Shown one piece after another: positions 1-64,000 of a stretch of 64,000 nt of DNA (its first letter is position 1; every line of letters starts with the position of its first letter). Both the position numbers and the translations under genes were made by a program. The notes below the pieces were generated by a model, which was not told the origin of the DNA, did not search any database, and saw only the letters and a program-made list of their open reading frames with translations. The DNA is taken from contig NC_088303.1 of the NCBI RefSeq assembly GCF_032854445.1, positions 503,501 through 567,500 on the forward strand, written 5' to 3'. The DNA comes from Liolophura sinensis (taxonomy: Eukaryota; Mollusca; Polyplacophora; Chitonida; Chitonidae).

Positions 1-838
1 TGTCTATCTTACACTGTTCTACAGGGACAAATACCACCTCTTCCCCTAAGGACCTTCTCAAGTTCACAAACGTTCACCTCAGTTTTCTGTCGTTCGTCTA
101 TTTAAAATCACTGAATGTGACACCTATTTCATTTCTTTTTCAGATGCCCATAGTATAGTAAATGTGATCAAAAATAGTTGCCTAACATTTTTGACAGGTC
201 ACATGATATGTTATGCCTTTCTGCGCTTACCGATGAAAGAGTTCCAACTCGTGATTCCCCTATTGGTTAAAATTGATAACATGGCGGCGCTTTCATTTTT
301 TCTTCCTGTACGATTTTACAAGAAATTGAACGGCGATACCTTAATTATGCAACACCGCCACCAAAATAAATATGTACGCTTTTAAATCAGATAGGATAAC
401 CTATCAATACTATTAGAGGGACTACATTCCGTCTAGTGATCTTCCCTTCATGAACCTTAAAGTTTTGCCCCACAGTTTTCGTTGTCTTTCGTCAAATAAC
501 TAAATGACGAACAATATATAATAAATGTGAAAGGAAGTCCACCGTATAATAACACCTCCAAGAGGCCTGTCGTTAAACTGCTGGCAGGTCGTCAAATGCA
601 TTACATATCAGCTCTGTACAACTGTCTAACTATAACATCACTAGGCACAAATTTCAACTAACCCTCTTCAAAGAGGGGAAAACAATTTTCTTCCTTTTTA
701 TTCATTTACAAGGTTTTACTTCTCAGCATCCATGTTAGAGATTTGTGAGCGGACAAAACTTTTGTTAGTGCACATTTTCAAAGTGTTCCGGAGAATACCA
801 TGATTACAGCATTTCTGCATGAACTTTTGTATTTTCAG
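1..838. other. Probable last intron of the upstream paralogue gene; no feature seen
   Basis: No convincing exon, transposon or array was found here. It directly precedes a good 3' splice site (TGTATTTTCAG ending at 838), so I infer that it is intron of the gene ending at 987. Polypyrimidine-AG sites near 24 and 142 are followed by frames without the cysteine pattern of this gene family. Confidence 0.4.
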
Positions 839-987
839 TGTGCACCGCGCAGAATAGCACCCATTCTTGGTGTGTCGACATCGGGTCTGAGGGGTTTCCA
901 CGGATCATCAACGGGGTTCACTACCACGACTGCATGTGTTCAAAAAATGGAAACGGACTAAGCTATCAGTGTTACCTACTGGAATGA
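839..987 (+). CDS. Terminal exon of a cysteine-rich secreted protein (paralogue of the 19.8-38.8 kb gene)
   Basis: After the acceptor TGTATTTTCAG the exon reads in phase 1 (two bases finish a codon). It encodes a 48-residue module starting C-T-A-Q-N and ending Q-C-Y-L-L-E before TGA at 985-987. Cysteines follow C, C, then CxC, then one last C near the stop. The terminal exon at 38647-38789 has the same layout: entry phase 1, start xC, VNG before a C.C pair, a final C 4-5 residues before the stop, and AATAAA shortly downstream. The module resembles a short von Willebrand type C-like unit; this family link is inferred. The rest of the gene must lie to the left of the window. It is too short to stand out as an ORF and was found by splice phase. 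Confidence 0.68.
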
Positions 988-1058
988 GAGCTCTGGGTGT
1001 TCAAGGGAAGGAACCTGTCTCGCCTCTGCCTTTTCTATGTAAAAGAAGACCAGGTGAA

Positions 1059-1064
1059 AATAAA
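1059..1064 (+). promoter_or_regulatory. Candidate polyadenylation signal AATAAA
   Basis: AATAAA lies 72 bases after the TGA at 985-987, with a second AATAAA at 1091-1096. The spacing suits the 3' end of the gene whose last exon is 839-987. The 43-bp minisatellite begins about 50 bases later. Confidence 0.5.
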
Positions 1065-1140
1065 TGTCACAAATACCGTTTGTCAATGTAAATAAAAACG
1101 TTTAAAAGTTCCCCATACATGCTGTTAGCATTTCCCCTTT

Positions 1141-4100
1141 TATCACTAAGGTTAACCATCTGGATCTGGTAAGCGTAAATAATAGCAACTAGGGTTAACC
1201 ATCAGGATCTGGTAAGCGTAAACAATAACCACAAGGTTAACCATCAGGATCTGGTAAGGGTAAACATTAACTACTAGGGTTAACCATCAGGATCTGGTAA
1301 GCGTAAACAATAACCACAAGGGTTAACCACAGGATCTGGTAAGGGTAAACAATAACTACTAGGGTTAACCATCAGAGTCTAGTAAGCGTAATCAATAACC
1401 AAAAGGGTTAACCATCAGAGCCTGGTAAGCGTAATCAATAATCACAAGGGTTAACCATCAGAATATGGTAAGCGTAATCAATAACCACAAGGGTTAACCA
1501 TCAGAGTCTAGTAAGCGTAATCAATAACCAAAAGGGTTAACCATCAGGATATTGTAAGCGTAAACAATAACCACAAGGGTTAACCATTAGGATCTAGTAA
1601 GCGTAAACAATAACCACAAGGGTTAACCATTAGGATCTAGTAAGCGTAAACAATAACCACAAGGGTTAACCATCACGATATGGTAATCGTAAACAATAAC
1701 CACAAGGGTTAACCATCACGATATGATAAGCGTAATCAATAACCACAAGGGTTAACCATTAGGATCTGGTAAGGGTAAACAATAACTACTAGGGTTAACC
1801 ATCAGAGCCTGGTAAGCGTAATCAATAATCACAAGGGTTAACCATCAGAATATGGTAAGCGTTATCAATAACCACAAGGGTTAACCATCACGATATGGTA
1901 AAGGTAAACAATAACCACAAAGGTTAACCATCAGGGTATGGTAAGCGTAATCAATAACCACAAGGGTTAACCATCAGGATATGGTAAGTGTAATCAATAA
2001 CCACAAGGGTTAGCCATCAGGATCTGGTAAGCGTAATCAATAGCCACAAGGGTTAACCATCACGATATGGTAAAGGTAAACAATAACCACAAGGGTTAAC
2101 CATCACGATATGGTAAGCGGAAACAATAACCACAAGAGTTAACCATCAGGATCTGGAAAGCGTAAACAATAACCACAAGGGTTAACCATCAGGATCTGGT
2201 AAGCGTAAACAATACCTATTAAAGTTAGCCATCAGGAACTTGTAAGCCTAAACAATAACCACAAAGGTTAACCATCAGAAACTAGTAAGCGTAAGCAATA
2301 ACCACAAGGGTTAACCATCAGGATCTGGTAAGGGTAAACAATAACCACAAGGGTTAAACATCAGAGTCTGGTAAGCGTAATCAATAACCACAAGGGTTAA
2401 GCATCACGATATGGTAAGCGTAAACAATAACCACAAGGGTTAACCATCAGGATCTAGTAAGCGCAGACAATAACAACAAGGGTTAACCATCAGGATATGG
2501 TAAGCGTAATCAATAACCACAAGGGTTAACCAACAGGATATGGTAAGGGTAAACAATAACCACTAGGTTTATCCATCACGATATGGTAACGGTAAACAAT
2601 AACCACAAAGGTTAACCATCAGGGTATGGTAAGCGTAATCAATAACCACAAGGGTTAACCATCAGGATATGGTAAGTGTAATCAATAACCACAAGGGTTA
2701 ACCATCAGGATATGGTAAGCGTAATCAATAACCACAGGGGTTAACCAACAGGATATGGTAAGGGTAAACAATAACCACTAGGTTTATCCATCACGATATG
2801 GTAACGGTAAACAATAACCACAAGGGTTAACCATCAGGATATGGTTAGCGGAAACAATAACCACAAGGGTTAACCGTCAGGATCTGGAAAGAGTAAACAA
2901 TAACCACAAGGGTTAACCATCAGGATCTGGTAAGCGTAAACAATACCTAATAAAGTTAGCCATCAGGAACTTGTAAGCCTAAACAATAACCAAAAAGGTT
3001 AACCATCAGAAACTAGTAAGCGTAAGCAATAACCACAAGGGTTAACCATCAGGATCTGGTAAGGGTAAACAATAACCACAAGGGTTAACCATCAGTCTGG
3101 TAAGCGTAATCAATAACCACAAGGGTTAAGCATCACGATATGGTAAGCGTAAACAATAACCACAAAGGTTAACCATCAGGATCTGGTAAGCGTAAACCAT
3201 AACAACAAGAGTTACCTATCACGATATGGTAAGCGTAATCAATAACCACAAGGGTTAACCATCAGGATATGGTAAGGGTAAACAATAACCACTAGGGTTA
3301 TCCATCACGATATGGTAAGCTTAAAAAATAACCACAAGGGTTAACCATCAGGATCTGGTAAGCGTAAACAATACCTATTAAAGTTAGCCATCAGGAACTT
3401 GTAAGCCTAAACAATAACCACAAAGGTTAACCATCAGAAACTAGTAAGCGTAAGCAATAACCACAAGGGTTAACCATCAGGATCTGGTAAGGGTAAACAA
3501 TAACCACAAGGGTTAAACATCAGAGTCTGGTAAGCGTAATCAATAACCACAAGGGTTAAGCATCACGATATGGTAAGCGTAAACAATAACCACAAGGGTT
3601 AACCATCAGGATCTAGTAAGCGCAGACAATAACAACAAGGGTTAACCATCAGGATATGGTAAGCGTAATCAATAACCACAAGGGTTAACCAACAGGATAT
3701 GGTAAGGGTAAACAATAACCACTAGGTTTATCCATCACGATATGGTAACGGTAAACAATAACCACAAAGGTTAACCATCAGGGTATGGTAAGCGTAATCA
3801 ATAACCACCAGGGTTAACCATCAGGATATGGTAAGTGTAATCAATAACCACAAGGGTTAACCATCAGGATATGGTAAGCGTAATCAATAACCACAAGGGT
3901 TAACCAACAGGATATGGTAAGGGTAAACAATAACCACTAGGTTTATCCATCACGATATGGTAACGGTAAACAATAACCACAAGGGTTAACCATCAGGATA
4001 TGGTTAGCGGAAACAATAACCACAAGGGTTAACCGTCAGGATCTGGAAAGAGTAAACAATAACCACAAGGGTTAACCATCAGGATCTGGTAAGCGTAAAC

Positions 4101-4583
4101 AATACCTAATAAAGTTAGCCATCAGGAACTTGTAAGCCTAAACAATAACCAAAAAGGTTAACCATCAGAAACTAGTAAGCGTAAGCAATAACCACAAGGG
4201 TTAACCATCAGGATCTGGTAAGGGTAAACAATAACCACAAGGGTTAACCATCAGTCTGGTAAGCGTAATCAATAACCACAAGGGTTAAGCATCACGATAT
4301 GGTAAGCGTAAACAATAACCACAAAGGTTAACCATCAGGATCTGGTAAGCGTAAACCATAACAACAAGAGTTACCTATCACGATATGGTAAGCGTAATCA
4401 ATAACCACAAGGGTTAACCATCAGGATATGGTAAGGGTAAACAATAACCACTAGGGTTATCCATCACGATATGGTAAGCTTAAAAAATAACCACAATGGT
4501 TAACCATCACGATATGGTAAAGGTAAACAATAACCACAAGAGTTAACCATCAGGATCTGGTAAGCGTAAACAATAACCACAAG
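1141..4583. repeat. Minisatellite A, ~43-bp unit, left block
   Basis: About 80 head-to-tail copies of a ~43-bp unit. Its most constant words are GGGTTAACCATCAGGATC, GGTAAGCGTAAACAAT and AACCACAAG. Variants (TATGG for TCTGG, AATC for AAAC, a TACCTATTAAAGTTAGCC form) recur in blocks. The array carries on beyond a retroelement insertion at 8011-9712 and was originally one locus. No coding function is seen. Confidence 0.95.
2190..4500. repeat. Higher-order duplication (period 1159 bp) inside minisatellite A
   Basis: Variant units recur in the same order at a fixed distance. The AATACCTATT variant occurs at 2211 and 3370, and the AATACCTAATAAAG variant at 2942 and 4101. Both pairs are 1159 bases apart with nearly identical neighbours. 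About two copies of a 1.16-kb higher-order block are present, which points to a recent block duplication. Confidence 0.85.
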
Positions 4584-4671
4584 CTTGCTTAAGTGGCATT
4601 TAGAAGTCGGTGAGGGGATACACTGGACAAGGCATTCTTATGGATGTACAACTTCTTGGTTTATTTAACAC

Positions 4672-4708
4672 AACGTTTCGATGCAGATACTAGCATCGTT
4701 ATCAAGTG
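4672..4708 (-). ncRNA. Hammerhead-like motif in the PLE terminal region (minus copy), probably inactive
   Basis: This is the inverted copy of the motif at 7924-7957: a TTGATAA core-like word, a CGATGC/GCATCG stem, then GAAAC. Penelope-like elements are known to carry hammerhead ribozymes in this region. Here the CUGANGA core reads TTGATAA, with conserved C3 and G8 replaced, so self-cleavage is doubtful. Confidence 0.4.
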
Positions 4709-4835
4709 AATGACATCAAAATTACCACTGCGCTTATATATGGCAAGGAGAAGCAAATGTCAACAGATAAAACAAAAAGAGGGTAACAGTCCTCAGGGGA
4801 TTAAGGTGTCCCTGGGGTGAGTGTTGGGGTACTGA

Positions 4836-5688
4836 CTAGGCTCGGTGGGGTTCCTGAGCGGTTTGGAGGATTAGCAGATCATAAGCTGAGGGGAGGTAGA
4901 TGGCCGTGATCTCTGTTCAGGCTGGCTTTAATCTCTTAATCTGGATGGCTTCCTGTAGTTTTCGTTTCTTCCAATGGGGCTGATTCATGTTAAGTGTCCT
5001 GACTGTATTCCAGTTGATGTTGTGGGATGGTTTTCATGTATGTGGTCAGATATGGCAGATTGGAGTCAAGTTTCTGTACTGATGATTGGTGTTCTTTAAT
5101 TCTGGTTTGAAGCGGTCTGCCTGTTTCACCTATGTAGGAGTTGTTGCAGCTGCATTTTAATTGGTAGACAACTCCTTTGGAAGGCTGGGGTTTGGTTGGT
5201 GTCTTCTTTCCTGTGGCATGTAGGTGGGTCTTTAGTGTGGTCAGGCTTCTGAAGACTGTTTCTAATCCAGTTGTCTGTTTTATTAGGCGGGCTATTTTGT
5301 GGCTGGTTGGACCTATGTAGGGGAGGTTGATTCGTATACCGGGGCCTTCCACGTGGACTCTAGACTGTTGATTGTGTTCAGGTTGCGAGGACTTCTGGAT
5401 GGTTTTATTTACTTGGTCTGCTGGGTATCCATTCAGGTGGGTGAAAACTGTGCGCAGGTGTTGGATCTCTTCATCTAAGTTGCTATTACAGATGAGTTTA
5501 GCTCTCTTTGTGAGGGTGGAGATGATGCCGGTCTTGGTTTTGGGCGGGTGGTTGGACTTGTAGTGGATGTACTGGTCGGAGTGGGTCGGTTTGCGGTACA
5601 CTGTGGTTTGGAGAGCGTCCGCTGTTCTCTTCACGTGGACATCTAGGAATGGTATTTGTTGGTCTTTTTCAGTTTCCATGGTGAATTT
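4836..5688 (-). pseudogene. Penelope-like ORF fragment: linker plus GIY-YIG endonuclease, frameshifted
   Basis: Reading leftward from the junction, the frame carries the linker (KFTMETEKDQQIPFLDVHV) and then the endonuclease motifs GVVYQLKC and SYIGETGRPLQTRIKEH. At 5060-5061 an A is missing from a homopolymer that has three As in the sister copy (7567-7569). This throws the last ~80 codons out of frame. The original stop corresponds to 4836-4838. The five-A run at 5665-5669, which is wrong in the plus copy, is correct here. Confidence 0.88.
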
Positions 5689-5690
5689 AT

Positions 5691-7794
5691 GCCCAGCTCC
5701 GCCAAGCACAGACCGAGGCAAACAGACAGCTCAACTCGAAAATCAAATCCAGCCAACAACAAAAGTTCAACAACCTTACGCAAAGTACACGAGAGCCAGC
5801 CCACCCACACCAGTCCGAGCTCGTGAGAACCCAGTACATCAACAAGACTGTGGTGAACCTAAGCACTAAAGCACTCACTCCCCACCAACTTAATCTACTA
5901 GCAAAGGGATTGAATTTTGTCCCAACCACCAAAACCATACCCAAGGATGACTTCATCGTAGACATCGAAGAAGGCCTACAACAATTAGCACCCGGGGGCC
6001 ACATCGACTACCTCCGCCACCAGATAGCATCCCTACTGGACAAAGCACAACCCCAACGAACCAACCTAACTAAAGAAGAAAGCAGAGCCCTGGCCGAACT
6101 GAAGAAAGACAAGTCCATAACCATAGCACCAGCTGATAAAGGAAAAGCCGCAGCCATTCTTGACAAAACAGATTTTAACAAACTGGTAGACAACTTACTA
6201 ACAGACCAGTCCACATACCGAACCCTGAAAACTGACCCCACCAACAAGTTTGACCGGCAACACAGATCCCTCCTGAACCAACTCAAAACCAGTGGTGAGA
6301 TCACACCTGAAATCCAACGTAAGTTAACAGTGCAACACCCCCGTGCACCGTATGCCCGTGCAACCATCAAAATCCACAAGGACCCTGTAAAAGCCAGGTT
6401 ACTGATATGCTCCAGAGGAACTGTCTTCTATAACACTGCCCAGTACCTCACGAGACTACTATCACTATGGTCTAAGGCTGCCGACTCCTTTATCAAAGAC
6501 TCAGCTGACTTCTGTAACAAAATACGTCAGATCAATGAACCCTGCAAACTTGTGAGCTACGATGTTATTGACCTATTCACCAATGTCCCAACCAGCCAAG
6601 CCCTAGATGTCATAAGAGACAAGATAACAACCACTCCACCGACGACATCCCTATCCCCAGATAATATCATCCGCCTACTGGACTGTTGCCTGTCATCCAC
6701 TTACTTCACTTGGGGTGACACAATTTATGAGCAGATCCATGGCCTCCCCATGGGATCCCCACTATCCCCGATTGTCTCCGAGATCTACCTAACTGAACTA
6801 GAGAACAAAGCCTTAGCCACGTCACCCATCCAGCCCATCTGTTGGATGCGAAAAGTGGACGATACCTTCGTCGCACTTCAACACCACCAAGATCCATCTG
6901 CCTTACTTGACCACCTAAATTCACAACACCAACGCATCAAATTCACCATGGAAACTGAAAAAAGACCAACAAATACCATTCCTAGATGTCCACGTGAAGA
7001 GAACAGCGGACGCTCTCCAAACCACAGTGTACCGCAAACCGACCCACTCCGACCAGTACATCCACTACAAGTCCAACCACCCGCCCAAAACCAAGACCGG
7101 CATCATCTCCACCCTCACAAAGAGAGCTAAACTCATCTGTAATAGCAACTTAGATGAAGAGATCCAACACCTGCGCACAGTTTCCGCCCACCTGAATGGA
7201 TACCCAGCAGACCAAGTAAATAAAACCATCCAGAAGTCCTCGCAACCTGAACACAATCAACAGTCTAGAGTCCACGTGGAAGGCCCCGGTATACGAATCA
7301 ACCTCCCCTACATAGGTCCAACCAGCCACAAAATAGCCCGCCTAATAAAACAGACAACTGGAATAGAAACAGTCTTCAGAAGCCTGACCACACTAAAGAC
7401 CCACCTACATGCCACAGGAAAGAAGACACCAACCAAACCCCAGCCTCCCAAAGGAGTTGTCTACCAATTAAAATGCAGCTGCAACAACTCCTACATAGGT
7501 GAAACAGGCAGACCGCTTCAAACCAGAATTAAAGAACACCAATCATCAGTACAGAAACTTGACTCCAAATCTGCCATATCTGACCACATACATGAAAACC
7601 CATCCCACAACATCAACTGGAATACAGTCAGGACACTTAACATGAATCAGCCCCATTGGAAGAAACGAAAACTACAGGAAGCCATCCAGATTAAGAGATT
7701 AAAGCCCAGCCTGAACAGAGATCACGGCATCTACCTCCCCTCAGCTTATGATCTGCTAATCCTCCAAACCGCTCAGGAACCCCACCGAGCCTAG
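5691..7794 (+). pseudogene. Penelope-like RT + GIY-YIG endonuclease ORF, one frameshift
   Basis: The frame is open from the truncation junction (no stop between 5691 and 5823, so no start codon need exist here) to 7130. It resumes one frame over and ends at 7794. RT landmarks in order are: ADKGKAAAI (near 6130), motif A YDVIDLFTNVP (near 6560-6590), motif B GLPMGSPLSPI (near 6740-6775) and motif C RKVDDTF (near 6850-6870). The endonuclease motifs VVYQLKC and YIGETGRPLQTRIKEH sit near 7455-7540. The six-A run at 6958-6963 has one base more than the five-A run in the inverted sister copy and breaks the frame between RT and endonuclease. Apart from this and the 5' truncation the ORF looks intact, so the insertion is young. 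Confidence 0.9.
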
Positions 7795-7923
7795 TCAGTA
7801 CCCCAACACTCACCCCAGGACACCTTAATCCCCTGAGGACTGTTTACCCTCTTTTTGTTTTATCTGTTGACATTTGCTTCTCTTGCCATATATAAGCGCA
7901 GTGGTAATTTTGATGTCATTCAC

Positions 7924-7957
7924 TTGATAACGATGCTAGTATCTGCATCGAAACGTT
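7924..7957 (+). ncRNA. Hammerhead-like motif in the PLE 3' terminal region (plus copy), probably inactive
   Basis: TTGATAA at 7924-7930 is followed by a six-base stem CGATGC (7931-7936) / GCATCG (7945-7950) with an eight-base loop. Then come GAAA (7950-7953) and CGT. The order matches core-stem II-GAAA of a hammerhead ribozyme, known from PLE terminal repeats. The core deviates at C3 and G8, which are needed for catalysis. Both copies share the deviation, so it predates this insertion. Confidence 0.42.
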
Positions 7958-8010
7958 GTGTTAAATAAACCAAGAAGTTGTACATCCATAAGAATGCCTT
8001 GTCCAGTGTA

Positions 8011-9712
8011 ATAACCACAAGGGTTAACCATCAGGATCTGGTCAGCGTAAACAATGCCTATTAAAGTTAGCCATCAGGAACTTGTAAGCGTAAACAATAA
8101 CCACTAAGGTTAACCATCGGAAACTAGTAAGCGTAAGCAATAACCACAAGGGTTAACCATCAGGATCTGATAAGTGTAATCAATAACCACTAGGGTTAAC
8201 CATCAGGATCTGGTAAGGGTAAACAATAACTACTAGAGTTAACCATCAGGAACTGGCAAGCTTAAACAATACCTATTAAAGTTAGCCATTAGGAACTTGT
8301 AAGCGTAAACAATTACCACTAAAGTTAACCATCAAAAACTGGTAAGCGTAAGCAATAACCACAAGGGTTAACCATCAGGATGTGGTAAGCATAATCAATA
8401 CCTATTAAAGTTAGCCATCAAGAAGTTGTAAGCGTAATTAATAACCACTAAAGTTAACCATCAGAAACTGGTAAGCGAAAGCAATAACCACTAGGGTTAA
8501 CCATCAGGATTTGCTAAGGGTAGACAATAACCACAAGGGTTAACCCTCAGGGTCTGGTAAGCGTAATCAATAACCACAAGGGTTAGCCATCACGATATGG
8601 TAAAGGTAAACAATAACCACAAGGGTTAACCATCAGGATATGGTAAGCGGAAACAAAAAACACAAGAGTTAACCATCAGGATCTGGAAAGCGCAAACAAT
8701 ACCTATTAAAGTTAGCCATCAGGAACTTGTAAGCGTAAACAATAACCACTAAGGTAAACAATCAGAAACTGGTAAGTGTAAGCAATAACCACTAGGGTTA
8801 ACCATCAGGATCTGGTAAGTGTAATCAATACCTATTAAAATTAGCCATCAGGAACTAGTAAGCGTAAACAATAACCACTAAAGTTAACCATCAGAAACTG
8901 GTAAGCGAAAGCAATAACCACAAGGGTTAACCATCATGATCTGCTAAGGGTAGACAATAACCACAAGGGTTAACCCTCAGGGTCTGGTAAGCGTAATCAA
9001 TAACCACAAGGGTTAACCATCAGGATTTGGTAAGGGTAAACAATAACTACTAGGGTTAACCATCAGAATCTGGTAAGGGTAAACAATAACTACAAGGGTT
9101 AACCATCAGGATGTGGCAAGCGTAAACAATACCTAATAAAATTAGCCATCAGGAACTTGTAAGCATAAACAATAACCACTAAAGTAAACAATCAGAAACT
9201 GGTAAGTGTAAGCAATAACCACTAGGGTTAACCATCAGGATCTGGTAAGTGTAATCAATACCTATTAAAATTAGCCATCAGGAACTAGTAAGCGTAAACA
9301 ATAACCACTAAAGTTAACCATCAGAAACTGGTAAGCGAAAGCAATAACCACAAGGGTTAACCATCATGATCTGCTAAGGGTAGACAATAACCACAAGGGT
9401 TAACCCTCAGGGTCTGGTAAGCGTAATCAATAACCACAAGGGTTAACCATCAGGATTTGGTAAGGGTAAACAATAACTACTAGGGTTAACCATCAGAATC
9501 TGGTAAGGGTAAACAATAACTACAAGGGTTAACCATCAGGATGTGGCAAGCGTAAACAATACCTAATAAAATTAGCCATCAGGAACTTGTAAGCATAAAC
9601 AATAACCACTAAGGCTAACCATCAGAAACTGGTAAGCGTAAGCAATAACCACTAGGGTTAACCATCAGGAACTTGCTAGCTTATAAACCACAAGGGTTAA
9701 CCATTAGAAACT
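8011..9712. repeat. Minisatellite A, right block (same ~43-bp unit)
   Basis: This continues the array interrupted by the Penelope insertion, with the same words (GGGTTAACCATCAGGATC, GTAAGCGTAA, AATAACCACAAG). It includes a second-level duplication: AATACCTATTAAAATTAGCC units occur 430 bases apart at 8827 and 9257 with matching neighbours. The array decays around 9670-9712. Confidence 0.94.
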
Positions 9713-9817
9713 GATAAGCCTATAACAACTCCTACTGTCATCGCATTTCATGTTTAATTTTGCAGTTCTTAGTAATATATTTCTTGTAAACATTATTTAA
9801 TAATCGTTTTTTCTTTA

Positions 9818-9935
9818 ATGCGTTGGAGTCTTACGCCGTAGTCAAGAATATTTCGCTTATGTTACCCCGACCAGCATTATGGAAGAGACCATACAGACCT
9901 CGGGGGACACACACGACCATCCGTAGGTAACCATG
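9818..9935 (-). mobile_element. SINE 3'-part relic
   Basis: Diverged match to the SINE tail seen elsewhere in the window: TTACGCCGTAGTCAAGAATATTTC, a shifted CCAGCATTATGG, then GGGGGACACACACGACCATCC. The tRNA-like head is missing. Confidence 0.7.
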
Positions 9936-10508
9936 AATAATAAAAGAAGCAATAAGTAAACAAATAAGCAAGCAAATGAGTACAAATAATTTAATAATAA
10001 CGTATGAAAATTGATTCCATAAATCACGGACATTGTTATGTGCTGTAAATTGATTTACGTTTGTCGATTGCTCAGTGTCCGTGCTAATCAATTAACCCCG
10101 GTTCTCCGTCGGGTCCGGTAGACGGCACCAGCTGTGTTTCGATCCTGCTACTGCGTCAGCTTGATGATAATAGACTAATTTTATCTGATTATAATCCGAT
10201 ACACACCGGCCATTGTTGCTAACACGCCCCACGCGTCCCGTGACCAATATTTCCAATCATAACTCTGAACATTCGTTGCCCACAAGTGGTTTGAAATCTA
10301 CATGAGGAGACAGCTTGAAAAGATTTCATTAAAAGTCAACAATGGTTTTCTATTCTTAATAGATTTTCAACATTTGATTGCGACTGTGTGTGTGTGTGTG
10401 TGTGTATGTGTCATTGTCATAAATAATAATCAGAGAAACAATAAGTTCTTATGTGGTCATCTGGACGTAGAGTGAAATACTCTTGGGAAGAGCAAAAAAT
10501 AAACAAGT
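9936..10508. other. No gene seen; short (GT)n tract
   Basis: Mostly AT-rich sequence without a credible reading frame. A (TG)n microsatellite occupies about 10385-10410. Confidence 0.6.
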
Positions 10509-11500
10509 TCTTACGATTTCCTGAATGCAATGTCATGTCATCATAAATCTCAGATTACATCCTGAATGCAATGCCATACCATAAATCTCAGATTACATCC
10601 TCAATGCAATACCATACCATAAATTACAGATTATATCCAGAATACAACGTCATACCATAAATCTCAGATTACATCCTCAATGCAATGCCATACCATATAT
10701 CCCAGATTACACCCTGAATACAATACCATATCATAAATCCCAGATAACATCCTGAATACAAAGCCAGACCATAAATCACAGATTACATCATGATCCAATG
10801 TAGTACCATAAATCAGTGATTATATCCTGAATGCAATGCCATACCATAAATCTGTGATTACATCCTGAATACGGAGTCAGGACATCCTGAATACAATGCA
10901 AAACTATAAATCTAGGATTACATCCTGAAAGCAATGTCATACCATAATCTCAGATAACATCCTGATGGAATGTCATAGTATAAATCTGTGATTAAATCTT
11001 AATATAATTCCATACAATAAATCTGTGATTACATCCTAACTACAATGCCATAGTGTAAATCTGTGATTATAATATTTTAAATACAATGCCGTACCATAAA
11101 TATGTGATTACATCCTGAAGACAATGTCATATATAAATCTGTGATCACATCCTAACTATAATGACATACCATAAATCTGTGATTGTGATATTTTAAATAC
11201 AATGCCATACCATAAATCTGTTGGTACGACAATCTGAATACAATGCCATACCATAAATCTGTGATTACATTCTGAATACAATGCCATACCATAAATCTGT
11301 GAGCACTACATCCTGAATACAATGTCATACCATATATGTGATCACATCCTGAAAACAATACCATACCATAAATATGTGATCACATCCTAATTATAATGCC
11401 ATACCATAAATCTGTGATTATGATATTTTAAATACAATACCATACCATAAATCTGTTGGTACGACATTCTGAATACAATGTCATACAATAAATCTGTGAT
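10509..11500. repeat. Minisatellite C, ~41-bp unit, left block
   Basis: About 24 degenerate copies with the words ATCCTGAATACAATGCCATA, CCATAAATCTGTGATTACA and variants (CTCAGATTACATCC at the left end). The same array resumes at 12618 beyond a reverse transcriptase relic. Confidence 0.92.
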
Positions 11501-11677
11501 TACATCGTGAATATGAATATAAGCGTCAAGTCCGACATTCCTATACCATTCGTAGTCCGTAAAGGGCGTTCCAAGTCGATAATCGCAAGATCCATTTCCA
11601 CAACTACGTTTAACACTAACTCCCGAAGACAAAGGTATGTAAGAAATTATACAAATAAGAAATAAAGCCGGTAACAC
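11500..11677 (-). CDS. Possible signal-peptide exon of a small cysteine-rich secreted protein
   Basis: Starting with ATG at 11677 (reading leftward), the frame begins MLPALFLICIISYIPLSSG, a good signal peptide. It continues VSVKR then SCGNGSCDYRLG. Both parts recall the 19.8-kb gene: its signal exon ends GTPVKR, and its modules use C-x(4-5)-C-x-x-x-G. A potential donor (C|GTAGTT) would leave phase 1, as in that gene; otherwise the frame runs on into minisatellite C at about 11500. No partner exon was found, so this could be a broken paralogue or a chance frame. Confidence 0.33.
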
Positions 11678-11699
11678 ACAAGAGAGAAGCGGTCATCAG

Positions 11700-12179
11700 T
11701 TTTCAATGATGCCGGGCAGACAATGAATATTCCAGACATGAATTCCATATCAAAGTTCAAATTCGTAGTCCGTGAATGAGTTCCATGTCAAATGACAATT
11801 AAACAAGTATCTCAGTCGCGCTTTCATTGCAACTGTTCATAAATGCATCATGCTGATGTAATCAGCATTGGCTACCTTTACGGCCCCTAGCCCCAGGTTA
11901 AGCGGTATTAGATACAGTTTGAAAATGACGAGCGTTACACACCCTAACCGATCAGATTATGATTCAAAAGTAACGGACGATTACGTCTTTCCCGTTAATA
12001 TGTAAAGATCTCATGCTGCAAGAGGCGTCATCTATGATGTTACACATGACATACAAGATAGAAGGTTACACTGGGCAACCAGCGCCATCTATGTTGTTAA
12101 ATACTATGTACGTGATAGATATGTACATAGGGATAACAGCGCCGTCTATGTGGTTGATCACAATGCAGATCGCCAGAGA
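11700..12179 (-). other. Probable 3' flank of the RT relic; no gene seen
   Basis: Unique sequence that includes CAGCCCCTAGCCCC-like words (11886-11903, as GGCCCCTAGCCCCAGG). The same words recur at 15510-15530 beside the second RT relic, so at least part of this interval is probably shared 3' sequence of that retroelement. FTDYEW/FTDYEF-like words occur at 11550 and 11757, possibly a small local duplication. Confidence 0.4.
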
Positions 12180-12617
12180 TTCTGAACGCCCTGTCCATAC
12201 CTGCCAACGAGAGTGTTATACTCATTGTAAAATTTGAGAAACTTAGAATGAAGGCGTTTGCTGGAGTATCTAGTTTTTGAACTAGCAACTTGTGACGCAG
12301 GTTAAAGTCATCACAATTAACGCAAGATCTGACAAATGCTACAAGGCGAGATATGTATACGCCATATGCAGGACCCTTTGGTATATTGCTATCTAAATAA
12401 GGATAATTTACAATATCAAAATTGAAATTATCCCTTTTGTCGTAAAGGCGGCGTAAAAGGAGACCTTGTCCGTCTTTGTACAGATATAGATCCAAATAAG
12501 ATGTACCATCAGGACTATCTGTTGTCTCCTTTAAATCCATTGAAGGCGGATAGATTTCCTTCACCGCTTCAGCCATATGGGGATTATTTAACGACAGTAG
12601 ATCATCAATGAAGCCAT
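12180..12617 (-). pseudogene. Reverse transcriptase C-terminal relic, 5'-truncated and frameshifted
   Basis: The frame opens abruptly at 12617 with FIDDLLSLNNPHMAEAV (FIDD replaces the usual Y/F-x-DD catalytic motif C). It continues with DSPDGTSYLDLYLYKD, RLYDKRDNFNFDIVNYP and PAYGVYISRLVAFVR. I recognise this as the conserved C-terminal part of a mobile-element RT that is common in marine invertebrate genomes; I cannot name the family. The frame shifts near 12235-12250, after which FYNEYNTLVGRYG is readable in another frame. The fragment sits within minisatellite C, which resumes directly on its right. It is not the same element as the Penelope copy at 4.6-8.0 kb. Confidence 0.75.
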
Positions 12618-13010
12618 ACGATAAATGGTCACATCCTGACTATAATGCCATACCATAAATCTGTGATTACATCCTGAATACGAAGCCATCAGATAAATGG
12701 TCACATCCTGAATACAATGCCAAACCATAAATCTCAGATTACATCTGAAAGCAATGTCATACCATAATCTCAGATAACATCCTGATGGAATGTCACACTA
12801 TAAATCTGTGATTACATCTGAATACGATTCCATACCATAAATCTGTGATCACATCCTGAATACAATGCCATACCAAAAATCTGTGATCACATCCTGAAAA
12901 CAATGCCATACCATAAATGTGATTACATCCTGAATACAATGTCATATCATAAATCTGTGAGTACGACATTCTTAATACAATGCCCTACCATAAATCTGTG
13001 ACTTCCTGCG
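12618..13010. repeat. Minisatellite C, right block
   Basis: Same ~41-bp unit as 10509-11500 (CCATAAATCTGTGATTACA, TCCTGAATACAATGCCATA). It grades at about 13010 into the related array D. Confidence 0.9.
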
Positions 13011-14255
13011 AGCAATATAAGATAAAGAATCTAAGAGCATTCTAAGAACAATACAACAGAAGGAATCGATGATTACAACATCTTAAGTACATTATATGAC
13101 AAGGAATCTTTATTACGACATCTTAACAGCAATACAAGATAGGGATTCGGGGATTATGACATCCTAAGAGCAATACAAGACAGAGAATCGGGATTACGAC
13201 ATCCTAGAGCATTACAAGATAAGGAATCGGTGATTACGACATCTTAAGATCAAATACAAGACGCGGGATTTGTGATTACGACATTCCCTAAGTGCAATAC
13301 AAGACGAGGAATCGGGAATTATGACATCCTAAGTGCAATACAAGACAAGGAAATCGGTGATAACGACATCCTAAGTTCAATACAAGACGAGGAATTGTTG
13401 ATTACGACATCCTAAGTGCAATACAAGACATGGAATCGGTAACCAAGACATCCTAAGAGCAAGACAAGACAAGGAATCGTTGATTACGACATCCTAAGTT
13501 CAACACAAGAAGAGGAATCGTGATTACGGCATCCTAAGTGCAATACAAGACAAGGAATCGAGGATAATTGACATCCTACACGTAAGTGCAATACAAACAA
13601 GGAATCGGGGATTACGACATCCAAAATGCAATACAAGACGAAGAATCGGTCATCACTACATCTTAAGTGCAATACAAGACAAGAAATCGGGGATTATGAC
13701 ATCTTAAGATCAATACAAGACAAGGAATCAGTGATTACGACATCCTAAGGGCATTACAAGTCAAGGACTCGGTGGTTAGGACACCCTTAGTGCAATACAA
13801 GACAAGAAATCGGTGATTACGACATCCTAAGTGCAATACAAGACGAGTAATCGGGGATTACGACATCCTAAGTACAATACAAGACGAGGAATCGGTGATC
13901 ACGCCTAAGTGCAATACAAGACAAGGAATCGGAGATTATGACATCTTAAGATCAATACAAGACAAGGAATCAGTGATTACGACATCCTAAGGGCATTACA
14001 AGTCAAGGACTCGGTGGTTAGGACATTCTAAGTGCAATACAAGAAGAGGAATCGGGTTTTTACGACATCCTAAGTGCAATACAAGACGAGTAATCGGGGA
14101 TTACGACATCCTAACTGCAATACAAGTCAAGGACTCGGTGGTTAGGACATCCTAAGCGCAATATAAGACTAGTAAACGGTGATATCGACATCCTAAGCGC
14201 AATACAAGACAACGACTCTGTGGTTGGGACATCCTAGGTACAATACTAGACCCAA
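13011..14255. repeat. Minisatellite D, ~40-bp unit related to C
   Basis: About 30 copies with the words GATTACGACATCCTAAGTGC and AATACAAGACAAGGAATCGG. Array C has the same skeleton (GATTAC-ATCCT-AATACAA), so D is probably a diverged sub-family of one original array. A block near 13680-13800 recurs near 13920-14040. Confidence 0.92.
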
Positions 14256-14519
14256 AATAAAACATAGGAAAGATGTCATTTAATAGTATACTTAGCGCCA
14301 TTAAAAACATACGGGTTAAGGATGAACTGACGCTAAACCAAATTTTATTTTTTTCTTGGCAGCGTGTTACATTCACTCTCAGATAAGTCAATTATGCATT
14401 AGCAATGACAAGTGTCATTGAAAGGTACTAAGTTTTAATGTAGGCCCCGAGAGGAAATAGATCCAAAGACAGTCAGTACGAACATGACCAAACTTGTTTG
14501 CATTGCATGCCACACAACG

Positions 14520-15000
14520 CCTTCACGTGGACACCATCAGTCTCTTGATAACAGCTTGTGGTATCCTACTCGACTCACGCTGTAGCCCAGGACAAGTGCG
14601 AGATCTCTGACCTTGGCGAGTTAGGGTCAACGTCCAATAAGTGTTCGATGGGAGATAAGGCAGGGCATAGGATAACAGGTACATTATTCTGTGCCAGGAA
14701 GTCCACAGAAGCACGTGCTGTATGTGCTCTGTTGTTGTTTTGTTGGAAAGTATACAGCTTTTGGTACAGGGTACAACGCGCCGTCTTAAGATGGCGTCCC
14801 GTAATAAACTTGATTAACACAACAAATGCATGCCTGGAGCTGTGTTCTGTGATGGAAAAAGAATACCGCCCCAAACCATCACACTTCCATCGCCCCGTCG
14901 ATCTGTCTGCAGAACACAGTCGGCAAGATAACTTTCCCCACCGCTGTTCCTGAGGTGAAATTCGTCAGAGACGAGGACGCCGTGCCTACGTCGAAGCAAC
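14520..15000 (-). pseudogene. Tc1/mariner transposase relic
   Basis: Several frames on the minus strand show diagnostic Tc1-family words: GDGSVMVWGGI (near 14840), RAHTARASVDFLAQNN, then PALSPIEHL, and finally IPQAVIKRL (near 14540). In intact Tc1-like transposases these words flank the second and third catalytic acids of the DDE/D active site. Frame changes and stops make it dead. Upstream, VLVSDEFHL near 14990 may be the degraded segment around the first or second acid. Transposon ends were not found. Confidence 0.8.
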
Positions 15001-15599
15001 TATCGTCTGTTCAGTCTTGTGGTGGTACTGTGGTGACATCTAAACCTTGCTGCTATGACCCTTGTAGTCAGGCCAACTTAAATCAAGGCACTGGCGCGTT
15101 CCTGTTTCTAGGTGTCAATTGCGGCGCTGCGTCTTCAGTTCTGTTCCGCTGCCACAGCGATTGTGAGGATAACCTTTGAATGCCTTCCCTTTACATCCCA
15201 TTTCTGCACCCAAAAGTAATGACTTTGAATTGTTCGTGCTTTTCAGGTGTAAAAACATTGTTTCCAGCACTGTACCCTGTTGCGTTTTGGTAACGACACA
15301 CACAAAGGCTATAAAACCTGACAATATCTTGGAACTTGCTTAACTTCTGTGCGTGGATATTTCCGATGTTATTCTCCAGCTATCATGATATTTTCATGGA
15401 TTCCTGTTGGTGCGTTTTTAAGGCCGGTCAGTATATGGATCTCAGTTGATCTTAAGTTGCAACTGTTCACTAATTTATATCCAACCTGGCGGCCTAATTC
15501 GGCAGGACGAGTATACAGCCCCTAGCCCCGGACAAAGTGAAATTACAGACACCTATGAAACAGACTTGCAGAGATGCTGGACACTCCGTTCAAATCTGC
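15001..15599. other. Probable remainder of the Tc1 relic and flank of the second RT relic
   Basis: No intact gene. 15490-15560 carries CAGCCCCTAGCCCCGGAC, shared with the flank of the first RT relic (about 11886). The rest is unassigned. Confidence 0.4.
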
Positions 15600-15780
15600 T
15601 TACTCGAGAACTGTACTCATTGTAAAATATAAGCCTAGAGTGAAAAACTTTTTATGGTACATCCTGAACTCACTAGTGTTTTGATTGAAATCGCCACATA
15701 ACACTTAGGATCTAAGAAATTCTACAAGTCCAGATATAAATTCTCCATAAGCCGGACACTTCTGTATGTTACTGTTGTAA
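15600..15780 (-). pseudogene. Second, more decayed copy of the RT C-terminal relic
   Basis: On the minus strand, fragments equivalent to GPAYGVYISRLV, FVRSC and DFN are readable with stops between them (GPAYGEFISGLVEFLRS here). A TACTCATTGTAAAAT word matches the plus-strand sequence at 12218-12232 in the first relic. It is too decayed to translate through. Confidence 0.6.
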
Positions 15781-16262
15781 CACCATATAGGTCGACTAAA
15801 AGGGGGGCACAATTTGTACCCTCCAGTAACCTATAATAGCTTATAGGTCGACCAGAAAGGGGAGACAATTTGTACCCACTAGTAACCTATAGTAACTTAT
15901 ACGTTGACCAAAACGGGGCACAATTTCTTTCCAGCTATAATAGCTTATACGTCGACAAAAGAGGGGGAGGGGGGAGATAATTTGTACCCACCAGTATCCT
16001 ATAATAACGTATAGGTCGATCAAAAAGGGAGCACAGTTTGTACCATCCAGTAACCTATACTAACTTATAGGTCAACCAAAAGGGGGACACAATTTGTACT
16101 CTCCAGTAACCTATACTAACTTATAGGTCGACCAAAAGGGGGAGACAATTTGTACCCACTAGTAACCTATACTAACTTATAGGTCGACCAAAAGGGGGAC
16201 ACAATTTGTACCCAGCAGTTACCTAAAATAGCATATAGGTAGACCAGAAAGGGGTATTATAT
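15781..16262. repeat. Minisatellite, ~56-bp unit
   Basis: Eight or so copies with TATAGGTCGACCAAAAGGGG, ACACAATTTGTACCCACCAG and TAACCTATACTAACTT. It borders the second RT relic. No coding potential. Confidence 0.93.
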
Positions 16263-18116
16263 CAGCATAAACCAGTTACGTGCACTTTTGTTATGTCATC
16301 TGTACGTTGTACATATGGTCTTACGCTTTGATCAACATTTATTTCAATATGAACACAGACATTTGGCGGTCCCTACATGAAATTTAATTTCAGGTTAAAT
16401 ATTTCATGAATATTTCGATCAACACTGAGATGATATCCCTGCCTCAGCTTGTAGTCTCGCCTCTGAACCCCACCACGGACAGAGTTGAGCTCGAGCCACT
16501 GAAGGTCGTCGGATTATACAGGATACGCATTTTCAGGATTCACTGTTATACAAAAATTTACATAAAATAAAACTGAAGTAAAACTCTCAATTTACTACTA
16601 TAATATTACATAACAATAACAAGTCTGTCTTTTGAATGATAATCTGTTAAATCTAAGCTTCAAATCGACATTCGTTTTCAACTTCTGAACCATGAAGAGG
16701 TGTTCCAAGTCGAGAGATCGATAAAAGGCGTTTGCGGACATAATGGTCTCCTTGTTACCATCTACCCTCCACCTCCCCTGCCCCACCTCCCCTGCCCCTC
16801 CGCTTCCTCCCTCGCCCTTTCCGTATTCATACATGCATACACACGCACTCATGTGTAACCACGTGCCACCACAGACCCACGCACACACATGCACACACGT
16901 ATCCACGCGCACTCTGTATCTGATTACAACAATCTGTAATTTGTTAATTCGTCATTTCGAGTTGATGTAATCCTCATCTCCCTGCTTCCGTTGCATTTGT
17001 ACTCTGCTCTTCAGTGTTTCGAGCAGTACAGTTTAAACCCGTTATATTGCCACAAATATACCACAGAGAATTTGATATGGACATAATCGTAAACTTTTAT
17101 GCATCATACACAGCATAAATTAATAAAATCTGGCAATTTTGATTACCATAAATGCAAGGTAGCATACAAAAAGCACATTCCACGTGGACAATCTTGGGAT
17201 TAACCTCTGAATCAAACCGTGAACACCAACATCCAAAGTGTTTGAAACGCGTACGCTGATTGGGTGCTGTCGGGATGAAGGAGCGCCAAATGTGACCGTG
17301 GATGACGATAGATGGGATCTCAGCTATAATAAATCATTCTGAACTGACAGCTAGCACAAAGGACACGGGCGTGTAGAATTACAAAATTGGCGTGACCACT
17401 CATATGTTCCCACAAACACTAGCTGGAATCCATACGTGATATTGTAAAGGGATATATATCAACGTGTGTCTCTAATAAAACTTCCACAGTCAAACAATGC
17501 TAATCTCTGCCAGATTGCACGAGCACCAACCCACATAAAGTTAAACTGGCAACAGACGGCGTGGTAATCCTATTAAAGCTTTAGATAACGTAAATAGAAC
17601 ACTGGTCAGGATCTCAGAGATTTTGTGTCTTTAAAATCGTACGCATAAAAGGAGAATTTACGATTGAATTATTTCTTTAAATCGGAAGCGGCCAGCCGTA
17701 AACGCTCTACTCACACAGGTGTACAGACACGGTCAGTTGGTTACAGGTGAGTTTCAATTAGTTTGTTTTACTGGAGTGTAACGAGCTAAAAGAAACAAAA
17801 AAAACTCATTCGGGAGCAAAAGAACAAATATGAAAGAAATTTACACATCTTCAGTGCATCATTCCAGTGGAATAATGAAAGCATTTTTCTGGTCGGCCAT
17901 CATTAGGCCAGGCTTTTAGACTTTGGATTCATGTGTAAATACAATTGAAAACTAGAACTGCAAAGCAGTTTCGGCCGGAGTCCACGTTGTTTGCTGTTGT
18001 AGTTATCATTATACGCCATCGAATACAAGAAACCATAGCTATATGTCATCGCAAAATCGTTTCGGTAAATCATAGAAAGTGGAGCAGAAAGTGAAATACC
18101 ATAAACCTAGTCCAGT
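16263..18116. other. No gene recognised; C-rich and CA-rich low-complexity tract
   Basis: A pyrimidine-rich tract (CACCTCCCCTGCCCCTCC type, about 16760-16815) is followed by CA-rich sequence to about 16910; apparent frames there follow composition only. The rest is AT-rich and unassigned. It may hold upstream regulatory sequence for the gene at 19757, but nothing specific is visible. Confidence 0.5.
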
Positions 18117-18129
18117 TCCCATCTAACTC

Positions 18130-18394
18130 GGGGCCTCCGTGGCTCAGTTGGTTTGCGCGCTAGCGCAGCTTTATGACTCAGGAGCTTCTCACCAATGCGG
18201 TCGCCGTGTGTTCAAGTCCAGCTCATGCTGGCTTCCTCTCTGGCCGTACGTGGGAAGGTCTGGCAACAACCTGCGAATGGTCGTGGGTTTCCGCTGGGCT
18301 GTGCCCGGTTTGCACCCACTATAATGTTGGGCGCCGTCGTATAAGTGAAATTTCTTGAGTACGGCGTAAAACACCAATCAAATAAATAAATAAA
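18130..18394 (+). mobile_element. Full-length tRNA-derived SINE with 13-bp target duplication
   Basis: The head GGGGCCTCCGTGGCTCAG contains a Pol III A box (TGGCTCAGTTGG), and the B box is GTTCAAGTCC near 18214. The body runs through CTGGCTTCCTCTCTGGCCG and GTATAAGTGAAATTTCTTGAG to a tail CACCAATCAAATAAATAAAT. TCCCATCTAACTC flanks it on both sides (18117-18129 and 18395-18407), an exact target-site duplication. It is the best-preserved copy of the family in the window. Confidence 0.93.
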
Positions 18395-18407
18395 TCCCAT
18401 CTAACTC

Positions 18408-19708
18408 CATGTTATAAGCAATAGGATTAACATGTATTTCTTTAAAAAAAAACGGTGTTGTCATTTAAACGCTTCTAAAGAGAAAACTATTAATCGTAGC
18501 ACATACCCGTTCGCATATTACAGAAAGAGCATGTCTTTGACTACAGTTTAGTACAAGTTTTACATTTCTAGCTCCCATATTTCTTGAGTGACAGGTCATT
18601 GAAATTACATAATAAATTTTAGTTTTTTGACTATATCTCAAAAAGATAGAAAGATGTGCAAAAAATAAAAGCTGATTCGGAATCACCGACTCAAAATACA
18701 TTAGAATATGTAAAAAAAATTGAAATTTCAAAACCAGTGACGTCACAACTTCGACCAATGGCGAGCTTCCAAAATTTTTAACTGAAGTCAACAATTTTCT
18801 TAAACGTATTGTAACTATCAACGGTCTACCTGTATATCAAATTTCAAAATAATCGGTTCAGTGGTTCTTCAGAGGACGATGTTTAAACTATTTCATATAA
18901 ATTGCAATATGGCCGCCAAACCACGTGACATACAAAAATCGGGGTGCGTTGTGCACAGTTTCAGACACTGGGGAATAACACAGAGAAATTTAAAGTCAAT
19001 CGGTCTAGGCTGTAGGTAGCACACAAAATTGAGTAAATAATAATAATAATCTGAACAATTTCAATAGGTGTCCCGCAGGACTAACTGTGTGGACCCTAAT
19101 AAAAATGTGCACGAACGAAGAAACTGTAATACTGTCGTCAACAGCTTTCACCTTTCACGTGAAAAAAGCTGCCCTGAATAGAAATAATTCATCTTTATTA
19201 CCTTTTCTGGTGGTGAATTTTCATATGTTATTATTGTCATCTTTACACCAAATTAATCTTCAAATTACGTTTTAGTTTTATACAGGTAGTTCATGAAATA
19301 CAAATTTGAACAGCAATTATGGATGTAAAACTGCTCTGCTTGGGTCGACCAGCTTCAGTTCTTTACACAGTTTGCACTGAAGTAGAAAAAGCCATAGTTT
19401 TTCTCTCTGCCAGAGCTGTCTGTTTTCCAGAAAGGCGACTTTCAGGTCTTTAGTCCTTAAACCTAACTGTTGATGGTAACCCATTGGAAATATTCCAATA
19501 TATGTGTTGCGCATTAAGGAAAAGAGGACTAAATAAAGATCTTGTGTAAAGAACACACAGTTATGGTCACGAATTTAAAGCTCTGTGTAAGAATGTCTGC
19601 CATCTTAATTCTGACGCTCTTCACATTAAAATGACTATAATGAAGCAAAAAGCTTGATAACAAAAAATGTTTCATCACGCAGAATTTAACGAACATTACA
19701 GAATTCTT
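18408..19708. other. Putative upstream region of the cysteine-module gene; nothing specific seen
   Basis: AT-rich unique sequence without an exon I can support. Any promoter elements other than the TATA-like word at 19709 are not recognisable by eye. Confidence 0.4.
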
Positions 19709-19714
19709 TATAAA
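19709..19714 (+). promoter_or_regulatory. Candidate TATA box
   Basis: TATAAA lies 48 bases before the ATG at 19757. That leaves room for a start site near 19740 and a very short leader. It could be chance in AT-rich DNA. Confidence 0.3.
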
Positions 19715-19756
19715 CGTTTCACCCAAAGTGTAAAACCTTTTTTATTGAAGAAAAAG

Positions 19757-19826
19757 ATGAAGTTAGCTCTCCTCATTGCGGCCCTAGGCGTCCTCCAGCT
19801 GGTCAGTGGAACCCCAGTGAAAAGAG
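19757..19826 (+). CDS. Exon 1: signal peptide
   Basis: The first ATG after the TATA-like word encodes MKLALLIAALGVLQLVSG, a typical secretion signal, then TPVKR. The dibasic KR could be a processing site. The donor G|GTAAGG after 19826 leaves phase 1, as required by exon 2. Confidence 0.85.
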
Positions 19827-20472
19827 GTAAGGCACTCGAGAAAACAACATCATAAATAGCAATAGATGTACATGAAGAGTTACCTCCCCCATTCTTCTTG
19901 TACCCGGTCACGTTTCATTGTAAGTCTATTCTATTATGTAACACCACCTTCTCTAATTCAGAAGATTCCTCCTGACGATGGCTTACAAAGTAGAAGAATT
20001 GAGGACGTGAGAGTTCTTTTGTACATTTTACTGGGTTGCGTTTCCTACTGTGCCCCCAATTATGTTGCTCTTTCTAAATTATACATAACGTAAAGGTTCC
20101 AATATCTTGGCTAAGTTCCATGTTTTCCCCGGGGCACTCCGGTTTCTTTCATCCATTATAAACATGGTAAAAAATCGTGAGTAAAGTGTACAGCCAAAAT
20201 AAAAGAATTGAATACTGATACATTTACTTGATTGTTGCTTATATAAACATTGTAAATATGTCTTTCTCTGGCTCATTTGTATATGGCGTTGACCCATGAG
20301 GTCACCACTCGCTGGCTCTCGGCCGTAGTTTACTGTGGGTATTCCACTGAAAACCTAATCTACGTCGAGTAAGTTAAAAATAAATCAAATAAACAGACAA
20401 ATTATAAAACTTTAGTCGGAATATGCAGTATAAATGCTTTGCAGCTTTTAATTCGATGCGTGGTGCTTTCAG

Positions 20473-20586
20473 ACTGCAGCGGATGTGACGACAACGGGTC
20501 TCATTACGAGGTCGGGAAATATTACGTAAAGAATTGTAATACATACGAGTGTGTGGCGGACAATGTCTCTAACTTGACAATCCGAG
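20473..20586 (+). CDS. Exon 2: cysteine module 1
   Basis: Acceptor GGTGCTTTCAG. It encodes DCSGCDDNGSHYEVGKYYV, then NCNTYEC and VADNVSNLT (38 codons, phase 1-1). Four cysteines, C-x2-C...C-x4-C. The donor after 20586 (CGAG|GTGGGT) is followed by tandem copies of the exon tail and donor. Confidence 0.84.
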
Positions 20587-21090
20587 GTGGGTTTATCTCC
20601 TACAACACATCTCCCTTTGTAATACTTACGAGCGTGTGCGGACAATTTTTCTGACTTGACAATCGGAGGTGCGTTTAGCTCCTACAACACATTTTCCTTG
20701 GAATACATACCAGTGTTTGGCGGACAATGTTTCTGACTTGACAATCCGAGGCGGGTTTAGCTCCTACAACACATCTCCCTTTGTAGTATATACGAGTGTG
20801 TGGCGAACAATGTTTCTGACTTGACAATCCGAGGCGGGTTTAGCTCCTACAACACATCTCCCTTTGCAATACATACGAGTGTTTGGCGGACAATGCTTCT
20901 AACTTGACAATCCGAGGTGGGTTTAGTTCCTACAACACATCTCCCTTTGTAATATTTACGCGTGTGTGGCAGACGGTTTCTAACCTGACAATCTGAGGCG
21001 GGTTTAACGCCAAGAACACCTCTCCGTTTGTAGTACTTACGAGCGTGTAGCCGACAATGTTTCTAACTTGACAATCCGAGGTGGGCTTAG
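20538..21090 (+). repeat. Exon-seeded minisatellite: exon 2 tail plus 5' splice site, ~83 bp x 7
   Basis: The unit starts inside exon 2 (AATACATACGAGTGTGTGGC), crosses the splice donor (ACTTGACAATCCGAG|GTGGG) and includes the first ~35 intron bases (CTCCTACAACACATCTCCC). The first unit is the real exon end; six diverged copies follow. The donor dinucleotide is GT in units 1, 2, 5 and 7 and GC in units 3, 4 and 6. Only the first donor keeps phase 1; reading on meets a stop at 20652. Confidence 0.9.
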
Positions 21091-22108
21091 CTTACGTCTT
21101 GGTTCTATGAACATAAGTATGAATGTTACTTCCTCGTTCTAGAAACATAAGTATGAATATTACTTCCTGGTTCTATAAACATAAGTATGAATGTTACTTC
21201 CTGATTCTATAAACATAAGTATGAATGTTACTTCCTGATTCTAGAAACATAAGTATGAATGTTACTTCCTGGTTCTAGAAACATAAGTTTGAATATTACT
21301 TCCTGGTTCTAGAAACATAAGTATGAATGTTACTTCCTGGTTCTAGAAACATAAGTATGAATGTTACTTCCTGGTTCTAGAAACATAAGTATGAATGTTA
21401 CTTCCTGGTTCTATAAACATAAGTATGAATGTTACTTCCTGGTTCTAGAAACATAAGTATGAATGTTACTTCCTGGTACTAGGAACATAAGTATGAATGT
21501 TACTTCCTGGTTCTAGAAACATAAGTTTGAATGTTACTTCCTGGTTCTAGAAACATAAGTTTGAATGTTACTTCCTGGTTCTATAAACATAAGTATGAAT
21601 GTTACTTCCTGGTTCTATAAACATAAGTATGAATGTTACTTCCTGGTTCTAGAAACATAAGTATGAATGTTACTTCCTGATTCTAGAAACATAAGTATGA
21701 ATGTTACTTCCTCGTTCTAGAAACATAAGTATGAATGTTACTTCCTCGTTCTATAAACATAAGTATGAATGTTACTTCCTGGTACTAGGAACATAAGTAT
21801 GAATGTTACTTCCTGGTTCTATAAACATAAGTTTGAATGTTACTTCCTGGTTCTATAAACATAAGTTTGAATGTTACATCCTGGTTCTAGAAACATAAGT
21901 ATGATTGTTACTTCCTGGCTCTAGAAATATAAGTATGAATGTTACTTCCTTGTTCTATAAACATAAGTATGAATGTTACTTCCTTGTTCTAGAAATATAA
22001 GTTTGAATGTTACTTCCTGGTTCTATAAACATAAGTTTGAATGTTACTTCCTGGTTCTATAAACATAAGTTTGAATGTTACTTCCTGGTTCTATAAACAT
22101 AAGAATGA
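21091..22108. repeat. Minisatellite, 34-bp unit (intron 2)
   Basis: About 30 highly uniform copies with GGTTCTAGAAACATAAGTAT and GAATGTTACTTCCT. The main variants are TATAAA for TAGAAA and TTTG for TATG. It follows the exon-seeded array directly and lies wholly in intron 2. Confidence 0.96.
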
Positions 22109-22202
22109 GTGTGGAACAATACGAAGCTCAAAATGCCAGCTGAATAGTGAAGACATCAGTATTACCTCTCACTGATTATCGCATATTTCTCTTCCCTCTT
22201 AG

Positions 22203-22358
22203 CCTGTGAGGATCCAGGGGATAGCTCTGTTTGTCACGATGTGGGTGCCACATGGCTAAGTGAAACTGCCCAAGGAGACTTCGGATACTGCGTAAAGCAT
22301 ACGTGCTATCAGCCTACCAACCTCAACATTCTCCCTTACGTTCAATTTTCAGACTTAG
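22203..22358 (+). CDS. Exon 3: cysteine module 2 (long type)
   Basis: Acceptor CTTCCCTCTTAG, donor TTAG|GTAAGT. It encodes ACEDPGDSSVCHDVGATW, later GYCVKHTC; 52 codons, phase 1-1. Its length and its xDVGxTW ... GYCxxxTC pattern are shared with exon 8, so the two are paralogous. Confidence 0.84.
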
Positions 22359-22554
22359 GTAAGTACATTTATAAAGTTTCAATACCATAAATGCAGTTCT
22401 TAATTTCCAGTAAAGGAAAAAGATTCATAAAGAAAGTTGAACGATAGGTGATATTTGTTTGTAGTCTGAAATATATTCTGACGCGTATGCGTGCAGGCAA
22501 CTTTTCTATTCTATCTTTTCTTCCAGTATGGAGATAGGCTCTTTATTTCCACAG

Positions 22555-22674
22555 AGTGCCGATATAAGGGAGTGTGCATGACAGACGGTGATTCGGTGGA
22601 TATTTCTGGCTGCAAGACGTTGACTTGCAATGTGTTTGGGAATGTCGTCAACTACACCACCACTGACACACCAG
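22555..22674 (+). CDS. Exon 4: cysteine module 3
   Basis: Acceptor TTTATTTCCACAG is chosen because the nearer TTCTTCCAG at 22526 would give a stop in phase 1. It encodes ECRYKGVCMTDGDSVDISGC, then KTLTC; 40 codons, phase 1-1. Donor CCAG|GTTAGT. Confidence 0.8.
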
Positions 22675-22689
22675 GTTAGTACCAGAGGC

Positions 22690-23260
22690 CAATTCCACAA
22701 AGCCATTTCTAACTTATATGAAAATTTTAAACATGGTTTCGGGGCTGATTTTGCGCCCTAGAAATACAAATTGTGGCCATCTCATATAAATGTATTAGGG
22801 TTTCAGCCTCCCATGCCATAAACTACTATGACTCTGGTCAAAACATGATAACAGAGATGCGTCAGCTAATGCTTACAGACAGTATTTTGTGTGGTATTGG
22901 AATGTGACTAGGCACTCTCCACATGAAAATAAGCATATTCCCATGCGTCCCTTCTGTTTCATATGAACGAATGCAGAACGAATGTAGAGTTAACACAAGA
23001 GAATAAAATTGGTGAGCGTTGGAAAGCATGTCACGACGTTAGGCTATACAAGTCAGAAACTTGCATATGAAAAGCTTATGTTTGCTTCATACCGAGTCTT
23101 TAGAATATACCGGGTGCAATAAGTATCGCTAAAGGCTAAGTTATAGTAACCCTGGACAAAGAAGCCATGGATCAGTGACAATCGACAGGAGAGTCAATGT
23201 CCGGCGAAATATCGTCACGAAAATTTTTTGCATTTCATCGTAGAGCCGGTGACGTCATTG
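22690..23260. other. Intron 4, left part; nothing specific seen
   Basis: Unique sequence with no exon or repeat I can support. Confidence 0.4.
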
Positions 23261-23560
23261 CAGGTAAAAGCACAAGTTGTCCTCTAATCACAATAGCACG
23301 AGAAGACCGCGGCCTTTACGCCTACATTTTGGCGTGGCAAAACCGAAGAATGGCCTCAGGTTGATTTCGAGAACTATGGGCTCAAATGGCGATGATGTTA
23401 GCGTTAGAACGACAACACGCAAACTGACACAGATGGGTTATAGTACTAGACAACTTGTCAGGAAACCAGCCTTCTCTGCACGTCACCGTCAACAGCGGTT
23501 ATCATGGTCCAACTTTGGGGACACCTTACCGTGAATCACGGGCGCCATGTCATCTTTGCA
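23261..23560 (+). pseudogene. Tc1/mariner transposase fragment in intron 4
   Basis: In one frame (23277-23534), VSVRTTTRKLTQMGY and RKPAFSARHRQQRLSW are readable. This is the helix-turn-helix/linker part of Tc1-like transposases, where S-x-R-T-V-x-R-x-L and K-P-x-L-T-x-x-H-x-x-x-R-L-x-W are usual. The catalytic domain is absent; the 27-bp array replaces it from about 23590. It is oriented with the host gene. Confidence 0.7.
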
Positions 23561-23589
23561 CAAGAATTCACATTCTTGGCAGAAGTTAT

Positions 23590-26585
23590 GGCAGAAGGAC
23601 CAGCTGTCTAATTTTAGGCAGAATGACCATCTGTCTAATTATAAGCACAATGGCCAACTGTCTAATTATAGGCAGAATGATCAGTTGTCTAATCATAGGC
23701 AGAATGACCAGCTGTTTAATTATAGGCAGACTGACCAGCTGTTTAATTATAAGCAGACTGACCAGCTGTCTAATTATAGGCAGAAGGACCAGCTGTCTAA
23801 TTATTGGCAGAAACAACAGGTGTCTAATTTTAGGCAGAATGACCAACTGTCTAATTATAGGCAGAATGACCAACTGTCTAATTATAAGCACAATGACCAA
23901 CTGTCTAATTATAGGCAGAATGACCAGCTGTTTAAGTATAGGCAGACTGACTAACTGTCCAATTATAGGAAGAAGAACCAACTGTCTAAATTATAAGCAC
24001 AATGACCAACTGTCTAATTATAGGCAGAAGGACCAGCTGTTTAAGTATAGGCAGACTGACTAACTGTCCAATTATAGGAAGAAGAACCAACTGTTTAATT
24101 ATAGACACAATGACCAACTGTCTAATTTTAGGCAGAATGACCAACTGTCTAATTATAGGCACAATGACCAATTATCTAATTATAGGCACAATGACCAACT
24201 GTCTAATTTTAGGCAGAAGGACCAGCTGCCTAATTATAGGCACAATGACCAGCTGTTTAAGTACAGGCAGACAAACCAACTATCTAATTATAGATAAAAG
24301 GACCAACTGTTTAATTATAGGCAGAAGGACCAGCTGTCAAATTTTAGACAGAATGGCCAACTGTCTAATTATAGGCAGAATGGCCAACTGTCTGATTTTA
24401 GGCAGAACGATCAGTTGTATAAATTATAAGCACAAGGACCAACTCTCTAATTATAGGCAGAAGGAAGAATTGTCTAATTATACGCCGAATGACTAACTGT
24501 CTAATTATAGACAGAAGATCCAACTGTTTAATTATAGGCAGAAGTACCAGGTCTCTTATTATTGGCACAATGACCAACTTTCTAATTATAGGAAGAAGAA
24601 CCAAGTGTCTAATTATAGGTAGTAGGACCGGCTGTAATTATAGGCAGAAGGACCAGCTGTCTAGTTATAGGCAGGATGACCAACTGTCTAATTATTGGCA
24701 GAATGACCTCCTGCCTAATTACAGATCGAATGGCCAACTGTATATTTACAGGCAGAAGAACCAACTGTCCTATTATAGGCAGAATGAGCAGCTGTCTAAT
24801 TATAGGCAAAAGAATAAACTGTCTAATTATTGACAGAATAACCAAGTGAAGTTATAGGTAGAAGGACCAACTATCTAATTTTAGTCAAAAGGACCAACTG
24901 TCTAATTTTAGGCAGAATGACCAACTGTCTAATTATAAGCACAATGACAACTCTCTAATTATAGGCAGAAGGACCAACTGTCTAATTATACGCCGAATGA
25001 CCAACTGCCCAACTGTTTAATTATGGGCAGAAGTACCAGCTCTCTAATTATAGGCAGAATGACCAACAAATTATAGGCAGAAGAACCAACTGTCTAATTA
25101 TAGACAGAAGAACCACCTGTAATTATAGGCAGAAGGACCAACTGTCTAATTATTGGCAGAATGGCCGCTTGTCTAATTACAGATCGAATGACCAACTGTA
25201 TATTTAAAGACAGAAGGACAAACTGTCTTATTATAGGCAGAATGAGCAGACATCTAATTATAGGTAGAAGAATAAACTGTCTAATTATAGAAAAAATAAC
25301 CAAGTGAAGATATAGGTAGAAGGACCAACTGTCTAATTATAGTCAAAAGGACCAACTGTCTAATTATAAACACAATGACCAGCTGTCTAATTATGGGCAG
25401 AATGACAAGCTGTTTAGGTATGGACAGACTGACCAACTGTCTAATTATAGGCAGAATGACCAACTGTTTAATTATAGGCAGAATGACCAGCTGTATAATT
25501 TTAGGCAAAATGACCAACTGTCTAATTATAAGCAAAATGACCAACTGTCTAATTATTTGCAGAATGAACGCCTGTCTAATTACAGATCGAATGGCAAACT
25601 GTATATTTATAGGCATAAGGACCAACTGTCTTATTATAAGCGGAATGACCAGCTGTATAGTTATAAGTAGAAGGACCAACTGTCTCATTATAGGTAGAAG
25701 GATAAACTGTCTAATTATGGACAGAATGACCAAGTGTAGTTATAGGTAGAAGGACCAATTGTCTAATTTTAGACAGAATGACCAACTGTCTATTTATAAG
25801 CACAATGACCAACTGTGTATTTATAGGCAAAATGACCAGCTGTCTAATTATAGGCAGAATGACCAACTGTTTAAGTATGGGCAGATTCACCAACTGTCTA
25901 ATTATAGACACAATGACCAACTGTCTAATTATAGACACAATGACCAACTGTCTAATTAAAGGCATAATGACCAGCTGTCTAATTATATGCAGAATGACCA
26001 ACTATTTCATTATAGGTAGAAGGATAAACTGTCTAATTATAGACAGAATGACCAAGTGTAGTTACAGGTAGAAGGACCAACTGTCTAATTATAGGCAGAA
26101 TGACCAACTGTCTAATTATAGGCACAAGGACAAACTGTAATTATAGGCAGAATGACCAGCTGTCTAATTATAGTCAAAAGGACCAACTGTCTAATTATAG
26201 GCACAAGGACAAACTGTAATTATAGGCAGAATGATCAACTGTCTAATTATAGGTAGAAGGACCAGCTATCTAATTATAGGCACAAGGACCAGCTGTCTAA
26301 TTATAGGCACAAGGACCAACTGTAATTATAGGCAGAATGACCAGCTGTCTAAGTATAAGTAGAAGGACCAGGTGTCTAGTTATAGGTAGAAGGATAAACT
26401 GTGTGATTATAGACAGAATGACCAAGTGTAGTTATAGGTAGAAGAACCAACTAATTATAGACAGAAGGACCAACTGTCTAATTACAGGTAGAAGGACCTG
26501 CTGTCTAATTATAGGCAGAAGGACCAACTGTCTAATTATTTGCAGAATGACCAACTGTCTAATTATAGGTAGAGTGACCAGTTGT
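23590..26585. repeat. Minisatellite, 27-bp unit (intron 4)
   Basis: About 110 copies with CTGTCTAATTATAGGCAGAA and TGACCAA. Since 27 is a multiple of three, many copies are open in several frames on both strands (NDQLSNYRQ on plus), which explains the long ORFs here. Periodic frame breaks and the lack of a start or splice context argue against coding. It fills 3.0 kb of intron 4. Confidence 0.96.
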
Positions 26586-26765
26586 CACTGTCCTCAAGCT
26601 CCGTCAACATTTTAAACCGGTGACTGGGGCTCCATCTGCATGGTTAACCAGTGAGTCGGTTTCCGTTCACAGTACTAACAAATGATACTTGCTAAATTAA
26701 AGCTGGAAGCTTTATTTCTGATATGAAATGTGCTGATATATTGCTGTCGTTGTTGTTTTTCCCAG

Positions 26766-26885
26766 ATTGTGTTGGACAATGTGTGTTCAGTGCAACCAAT
26801 ACAACCTATAACGCTGGTGACAGTTGGGTGTACAACTGTTACCGGTACACATGCACCGGAGCTGGAACTTTCACCAGTCAACGGG
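26766..26885 (+). CDS. Exon 5: cysteine module 4
   Basis: Acceptor GTTTTTCCCAG, donor CGGG|GTAAGG. It encodes DCVGQCVFSATNTTYNAGD, then NCYRYTC; 40 codons, phase 1-1. Two N-x-T sequons are possible. Confidence 0.82.
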
Positions 26886-27402
26886 GTAAGGCTACAAAGA
26901 ACACTCTTTTCTCTCTTTTTTTCATTTAAAGCTTTTCACTGTATTAGAATATTTTCACTTACATATGCTAACGTGTACCATCTTTCCTCTACATATACAA
27001 ACAAATCAGATTTCTAGCGTAGCTTGATGTCTTAATGGGACTAACCTCCGAGAGAAATTCTGAATTTATGAGTCGTTTCAGCTAAATACAAAAATGAGCT
27101 GCATTTAACTCCTACCTAAACCTCCGAAAAATCTCAAAACAATTAGAAGGGCACTCCATCCTTGGTCTAAACTGTTCGATGCTCCACTCAGCGTCAGATA
27201 CATGTCAGTAGACATCTGGAAGTCTTAACTTTACACAGAAAATAAAACACCAGCGCATTTTTGTCGCCGTCGGCCACATGTCTGTTTAATGTATGAAGAA
27301 TTAGGAGTGAAAAACTACGGTCTCAATTTACACCATCTGTCTTGCTTAGAACATGTAGTTAGAGAACCTTTTGTAGAGCCTATCCGACGTGTTATATTGT
27401 AG
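26886..27402. other. Intron 5; nothing specific seen
   Basis: 517-bp intron of unique AT-rich sequence. Confidence 0.6.
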
Positions 27403-27528
27403 AATGCTGCAGTGTGAGCTCCAATGGTCAGGTTGTCGACTATCCAATTGGCACATTCCAGATTGAAGGTCTTGACTGCAATGAGTATATCTGTGATGCT
27501 GAAAATGGATTTTCTGCAGGCGCCGTCA
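27403..27528 (+). CDS. Exon 6: cysteine module 5
   Basis: Acceptor TTATATTGTAG, donor GTCA|GTAAGT. It encodes ECCSVSSNGQVVDYPIGTF, then LDCNEYIC; 42 codons, phase 1-1. The doubled cysteine at its start is unusual among the modules. Confidence 0.8.
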
Positions 27529-27849
27529 GTAAGTTGAAAAATCTCCATGAGAGCATCTAGAGCCCCCAAGGGCTGGCAGTGATTTTCTAAGGATCATAAT
27601 TAATAAATATGCCGGAGAATGCGACGGAATATACATTGCACGTGTGAATCAGAGACCCTGTAATAACAGCTAAAGTTTGGAGTAATTCATGGCCAATTTA
27701 GGCCGACATAACTTCACAACTCCGAGCGAGTTTACACTGTTCGGAACCAATTTCACACACACATCGGTATGTATACCACAGAACATATGTGGGTGTGGAA
27801 AAAATCGATTAATCGTTAGAACTGACGGAGATCCGTACACAAAACACAT

Positions 27850-28240
27850 TCCTGATATCTCCTATCTGTGATATCGCCCGTCTCTGATATCTCTCATCCC
27901 TGATGTCCACCGTCCCTCATATCGCCCATTTCTGATATCTCCCATCCCTGATATCGCTCATGTCTGATAACTCCCATCTTTGATATCTCCCATATCTGAT
28001 ATCTCCTATCACTGATATTTTCCATTCCTGATATCTCCCATCTTAGATGCCTCCCATTCCTGATTTCTCCCACCCCTTATATCTTCTATTCCTGATATCC
28101 CTCATCTTTGATATCCCCCATCCCTGATATCTGCCATCCTTGATATCTCCCATTCTGGATTTCTCCTATCCCTGATATCCCCATCCCTGATGTTTCCCAT
28201 CCCTGATATCTCCTATCCCAGATACCTCCCCTCCCTGACT
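27850..28240. repeat. Minisatellite, ~16-17-bp unit (intron 6)
   Basis: About 24 imperfect copies of CTGATATCTCCCATCC, with length variation. Located in intron 6. Confidence 0.9.
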
Positions 28241-28589
28241 TAGTTTTCAAAGGACAATAATTCTAGAGCTCCAAAGCATAGCCGCATGTGCATTGCATGT
28301 AGTGCTCTGTAGTGCTCTGTGGAGCTTAATGAAAACTTTTATTTCATTTTATTACATACCCATGGATAACAAATTACATCTTCTAAACAGAACAACGTTA
28401 CGAGAACAATCGACTGACTGCTCTACAAAAGCAAGTAAAACTTTGGTCTCAGATAGTTCATTATTTCATCCTATGCATGATACATGTACAGTATGTACCC
28501 GCAAAACACCTTGCTTCTACCCTGGTTACACATGCTCTCAGGAAATTTCAATAACTATGCTGAATATACCTGTGATGTTGCTGTTAAAA

Positions 28590-28880
28590 CATGTATGTGT
28601 GTATAAAAGTTGTGTATATTTGTTGTGCATATATATTGTTTATGTTTACCTCGTATATATTTGTTGTGTGTATATGTTGTGTATATTTGTTGTGTTGTGT
28701 ATATATGTTGTGTTGTGTGTATATGTTGTGCGTATATGTTGTGTATATTTGTTGTGTTGTGTGTGTATGTTGTGTTATATATGTTGTGTATATATGTTGT
28801 GTTGTGTGTATATGTTGTGTTGTGTATATATCTTGTGTATATATGTTGTGTATATATGGTGTGTTGTGTATGTTTATTAA
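28590..28880. repeat. Simple repeat (TATATGTTGTGT)n, left block
   Basis: Irregular copies of GTGTATATGTTGTGT. The same repeat continues at 29121-29500, split by a (TTTA)n tract and a SINE tail. Apparent Cys/Val/Tyr-rich frames are products of this repeat. Confidence 0.92.
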
Positions 28881-28889
28881 TTAATTTAT

Positions 28890-28941
28890 TAAATAAATAA
28901 TTTATTAATGTATGTATGTATGTATGTATGTATTTATTTGT

Positions 28942-29028
<87 letters not shown>

Positions 29029-29120
29029 CTTATTTATTTATTTGATTGGTGTTTTACGCCATACTCAAGAATATTTCACTTATACGACGGCAGCCAGCAT
29101 TATGGTGGGAGGAAACCTTG
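28890..29120 (-). mobile_element. SINE 3' end with expanded (AAAT)n tail
   Basis: A (TTTA)n tract of ~120 bp (28925-29045) adjoins TTGATTGGTGTTTTACGCC and the SINE body as far as GGTGGGAGGAAACC, then stops. This is a minus-strand SINE truncated to ~80 bp with a greatly expanded tail. It lies inside the TATATGTTGTGT repeat. Confidence 0.85.
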
Positions 29121-29500
29121 GTGTTGTGTACATATGTTGTGTTGTCTATCTATGTAGTGTTGTATATATATGTTGTGTTGTACATATATGTTGTGTATAT
29201 GTGTTGTGTTGTTATATATGGTGTGTTGTGTATATATGCTGTGCAAATACGTTATGTATACACTTTGTGTATATATTTTACAGTTAAATGGTCCCATTGC
29301 ATAAGCATGAATGATGTGTGTACATATATTGTGTTGTGTACATATGTTGTCTTGTGTGTATATGTTGTCTGGTGTTTATATGTTGTCTTGTGTGTATACA
29401 TGTTGTCTTGTGTGTATATGTTGTCTTGTGTGTATATGTTGTGCATGTATGTTGTGTTTTGTGTATATCTTGTGTATATAGGTTGTGTATATATTTTACA
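29121..29500. repeat. Simple repeat (TATATGTTGTGT)n, right block
   Basis: Continuation of the repeat at 28590-28880. It includes a duplicated segment ending TTTTACAGTTAAATGG (29275-29292 and 29494-29510). Confidence 0.88.
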
Positions 29501-29540
29501 GTTAAATGGCCTCATTACATAAGCATTCCATTGCCTACAG

Positions 29541-29660
29541 GTTGTTTGAACAGTGACACGGGCAGATGTGATCCTGTCGGAACGGTCAAGATGGATGGCT
29601 GTTTCAAATACGAATGTAAAAACTTTACCAGCTACGCCAGCTATACTTTTGTTTCTGGTG
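29541..29660 (+). CDS. Exon 7: cysteine module 6
   Basis: Acceptor CATTGCCTACAG; donor GGTG|GTGAGT is preferred over the overlapping G|GTGGTG. It encodes GCLNSDTGRCDPVGT style sequence (first residue completed by exon 6, giving S), then GCFKYEC; 40 codons, phase 1-1. Confidence 0.82.
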
Positions 29661-30204
29661 GTGAGTTCGCACATTCGGATATTTACTGTGCAATATCCTT
29701 TATTTTTCTCACGGTGGTATCTTAATTCTAGAAGACATATCACGTGTTTAAAATGCTACTTCGGCATAACGCTGGATTTCCCGGTGTGACCATTTACCAG
29801 GTATCCCACAGTGTTTGCTTCTCCATACTGTAGTCCTTCTTTCATTATGCCTGCACACACCAGGTACGAATCCCATCCTAGTTACACTACACTGAAACTA
29901 GGGCTTAGAACTCGACTATCTCCAGATGATATCGTCGTTGGCATAATCCAACAAACAGCTCGATCACCTGTATTTGGTGACTTACTGTTAATACTGCTGA
30001 TTGGAGTGCCGAATTTGAGTTTCATGAATGACGTGGAGAACAGAAGGTGAATCTTACGATGTCTTGCGTCACGAAATTCTAATTCTAATGAACTTCTTTC
30101 ATGTCCACTAAAGTTGCCAGCTCCCCTCCTCCAGAAAAAAAAACAACAGATCCCGCCATTATGAAAATCAGTGACGGCAATTCCATTTAAGTTTCAAATG
30201 CATA
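29661..30204. other. Intron 7, left part; nothing specific seen
   Basis: Unique sequence. An 80-codon frame near 29811-30050 has no module pattern or splice context. Confidence 0.4.
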
Positions 30205-30425
30205 TGCTTAGGTTTTTACGTCCTATTTAATAATATTTCAGTTATATGACAACCACGAATCATTGGGTGTGTGTACATATGCCGCCAGGTTGCTGCAGCC
30301 ACTGAAGTATCATGGCACCCAGTCACATTTTACTCACACAGGGCCAATTAGTCCTGTTGGACGCTAAGTGAGGAAGAAAGAAGTAACGGGCGAACGCTCT
30401 GACCATTAGGCCACCGAAGTGGTGG
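30205..30425 (-). mobile_element. Diverged SINE-like element, possibly a second family
   Basis: The left part resembles the common SINE tail (GGTTTTTACGTCCTATTTAATAATATTTCAG). The right end carries a different head: GGGCGAACGCTCTGACCATT and AGGCCACCGAAGTGG, which read on minus as a tRNA-like A-box region. It lies just before the 27-bp array of intron 7. Confidence 0.5.
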
Positions 30426-30465
30426 ATTTAGTATAGATTCCGCCAGAATTTTCCCATCTGAGCGT

Positions 30466-32920
30466 TTGATACCGACAACCAGAGACAATGAGGATATACC
30501 GACAACCACAGACAATGACGATATACCGACAACCACAAACAATGACGATATACCGATAACCAAAGACAATGACGATATACCGACAACCAAAGACAATGAC
30601 AATATACCGATAACCACAGACAATGAAGATATGCCGACAACCAGAGACAATGACGATATACCGACAACCACAGACAATGACGATATACCGACAACCACAG
30701 ACAATGACGATATACCGACAACCACAGGCAATAAAGATATGCCGACAACCAGAGACAATGACGATATACCGACAACCACAGACAATGACGATATACCGTC
30801 AACCAGAGACAATGACGATATACCGTCAACCACAGACAATGACGATATACCGACAACCACAGACAATGAAGATATGCCGACAACCATAGACAATGAAGAT
30901 ATACCGACAACCACAGACAATGACGATATACCGACAACCACAGACAATGACGATATACCGACAACCACAGACAATGACGATATACCGACAACCACAGACA
31001 ATGACGAAATACCCACAACCAGAGACAATGACGATACACCGACAACCAGAGACAATGACGATATACCGACAACCAGAGAGAATGAAGATATAACGACAAC
31101 CACAGACAATGAAGATATACCGACAACCACAAACAATGACGATATACCGACAACCAGAGACAATGACGATATACCGACAACCAAAGACAATGAAGATATA
31201 CCGACAACCACAGACAATGAAGATATCCCGACAATCAGAGACAATGAAGATATACCGACAACCAGAGACGATGACGATATACTAACAACCAGAGACAATG
31301 ACGATACACTAACAACCAAAGACAATGACGATATACCGACAACCAGAGACAATGAAAATATACCAATAGCCAGAGACAATGACGATATACCGACAACCAC
31401 AGACAATGACGATATACCGACAACCACAGACAATGACCATATACCGACAACCACAAACAATGACGATATACCGATAACAACAAACAATGACGATATACTA
31501 ACAACCACAGACAATGACGATATACCGACAACCACACACAATGACAACCACAGACAATGACGATATACCGACAACCACAGACAATGACGATATACCCACA
31601 ACAAGAGACAATGACGATATACCCACAACCACAGACAATGACGATATACCGACAACCACAGACAATGACGATATACCGACAACCAGAGACAATGAAGCTA
31701 TGCCGACAACCAGAGACAATGACAATATACCGACAACCACAGACAATGATGAAACCGACAACCACAGACAATGACGATATACCAACAACCACAGACAATG
31801 AAGATATACCCACAACCAGAGACAATGAAGATATGCCCACAACCAGAGACAATGACGATATACCCACAACCACAGACAATGACGATATACCGACAAAAAG
31901 GACAATAACAATATGCCGTCAACCAGAGACAATGACGATATACTAACAACCACAGACAATGAAGATATGCCGACAACCAGAGACAATGACGATATACCGA
32001 CAACCACAGACAATGAAAATATGCCGACAACCAGAGACAATGATGATATACCAACAACCACAGACAATGAAGATATGCCCACAACCAGAGACAATGACGA
32101 TATACCCACAACCACAGACAATGAAAATATGCCGACAACCACAGACAATGAAGATATGCCCACAACCAGAGACAATGACGATATACCCACAACCACAGAC
32201 AATGACGATATACCGACAACAAAAGACAATAACAATATGCCGTCAACCACAGACAATGATGATATACTAACAACCACAGACAATGAAGATATGCCCACAA
32301 CCAGAGACAATGACGATATACCCACAACCAGAGACAATGACGATATACCGACAACAAAGGACAATAACGATATACCGTCAACCACAGACAATGATGAAAC
32401 CGACAACCACAGACAATGACGATATACTAACAACCACAGACAATGAAGATATGCCGACAACCAGAGACAATGACGATATACCGACAACCACAGACAATGA
32501 AAATATGCCCACAACCACAGACAATGAAGATATGCCCACAACCAGAGACAATGACGATATACCGACAACCATAGACAACGAAGATATGCCGACAACCACA
32601 AACAATGACGATATACTGACAACCACAGACAATGATGAAAGCGACAACCACAGACAATGACGATATACTGACAACCACAGACAATGAAGATATGCCGACA
32701 ACCAGAGACAAGGACGATATACCGACAACCACAGACAATGAAGATATGCCGACAACCACAGACAATGACGATACACCGACAACCACAGACAATGAAGATA
32801 TGCCGACAACCACAGACAATGACGATATACCGACAACCACAGACAACGACGATATACTGACAACCACAGACAATGAAGATACCGACAATCACAGACAATG
32901 ATAATATACCGACAACCTGT
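30466..32920. repeat. Minisatellite, 27-bp unit (intron 7)
   Basis: About 90 copies with ACCGACAACCACAGACAATG and ACGATAT. The unit is nine codons, so frames stay open for hundreds of codons on both strands (DNDDIPTTT on plus; HCLWLSVYR and IVIVCGCRY types on minus). Occasional partial units (around 31545, 31755, 32395, 32640) reset the frame. I treat it as intronic repeat, not coding. Confidence 0.96.
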
Positions 32921-33104
32921 GTGTTCTCTCTTACAATACATGTAGTAACGTAAATAATCCCTGTCACCACAGAAATTTTAGGTACAAAAAGCAAGGATGT
33001 CATTTACAGTTTCAGTTACAATATTGAAATACTCTGTTAACAAATTTAACTCCCAAGACTAACAGCATCTGTTCTGAAGTCACCAAATCTGGTGTTCCTC
33101 ACAG

Positions 33105-33260
33105 GTTGTTATGACTCGGCTGCAAGTAAATGCAGAGACGTTGGGGAAACATGGATCGCAAAGACGAGCAATACCGCTCCGTATGAAGACACCGGATACT
33201 GCTATAACAAGACGTGCAGTTTGAGTGACAATACCTACACTGTCACCATTGTCAATGTTC
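33105..33260 (+). CDS. Exon 8: cysteine module 7 (long type)
   Basis: Acceptor TGTTCCTCACAG, donor GTTC|GTAAGT. It encodes GCYDSAASKCRDVGETW, later GYCYNKTC; 52 codons, phase 1-1, the same length and pattern as exon 3. Confidence 0.84.
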
Positions 33261-33439
33261 GTAAGTATATACTGACCTCTTTGGTGCGAGCGAACAAAAA
33301 CTTTGTCACATCATCAGCATTGGTAAAAACAATATCCATTGTCAAATTTCCAATGATCAGTTTCATCAATAAAAAAGCATAATAATCTCTTAAAAATAGG
33401 TAACTAGTATATAATTCGAACAGAAGATGGTTTCCGCGC

Positions 33440-34130
33440 CAGTAGAAGCAGTTAACAGTTTTCAGTTATGTCGGAGAGACATAACTGAGTAATATTCCAT
33501 GCGTCCAATCCAGTAGTCCACAACAGTTTTCAGTGATGTCGGAGAGATAGAAGTAATATTTTATGCGTCCAATCCAGTTGTCCACAACAGTTTTCAGTTA
33601 TGTCGGAGAGATACAAGTGAGTAATATTCCATGCGTCCAATCCAGTAGTCCACAACAGTTTTCAGTTATGTCGGAGAGATACAATTGAGTAATATTTTAT
33701 GCGTCCAATCCAGTAGTCCACAACAGTTTTCAATTATGTCGGAGAGATACAATTGAGTAATATTCCATGCGTCCAATCCAGTAGTCCACAACAGTTTTCA
33801 ATTATGTCGGAGAGATACAATTGAGTAATATTCCATGCGTCCAATCCAGTAGGCCACAACCGTTTTCATTTATGTCGGAGAGATACAATTGAGTAATATT
33901 CCATGCGTCCAATCCAGTAGTCCACAACAGTTTTCAATTATGTCGGAGAGATACAATTGAGTAATATTTCATGCGTCCAATCCAGTAGTCCACAACCGTT
34001 TTCATTTATGTCGGAGAGATACAATTGAGTAATATTTTATGCGTCCAATCCAGTAGGCCACAACCGTTTTCAGTTACGTCCGAGAGATACAATTGAGTAA
34101 TATTTCATGCGTCCAATCCAGTAGTCCACA
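33440..34130. repeat. Minisatellite, ~68-bp unit (intron 8)
   Basis: Ten copies with ACAACAGTTTTCAATTATGT, CGGAGAGATACAATTGAG and CGTCCAATCCAGTAG. Highly uniform. Confidence 0.95.
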
Positions 34131-34244
34131 GAAGTTTATATTTAAACACTGAACGCTTCGTATTTGTGCTATGCACCATATTCTGTTAGCCAGCAAAAAA
34201 CCCATTTCCCATTTGTAACATCCGGGTTAATGTCTCAGCTGTTA

Positions 34245-36475
34245 CAGAGTCTCAGTCGGCTCATAGGTTTAAGCAAATCAGAATCGCAGCCCGATCAGAA
34301 TGTCAGCCGGACAAGGGTCTCAGTCCAATCACGATCTCAGTTAGGTTAGAGCATTAACCTCTTCAGACTATCAGCCCGATCAGAATCTCAGTCAAACCTG
34401 TCAGTCCGACCAGAATCTTAGCCAGGCCAGAGTATCAGTCGGATCAGAATCTCAGTCGGACCTGTCAGCCCGATCAGAACCTTAGCCAGGTCAGAGCCTT
34501 AGCCAGGTCAGAGTATTAGTCCGATCAGAATCTCAGTCGGACCAGTCAGCCCGATCAGAATCTTGGCCAGGTCAGAGCCTTAGCCAGGTCAGAGCCTTAG
34601 TCGGATCAGAATCTCAGTCGGATCAGAATCTCAGTCGGACCAGTCAGCCCGATCAGAACCTTAGCCAGGTCAGAGCCTTAGCCAGGTCAGAGTATCAGTC
34701 GGATCAGAATCTCAGTCGGACCAGTCAGCCCGATCAGAATCTTAGCCAGGTCAGAGCCTTAGCCAGGTCAGAGCCTTAGTCGGATCAGAATCTCAGTCGG
34801 ATCAGAATCTCAGTCGGACCTGTCAGCCCGATCAGAATCTTAGCCAGGTCAGAGCCTTAGCCAGGTCAGAGTATCAGTCGGATCAGAATCTCAGTCGGAC
34901 CAGTCAGCCCGATCAGAATCTTAGCCAGGTCAGAGCCTTAGCCAGGTCAGAGTATCAGTCGGATCAGAATCTCAGTCGGACCAGTCAGCCCGATCAGAAT
35001 CTTAGCCAGGTCAGAGCCTTAGCCAGGTCAGAGTATCAGTCGGATCAGAATCTCAGTCGGACCAGTCAGCCCGATCAGAATCTTAGCCAGGTCAGAGCCT
35101 TAGCCAGGTCAGAGTATCAGTCGGATCAGAATCTCAGTCGGACCTGTCAGCCCGATCAGAATCTTAGCCAGGTCAGAGCCTTAGCCAGGTCAGTGTATCA
35201 GTCGGATCAGAATCTTACCCGGGCCAGAGTCTCAGCGCGAACACAATCTCAGCCAGGTCAGAGCCTTAGACGGATCAGAGTATCAACTGGATCAGAATCT
35301 CAGCCGGACCATTCTCAGTCCGATCACAATGTCAGCCAGGTCAGAGTCTCAGTCCAAGCAGAATCTCTACTGGACCAGAGTCTCAGCTCGATGAGAATCT
35401 CAGCCAGGTCAGAGTTTTAGCCGGGTCAGAGCTTCAGCCAGGTTAGTCTCAGCTGGTTCAGAGTATCAGCCGGGTCAGAGCCTCAGGTCAAATCCTCATT
35501 CTGATCGCTGAGTCTCATCGGGGAGAGGTTCTCACCTGGTTAAGAGTCTCAGCTGGTTCAGAGTATCAGCCGGGTCAGAACCTCAGCCAGGTCAGTCTCA
35601 GCCGGTTCAGAGCCTCAGCCAGGTCAGTCTCAACCGATTCAGAACCTCAGCCAGGTCAATCTCAGCTGGTTTAGAGCCTCAGCTAGTTCAATCTCGGCCG
35701 GTTCAGAGCCTCAGCCAGGTCAGTCTCAGTCGGGTCAGGGTCTCAGCCAGGTCAGTCTCAGTCGGTTCAGAACTTCAGCCAAGTCAGTCTCAGCCGGTTC
35801 AGAACCTCAGCCAGGTCAGTCTCAGCTGGTTCAGAGCCTCAGCCGGGTTAGTATTAGCCAGGTCAGAGCCTCAGCCAGGTCAGTCTCAGCCGGTTCAGAA
35901 GCTCAGCCAGGTCAGTCTCAGCCGGATCAGAGCCTCAGCAAGGTCAGTCTCAGCCGGTTCAGAGCCTCAGCAAGGTCAGTCTCAGCAGGGTTGGAGCCTC
36001 AACCAGGTCATTCTCAGCCGATTCAGAACCTCAGCCAGGTCAGTCTCAGCCGGTTCAGAACCTCAGCCAGGTCAGTCTTAGCCGAGTCAGAGCCTCGGCC
36101 AGGTCAGTCTCAGCCGGGTCAGAGCCTCAGTCAGGTCAGATCCTCAGTCTAATCAGAGTCTCAGCTGGGACAGGTTCCCATCTGGTTCATAGTTTCAGCT
36201 GGTTCAGAGTTTTAGACAGCCCAGGGCCTCAGACGGCCCAGAGCCTCAGATGGCCCACAATCTCACACTGCCCAGGGTGTCAGACGGCCCAGGGTCTCAG
36301 ACGACTCAGAGTGTCAGACGCCTCAGAGGGTCACAGTCTTGGCCGATTCATTGTCTCAGCTGATTAAGTCTTACCTGGTTTAGAGTCCCAGACGGATCAG
36401 TCTCAGCTGGGTCAGAGTCTCAGACGTGCCAGCGTGTCACCTGGTTTAGAGTCCCAGACGGATCAGAATCTCATT
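34245..36475. repeat. Compound minisatellite, ~17-bp base unit with ~81-bp higher order (intron 8)
   Basis: The base unit alternates CAGTCGGATCAGAATCT and TAGCCAGGTCAGAGCCT. Between about 34440 and 35200 an ~81-bp higher-order block repeats almost exactly. The right half (35400-36475) is less ordered, with AGTCTCAGCCGGTTCAGA forms. Confidence 0.94.
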
Positions 36476-37075
36476 TTGTTTGTTGCGACAGTTTTAGGTT
36501 TTTGCTATGGAGAACTTGAATATGTTGGGGAAAAGGGTTAATTTTGGCTAAATGCCAATAGAAGCAAATGTGTGACACATGTATAATATAATCAAGACAG
36601 AAGAGAATCGATGTTCAGTTGAGCTACAGTCCATACTGCGAGATGATAGAGGGGCCGAGTACGATGGAACAATAACGCACGGATGCAGGCAGTAACCCAA
36701 AGGATGCAGGTAGTACCCCAGAAGGACACTGTAACACAAAATGCAACTGAACTCCACCCAATAAAACAGCTACACTGCTTCCTCAGCGAATAGACTACAT
36801 TGTTTATTATAACAGATGTTTTTTTATGAACCTTTGGAATGATTCTTCGCTGGCGACTCAAACTATAATCACATTATACCAGGCCTAGTGTATGCTAAAC
36901 ATGTCTACATTCGTTCGAAATAACTATTTATCTAGTTTTGTCCGAACGGATCTGGTGTGGTCGGGAAGAACCTCGGAACATCATCCTAGAACCGAGCTGA
37001 TTATATTGCGACCGTAGTTTTTGACGTCGTTGAAATCAGTGAACCTGAGGGGAACGTTTTGTTTTCTCTTTTCAG
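36476..37075. other. Intron 8, right end; nothing specific seen
   Basis: Unique sequence leading to the acceptor of exon 9. Confidence 0.5.
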
Positions 37076-37192
37076 AATGTTCTCTCAATGGAAACTGCTA
37101 CGACCTCGGCAAAACTCAAGAGTACAAACCGGAAGAGTGTTCTTCGGTGACGTGTAAGGACGAAGGTGGTCTCATCACATCTTTTTCCGCTC
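37076..37192 (+). CDS. Exon 9: cysteine module 8
   Basis: Acceptor TCTCTTTTCAG, donor GCTC|GTAAGT. It encodes QCSLNGNCYDLGKTQEY, then ECSSVTC; 39 codons, phase 1-1. The exon tail is the seed of the array that follows. Confidence 0.83.
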
Positions 37193-37445
37193 GTAAGTAC
37201 GCTAGAGAGGGCAGTCTCATCACATCTTTCTGAGCTCGAAGGTGAGCTAAACAAATCGGTCTCATCATATCTTTCTCCAGTAGTATGTGCGCTACACAAG
37301 TTGATCTCATCACATCTATCTCCGCTTGTAAGTACGTCACACAATTCAGTATCATGACATCTTCAGTATCATGACATGATCGAAAGTAAATTACATGTAC
37401 GCTACATATGTCGATCTTGTCATTTTTCTCCGCTCGTAAGTACGC
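37166..37445 (+). repeat. Exon-seeded minisatellite: exon 9 tail plus 5' splice site
   Basis: The unit is the exon end (GGTCTCATCACATCTTTTTC), the donor (CGCTC|GTAAGTACGCTA) and ~10 intron bases (CACAAGTTG type). The true exon end is followed by four or five diverged copies. Intact GTAAGTACG donors recur at about 37328 and 37435. Other copies read GAAGGTGAG or AGTATGTGCG. It has the same architecture as the exon 2 array. Confidence 0.85.
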
Positions 37446-38189
37446 TACACAAGTTGGCCTTCTCTGGGATACAATATGAAATAAATATACATGTAATATA
37501 AAAAGTCTGCAGGATAGGGAGTCTGTAGGATAGAAAGTCTGCAGGATAGAGTCAGTCTGCAGGATAAGGAGTCTAACGATAGCAATGAAGACAGCGTGGT
37601 ACTTGCATTTGTCAAATTGTCACACATAACCGGTGAAATCCGACATCATGTCAGTTTTGTTTCAAATGTACTAACTTATACAATGTCTTGAGCTAAATTA
37701 AGTAAAAAAAAACTGTATTTATGATGACAACAATTTATCAGACATCACTGGCCTAGAATTATTCAAAACTCTGTGTTGTCACAACATTTACTAAACCATT
37801 TTAGGAGCAATGCAAGAAATGTAGTGTATTCCATGATTTCCATTGTCAAGTTATAAAGGGTCATACCACAAAGTCAGTTTTGCACTGCTGTATGAACTGT
37901 GACCAAAAGTGTCTTTGTACATCTCTTCTTGTACATTTTTGAAGCCCTCTTCAGGAGAGATGAAAGGTTCAAAAACACGTAAGCACCTTAAACTGCAACG
38001 TCTTGGCTTGAGTGTTGATCGTAACAGCAAGCGTATTTCTTCCCAATAGATAGCCAAGGAAACGTGTCTCTAAGTTGTTTTTGTTCGGATCCAACTTGGC
38101 TGCAACTAGTTATCAGTTTGTTGCAACAGGGAAGCATAACGACGTAACCAAGATGGTTAAATAGGGGCGTCCTTAAGCTTAAGAGCACG
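37446..38189. other. Intron 9, middle; short GTCTGCAGGATAG repeats only
   Basis: Four or five copies of AGTCTGCAGGATAG lie at about 37503-37570. The rest is unassigned. Confidence 0.5.
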
Positions 38190-38378
38190 GAATGTCGTAT
38201 CACATACTCGCAACACACGCGTCTTACGGAATCACTTATCACATACACGCAACACACGCGTCTTACGGAATCACTTATCACATACACGCAACACACGCGT
38301 CTTACGGAATCACTTATCACATACACGCAACACACGCGTCTTACGGAATCACTTATCACATACTCGGAACACACGCAT
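38190..38378. repeat. Minisatellite, 39-bp unit x ~4.5 (intron 9)
   Basis: Nearly identical copies of CGGAATCACTTATCACATAC followed by ACGCAACACACGCGTCTTA. The 39-bp unit is open on both strands, which explains the repetitive frames. Confidence 0.94.
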
Positions 38379-38646
38379 CTTGGCGAACTATATTATTCGA
38401 TATCAAGATGAGACCTTTCCTTCTGGGTCAAAAAATGAGATGTGATTCAAACGTTTTGTTTGTAGTTTATTTTTAAGTTTGATTTAAGTTCAAAACAGCT
38501 AGGTGGCGTCAGTCTCAGGTATGCTCAGCTCTACTTATTCCATGGGTCACGTTATACCAAGTATTAAAGATGGACTACAGGCGTTATTGACAGAGATATT
38601 ATTGTTGAAATGTCCTTAATATTCCATGGTTTTGTACTTTTTACAG

Positions 38647-38789
38647 TGTGCCAAGACAGTGACGGTAACTGCCACCCTTATGGCTCCTATGGATGGCCGT
38701 ACGTGGTAAACGGTACACTATGTACCAACTGTACGTGCAACCTGATCGGGAACACCGTCATGTATTCCTGTGAGTACCCAGCAAGCTAA
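38647..38789 (+). CDS. Exon 10: terminal cysteine module 9 and stop
   Basis: Acceptor ACTTTTTACAG. It encodes LCQDSDGNCHPYGSYGW, then LCTNCTCNLIG and finally YSCEYPAS before TAA at 38787-38789. AATAAA follows at 38912. A consensus donor (TCCT|GTGAGT) inside the exon at 38769 could instead splice to an acceptor TTACAG at 38965, giving a different C-terminus that ends at 39141. I prefer the terminal reading because the paralogous last exon at 839-987 also has its final cysteine a few residues before the stop. Confidence 0.78.
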
Positions 38790-38911
38790 AGATGCCACGA
38801 CCGCCTTACTGCGATATGAAGCTGCCGATGACAACGCCCCAACATTCAGCCACAGGCCGAACAAAGACACAGGCGTTTTCAGATATCATATTCCCTGTCC
38901 GTATGAGGTGT

Positions 38912-38917
38912 AATAAA
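38912..38917 (+). promoter_or_regulatory. Candidate polyadenylation signal AATAAA
   Basis: 123 bases after the stop of exon 10, in the expected position for a short 3' UTR. Confidence 0.5.
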
Positions 38918-38965
38918 ACTATAAAGCAACACAAATGTGCAGCCTTCATCTTTTGTATCTTACAG

Positions 38966-39141
38966 GTTCTTGTACACTGAGAGACGCTCTCGGGCTTCGA
39001 CGTGAAATAATATGCTTCACAGTGCAGTTTTACATACATGAAGATTTGTCAATTGTACGTTATCAGTGTCACCTTTCACGAAAGCAACATATATGGAAAT
39101 CAAGCTTTGTTTTAAAATATTCTGTTTACAATTTTTTGTAA
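38966..39141 (+). CDS. Alternative terminal exon (low confidence)
   Basis: Acceptor TTGTATCTTACAG in the correct phase (1) with the donor at 38769. It would encode CSCTLRDALGLRRE and run to a stop at 39139-39141. It lacks the module pattern after the first cysteines. Confidence 0.2.
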
Positions 39142-39714
39142 AACAAATCTGGTTACCTTACCTATATGCATATAAATTGCTTTCAAGATATAGATCTACA
39201 ACTTTGAACATGCAGAAAAACCATTTATGCCAATCCTGTAAAAGTCCCCTGACTGAAATGTACATAAAAAGACTCCTTGTGTTTTCACATGTAGCATACA
39301 GAAATGGGACTTTCGGTTAATAGCTATGTTCACCGATTCACTCTATTTATTTAGCAATTCCCAGTTAGAATTATGTAAAAATCGTTCCACGTGTATCATC
39401 GAATATTGTATATGCAATGAAACAACAAACCGTGGCGGTTAAGTGCATGTAAACCAAAACATATTCCTAGAATGGGTTCGGTTACCTCAAGGTATATCTG
39501 AACAGAGATGGGCAAATTTATAATAGGAACAGTTTTTGTTTATTCAAGAAAACCATTTTTGCAAAGGAAGAAACCTTTGAACATATATGCAGAACAAGTA
39601 GTGGGATAATTGACAGTAAGACAAGATGTAAAACATATCCGTTTCAGATCGTTCAGACCAGTTGAATTCCAAATGCTCTGAGAGATATGATTGATACATT
39701 TATCTGTTTGATTT
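39142..39714. other. Intergenic; nothing specific seen
   Basis: AT-rich unique sequence between the two convergent genes. Confidence 0.5.
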
Positions 39715-39925
39715 GAGTGTTTTGCCGAACTCAAGAATATTTCATTTATACGACGGCGGTCAGTATTGTGATGGAAGGAAGTCGGTCAAAGCTCGATAGG
39801 CCTACCGACGTACGGATGGAGAAGAAGTCTGTATGAGCTCGACTTGAACTCACGGCAGTCGCATTGGTGAGAAGCTCCTGGCTCATTGTGCTGTGACAGC
39901 GCACTAACAAGTAGGTCGTGAATCC
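39715..39925 (-). mobile_element. Diverged SINE
   Basis: Reads ACTCAAGAATATTTCATTTA, CGACGGCGGTCAGTATTG and later GACTTGAACTCACGGCAGTC and ATTGGTGAGAAGCTCCTGG, the minus-strand order of the family. The tRNA-like head is damaged and ends near the GCGCACTAAC word. Confidence 0.8.
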
Positions 39926-40079
39926 CCCGCAGCCCCTCTGCCCCCTGCTCGCTGAGAGCTACCAGGGCCTCATGACTGCAACTTTGCAAAAATAGAAAAG
40001 AAAATTACAATTCGACGAAAAAGAAATCACTAATATATCTTGTAAGTGGCTGAATACGAAGAATTGCAAATCCCTTCTG

Positions 40080-42045
40080 TCAGAGGGACTGACGAACGCA
40101 CCGTGCTAACTGGCTGTACACTGATTAATGCCGATAGACAATTATAAATCTGTAACTGCTAACTGGCTGTACATTGATTTATGCTGACAGACAACTGGGA
40201 ATCTATAACTGCTACCTGGCTGTACACTGATTTATGTGGATAGACAATTGGAAATCTAAAACTGCTAACTGGCTGTGCACTGATTCATGCTGATGGACAG
40301 CTGGAAATCTATTAACTGCTAACTGGCTGTACACTGATTTGTGATGATAGACAATTGGAAATCTGTAACTGCTACCTGGCTGTGCACTGATTTATGCTGA
40401 TAGACAATTGGAAATCGATAACTGCTAACAGGTTGTACACTGACTTGTGCTGATAGACCATTGGAAATCGATAACTACTAACTGGCTGTATCCTGATTTA
40501 TGGAGATAGACCATTGGAAATCGATAACTACTAACTGGATGTACACTGATTTGTGATGATAGACAACTGGAAATCTATAACTGCTAACTGGCTGTACACT
40601 GATTTGTGATGATAGACCATTGGAAATCTCTAACTGATATCTGACGGTGCACTGATTTATGCTGATAGACAATTGGAAATCGATAACTACTAACTGGCTG
40701 TACACTGATTTGTGATGACAACTAAAAATCTAGAACTGCTAACTGGCTGTACACTGATTTGTGATGACAGACCATTGGAAATCGATTACTGCTAACTGGA
40801 TGTACACTGATTTAAGCTGATAGACAACCGAAAATCTATAAATTCTAACTAGCTGTACACTGATTTATGCTGATAGACCATTGGAGATCTCTAACTGATA
40901 TCTGACTGTGCACTGATTCATGCTAATGGACAGCTGGAAATCTATAACTGTTAACTGGCTGTACACTGATTTGTGATGATAGACCATTGCAAATCTATAA
41001 CTGCTACCTGGCTGTGCACTGATTTATGCTGATAGACAACTGGAAATCTAGAACTACTAACTGGATGTACACTGATTTGTGATGATAGACAACTAGAAAT
41101 CTAGAACTGCTAAACGGCTGTACACTGATTTGTGATGATAGACAACTAGAAATCTAGAACTAGATTGGAAATAGATAAATGGTATCTGGCTGTGCACTGA
41201 TCTATGGTGACAGACAATTGGAAATCGATAACTACTAACTGGCTGTACTGACATGTGCTGACAGACAATTGGAAATCTAAAACTGCTAACTGGATGTACA
41301 CTGATTTATGACGATAGAGAAATGGGAATCAATAACTGCTAACTGGCTGTGTCCTGATTCGTACTGATAGACAACTGGAAATCGATAACTACTAACTGGC
41401 TGTACAATGACATGTGCTGATAGACAATTGGAAATCTAGAACTGCTTACTGGATGTACACTGATTTATGACGATAGAGAAATGGGAATCTATAACTGCTA
41501 ACTGGCTGTACACTAATTAGTGATGATAGACAATTGGAAATCTAGAACTGCTAACTGTCTGTACACTGATTTATGCTGATAGACAATTGGAAATCTAAAA
41601 CCGCTAATTGGCTGTACACTGATTTATGGTGATAGACAAGTGGGAATCTATAACTGCTGACTTTCTGTACACTGATTTGTGCTGTTAGACAATTGGAATT
41701 CAATAACTGCTAACTGGCTGTACCCTGCTTCATGCTCATAGACAATTGGAAATCTATAACTGTTAACTGGCTGTACACTGATTTATGCTGATAGACAATT
41801 GGAAATCTATAACTGTTAACTGGCTGTACACTGATTTGTGCTGATAGACAATTGGAAATCTATAACTGTTAACTGGCTGTACACTGATTTGTGCTCATAG
41901 ACAATTGGAAATCTATAACTGTTAACTGGCTGTACACTGATTTGTGCTCATAGACAATTGGAAATCTATAACTGTTAACTGGCTGTACACTGATTTGTGA
42001 TGACAGACCAGTGGAAATCAATAATCGCTAACTGGCTGAGATTTG
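40080..42045. repeat. Minisatellite, ~53-bp unit (intergenic)
   Basis: About 37 copies with CTAACTGGCTGTACACTGAT, TTGTGATGATAGACAATTGG and AAATCTATAACTG. The right end (41755-42000) is the most uniform, suggesting recent expansion there. It lies between the 3' ends of the two convergent genes. Confidence 0.95.
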
Positions 42046-42375
42046 TAACTGGTAACCACGGACTACACAGTCAGTACAATGTCTGTTCCCATACACTTGT
42101 CGCTACATAATTTCTAAATACAGGATAAACACGTGGCATAATATTCAAACTCGTTTCCTTGATTTTGAAAATAAAATGCCTCCATTCATCCTAGTCCGTG
42201 GGGAATTATTTTTATACAAAATCCCAGCTATATCAAAGTACGTCTTATCTGTTTCAAATCAACATGTGTAACAATACTGAATTCAACAAATGAGACAATT
42301 ATCTGAATGTATTATTTAACAAACTCCCAATAAAGATTAGACTTTAAAAAATGGAATATAAGATCTCGCTCACGA

Positions 42376-42381
42376 TTTATT
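42376..42381 (-). promoter_or_regulatory. Candidate polyadenylation signal of the receptor gene
   Basis: TTTATT on the plus strand (AATAAA on minus) lies about 445 bases past the receptor stop codon. It is plausible but unproven; the region is AT-rich. Confidence 0.35.
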
Positions 42382-42824
42382 GCTGAGGAATTTCTTCCTT
42401 GACAACATGTCTCCTTGAATACCTCACCATAGGTGGCCATACGACCGTTATTTATAATTCCCAAAATCCAGTAAAATGCGGTTGGCAAAAAAACGGAGAA
42501 ACACATGACAGTAGTATACTACATGCATCCCGAACATATTCATAGATTTATCTTGTATTTTCTCCGATGGACAATTCATATAGCAGTGTAGTACACACAG
42601 CCTTTTCTGCACTAATCTAGCTCGTGTTTTGCACCCAGGCCTACTTAAGAATATTTCGTTCATTTGGTTGCCAGACCAATCAGTTGGGAACTCCGGACAG
42701 CAACCACACAGTAAGTACATATGAGTGCAAAACATTGGGAGGGGAGGGTGAGGGGGTGGGGTAAGGGAGTGGTTCCTAACGAAAGTCCTCCAAGATTCCC
42801 ACATGCATGTGCGTGCGTTGTACT

Positions 42825-43108
42825 TCATAGCTGATGTTCGACAAAATGTGCTGCAAGTTTATCTGTTGGAGAACACGGCTCTGGGCTGTGTTGGTGGGTG
42901 ACCAGAATAGTGTGGTCAGTCTGTCTGCGGCCATCGTCAACATCCCGATGGATCAAGCAATCTTTCTTCCTCCACAGTACCACGGCTACCACCACAAAGA
43001 TGATCGTTAGAAACGCACCAAGGAGGCCAAACAGTAAATATTTGTCCATGGACGAATCTCTTCCACCCAGCTTCTCGGAAAAACCGCAATCTGACCGATT
43101 GTTCTCAC
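42825..43108 (-). CDS. Receptor last exon: membrane helix, cytoplasmic tail, stop
   Basis: Acceptor TCATTATCACAG (entry phase 1). After CENNRSDCGFSEKLGG a hydrophobic helix spans 42972-43040 (begins YLLFGLLGAF, ends VVLW), followed by the stop-transfer RKK. The 48-residue tail has no NPxY; a lone EPCSP recalls a degenerate PPPSP of LRP5/6 but one match means little. Stop TGA at 42825-42827. Confidence 0.87.
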
Positions 43109-43479
43109 CTGTGATAATGAATAAATAATAGTGAATAAATATCAGAAGTACTAGAACATTAAAATAGAAAAGAAAAGCACCTTGTAATGGGGCTATTTTC
43201 ATCTGAATGACATCCAGGTAGAACTGGAAGAAAAAAAGCATTGCATTTTTCTAGGTACCTGACAAATCCAAAGTCTAACCCGCGAGAGCTGTATTCGAAC
43301 AAGCGACCTCATTGGTCAAAGGGCCAGTTTATGTAATTACGCAATTGTTGATTCCATTAAAAACAGCTTTACATGAGCGATAGAAGAATCCTAATTGGTA
43401 GACATTACATCAGTTCACTGGCGCAGAATTTAAAGGATGAAAAGGTTCTGTAAAACGAAGGAACATGATTGTAAAGAAA

Positions 43480-43660
43480 ATAAAGGCAAATGTGCCAAAG
43501 CAATGTGCGAAAACAATGTCCAAAAGAATGTGCGAAAACAATGTCCCAAAACAATGTGCGAAAACAATGTCCCAAACAATGCGCGAAAACAATGTCCCAA
43601 AACAACGTGCAGAAACAATGTGCCAAAAAAATGTCCCAAAACAATGACGAAAAAAATTTT
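43480..43660. repeat. Short tandem repeat, ~19-bp unit
   Basis: Alternating AACAATGTGCGAAAACAATG and TCCCAAAA words, about ten copies. Long frames on both strands here are repeat artefacts. Confidence 0.9.
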
Positions 43661-44101
43661 GAGTCCCCACTAATTATGCATGCACACTTTCCGTGAATGC
43701 TCGGGAATGGTGCCATCGATGAACATGCCTGAAACGCCTGACCAGCTTAGCGCCCCAATTCGGGCTCTTTCCCTACAAATTTGTTTGGCAGCTATCACCG
43801 TTGACGTCAAAATAGCAGGCCATGGTAGCGGTATTTAATTTCCGGATAGACTGGCTAGGCTTTATAAAAACAGTAATTTAAAGCCATTTTGAAAGCCAGA
43901 AGAAAGCTGAGAAGCTTTCTATACTTTTATATGTTCGGCCACAATGTAAACTTCAAATTAAGACATAAAAACCAAGCGTTCCACATATTCTTCAAAGCTT
44001 AATTATCTGCGACTATTAAGCTCCTGTCCAACACCAATCAATCAAACCATGGCATTAAACCAATCAAACCACGGCATTAAACACTAACCGATCAAACCAC
44101 A

Positions 44102-44365
44102 GGGGGCCTCCGCGGCTCAGTTGGTTAGCGCTAGCGCAGCGTAATGACCCAGGAGTCTCTCACCAATGCAGTCGCTATGAGTTCAAGTCCAGCTCATGCT
44201 GGCTTCCTCTCCGGCCGTAAGTGGGAAGGTCTTGCAGCAACCTGAGGATGGTCATGGGTTTATCCCAGGCTCTGCTCGGTTTCCACCCACCGTAATGCTG
44301 ACTGTCGTAAAGTGAAATATTCTTGAGTACGGCTTAAAACATCGATCAAATAAATAAATAAAATA
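44102..44365 (+). mobile_element. Full-length SINE
   Basis: Head GGGGGCCTCCGCGGCTCAG with A box GGCTCAGTTGG, B box GTTCAAGTCC near 44180, tail CATCGATCAAATAAATAAAT. Inserted in the ~37-bp repeat. Confidence 0.9.
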
Positions 44366-44436
44366 AATGAATCAAACCACGGCATTAAACACCAACCGAC
44401 CCAACCATGGCATTAAACACCAGCCAATCAATGTAT

Positions 44437-44576
44437 TTTTTTATTTATTTGATTGCCGTTTTACGCCGTATTCAAGAATATTTCACTTATATGACGGCGG
44501 CCAGCAATATGGTGGGAGGAAACTGGACAGAGCCCGGGGGAAATCCACGACCATCCGCAGGTTGCTGGAACAAACC
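44437..44576 (-). mobile_element. 5'-truncated SINE
   Basis: Starts with TTTATTTATTTGATTG and runs to ATCCGCAGGTTGCTGG on plus, where repeat sequence resumes. The tRNA-like head is missing. Confidence 0.88.
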
Positions 44577-45079
44577 GATCAAACCACCACATTAAACACC
44601 AGCCGATCAAACCACGGCGTTGAACCCCAAGCGATCCAATTACGGCGTTGAACCCCAACCGAATTATAGGTCTTCGAAGAAAATAGTCCGATGACACTGA
44701 GGCAGGTGCATCGGCGTATGAATACGTATTCATGCAAGTTTCTCGTTGAGCATAAATCTGTGGATTCATAGTCCTAACAACACTCGCGCTGCTCTCTACA
44801 GCTCGCTTCAAATCACTTCCACTACTAGCAAATTTTGCACAGAAATTTTGAACAACGTTGATTCAATGGGGCCAGGGTGACGAGCAGAAAATGGTGATGA
44901 AAAAACAAAAGCTCTGTCTCAGTCTTTTTACTGATAAATGCTAATTATAGGTTCGTAGGAAGACATTAGTGTTGAGATGAAGCCATAACAATTTCACGTG
45001 CGTGCAAAGGTCAAACTTTGATGCTGACATGAATACAATAATCAAATACAAGCTTAGAGCGCTAAGCTAACTGACTTAC

Positions 45080-45289
45080 ATCCACGAGATCTCTTCTTCG
45101 TAGGAATAGCTAGCATCTGTGTGGGCCGAGTCAAACCCTGAACAACCACGTCTCTCACCCCAGTAACCAGGTTTAACCTGTCAACGGATGGTGGTTGCCA
45201 GCTGGTCAGATACAGGTACTCATCCAGTAGTAATATGCTGAAGATGTGCATTATCCCTCCAGAGTTATTCAGCATTCCACAACTCCATT
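45080..45289 (-). CDS. Receptor exon: third propeller, last blade
   Basis: Acceptor TTGAATCTAAG, donor GGAT|GTAAGT; phases 1 in, 1 out. It encodes EWSCGMLNNSGG, then DEYLYLTSWQPPSVDRL (the YWTD-equivalent) and TRPTQMLAIP. Joined to the last exon it gives SRGCENNRSDC. Confidence 0.82.
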
Positions 45290-45427
45290 CTTAGATTCAA
45301 CCGGAAAATGGAAACAATCAAAACATCAAATTAGTATATTAATGTGAGATGGATATGAAGTAGAGATATGGTCTGTTTATACCTCAAGCCAACAATTAAA
45401 AACAGTTGCAACTGAATTCATTTCATT

Positions 45428-45686
45428 TTTATTTTATTTATTTGATTGGTGTTTTACGCCGTACTCAAAAATATTTACTTATACGGAGGCGGCCAGCATT
45501 TACGGTGGGAGGAAACCGGACATGGCCGGGGAAAAACCAACGACTATCCGCAAATTGCTGACAGATCTTCCAACATACGACCGGAGAGAAAGCATGGGTT
45601 GGACTTCAACTCACAGCGATCACATCAGTGAGTTCCAGAGTCACTCTACTGCACCAGCAGGCTAACCACTAGGCCACAGAGGCTCC
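45428..45686 (-). mobile_element. Full-length SINE
   Basis: TTTATTTGATTGGTGTTTTA CGCC at the left; GGCTAACCACTAGGCCACAG at the right, the tRNA-like head on minus. Moderately diverged. Confidence 0.88.
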
Positions 45687-47078
45687 AACGACAGAGTTCA
45701 GAAATTTAATGAACCCCGTAACACTTGAGCCGTATCATCCCAGAAAGACGTTTCGCTGAAAATCGGGTGGTAAGTATTTTAAGCCGTTCTCAAGATTATT
45801 TCACTTACTTGTGTAAGGGTACCACTATCGGAGAGTAAAGATGAGAAACAACTGGCTTATTTAACTCTCAGATCAGAGATAGACCTTACACAAGATCAAA
45901 CAAAGAAACACGAAGACGGTTGAATAAGTTCAATGCATATATTATAACAAAATAGACAAATAATTCAACTGACAATAATATACATAGCGTCTAAATTCGG
46001 GTGGAATACTTCTCAATCTACGGATGATAGTCCGATGAATGGTTTATTCCCAAACTGCCTGTGAATGTGTAACTTCTCAGGGCGAACGGATTGACAGTAG
46101 CGTCCGTGATGCCAAGCTGTCGATATGTGTTTCCTCCGAAATATACCCAAAGTCACTTTCAGCGTAAACTGGCATGAAATGTACGCAATAGCACAATGAG
46201 ACAATGAGCGATACAACCTCTAAAATGACGTCTCCAAAACACAGCAAGTGACAAAACACAAGCTCACAAAGTGCTGCGTACAGAAAATGGAATACAAATG
46301 ACGAATATCGAAAGGCGTGAAAGCCGCTATCTCCAAATCGAGCAAGCCTTCACAGTGAATGAAAGTCAATGTGACTGCTCTCAAATGGACTTGAGTAAAT
46401 AACTGCTCACAAGCAGACCTGAATAAATGACTGCGAGCTTCACAACTTCATCGTTCACATTTATAGACTAACGTAAAAGAAAATTCTGGATGGTTTCTGG
46501 ATGGTTTCATCGTAAACATGTTTACCAAGCCAACACATATTTCCAGAATGTACGCTCTGTTTACTCTGTTGACACTAAACTCATAAACGCATAAGCCTCG
46601 GGAACGCTCGACTGAATTACAGTACAGGCTATTACATACACAGAGGAGGAAATGTGAGTCAGGCACTGACAAATAAAAAAAATAAAAATAATACAACGTA
46701 ACACATGACAGCCGCCTGAGTCATAGTGGGGGGGGGGGGGACGGGGGGGACCTGTTCATATAAAGACCACGATGTATAATTTAACAAGACATACACACTC
46801 GACTAGGCAATGCACAGGATAAACAAATTCCTATAAAGTCCACATGCCTAAAGGACAACCTGTTTTGGTTATTACAGGGGATCAGAATACTTTAATGCTG
46901 CCATCAGTGCCGTGTAAAACACTATTCAAAATTTGCTAACAGGATTTAATATTTCCAATCCAATACCATTAGCAACAGTAAGGGTTCGTTCAGGACCTCG
47001 TTTAAAACAGTTCATTTAAAAACACAGCTAATTTTAGAATTCTAATCTGAATGAAGAACAGGATCGAAGTATGCTTAC
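45687..47078. other. Receptor intron; G-tract only
   Basis: Unique sequence with a weak SINE-tail echo at 45770-45815 and a (G)13 run at about 46728-46740. No exon seen. Confidence 0.5.
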
Positions 47079-47272
47079 CTGTTTCATTGCTGTCACATAT
47101 ATAAATTCTTCCGTCCGCTCCGTCGGCGATATACATTTGGTGTGTCTCTGGATTCAGGAGAATGGAATTCGGCCACGTAAGGCCATCCTCAAAAACAGTC
47201 ACGACATTCTCTCCGGCCAGGGTGGCTCCTCGAATCTTTCCATCGGCACCACATTCTGACCAGTATAACATC
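47079..47272 (-). CDS. Receptor exon: third propeller, two blades
   Basis: Acceptor TTTGAATCCTTAG, donor ACAG|GTAAGC; phases 2 in, 1 out. It encodes MLYWSECGADGKIRGATLAG, then LTWPNSILL and QMYIADGADGRIY, textbook LDL-receptor class B repeats. Confidence 0.9.
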
Positions 47273-47419
47273 CTAAGGATTCAAACCATAAAATGTTAAA
47301 ACTGCATCAGTAAATGCAGCTGAGTAAATGATGTTTGCACGGAAATTTAGATGCTTGCATTCAATGAAACAATGTTTGATTTGGACCAAGGATCTAATCT
47401 AACTGTGAGCTACACACTT

Positions 47420-47505
47420 TATTTTATATGTATTTATTTATTTATTTGTTTAGTTAATTGGTGTTTTACGCCATACCCTACATGTACTCCGTTATAGCCG
47501 ACAAG
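47420..47505 (-). mobile_element. SINE tail fragment
   Basis: TATTTATTTATTTATTTG then TTAATTGGTGTTTTACGCC; ends within ~70 bases. Confidence 0.75.
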
Positions 47506-47569
47506 TAACATTTGATATAAATTGATTTTAGGCAGAATGGTACATTGTCTTTTTCCACTATTGACTTAC

Positions 47570-47836
47570 TTAGCATATTCATCAACAATTAAGGCCCTTG
47601 GCTGCTGGAGTCCCTTGATAAGCTGACGGTAGGTGGCGTTGCTCCCGGAAGTGTCCATCGCACAAATGAGCCCTTCCGCGTAGCTTGTCCACAGGAGTCG
47701 TTTTGGATTGGTCACCTTGTCCAAGGATAAGCTGTCTATAACCTGGGGGTGACGACGGGACATCGGCGGAAGGTCTCTGCTGTCAAAAAACCGCCACCGC
47801 TTATTTGTCCCGGTATTCTTTACGTATATAGAGCCC
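47570..47836 (-). CDS. Receptor exon: third propeller
   Basis: Acceptor TTTGCTTTACTAG, donor CTAA|GTAAGT; phases 2 in, 2 out. Junction with the previous exon gives SDGNRGSIYVKN. It continues to PKRLLWTSYAEGLICAMD and QQPRALIVDEYAK, matching YWTD and P-x-x-I-x-V-D patterns. Confidence 0.88.
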
Positions 47837-48472
47837 CTAGTAAAGCAAACATACACAGCACACTTTTGGTGATACGATTAAGACACATGATAAAACAGTC
47901 GATGAACTGGGATTCAACCTGCAGGCAATTTGCCTAAATGGCGAGAGCAAAATAATAGAACAGAGTGAGTGCTTGGGGTTTAACGTCGTATAATAGAACA
48001 GAAAATACAGTCGTACTTTAACTCAAGAAAATACGGCTGTACATTATGTTATTGAGAAATATAATAAATATATATTGGTCATATGGTGATGAAATAAGAA
48101 AAGCAGTCAGTTGTACATTGGTAAAATTTTGAATTTTGGGAATTTACTTAAAGATAGAATAGAAAATAAAACAATAGAATATAGGCAAAGTAGGCCTATA
48201 TGGAAAAGACACTGTTTAACGTCCGCCTTTAAACATGAACTCTAGTTCACAAAGGAGCTGTTGTCATCGGCAATTATAAACACACGTTCATAAAATCATA
48301 GGAACTTACAAATAGGAAACATTTTTTCTCCTGTTATTTCATGTTTGTCCATTTTCTGATAAACGGCTAGAACATAAATATAAGCGGTTGTTGGAATGAC
48401 ATGTGTGTTATTATTTCTTGCATAGTTTGACCGGTTTCATTCCCTGCATAATAATCATTTCGACAGAGGTAC
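47837..48472. other. Receptor intron; nothing specific seen
   Basis: AT-rich unique sequence. Confidence 0.5.
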
Positions 48473-48656
48473 CTGTTTCCATCGGAAAAGTACAAAAGAT
48501 CTGTATCGGTATCGTACGCCAGACCCACTATGTTACTGTCTCGGAAGGCCCGCTGATAGATGGTATGCACGGTAGGTGGAACAGCGAAAGAGGATTGCCA
48601 GTATGGGAAAAGCTTGATACTATCCACATCCGCAAACATCACAGACATGGGAGGTT
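48473..48656 (-). CDS. Receptor exon: start of third propeller
   Basis: Acceptor CCCTGTGGCTCAG, donor ACAG|GTACCT; phases 1 in, 2 out. It encodes EPPMSVMFADVDSIKLF, then NIVGLAYDTDTDLLYFSDG. The donor is unusual at +3 to +6 but is the only one that keeps phase with the next exon. Confidence 0.84.
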
Positions 48657-48699
48657 CTGAGCCACAGGGAATGAATGAATGAAGCAATATGAATTAGGC

Positions 48700-49700
48700 A
48701 CTATTTTGATCACAGTTACACATAGAGGGCGAAGGCTACAATAATTAAGACATTGGCGTTATTGTGAGCAGAGTTCCACATGAAGGATGAAGGCTACAAT
48801 AATTATGACTTCGGCACTATTTTGATCACAGTTACACATAGAGGGCGAAGGCTACAATAATTAAGACATTGGCGTTATTGTGAGCAGAGTTCCATATAAA
48901 GGATGAAGGCTACAATAATTATGACTTCGGCACTATTTTGATCACAGTCACACATAGAGGGCGAAGGCTACAATAATTAAGACATTGGCGTTATTGTGAG
49001 CAGAGTTCCATATAAAGGATGAAGGCTACAATAATTATGACTTCGGCACTATTTTGATCACAGTCACACATAGAGGGCGAAGGCTAAAATAATTAAGACA
49101 TTGGCGTTATTGTGAGCAGAGTTCCATATAAAGGATGAAGGCTACAATAATTATGACTTCGGCACTATTTTGATCACAGTCACACATAGAGGGCGAAGGC
49201 TACAATAATTCAGACATTGGCGTTATTGTGAGCAGAGTTCCATATAAAGGATGAAGGCTACAATAATTATGACTTTGGCACTTTTTTGATCACAGTTTCT
49301 CATAGAGGGCGAAGGCTACAAAAATTATGACTTTGGCACTACTTTGATAGAGGATGAAGGATACAATGAATATGACTTTCACAGTATTTTGACCTTCGTT
49401 CCACTTGGAGGATAAAGGCTACAAGAAATAAGACATAGGCTGTATCTTGACTACAGTTCCACGTGGAGGATAAAGGCCACAATAAATACGACTTTGACGG
49501 TATTTTGAACACAGTTCCACATGGAGGATGAAAGTTACAATGAAAATGACTTTGGCAGTGTATTGACCACAGTTCACCACAGAGGATGAAGGATACATTG
49601 ACAGTATTTTGACCTTCGTGCCACATGGAGGATAAAGGCTACAAGACGGTATTTTAAGCACAGTTCCACATGGAGAATGAAGGCAGAGTGCAGTGACTAT
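48700..49700. repeat. Minisatellite, 116-bp unit made of two ~58-bp halves (receptor intron)
   Basis: CATAGAGGGCGAAGGCTACA occurs at 48721, 48837 and 48953 and on, an exact 116-bp period to about 49310. Each unit contains two related halves (AAGGCTACAATAATTA twice). From 49310 to 49700 it decays into ~60-bp units with GTTCCACATGGAGGATGAAG. Confidence 0.93.
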
Positions 49701-50134
49701 CCACATAAAAGGAACGGTGTTCCGACATGAGAAACAATAACAAAGTTAACGCCTCATTCTATTTATTCATCCTACTCAGCTGAGCCTAGATAACAACCTT
49801 TAGATCATATTGACCGTGTTTAACATCTCTAGCTAGGCCAGGCAAAAACCGCAGTGGCATATTCACGAATATACCTTTGTGCAGTTTAAACAAGGTTATT
49901 GACTTTAACATGTAGATGTGCATCATGTACATACAGGTAATACATACAGGTAACACATACAGGTAACACATACAGGTATGAATCCACGAGCTTTTCAGGC
50001 AAGGATTCCGCTCATGAATAGTGTGGATTCAGTCCGCCACTGATAAACCTGACAACTATCACATAGGTAAATAATGCTGGAGTATGGCATTAAACAACTG
50101 TCAAATAAATAAATCTAGTTATTTTGAAATTTAC
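49701..50134. other. Receptor intron; weak SINE-tail echo
   Basis: A few TACAGGTAACACA copies lie at 49935-49975, and a GTATGGCATTAAACAACTGT then CAAATAAATAAAT tail-like word at about 50083-50113. Otherwise unassigned. Confidence 0.4.
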
Positions 50135-50281
50135 CGTCACATGACAGCGTTTCTGAATTGAACACGTGCCTTCCCCCCACAGGACAGAGACAGGTGTTTG
50201 TGGGTGAACTAGGGGCGCCCTCTGCCGTGCGGACACAATCCCCGAAACAATTAGTCCCGTCTGTACTGCACACTTCAATCT
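50135..50281 (-). CDS. Receptor exon: second EGF module
   Basis: Acceptor TTCATTTCAG, donor GACG|GTAAAT; phases 1 in, 1 out. It encodes EIEVCSTDGTNCFGDCVRT, then TNTCLCPVGG and LSCDG. Six cysteines space as C-x6-C-x3-C-x16-C-x-C-x14-C; the third gap is longer than usual for LRP EGF modules. Confidence 0.86.
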
Positions 50282-50439
50282 CTGAAATGAATGGGAAATG
50301 TGGATAAATACTGGGAATAATTGACGAAGACACTAAACCGGTCTGACTTTACTCGGGAAATAGTAGCGACATTGTCACATGGAAAATAGAAACATAAAAT
50401 AATAAAAAATAATTTTTAACATAAAATCATCTTACCTGG

Positions 50440-52868
50440 ACAGATTCCTTTTGTCGTGTATAATATCATCTTAACTGTCCATGAAACATTTTCTTGCGTA
50501 CAAAATAGTCTTACCTGTCCATGATATCTCTTGTCGTGTATAAAATCCCCTTACCTGTCCATATTACCTTTTGTTTGCGTATAAAATCATCTTACCTGTC
50601 CATAATACATTTTCTTATGTACAAATTTATCCAACCTCTCTATAATACCTTTTGTTTGCGCATAAAAGCATCTTACCTGTCCATAATACATTTTCCTGTG
50701 TACAAAAATCGTCTTACCTGTCCATGATACCTTTTGTCATGTATAAAATCGTCTTACCTGTCCATGATACCTTTTGTCGTGTATAAAATCATCTTACCTG
50801 TCCATGATACCTTTTGTCGTGTATAAAATCGTCTTACCTGTCCATGGTACCTTTTGTCGTGTATAAAATCGTCTTACCTGTCCATGGTACCTTTTGTCGT
50901 GTATAAAATCGTCCTACCTGTCCATGATACCTTTTGTCATGTATAAAATCGTCTTACCTGTTCATGATACCTTTTGTCATGTATAAAATCGTCTTACCTG
51001 CCCACGATATCTTTTGTCGTGTATAAAATCAACTTACCTGTCAATGATACCTTTTGTCGTGTACAATATCATCTTAACTCTTCGTGATACCTTTTGTTCT
51101 ATATGGAATCATCTTAGTTGCCCATAACGTCTTTTAAAAAAAAAAAAGCAACGTACCTGTCTATTATGCCTTTTGTCGTGTACAAAATCACCTGTCTTTT
51201 GTCGCGTTTAAAATCATCTTATCTGTTCGTGATAAATTTTCTCGCATATAAAATCATCTTCGTTTAGTCGTGTTTAGAACCATCTTAACTCTTCATGGCA
51301 CCTTTTGTTGTGTATCGAATCATTTTACTTGCCCAGGATGTGTTTTCTCACATATAAAATCAACTTACCTGTACATGATACCTTTTGTCATGTATGAAAT
51401 CATCTTACCTGTCAATGATACCTTCTGTCATATATAAAATCATCTTAACTGTCAATGATACCTTTTGTCATGTATAAAATCATCTTTCCTGTCCATGATA
51501 GCTTTTGTCATGTATAAAATCATCTTACCTGTCAATGATACCTTTTGTTGTGTATAAAATCATCTTACCTGTCAATGATACCTTTTGTTGTGTATGAAAT
51601 CATCTTACCTGTCAATGATACCTTTTGTTGTGTATAAAATCATCTTTCCTGTCCATGATAGCTTTTGTCATGTATGAAATCATCTTACCTGTCCATGATA
51701 CCTTCTGTCATGTATAAAATCATCTTACCTGTCAATGATACCTTTTGTTGTGTATAAAATCATCTTTCCTGTCCATGATAGCTTTTGTCATGTATAAAAT
51801 CATCTTACCTGTCAATGATACCTTTTGTTGTGTATAAAATCATTTTACCCGCCCATCATGTCCTTTGTTGCGTTTAAAAATATCCTACTGGATAATTTTG
51901 TTGTGTATTGAATCATCTTTCTTGCATATGATGTCTTTTATCGCGTATAAAATCATCTTACCTGTTAATGATACTTTTTGTCGTATATAAAATCATCTTA
52001 ACTTGACATAATACCTTCTGTATAAAATCATTTTAGCCGCCCATGGTACCTTTTGTTGTGTATGGAATCATCTAAGTTGCCCATGGTGTCTTATGTCACG
52101 TTTAAAATCATCTTACCTGTTCATAACACCTTTTGTCGTGTATAAAATCATCTTACCTGTCAATGATACCTTTTGTCGTGTATAAAATCATCTTACCTGT
52201 CAGTGATACTTTTTGTTTTGTATGAAATCATCTTTCTTGCCCATGAAGTTTTTTGTAGTGTATAAAATCATCTTACCTGTCAATGATACCTTCTGTCGTG
52301 TATAAAATCATCTTATCTGTCAATGATACTTTTTGTTGTGTATGAAATCATCTTAACTGTCAATGATACCTTTTGTTGTGTATAAAATCATCTTACCTGC
52401 CAATGATACTTTTTGTTGTGTATGAAATCATCTTTCTTGCCCATGAAGTTTTTTTTGTAGTGTATAAAATCATCTTACCTGTCAATGATACCTTCTGTCG
52501 TGTATAAAATCATCTTACCTGTCAATGATACTTTTTGTTTTTTATGAAATCATCTTACCTGTCAATGATACCTTTTGTTGTGTATAAAATCATCTTACCT
52601 GCCAATGATACCTTTTGTCGTGTATAAAAACATCTTAACCCTTCATGATACCTTTTGTTGTGTATAAAAATCATCTTACCTGTCAATGATACCTTTTGTT
52701 ATGTATAAAATCATCTTACCTGTCCATGATACCTTTTGTTCTGTATAGAATCATCTTAGTCGCCCATCATGTCTTTTGTCCTGTATACAATCAGCTTACC
52801 TGTCAATAATATCTTTTGTCGTGTACAAAATCATTTTACCTGTCCATGATACCTCTTGTCGTGTATAC
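50440..52868 (-). repeat. Exon-seeded minisatellite, ~40-bp unit x ~60, each with a consensus splice donor on the gene strand
   Basis: On the plus strand the unit is TCATCTTACCTGTCCATGAT followed by ACCTTTTGTCGTGTATAAAA. On the minus (gene) strand this is TATCATGGACAG|GTAAGATG, a near-perfect 5' splice site. The unit matches the 3' end of the adjoining exon (52840-52868) plus its donor. The coding end is the first unit. The array fills nearly the whole 2.56-kb intron. Confidence 0.93.
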
Positions 52869-53002
52869 TTGATTTTGTCGGCGCTCAAGTGGTTTTGTAG
52901 CACGCTGATAGTACCAGATTTTCTCTCATATGACATAACGGAATTTTCCACCTGGTCCGTCCAAAATAAAGAAAATCCCATTGAAGTAACATCGGCAGCA
53001 CC
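52840..53002 (-). CDS. Receptor exon: last blade of second propeller; 3' end lies in the first repeat unit
   Basis: Acceptor CTTGTTTACAG (phase 0). It encodes SLFWTDQVENSVMSYER and SADKIKYTRQEVSWT. The donor GGACAG|GTAAAA at 52840 leaves phase 1, which the following EGF exon needs. An earlier GTATAC at 52868 would leave phase 2 and does not fit. The last ~29 coding bases therefore belong to the repeat unit. Confidence 0.78.
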
Positions 53003-53118
53003 CTGTAAACAAGTTGAAGCCGAAAGATATTCAGAGTGGTAAGCAATTAGTACGCAGAACAATATTGAATGTTTTCAAATTGAAGATTATTCATTGACAG
53101 ACCTCGCACAGAACATAC

Positions 53119-53380
53119 CGTCAGTGAGATTTCAAGTCGTCGAGTCTTGAGATTACTGCCCAGATTAACAAGGGAAATCTCATACACGCACCATGATTGG
53201 TCTGAGGATGTCAGATCAGATGCGACAAAATATAAAGCGGAATTAGACGAGCTGATGGAGATGGAGTTTATTTGGATGTCGCCGTTGATGTCCAAAATTA
53301 TTTTCTTCTGTTGAAAACCTGCCATGTTCATTTGCCAGAGAAAATCAGATCCGTTGTCTCTGTCAGCGAAGTACACCAGT
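53119..53380 (-). CDS. Receptor exon: second propeller, blades 4-5
   Basis: Acceptor TTTAATTTCAG, donor GACG|GTATGT; phases 2 in, 0 out. It encodes LVYFADRDNGSDFLWQMN, then SSSNSALYFVASDLTSSDQ. Confidence 0.88.
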
Positions 53381-54108
53381 CTGAAATTAAACGGAATAAG
53401 GGAATAATAGGCAATTAATAACACGATACAGTCAAACTGTTAATAATGTATTGTGTAAGTTAATGCTGTGTCTGTGGGTACTTGGGAAACCAACTCCGTC
53501 CACGTGGAGTAACTTTTCGTCTTAAATATCTTAAATCAACTGCCTGAGAGCAAAAATCAGTGAATTTGGTTTTCAAGCAGCAGATACGTTTTAGAGTTTC
53601 AGGGAATGATGGACAGACGGCTTAGTAAGGAGACTATTTCCTTGCATAGAACATCCAGAGACACGGTAAAACTAATGGTTCAACACCCTGAAATGCGAGG
53701 GGCTTAGGCGGGTTATAATCAATATGGCATTCTGATACTGGTAATTTGGTAGTCTGTTAGGCCTGTGTTTTACCGGCTTTATTTACCGTTTATATGTTAT
53801 TTTTTACTTATTCCTTTGGAAACTGTTTTTGGTTGTGTTAGAAATGGGTCTTGGGATTATCGACTTGAGTGGTTCACGAAAGCTGGACTTGATGTTTGGG
53901 TTTTCAAAGCATATTGTTGTTATTAAGTTTGCAGAACAATACATAAGAGTTGTACTGTATACATTGTTGGCTTTCTTTTCCTTTAAACCAAGTGTAAACG
54001 GTCCACAATGATGAAACCGTCCGTGCAATGTTGAAGCGAACTACACATGAACAAACATCACAACAGACACGTGTTTCGCTTCCTCCACAGATGGGCTTAG
54101 ACCCGTAC
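53381..54108. other. Receptor intron; nothing specific seen
   Basis: Unique sequence; apparent frames near 53829-54028 lack domain features. Confidence 0.5.
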
Positions 54109-54289
54109 CCATGTAGCAGGTCCAGTGACAGGGCATGGGGTTTCGTCGCCATGTTGGTAAGGATGTAGCGGCTTCGATCTCTCAGATTCACCATTTCCAC
54201 TTTGTGCCACGAGTAGACCGAACCGTTACACATTACAATGCCGTAGTTCGTGAAGTACAGGTGTCTCTGCGCGTAATCCACAGCCAGAT
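54109..54289 (-). CDS. Receptor exon: second propeller, blade 3
   Basis: Acceptor TTCCATGTCAG, donor CATGG|GTACGG; phases 1 in, 2 out. It encodes DLAVDYAQRHLYFTNYG, then SRYILTNMATKPHALSLD. Confidence 0.86.
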
Positions 54290-54673
54290 CTGACATGGAA
54301 AACACATATAGCAATTTTAACATGAAGATACATTGGATTGTTCTAATGTACAGAGATATTTACTTTCACCAAAGCCTAGACTACAATGCATTGCTTTATT
54401 TTGCCTACAGTAATGTTCGCCGCTGCGATTCGTTTTCGTGCCTCTTTAAATCGATTACATTCATCATCATTTAACCTGAGTGACATTCCTAATTACTGTG
54501 TTTTGAATACACTGGAGCTGCTATTTTATATTTTCAAGCACCAAGAAAACCTCATTATATGATCAACAGATTTTCACACTTTGCCTTGATCAAAACACAA
54601 TGTTCTAAAGTAAAAACACGACACCAAGCCAGTCCAGATATATCCTCTTACCCATCAGGCCTACATCTCTTAC

Positions 54674-54782
54674 CATCAACCAAACCGACACCATCATCGG
54701 CAGACAGAAAAATTTGAGCTCCGGAACCATTAAACAGCACCCGATAAATCCTACTCTCTTTGATATCACTGTAGAAAACGGC
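54674..54782 (-). CDS. Receptor exon: second propeller, blade 2
   Basis: Acceptor TTTTCCACTTCCAG, donor GATG|GTAAGA; phases 0 in, 1 out. It encodes AVFYSDIKESRIYRVLFNG, then SADDGVGLVD. The frame is fixed by the YWTD pattern; other frames give no domain match. Confidence 0.85.
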
Positions 54783-55160
54783 CTGGAAGTGGAAAATGGA
54801 GGCTTTATTTTCCTCTTGTGTTTGGATTGTTTCTTCCTTCGATGTGTCAGTCTAAGGCAACAGCGTGGCAGAGCAAAACTGTTCCTCATGAATTTATGTC
54901 ACTATTTTTCACATCAAATTAGACTTATCCATCCGTCCATCTAATTACCTAAGGACGGACACTCGAACATCTAAGTATATGTATTAGCAGACATTTGACA
55001 ATCCTAAACTTAAATTGTAATGTAGTGTTAGGTCTTGGCAAAACTAAGTGAAGTTAACAAAATATTTCTTTTACACATACATACATACTTAAAATAATTT
55101 ATTCAGAGACCAAATATTACCTCCTTCATCAAGTCAATTTTTATAACCATAAAGACCTGC
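54783..55160 (-). other. Receptor intron with a GC donor (GC-AG intron)
   Basis: The upstream exon must end in phase 0 at GAACAG, followed by GCAGGT. A GT a few bases further leaves phase 1, which does not join. GC-AG introns are a known minor class; the exon end CAG fits the stronger exon-side match they usually need. Confidence 0.75.
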
Positions 55161-55303
55161 CTGTTCAATCGGATCGTACGCTAATCCCATTGGCTGTCTT
55201 GCTCTTCCAATCAACGTGCGCTGCATTTCGGTTGGCTTATTCAAATCGATGAAGCCAACCTCTCCATTCTTTGCCGACGTGTAAAGAAGAATTTCCGAAG
55301 GAA
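55161..55303 (-). CDS. Receptor exon: second propeller, blade 1
   Basis: Acceptor CTTTTCTGATAG, donor CAG|GCAGGT (GC type); phases 1 in, 0 out. It encodes IPSEILLYTSAKNGEVGFID, then RQPMGLAYDPIEQ. Joining to AVFYSDIK restores the normal D-x-x-x-x-x-V-[YF]-[WY]-[TS]-D spacing. Confidence 0.84.
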
Positions 55304-55559
55304 CTATCAGAAAAGGACACAAACATTTTAATCAAACAAAATGACTTCATTCGATGCAATGAGAAACAAGTGCTGCAAGACCAAAATGAAATATAGGGTA
55401 AATATAACCAGAAAGATTCGAAGACATAATAGCAAAATCGAACAGTCTGCATTTCATAAAACTTTACACCTTCGTTTTATTTTGACACGTTCGCTAAACA
55501 CGTATCTGGAATTTTGAGCATCTATGCTTGTATGGAATTGGTGGCACCGAATAAGTGCT

Positions 55560-55850
55560 TTCATTTATAATAAGCTTTGACAACACAAGTAAGCTTAACA
55601 CCACAAGTAAGCTTTGACAAAATAAGTAAGCTTTGACAACACAAGTAAAGCTCTGACAACACAAGTAAACTTTGAAAACACAAGTAAGCTTTGACAACAC
55701 GAGTAAGCTTAACACCACACGTAAGCTTTGCCAACACAAGTAAAGCCCTGACAACACAATTAAGCTTAACACCACAAGTAAGCTTTGACAACACAAGTAA
55801 GCTTTTGACAAAATAAGTAAGCTTTGACAACACAATCAAACCTCTCAAGT
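55560..55850. repeat. Short minisatellite, ~17-20-bp unit (receptor intron)
   Basis: About 15 copies of AAGCTTTGACAACACAAGT with a TTAACACCACAAG variant. Confidence 0.9.
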
Positions 55851-55977
55851 TAAGACAACAAAGGCCGCATACAATTTCACATTATCACAATGCCCAGATT
55901 TCATTCTGCAATTTCACAAAAGCGCAGCGCCCTGATTTAATTTTACAATTTCACAATACCACGGCGTCCAGACTTAC

Positions 55978-56109
55978 TTTTGCAAAGCCTATCATCAGCC
56001 AATGAGTAGCCTCCATAGGTAGGACATGTGCACTGATATCCGTACTGATCACTCGGCAAACACATATGAGAGCACGGGATGGCCTTCCTTGTACCACATG
56101 GGACAGACA
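55978..56109 (-). CDS. Receptor exon: first EGF module
   Basis: Acceptor TTTTTTCATGCAG, donor CAAAA|GTAAGT; phases 1 in, 1 out. It encodes VSVPCGTRKAIPCSHMCLPS, then YQCTCPTYGG and DDRLCK. Cysteine spacing C-x7-C-x3-C-x8-C-x-C-x11-C is as in LDL receptor/LRP EGF modules. Confidence 0.88.
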
Positions 56110-56877
56110 CTGCATGAAAAAATGAGACCCCCCCCCCCAAAGAAAATTAATAAAAAATTTTTCCTCCTCTCATAATCAAACTTATAAGTTGTTGAAAAAT
56201 CATGAGCTTGCCTATGTTAACCTTATGTAATTTAGTTTACTTATTTGTAACCTGAAATTACAACCGATTTCTAAGAGATGTTAGCAAATCAGCAAAGAAT
56301 CTGACAAATATCCCATTGTCCAATCAGCTGTCTTGAGCGTTCAATGTTATTAAATAATTCAAAGCAATGGATGGATCTCTTATTCTACTTTGTGACCATG
56401 TATAACAATGGAAACAACTCATTACTGGAGTCCACACCCGACAAACTCTAATTTGTCCCTCAACCGAGAGGAATTACACTGTCCCCTGTCAATGCAATTC
56501 AAAAGTAGTTATTGCTGCGAGTGAGTGAGTGAGTGAAATTATAAATTTGGCGTTTTCCAAGCCCTGAAAAGGGATGGGGTGCACGCCACACTTAACAGCA
56601 AGAGTAAATCTATACTACGTTACAAGAGATAACACTCAAATAAACGGGATGAAGTTATTGCTGTAGAAAAGTCTTCACGTGAAGACAAGTCGAACTGAGC
56701 AAGGAAACTACTAGCCATGTATTGACTGACAGGTCCCTGGCCAATTAGCCGCGTCTAAATCGGATAGACTTCGTTAAATAAAATCTGCGGTATGGCACGC
56801 CATATAATGCCGATGATTTTTCATAGTAACCTATATCCTATACTCAGTTTGTGGTTATATCAGTAAGTGATAAGCAC
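56110..56877. other. Receptor intron; short (GAGT)n only
   Basis: A (C)10 run lies at about 56130 and GAGTGAGTGAGTGAGT at about 56520. Otherwise unique. Confidence 0.5.
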
Positions 56878-57158
56878 CGTTGACATCTTCTTCGGTGCGC
56901 CTTGCAACAATCGCGAACAAGTCTGTACAATTCTGCAGATCCCCGACCTCCATCACACGGGATAATTCCCCATTGGTCGACAGGAGGAAGATCCGCCCAT
57001 CACGAAGCGTGGCCATGTACTGCCCACTGTCAACGGTCAGGCCAAACAAGGATGACTCATTAGTCAGGATTGACAGGTCAGAGAAAATAGCTTGCGTATC
57101 CCCGTCACCAGTGCTTGCCATCATCTTGTTTGTCCATCCGTCCACCCAAAGCAAAGAA
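56878..57158 (-). CDS. Receptor exon: first propeller, last blades
   Basis: Acceptor TTTTTTCTCTCCAG; donor AACG|GTGCTT is weak but is the one that keeps phase 1 for the EGF exon and precedes an in-frame stop. It encodes LLWVDGWTNKMMASTGDGD, then FGLTVDSGQYMATL and VGDLQNCTDLFAIVARR. Confidence 0.78.
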
Positions 57159-57782
57159 CTGGAGAGAAAAAAGGAAACAACGCCAGGTCGTGACAAATCT
57201 CTGAACTCATGCAGTGAATAGTCCCAGATTTTATGGCAAAAATATCCTTATTAGCTAATCAAATCAGCTTTTCTCTATGTACCAAGAATGGGCCAATTTA
57301 TTGCCTCTCAGAAAATATTAGACCCATAACTGTACTATTTATAGTCTTAACATGATTGTAAAGTTTGAAAAAGTTATAAATCAAACCACGCTATAAATGT
57401 TATGAACCTTATTTTGGATTTTGAACAGAAACACCTGTACTTTTATATTGCCAAAAGTCTCCGACACAGCCTAGTTTGATTTATTTTGTCTTATTGTATC
57501 TGCTAACGACTAGTTAAAGTATTCTAAGTGAAGGAGAATGGCTTAACGTCATATTGGCGTACTACAGTCATATCGTGGCGGTATGAGACAACTGTTCAGG
57601 ATGCTTTGTACAGTATGGGCAACACAAGCCAATGCATCTTTTCTCTTTTGTAAAACACTGACTGACTTCTCTGTCTTAAATAGGGTTGAAAATCCTGAAT
57701 ATTAAACTGTTTTGCAAAACCTACTTCTAAGTGAAATGTTATAGTTATACCATAGGCACTCCGATTAGGTTTTAAGCTCGTC
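57159..57782. other. Receptor intron, left part; nothing specific seen
   Basis: AT-rich unique sequence. Confidence 0.5.
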
Positions 57783-57795
57783 ATACACGTGAGCT

Positions 57796-58034
57796 GGTCA
57801 ATAAGTTAGCGCGCTAGCCCAGCGTAATGACCCAGAAGCCTCTCACCAATGCAGTCACTGTGAGTTAAGTCCAGCCCATGCTGGCCTCCTCTCAGGCCGT
57901 ACGTGGGAAGGTCTGTCAGGGATGGTCGTGGGTTTCCCCCAGGCTCTGCCCACTTTCCTCCCACCATAATGCTCGTATAATTGAAATATTCTTGAGTACG
58001 GCGAAAAATACCAATCAGATAAATAAAAAAATAA
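57796..58034 (+). mobile_element. SINE with 13-bp target duplication
   Basis: Slightly 5'-truncated SINE (starts within the A-box region, GGTCAATAAGTTAGCGCGC), tail CCAATCAGATAAATAAAAAA. ATACACGTGAGCT flanks it at 57783-57795 and 58035-58047, an exact duplication. Confidence 0.9.
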
Positions 58035-58047
58035 ATACACGTGAGCT

Positions 58048-58509
58048 TAACACACAACTCAAATCAACCCGATACAACGACGCGAATCAACAGAAGTTGC
58101 ACTCCAGTCGGTATAGACGTATATATGCTATTCAATCTGGAAGTCTTATTCGGCCATCACCGACTTGGACCAACTCCATTCCACCGGTAGTGTTGAGTGG
58201 CGTGTTAAGCTCTCGTGTATGCATGCGAAGCTTCATAAACCAAAGCTCGCATCTATCCAGCAACTTAAGACATAAATTGCAAGTGCTTTTAAAGCCAAAC
58301 TCAGAACAGGAACTCAAACTGTGGTTGGTACATTGTTGTGCAATAAAGAATTTGGGTAAAAATTCCTAGAGCAAAACATTTTGATTGTAGCTGTGCTTGA
58401 ATTTTGGGTTATGAATTTTGAAGCTTTGCCATAGCTGCTTTACCTGAACCCACTTTTCTAGAAAGGTTTCCTCGTTATCGCATGTGGTTTCCTGTTTCGA
58501 TTCGTTTAC
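58048..58509. other. Receptor intron, right part; nothing specific seen
   Basis: Unique sequence; a 163-codon plus frame here begins inside the SINE and has no domain. Confidence 0.5.
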
Positions 58510-58635
58510 CTTCTGTAGGAATCCCAAACGACAGCGTTAGGCCAGATGGTATCATTCAATAATATCGCTCGCTCACTGCCGTCAAGACGAGATCTGTGTA
58601 TGTGACCCGTTCCTTGGTCGCCCCAGAACAGATAC
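58510..58635 (-). CDS. Receptor exon: first propeller blade
   Basis: Acceptor GATTCCTTCCCAG, donor AGAAG|GTAAAC; phases 2 in, 2 out. It encodes YLFWGDQGTGHIHRSRLDG, then ERAILLNDTIWPNAVVWD, a standard class B repeat. Located by phase and motif; the frame is too short to stand out alone. Confidence 0.88.
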
Positions 58636-59416
58636 CTGGGAAGGAATCGTAAACATCACGTGCGTGGCAAAGTTCTAATTGTATGTACGTCATTATGAAT
58701 ATTCACAAACAATGCCAGTAAGAGCTTAGGCTATAAATGTGGTAGTCTTTTCTAAGCAATGAAAGTTCACCTTCAGTCGTAAACACATGGTAAATTACAT
58801 ATCATTGATTTGCGCCGTGAAACAGTCCTTCTGCAGTAGGCCCTACCACATAAACCACCTGACTTAAAGCCGAAGAGGAAAGAGTGTGATTTTGCAGCAG
58901 AACCTGATATACTGCTAGGCCAGCCAGGGGCGTTCCCGTACCTGATCGGCATACACAAATTAAGAGTGACATGTCTGTTTTATTAACTGTTCCGAATATC
59001 GGTACCCATAGTGCACATGTTTGTGATTACGGGGGAAGCCGCACTGTAGTACCTGGGTTCTTGGTAGATTCAATGAATCAGTCATATTGACTGCCATATA
59101 TCGTCGTTGTATTATTCCATTATTCCTCTTACTCATTGAAATGCATACTTCTTTGGTGCCTTATGCAAGATTGAGGAACTAAAATAATTCCGGCCTAAGC
59201 TACATGTGTAGTCTATATTGTTCAGTCGTACTCAGACTGTGTGTGAGCAAACTGGTGACGTAGTCTACTCGTGTATTGCTAGAGACCTACGATCAGCCCG
59301 GCTTGTACCCGAGTCGCCACTGTGCCAGAAAATGTGTCGCGTTGATTTTGTATATGACTGGACGAACTAAATTTTCTTTTGCTTGATCCTTTGGAAAAGT
59401 CCACTCCTTCCCTTAC
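58636..59416. other. Receptor intron; nothing specific seen
   Basis: Unique sequence, no repeat family recognised. Confidence 0.5.
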
Positions 59417-59588
59417 CCATCTGTCGCCTGTACAGCCACTCCGCGGGGTAAGCCGAACTGGTCCACCAGCAAAACCACTCTGTCCGTACCGTCATATCGA
59501 GCCACTTCTAACGTCCCTCTTGATTCGTCTGTCCAGTAAACATGACCGCGGCCAGGGTCGAGCCCAATGCCATTCACGACATCCACAT
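59417..59588 (-). CDS. Receptor exon: first propeller blade
   Basis: Acceptor TTTTTTTCCTTCAG, donor GATGG|GTAAGG; phases 1 in, 2 out. It encodes DVVNGIGLDPGRGHVYWTDE, then EVARYDGTDRVVLLVD and GLPRGVAV: an ideal YWTD repeat. Confidence 0.92.
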
Positions 59589-59849
59589 CTGAAGGAAAAA
59601 AATGAAACATACAAAAATTAGTTTAAGAACTTATTCTTCATTGGATAACCGGCACTATAATTTGAAACACTGAATGTTGTCTAATAGTTATCAGTTTCAT
59701 TCCTTTCTGTCACAGAGATTACAGACATACAAGTAACTTTCAGTCATTGTAACAAAAATATCCTCTCGAAAGAGTCATAAGAACATCGGCTTCATCCTTC
59801 CAAATTTTCACTTTAGAGTTTTAGATCGTCAGCAATATGTCCACCATAT

Positions 59850-60065
59850 CAATTTATTTACCCATCTCAAAAAAATTTCACTTACACGACGGCGGGTTAC
59901 ATTACGGCCGGTGGGGACGCGTGCAAAGCCCGCCATCTTCAAGTCACTGGTAAACCTTGTCACGGCCAGAGAGGGAGCCAGCATGAGCTGGACTTGATCC
60001 CACAGCGACCGTATAGGTGAGAGGCTGTTGAGTACTGTGCTAGCAAGTCACCACTTGGCCACAGT
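59850..60065 (-). mobile_element. Diverged SINE in receptor intron
   Basis: AATTTCACTTACACGACGGC near 59875 and GCCAGCATGAGCTGGACTTG near 59980; ends near CACCACTTGGCCACAG. The same order as other minus copies, heavily mutated. Confidence 0.75.
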
Positions 60066-60550
60066 TCCAATATTTCCTTCACATGACGACAGAGCAGCAA
60101 TGCTAACGTCTGTACTGTTTACGTCTTTAAGCTCTGTTATATACACGATGGTGACCATGCAGTTTTATGGATTGGGGAAAACCGGAATGTCAGGAATAAA
60201 CCATCGACCTTTGGCTAGTTACAGATAAAGTCTTCCTCGTGTGACACATGCCATATAGGGGGGGGGGGGGGGGGTAGTGGGGCTTGGGATAGGGGTGTAG
60301 GGGCATGTGGTCTCACTCAATGCAATACCACACAAGACAGCACCATCAATCCTTCAATGCTTAAGGTGCCGAGGACAATGAAAGTTTTAGAATGTTGACA
60401 ACCCACTTACCAGGAATAGGTTTGAACTATGCCCCGTGTCACGCAGCCACGGCCTGTTCAGTGGATTTCATATATGTTAAAAATGTGTCTGACCTTCCAC
60501 TTCAGTATCCCTCTGTCCAGGTTTCGTGTAAAACGCACGTATTTTCTTAC
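60066..60550. other. Receptor intron; poly-G tract
   Basis: A G17 run lies at about 60258-60274. No exon seen. Confidence 0.5.
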
Positions 60551-60686
60551 CTGATATGATACGTTCGACCTTAGTGAAATCCCCTATCTTAGTTCTGTAT
60601 ATACCACGTTTTGCCGCCGATACATCTGACCAGAACAGAATCCCCAGGTCTGAGTCCACAGCAAGGGAAACTACCCTACCCAACCC
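60551..60686 (-). CDS. First receptor exon found: first propeller blade
   Basis: Acceptor TTTTATTCTGCAG, donor ATCAG|GTAAGA; phases 0 in, 1 out. It encodes GLGRVVSLAVDSDLGILFWS, then GIYRTKIGDF and VERIIS. It is an internal exon (good acceptor, mid-domain start), so at least the signal peptide and one or two blades are missing upstream. Confidence 0.87.
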
Positions 60687-60889
60687 CTGCAGAATAAAAA
60701 TCACGGAGGTTAAATCACGAATATGACCTAATTAGGACCATATTTTCTCCAGATCGTCCAGTATTTTTTGTCCCACAGTAACTAACAGCGACAGGCGGAG
60801 AACGGAGCTGCCAAGGTGATCTAAGTTCAACTGCAACTGGACAGCGAAAGGCACAACAATATCTACAAAACGAACTAGAAGGCTTTCCA

Positions 60890-61015
60890 AATTATTTATA
60901 TATTTAATTATGTGATGGAGATCGGCATTGTGGTGTGAGGAAACGGGGCAGAGCCAATTGGAAACACACGACTTTGCATGCGAAGGTTGCTTGCAGATCT
61001 TCCCATGCTTTCCAC
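60890..61015 (-). mobile_element. SINE fragment
   Basis: GTGTGAGGAAACGGGGCAGA, then GCAGATCTTCCCATGC. Partial and diverged. Confidence 0.6.
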
Positions 61016-61084
61016 GAACGCAAACCTAAAGGTGCAAATCGCTCGATACATACAAAAGGAAAGGATTACTTTTGACCTACTATC

Positions 61085-61175
61085 TGACTTTTTGTCTGTC
61101 TGCCTATCTGTCTGCCTGCCTATCTGCCTATCTGTCTGCCTGCCTATCTGTCTGTCTGCCTATCTGTCTGCATCT
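61085..61175. repeat. Microsatellite (TATCTGTCTGCC)n
   Basis: Irregular tetranucleotide-based repeat of CTGCCTATCTGTCTGC. Confidence 0.92.
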
Positions 61176-61224
61176 ATATGCGTCGAAACAGACATTCGTG
61201 TACCAGTCGTCATACAAGATGGGT

Positions 61225-61660
61225 GTCTGTTAGCAAATGTTTGCCAATTTGGTGCACATCTTAACATCTTGGTCATAAGTTCATTACATTTTGGTAGCGA
61301 CCCGGATGCAGGAAATGTTAATAAACGATTCTTCACCATTGTCACTTGTCTGTCAACAATTTGACGGGGAAAGTTAGGCACGGATTTAGATGTAACTTTG
61401 TGCACCACTAAGCCTTTGTACAAGTACCATTTCATGCCATCCGTATGTCTGGACCCGGATGCATTAATCGTTTAAACGATTGATTCACCATTGTCAGATG
61501 TTGATAAAAAGTAACGAACGGATTTTGATCAAAATTTGCGCACTGCTTGTGCTTGACATAATTTCCACAAATCTATTATATTTTGCTTGTCAACCAATTC
61601 TGGATCCAAACCGAAGAATCTTTAAACAATTCTTCACAATTCCAAGATACGACACAAATG
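61225..61660. repeat. Three diverged ~160-bp tandem copies
   Basis: Each copy holds GACCCGGATGCA-like and GATTCTTCACCATTGTCA-like words (61300/61335, 61450/61485, and a weak third near 61605/61630: GGATCCAAACCGAAGAATC, ATTCTTCACAATTCC). I cannot name the family. Confidence 0.6.
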
Positions 61661-61784
61661 CTAGGTGAATTGTCTTTTTATCTGAATGGTGGGGACTTGT
61701 ACATTTTAGCTAGCTGGTGGGCCGGGGAGACATTAGCGTTCACAGAGTGGTCTCTAGATCATTTTCTACTGATGTTTGCCCGCC

Positions 61785-61895
61785 GAGCTCAAGAATATTT
61801 CAGTTAACCAGAAGAAACCAGAATTCACCGGGGAAAACCATGCGCCGTTTTTTGAAAAGTTGCTAACGAACTTTTTCATGTTTCATCCACGTAGC
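61785..61895 (-). mobile_element. SINE 3'-part relic
   Basis: GAGCTCAAGAATATTTCAGT, then CACCGGGGAAAACCATGCG and GTTGCTAACGAAC. Strongly diverged. Confidence 0.6.
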
Positions 61896-62064
61896 CTACG
61901 TATTTTTATGCATTTGCCATACTGATGGAAGGCAAACGCCGCGAGTGATCGCCAAGGAACCTGTAAGACCACCTTACAAGATTTCCCTCTATGAAATTGA
62001 AATTTTCAATCGACTTGATATAGTATAGACGTCAGTTGTGGATAAATACAAAAGGAGCAGGAAA

Positions 62065-62215
62065 AACTCTTTTTTTACTTATTTGGTTGTTGTTATACGC
62101 CAAACTCAATAATTGTTCACTTATACGATGATGACCAGCGTTATGAGTAAAAACCGCTGTGCCTGGGGTAAACTGCCAACCTTTGGCAAGTTACTGAAGA
62201 ACTTTCTAGCGTGTA
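62065..62215 (-). mobile_element. SINE 3'-part relic
   Basis: ACTTATTTGGTTGTTGTTAT then ACGCCAAACTCAATAATTG, CACTTATACGATGATGACCA GC, and GGCAAGTTACTGAAGAAC. Confidence 0.65.
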
Positions 62216-62664
62216 ACATACAGACATGCACAACATATTGGTGAATGACAAGTGTATGCCCTTCAATAAACGTTTAAGATTGCGCAAAAAGAACAGCGTT
62301 TTCGAAAGCGTGTCAATCCCAAGGCAAGGTGATCTACGAACAGTGATCTACAACATTTACTAGGCTAAAAAGTCTAAAAACTTCTCAAAATTATTAAATA
62401 AACACACTGTCTAGCAATGCTTGACGTCCGGATTACAAATTTGTACGAGTTAGTTTTGTACTTAGTATAGCTTTCAGGTTATGACCCAAAAACACCAAAA
62501 TTATGGCTGCTAAAGCAGCGGTGCCGGGGTTCAAGCTGGCATTGCCGGCCTATTTGGTGTCGTTTCGGGTTAACTTAATCGTGTCCATGTATAGATACAC
62601 AACCAACTTAATCAAAAAGCCTACATTCTTCGTAGTCATTAGTGCATTGTAAGTACACTGTATA

Positions 62665-63325
62665 TCACATGTAGGGAGATGTGCCAGACGGAGTAAATCG
62701 ACTTTTGGGTAATATTTGAAGGCGTGCATGTCCGCTTTTGCTCAAAGATTTTCAGCATACATAGAGTACATGTATAGTGCTTTGCTCTTAGTGATTTTCA
62801 GCCTTACAGCTGTAACAGTTTTCCGTGGCGTGGCCACTAAATATGGTGGAAATTGCGCTTTTTCTCAATTTGATAGCAATTTGCAGCAACACTACATGTC
62901 GCAGGAAGGAAATAAGACCAGATTCCTCATCAGGACGTCAAACTACGTCGGGTAGCATACGTACAACACAGCTGTGTTCGTACATTGATCATAGACATAA
63001 ATGTATTTAAAATGCATTATAAAACAAGGGGACGTCAAAAGTGCCAAATATAGCAAATCGGCCTTTGGATAATTTTTCAAACACTGCAACTCACGCATTT
63101 ATTTAGACACTTCAACGATTTTCCAGACACATGTAGTACACATATAGTCCTTTGCACTCGCCCATTTTCAGCTTTACAGCTATAGCCGTTTTGTGTCAGG
63201 TGACCTCCAAATATGGGGGGAAATTGCACTTTTTCGTTCCATTTTAATGGCAATTCTCGACAAAACTGTGCATCAGAGAAAAGTAAAAAGACCAGATTAG
63301 TGATGAGAACATCAAACTATGCCAA
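62665..63325. repeat. Diverged tandem duplication, ~350-bp unit x 2
   Basis: Copy 1 (62665-62955) and copy 2 (63030-63325) share in order: ATCGACTTTTGGGTAAT / ATCGGCCTTTGGATAAT, TAGTGCTTTGCTCTTAG / TAGTCCTTTGCACTCG, ATTTTCAGC-TTACAGCTGTA, AAATATGGTGGAAATTGC, AAGACCAGATT and CATCAAACTA. No coding frame spans both. Confidence 0.8.
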
Positions 63326-63417
63326 GCACAGCATTTAAAATATTTAAAATTTTCATCAAGTGACAAATTCGGTAAGCTGCGATGGAACTCTGACATGACT
63401 GACTGGCGTGAACGATA

Positions 63418-63685
63418 TTTATTTATTTATCTGATGGGTGTTTTACCCAGTACTCAAGAATATTTCACATTTACGACGGCGGCCAACATTATGGTGGGTG
63501 GAAACCGGGTAGAGCCCGGGAGAAACCCACGGCCATTCGCAGGTTGCTGCAAGACCTTCCCACGTAGGACTGGAAAGGAAGCCATCATGAGCTGGACTTG
63601 AACTCAAAGAGGCCGCATTGGTGAGAGGCTTCTGGGGTCATAACTCTGCGTTGGCGCGCTAACCAACTGAACCACGGAGGCCCCC
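63418..63685 (-). mobile_element. Full-length SINE with target duplication
   Basis: TTTATTTATTTATCTGATGG at the left and CAACTGAACCACGGAGGCCC at the right (tRNA-like head on minus). GCGTGAACGATA (63406-63417) and GCGTGAGCGATA (63686-63697) form a 12-bp target duplication with one mismatch. Confidence 0.92.
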
Positions 63686-63697
63686 GCGTGAGCGATA

Positions 63698-64000
63698 CGA
63701 GCCCAGCCATTCTAAAATAGACGTACTTAATGCCTATGTTGAGATTACATCTCTAACAGACTTAGGCACCACAGTTTTTACAGCAGCGACGTCGAAAGCG
63801 AGGCTCGTGCATTACGTCACCTGATCTGAGATGACTTCTTTTGCCTTACGTTAACAACTACACGTGAAGGCGAACGCACCTGTTTCGTCGCTTTGGGTGC
63901 TGCGGGAGTTGAATAATTGAACAGACTTCTGATAGTTCGAACAAGTCAACTGTTTTACTGAAGATAACATCGGAACCCTACAGCAGGGTCCTGCAACGTC
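63698..64000. other. Nothing recognised
   Basis: Unique sequence to the window end. Upstream exons of the receptor gene might lie here or beyond, but none could be supported. Confidence 0.4.

Follow-up and report, generated by a model that had tools for sequence, protein, structure and literature searches.

An intron of a mollusc LDL-receptor-related gene begins with one weak exon-proximal donor and carries, further downstream, 34 intact, stronger and nearly identical copies of it. We think it very probable that this is a mirage-type minisatellite, seeded by the exon-intron boundary, in which the copies are passengers and the proximal donor remains the one in use; ordinary repeat expansion is the most likely origin of the array. 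With a weak proximal donor facing 34 stronger copies, the intron provides a natural test of position versus U1 affinity in 5' splice-site choice, a test for which human F7 intron 7 is the counterpart.

We propose the following course of events. A 40-bp segment, 28 bases from the end of the exon and 12 from the start of the intron with the donor among them, would have been duplicated in tandem, and the duplicated segment would then have expanded and been homogenised into the 61 intronic copies seen today, carrying the 5' splice-site look-alikes along as passengers. Mature mRNA would most likely still be made from the exon-proximal donor, with position counting for more than strength: the splicing machinery would take the most upstream competent site able to close the exon that the upstream acceptor defines. 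A transcript spliced at one of the copies would run into a stop codon and be broken down.

The host gene and its exon end

The array lies on the minus strand of the window (the whole 64-kb stretch of DNA that was analysed), within a partial gene of which 12 exons can be joined from 60686 down to 48400. The join yields 703 amino acids without a stop, and all 11 joins are in phase. Note that the end of exon C1 (48400) was set arbitrarily, that exons C2 and C3 were left out of the join, and that the donors of A4 (a weak GTGCTT) and B1 (GC) were picked so that phase holds. Exon B1 apparently has a GC donor, CAG/GCAGGT, at 55161 (here and below, the slash marks the splice junction).

The earlier note had described the host as a receptor gene, and homology bears this out. 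Among PDB entries the product matches LRP2 (best, 5e-117), LRP4 and LRP6, and in Pfam it matches SGL (1.8e-13) and the class B LDL-receptor repeat Ldl_recept_b (2.8e-08), so that both YWTD propeller repeats and EGF-like modules of the LDL-receptor-related family are found in it. Since the listed LRP2 alignments fall within residues 1-389 of 703, the region around the exon discussed here, B5, is placed in an LDL-receptor-related protein by its frame and by a weak match to LDLR.

Exon B5 (52840..53002, minus strand, 163 nt) encodes the last blade of the second YWTD propeller. The exon itself is deduced from phase and homology, with in-phase joins on both sides and a tail that aligns to LDLR. It ends ACAG/GTAAAATG and leaves one base over, to which the next exon, EGF2 (50135..50281, minus strand, 147 nt, phase 2 acceptor TTTCAG/AGATTG, placed by a phase-consistent join), supplies the other two, giving an in-frame join and a protein that reads ...KYTRQEVSWT-EIEVCSTDGTN... 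over the junction. phmmer pairs 'tr.qevswte' of the B5 tail with 'tqpRgvnWce' of LDLR (entry E 4e-4, a weak match), and by this alignment the repeated exon tail encodes part of the linker between propeller and EGF module. An exon end at 52869, named beforehand as the result that would undo the claim, does not stand up on sequence: the GTATAC found there scores 0 or less in the donor scan, and the resulting 134-nt exon, in phase 2, would fail to join the phase 2 acceptor. An end at 52840 gives phase 1 and hence an in-frame join.

The intron from B5 to EGF2 (50282..52839, minus strand) is 2558 nt long. It looks old, since human LDLR intron 13 corresponds to it in place and phase.

A 40-bp array in register with the splice junction

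TRF finds 61.1 copies of a 40-bp unit at 50421..52867 (minus strand), which cyclic alignment resolves into 62 units: the exon end counts as unit 1, and units 2-62, all intronic, fill most of the intron. The array starts inside exon B5, and its units keep the register of the exon-intron junction, each consisting of the last 28 bases of B5 plus 12 intron bases that include the donor. When the end of B5 (28 exonic bases plus donor) is compared with an array copy, the match scores 91, whereas 40 shuffles reach no more than 30. The match between unit and exon end reported in the earlier note is therefore upheld, with 28 rather than about 29 coding bases. Tandem units that cross an exon-intron boundary are one feature of mirages; AG/GT kept by many but not all units is another, and it too is found here, with intact CAG/GTAAG in 34 of the 61 intronic units and GT in 41. 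Thus the array was correctly recognised, and the figure of about 60 consensus 5' splice sites was too high. Nor does a start at 50440 take in every intact copy, the most distal lying just outside at 50435; the nearest one is 40 nt downstream of the real donor. The commonest form of the copy, CAG/GTAAGA, occurs in 30 of the 62 units.

The density of CAGGTAAG in the array is far above chance: there are 34 occurrences in it, 3 on the remainder of the minus strand and none on the plus strand of the window. Two of the three outside the array are the donors of exons A1 and C3 of the same gene. Read on the plus strand, the unit at 50421-52867 contains CTTACCTG, letters also present at the 5' end of U1 snRNA; an antisense transcript of the array would bear dozens of U1-like stretches.

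The third mirage feature, concerted evolution with less homogenised edges, can be judged from the unit table. Exact duplicates are internal only (units 8/27/29/32/34, 10/15, 28/35 and 51/52), and units 2, 3 and 56-62 have no identical partner. As to which came first, the exon is the likelier founder of the array because the repeated tail encodes part of the propeller-EGF linker, and we infer that seeding ran from exon to intron. Array expansion as such is ordinary here, given that tandem arrays make up about 26 kb of the window (25 TRF intervals merged, some short rows left out).

Boundary seeding is not a rule in the receptor gene. We tested the boundaries of its 11 introns, requiring a score at least 4 above the shuffle maximum, and found that one intron of 11 passed at the donor side and none of 11 at the acceptor side. 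Exon B2 (19 versus a shuffle maximum of 18) fell below the margin, and an acceptor-seeded array beside exon C1, considered as a candidate, was rejected (20 versus 21). On the minus strand at 55870-55981, about three copies of a 37-bp unit form an array that starts with the last 4 bases of exon EGF1 and its donor, AAAA/GTAAGT. The other two copies are 28/37 and 27/37 identical to the first and lack the GT; the array is a possible second, small mirage, with a boundary test that was not significant (21 versus 22).

Other repeats in the window are of different kinds. The stretch 4990-7794 holds a reverse-transcriptase frame (RVT_1, 4.8e-08), a second frame after it and, at 4990-5730, an inverted partial copy, and is flanked by arrays at 1150-4583 and 8010-9670 that share nearly the same 43-bp unit. 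The frame that follows the RVT_1 frame gave no Pfam match but resembles a GIY-YIG domain; the whole, with tandem repeats at either end, has the look of a Penelope-like element. A dispersed repeat of about 250 bp, found at 18151-18395, 44128-44368, 57805-58033 and 63416-63663 with shorter pieces elsewhere (77-85% identity between the copies compared), resembles a SINE of molluscs, a likeness that would point to this phylum. A 27-bp array at 30469-32917 has long open frames on both strands, that on the plus strand reading (IPTTTDNDD)n. Rfam and ARAGORN scans of the 64-kb window returned no matches.

One donor and its stronger copies

The authentic 5' splice site, CAG/GTAAAA (52834..52842, minus strand, +1 at 52839), is not unusual in strength for its gene, ranking 7th by weight matrix (PWM) and 4th by U1 pairing among the gene's 13 donors. 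The intact copies nevertheless outscore it. Its PWM score is 3.39 versus 7.18 to 8.65 for intact copies (37 sites in the array stretch reach at least 4), and its duplex with U1 is worth -8.8 kcal/mol versus -11.2 to -12.6 in 35 of the 61 units. Pairing with U1 is at least as good as that of the real donor in 36 of 61 units and better by at least 1 kcal/mol in 35. Dozens of sites at least as strong as the real GTAAAA are thus indeed present, as had been claimed, although not all of the supposed sixty qualify. The main difference resides at +5, where the real donor has A and 58 of 61 units have G. That stronger pairing is available in so many units, with the nearest intact one 40 nt away, is an observation that argues against proximal use with the copies as passengers.

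What would happen if a copy were used? The first intact copy, at +40 nt, would give a 203-nt exon and shift the frame. We translated 16 CAGGT[AG]A sites (the authentic one and 15 copies, with extensions of up to 1111 nt) and found that a stop-free join is obtained from the authentic site only, all 15 copies running into a stop. Copies past 1111 nt lie beyond the same stop, so that full-length protein requires the exon-proximal donor. The frame logic of the 16 sites agrees with sole use of the most upstream donor.

Could RNA structure hide the copies? On the strength of folding predictions it would be a weak contributor at most. Copies are predicted to be less accessible (median 0.015) than when spacers are shuffled (mean 0.069, s.d. 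0.014, 30 shuffles, the original spacer being restored where shuffling failed). How open the real site is relative to the copies varies with the folding window, from 0 to 10 of the 34 copies being at least as open across five settings; a closed state is likewise predicted for most of the receptor gene's other donors.

Had the array been kept as a set of U1 sites, conservation within the unit should peak at GT. Instead, the donor GT ranks 30th of 40 adjacent column pairs, and G at +1 is kept in 80% of units compared with 85% on average across the 31 non-donor columns. On these grounds we reject the idea that U1 sites were selected for. What favours this idea most is the donor 9-mer, which at a conservation of 0.898 versus 0.852 for the rest ranks 11th of 40 windows; that the 9-mer is slightly better kept than the rest of the unit also speaks against our preferred explanation. 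Proximity to the exon brings no depletion of intact copies (7 of 10 close by versus 27 of 51 farther away; Fisher P 0.49). Nothing here points convincingly to selection for U1 binding, for telescripting or for recursive splicing, and the array has the pattern of a minisatellite shaped by drift and homogenisation.

Three other explanations can be set against these results. First, the copies might tune splicing: stronger downstream sites would take part of the transcripts, the frameshift would lead to nonsense-mediated decay, and receptor output would be set by array length. Several features of the intron would suit such a device, namely the deficit of the real donor in U1 pairing, the 203-nt exon that the copy at +40 would produce and the stop brought in by each of the 15 translated copies, and the +5A mutation of human F7, as reviewed, acts in that direction (PMC6627357). 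We still consider tuning unlikely, for conservation of the donor GT does not exceed that of the remaining unit and, in the cases tested, amphioxus mirages are described as leaving splicing undisturbed (PMC3087553).

Second, the array might serve as a platform that recruits many U1 snRNPs and so suppresses premature polyadenylation (telescripting), or that titrates U1, both of which had been floated in the earlier note. A single intron with 34 intact CAG/GTAAG where the rest of the minus strand has 3 would be a fitting place for either. However, neither AATAAA nor ATTAAA, which occur 70 and 28 times on the whole minus strand, is found in the 2558 nt, so that U1 would have no visible signal to silence there, although introns nearby might yet benefit from such protection; moreover, U1 is so abundant that a single pre-mRNA cannot titrate it. 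With the rank of GT added, we regard such a role as very improbable.

Third, and hardly credible, the AG/GT of each unit might act as acceptor and then donor in recursive splicing, or the units might be nascent 40-nt GT-AG introns: 34 of the 61 units do have AG directly before GTRAG, but the polypyrimidine tract that should precede the AG is missing in all 7 units inspected, where pyrimidines make up 0.20-0.33 of the preceding 15 nt compared with 0.71-1.0 of 14 nt in the 12 acceptors of the gene model (drawn from a candidate list itself cut at a share of 0.5), which makes the 40-bp unit unlike either.

Comparison with known systems

No paper on tandem repeats with cryptic sites came up in a literature search. 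The G1P3/IFI6 gene reportedly has a minisatellite with multiple splice donors and, going by the title of that work, resembles our case in offering several donors for one transcript; there, the copies are said to provide donors. Variable tandem repeats at exon-intron boundaries can yield new introns (PMC2812944), as can other tandem duplications (PMC4974935). As far as these accounts go, such intron gain resembles the present array in that an AG/GT-bearing segment was duplicated, and differs from it in that here an existing intron has grown and no new intron is evident.

The amphioxus mirages are closer. They are described as tandem repeats across exon-intron boundaries in which AG/GT is kept in many units, with copy numbers that differ between haplotypes and with regular splicing undisturbed in the cases tested, and are named in Adh3, the globins BflGb6 and BflGb9, troponin C and PGBD5 (PMC3087553; PMC3902484). 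The 40-bp unit falls inside the 10-72 bp range given for Adh3, and in both systems many but not all units bear AG/GT. In contrast to BflGb6, for which 6 and 3 copies are given in the two haplotypes, there are 61 intronic copies here, and unlike in the mirages as described, the real donor is weaker than the intact copies. With a mollusc as host, our example would extend mirage-type arrays past the lancelets described under that name (PMC3087553; PMC3902484).

The parallel that bears most directly on donor choice is human F7 intron 7. Its donor belongs to the first in a series of 37-bp repeats, and normal splicing uses the most upstream site only, which a review attributes to oriented scanning (PMC6627357). 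The choice of the proximal donor, posed as an open question before, is in that light not wholly open. As in F7, the authentic 5' splice site here sits in the first repeat and similar repeats follow downstream. Quiet use of the proximal donor should not be taken for granted, because in the first F7 repeat a G to A change at +5 leads to skipping of the exon and switches on an intronic 5' site farther downstream (PMC6627357; skipping is also named in a second review, PMC10572768). Here the first repeat carries A at +5 as its normal state, with G at +5 in 58 of 61 copies, whereas in F7 that A is a disease mutation.

It is conceivable, if somewhat doubtful, that a wild-type gene lives permanently with dozens of +5G copies downstream of a +5A donor, an arrangement that is pathogenic in human F7. 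In that case, either position would govern choice in this animal almost to the exclusion of strength, or the array would act as a length-dependent brake that sends some receptor transcripts to decay. Proximal use with the copies as passengers remains our preferred reading. Arrays of this kind are already known, from the lancelet mirages and from close human parallels, and ours is a large and clean new example, notable for its copy number and for a normal first donor with the very +5A that harms F7.
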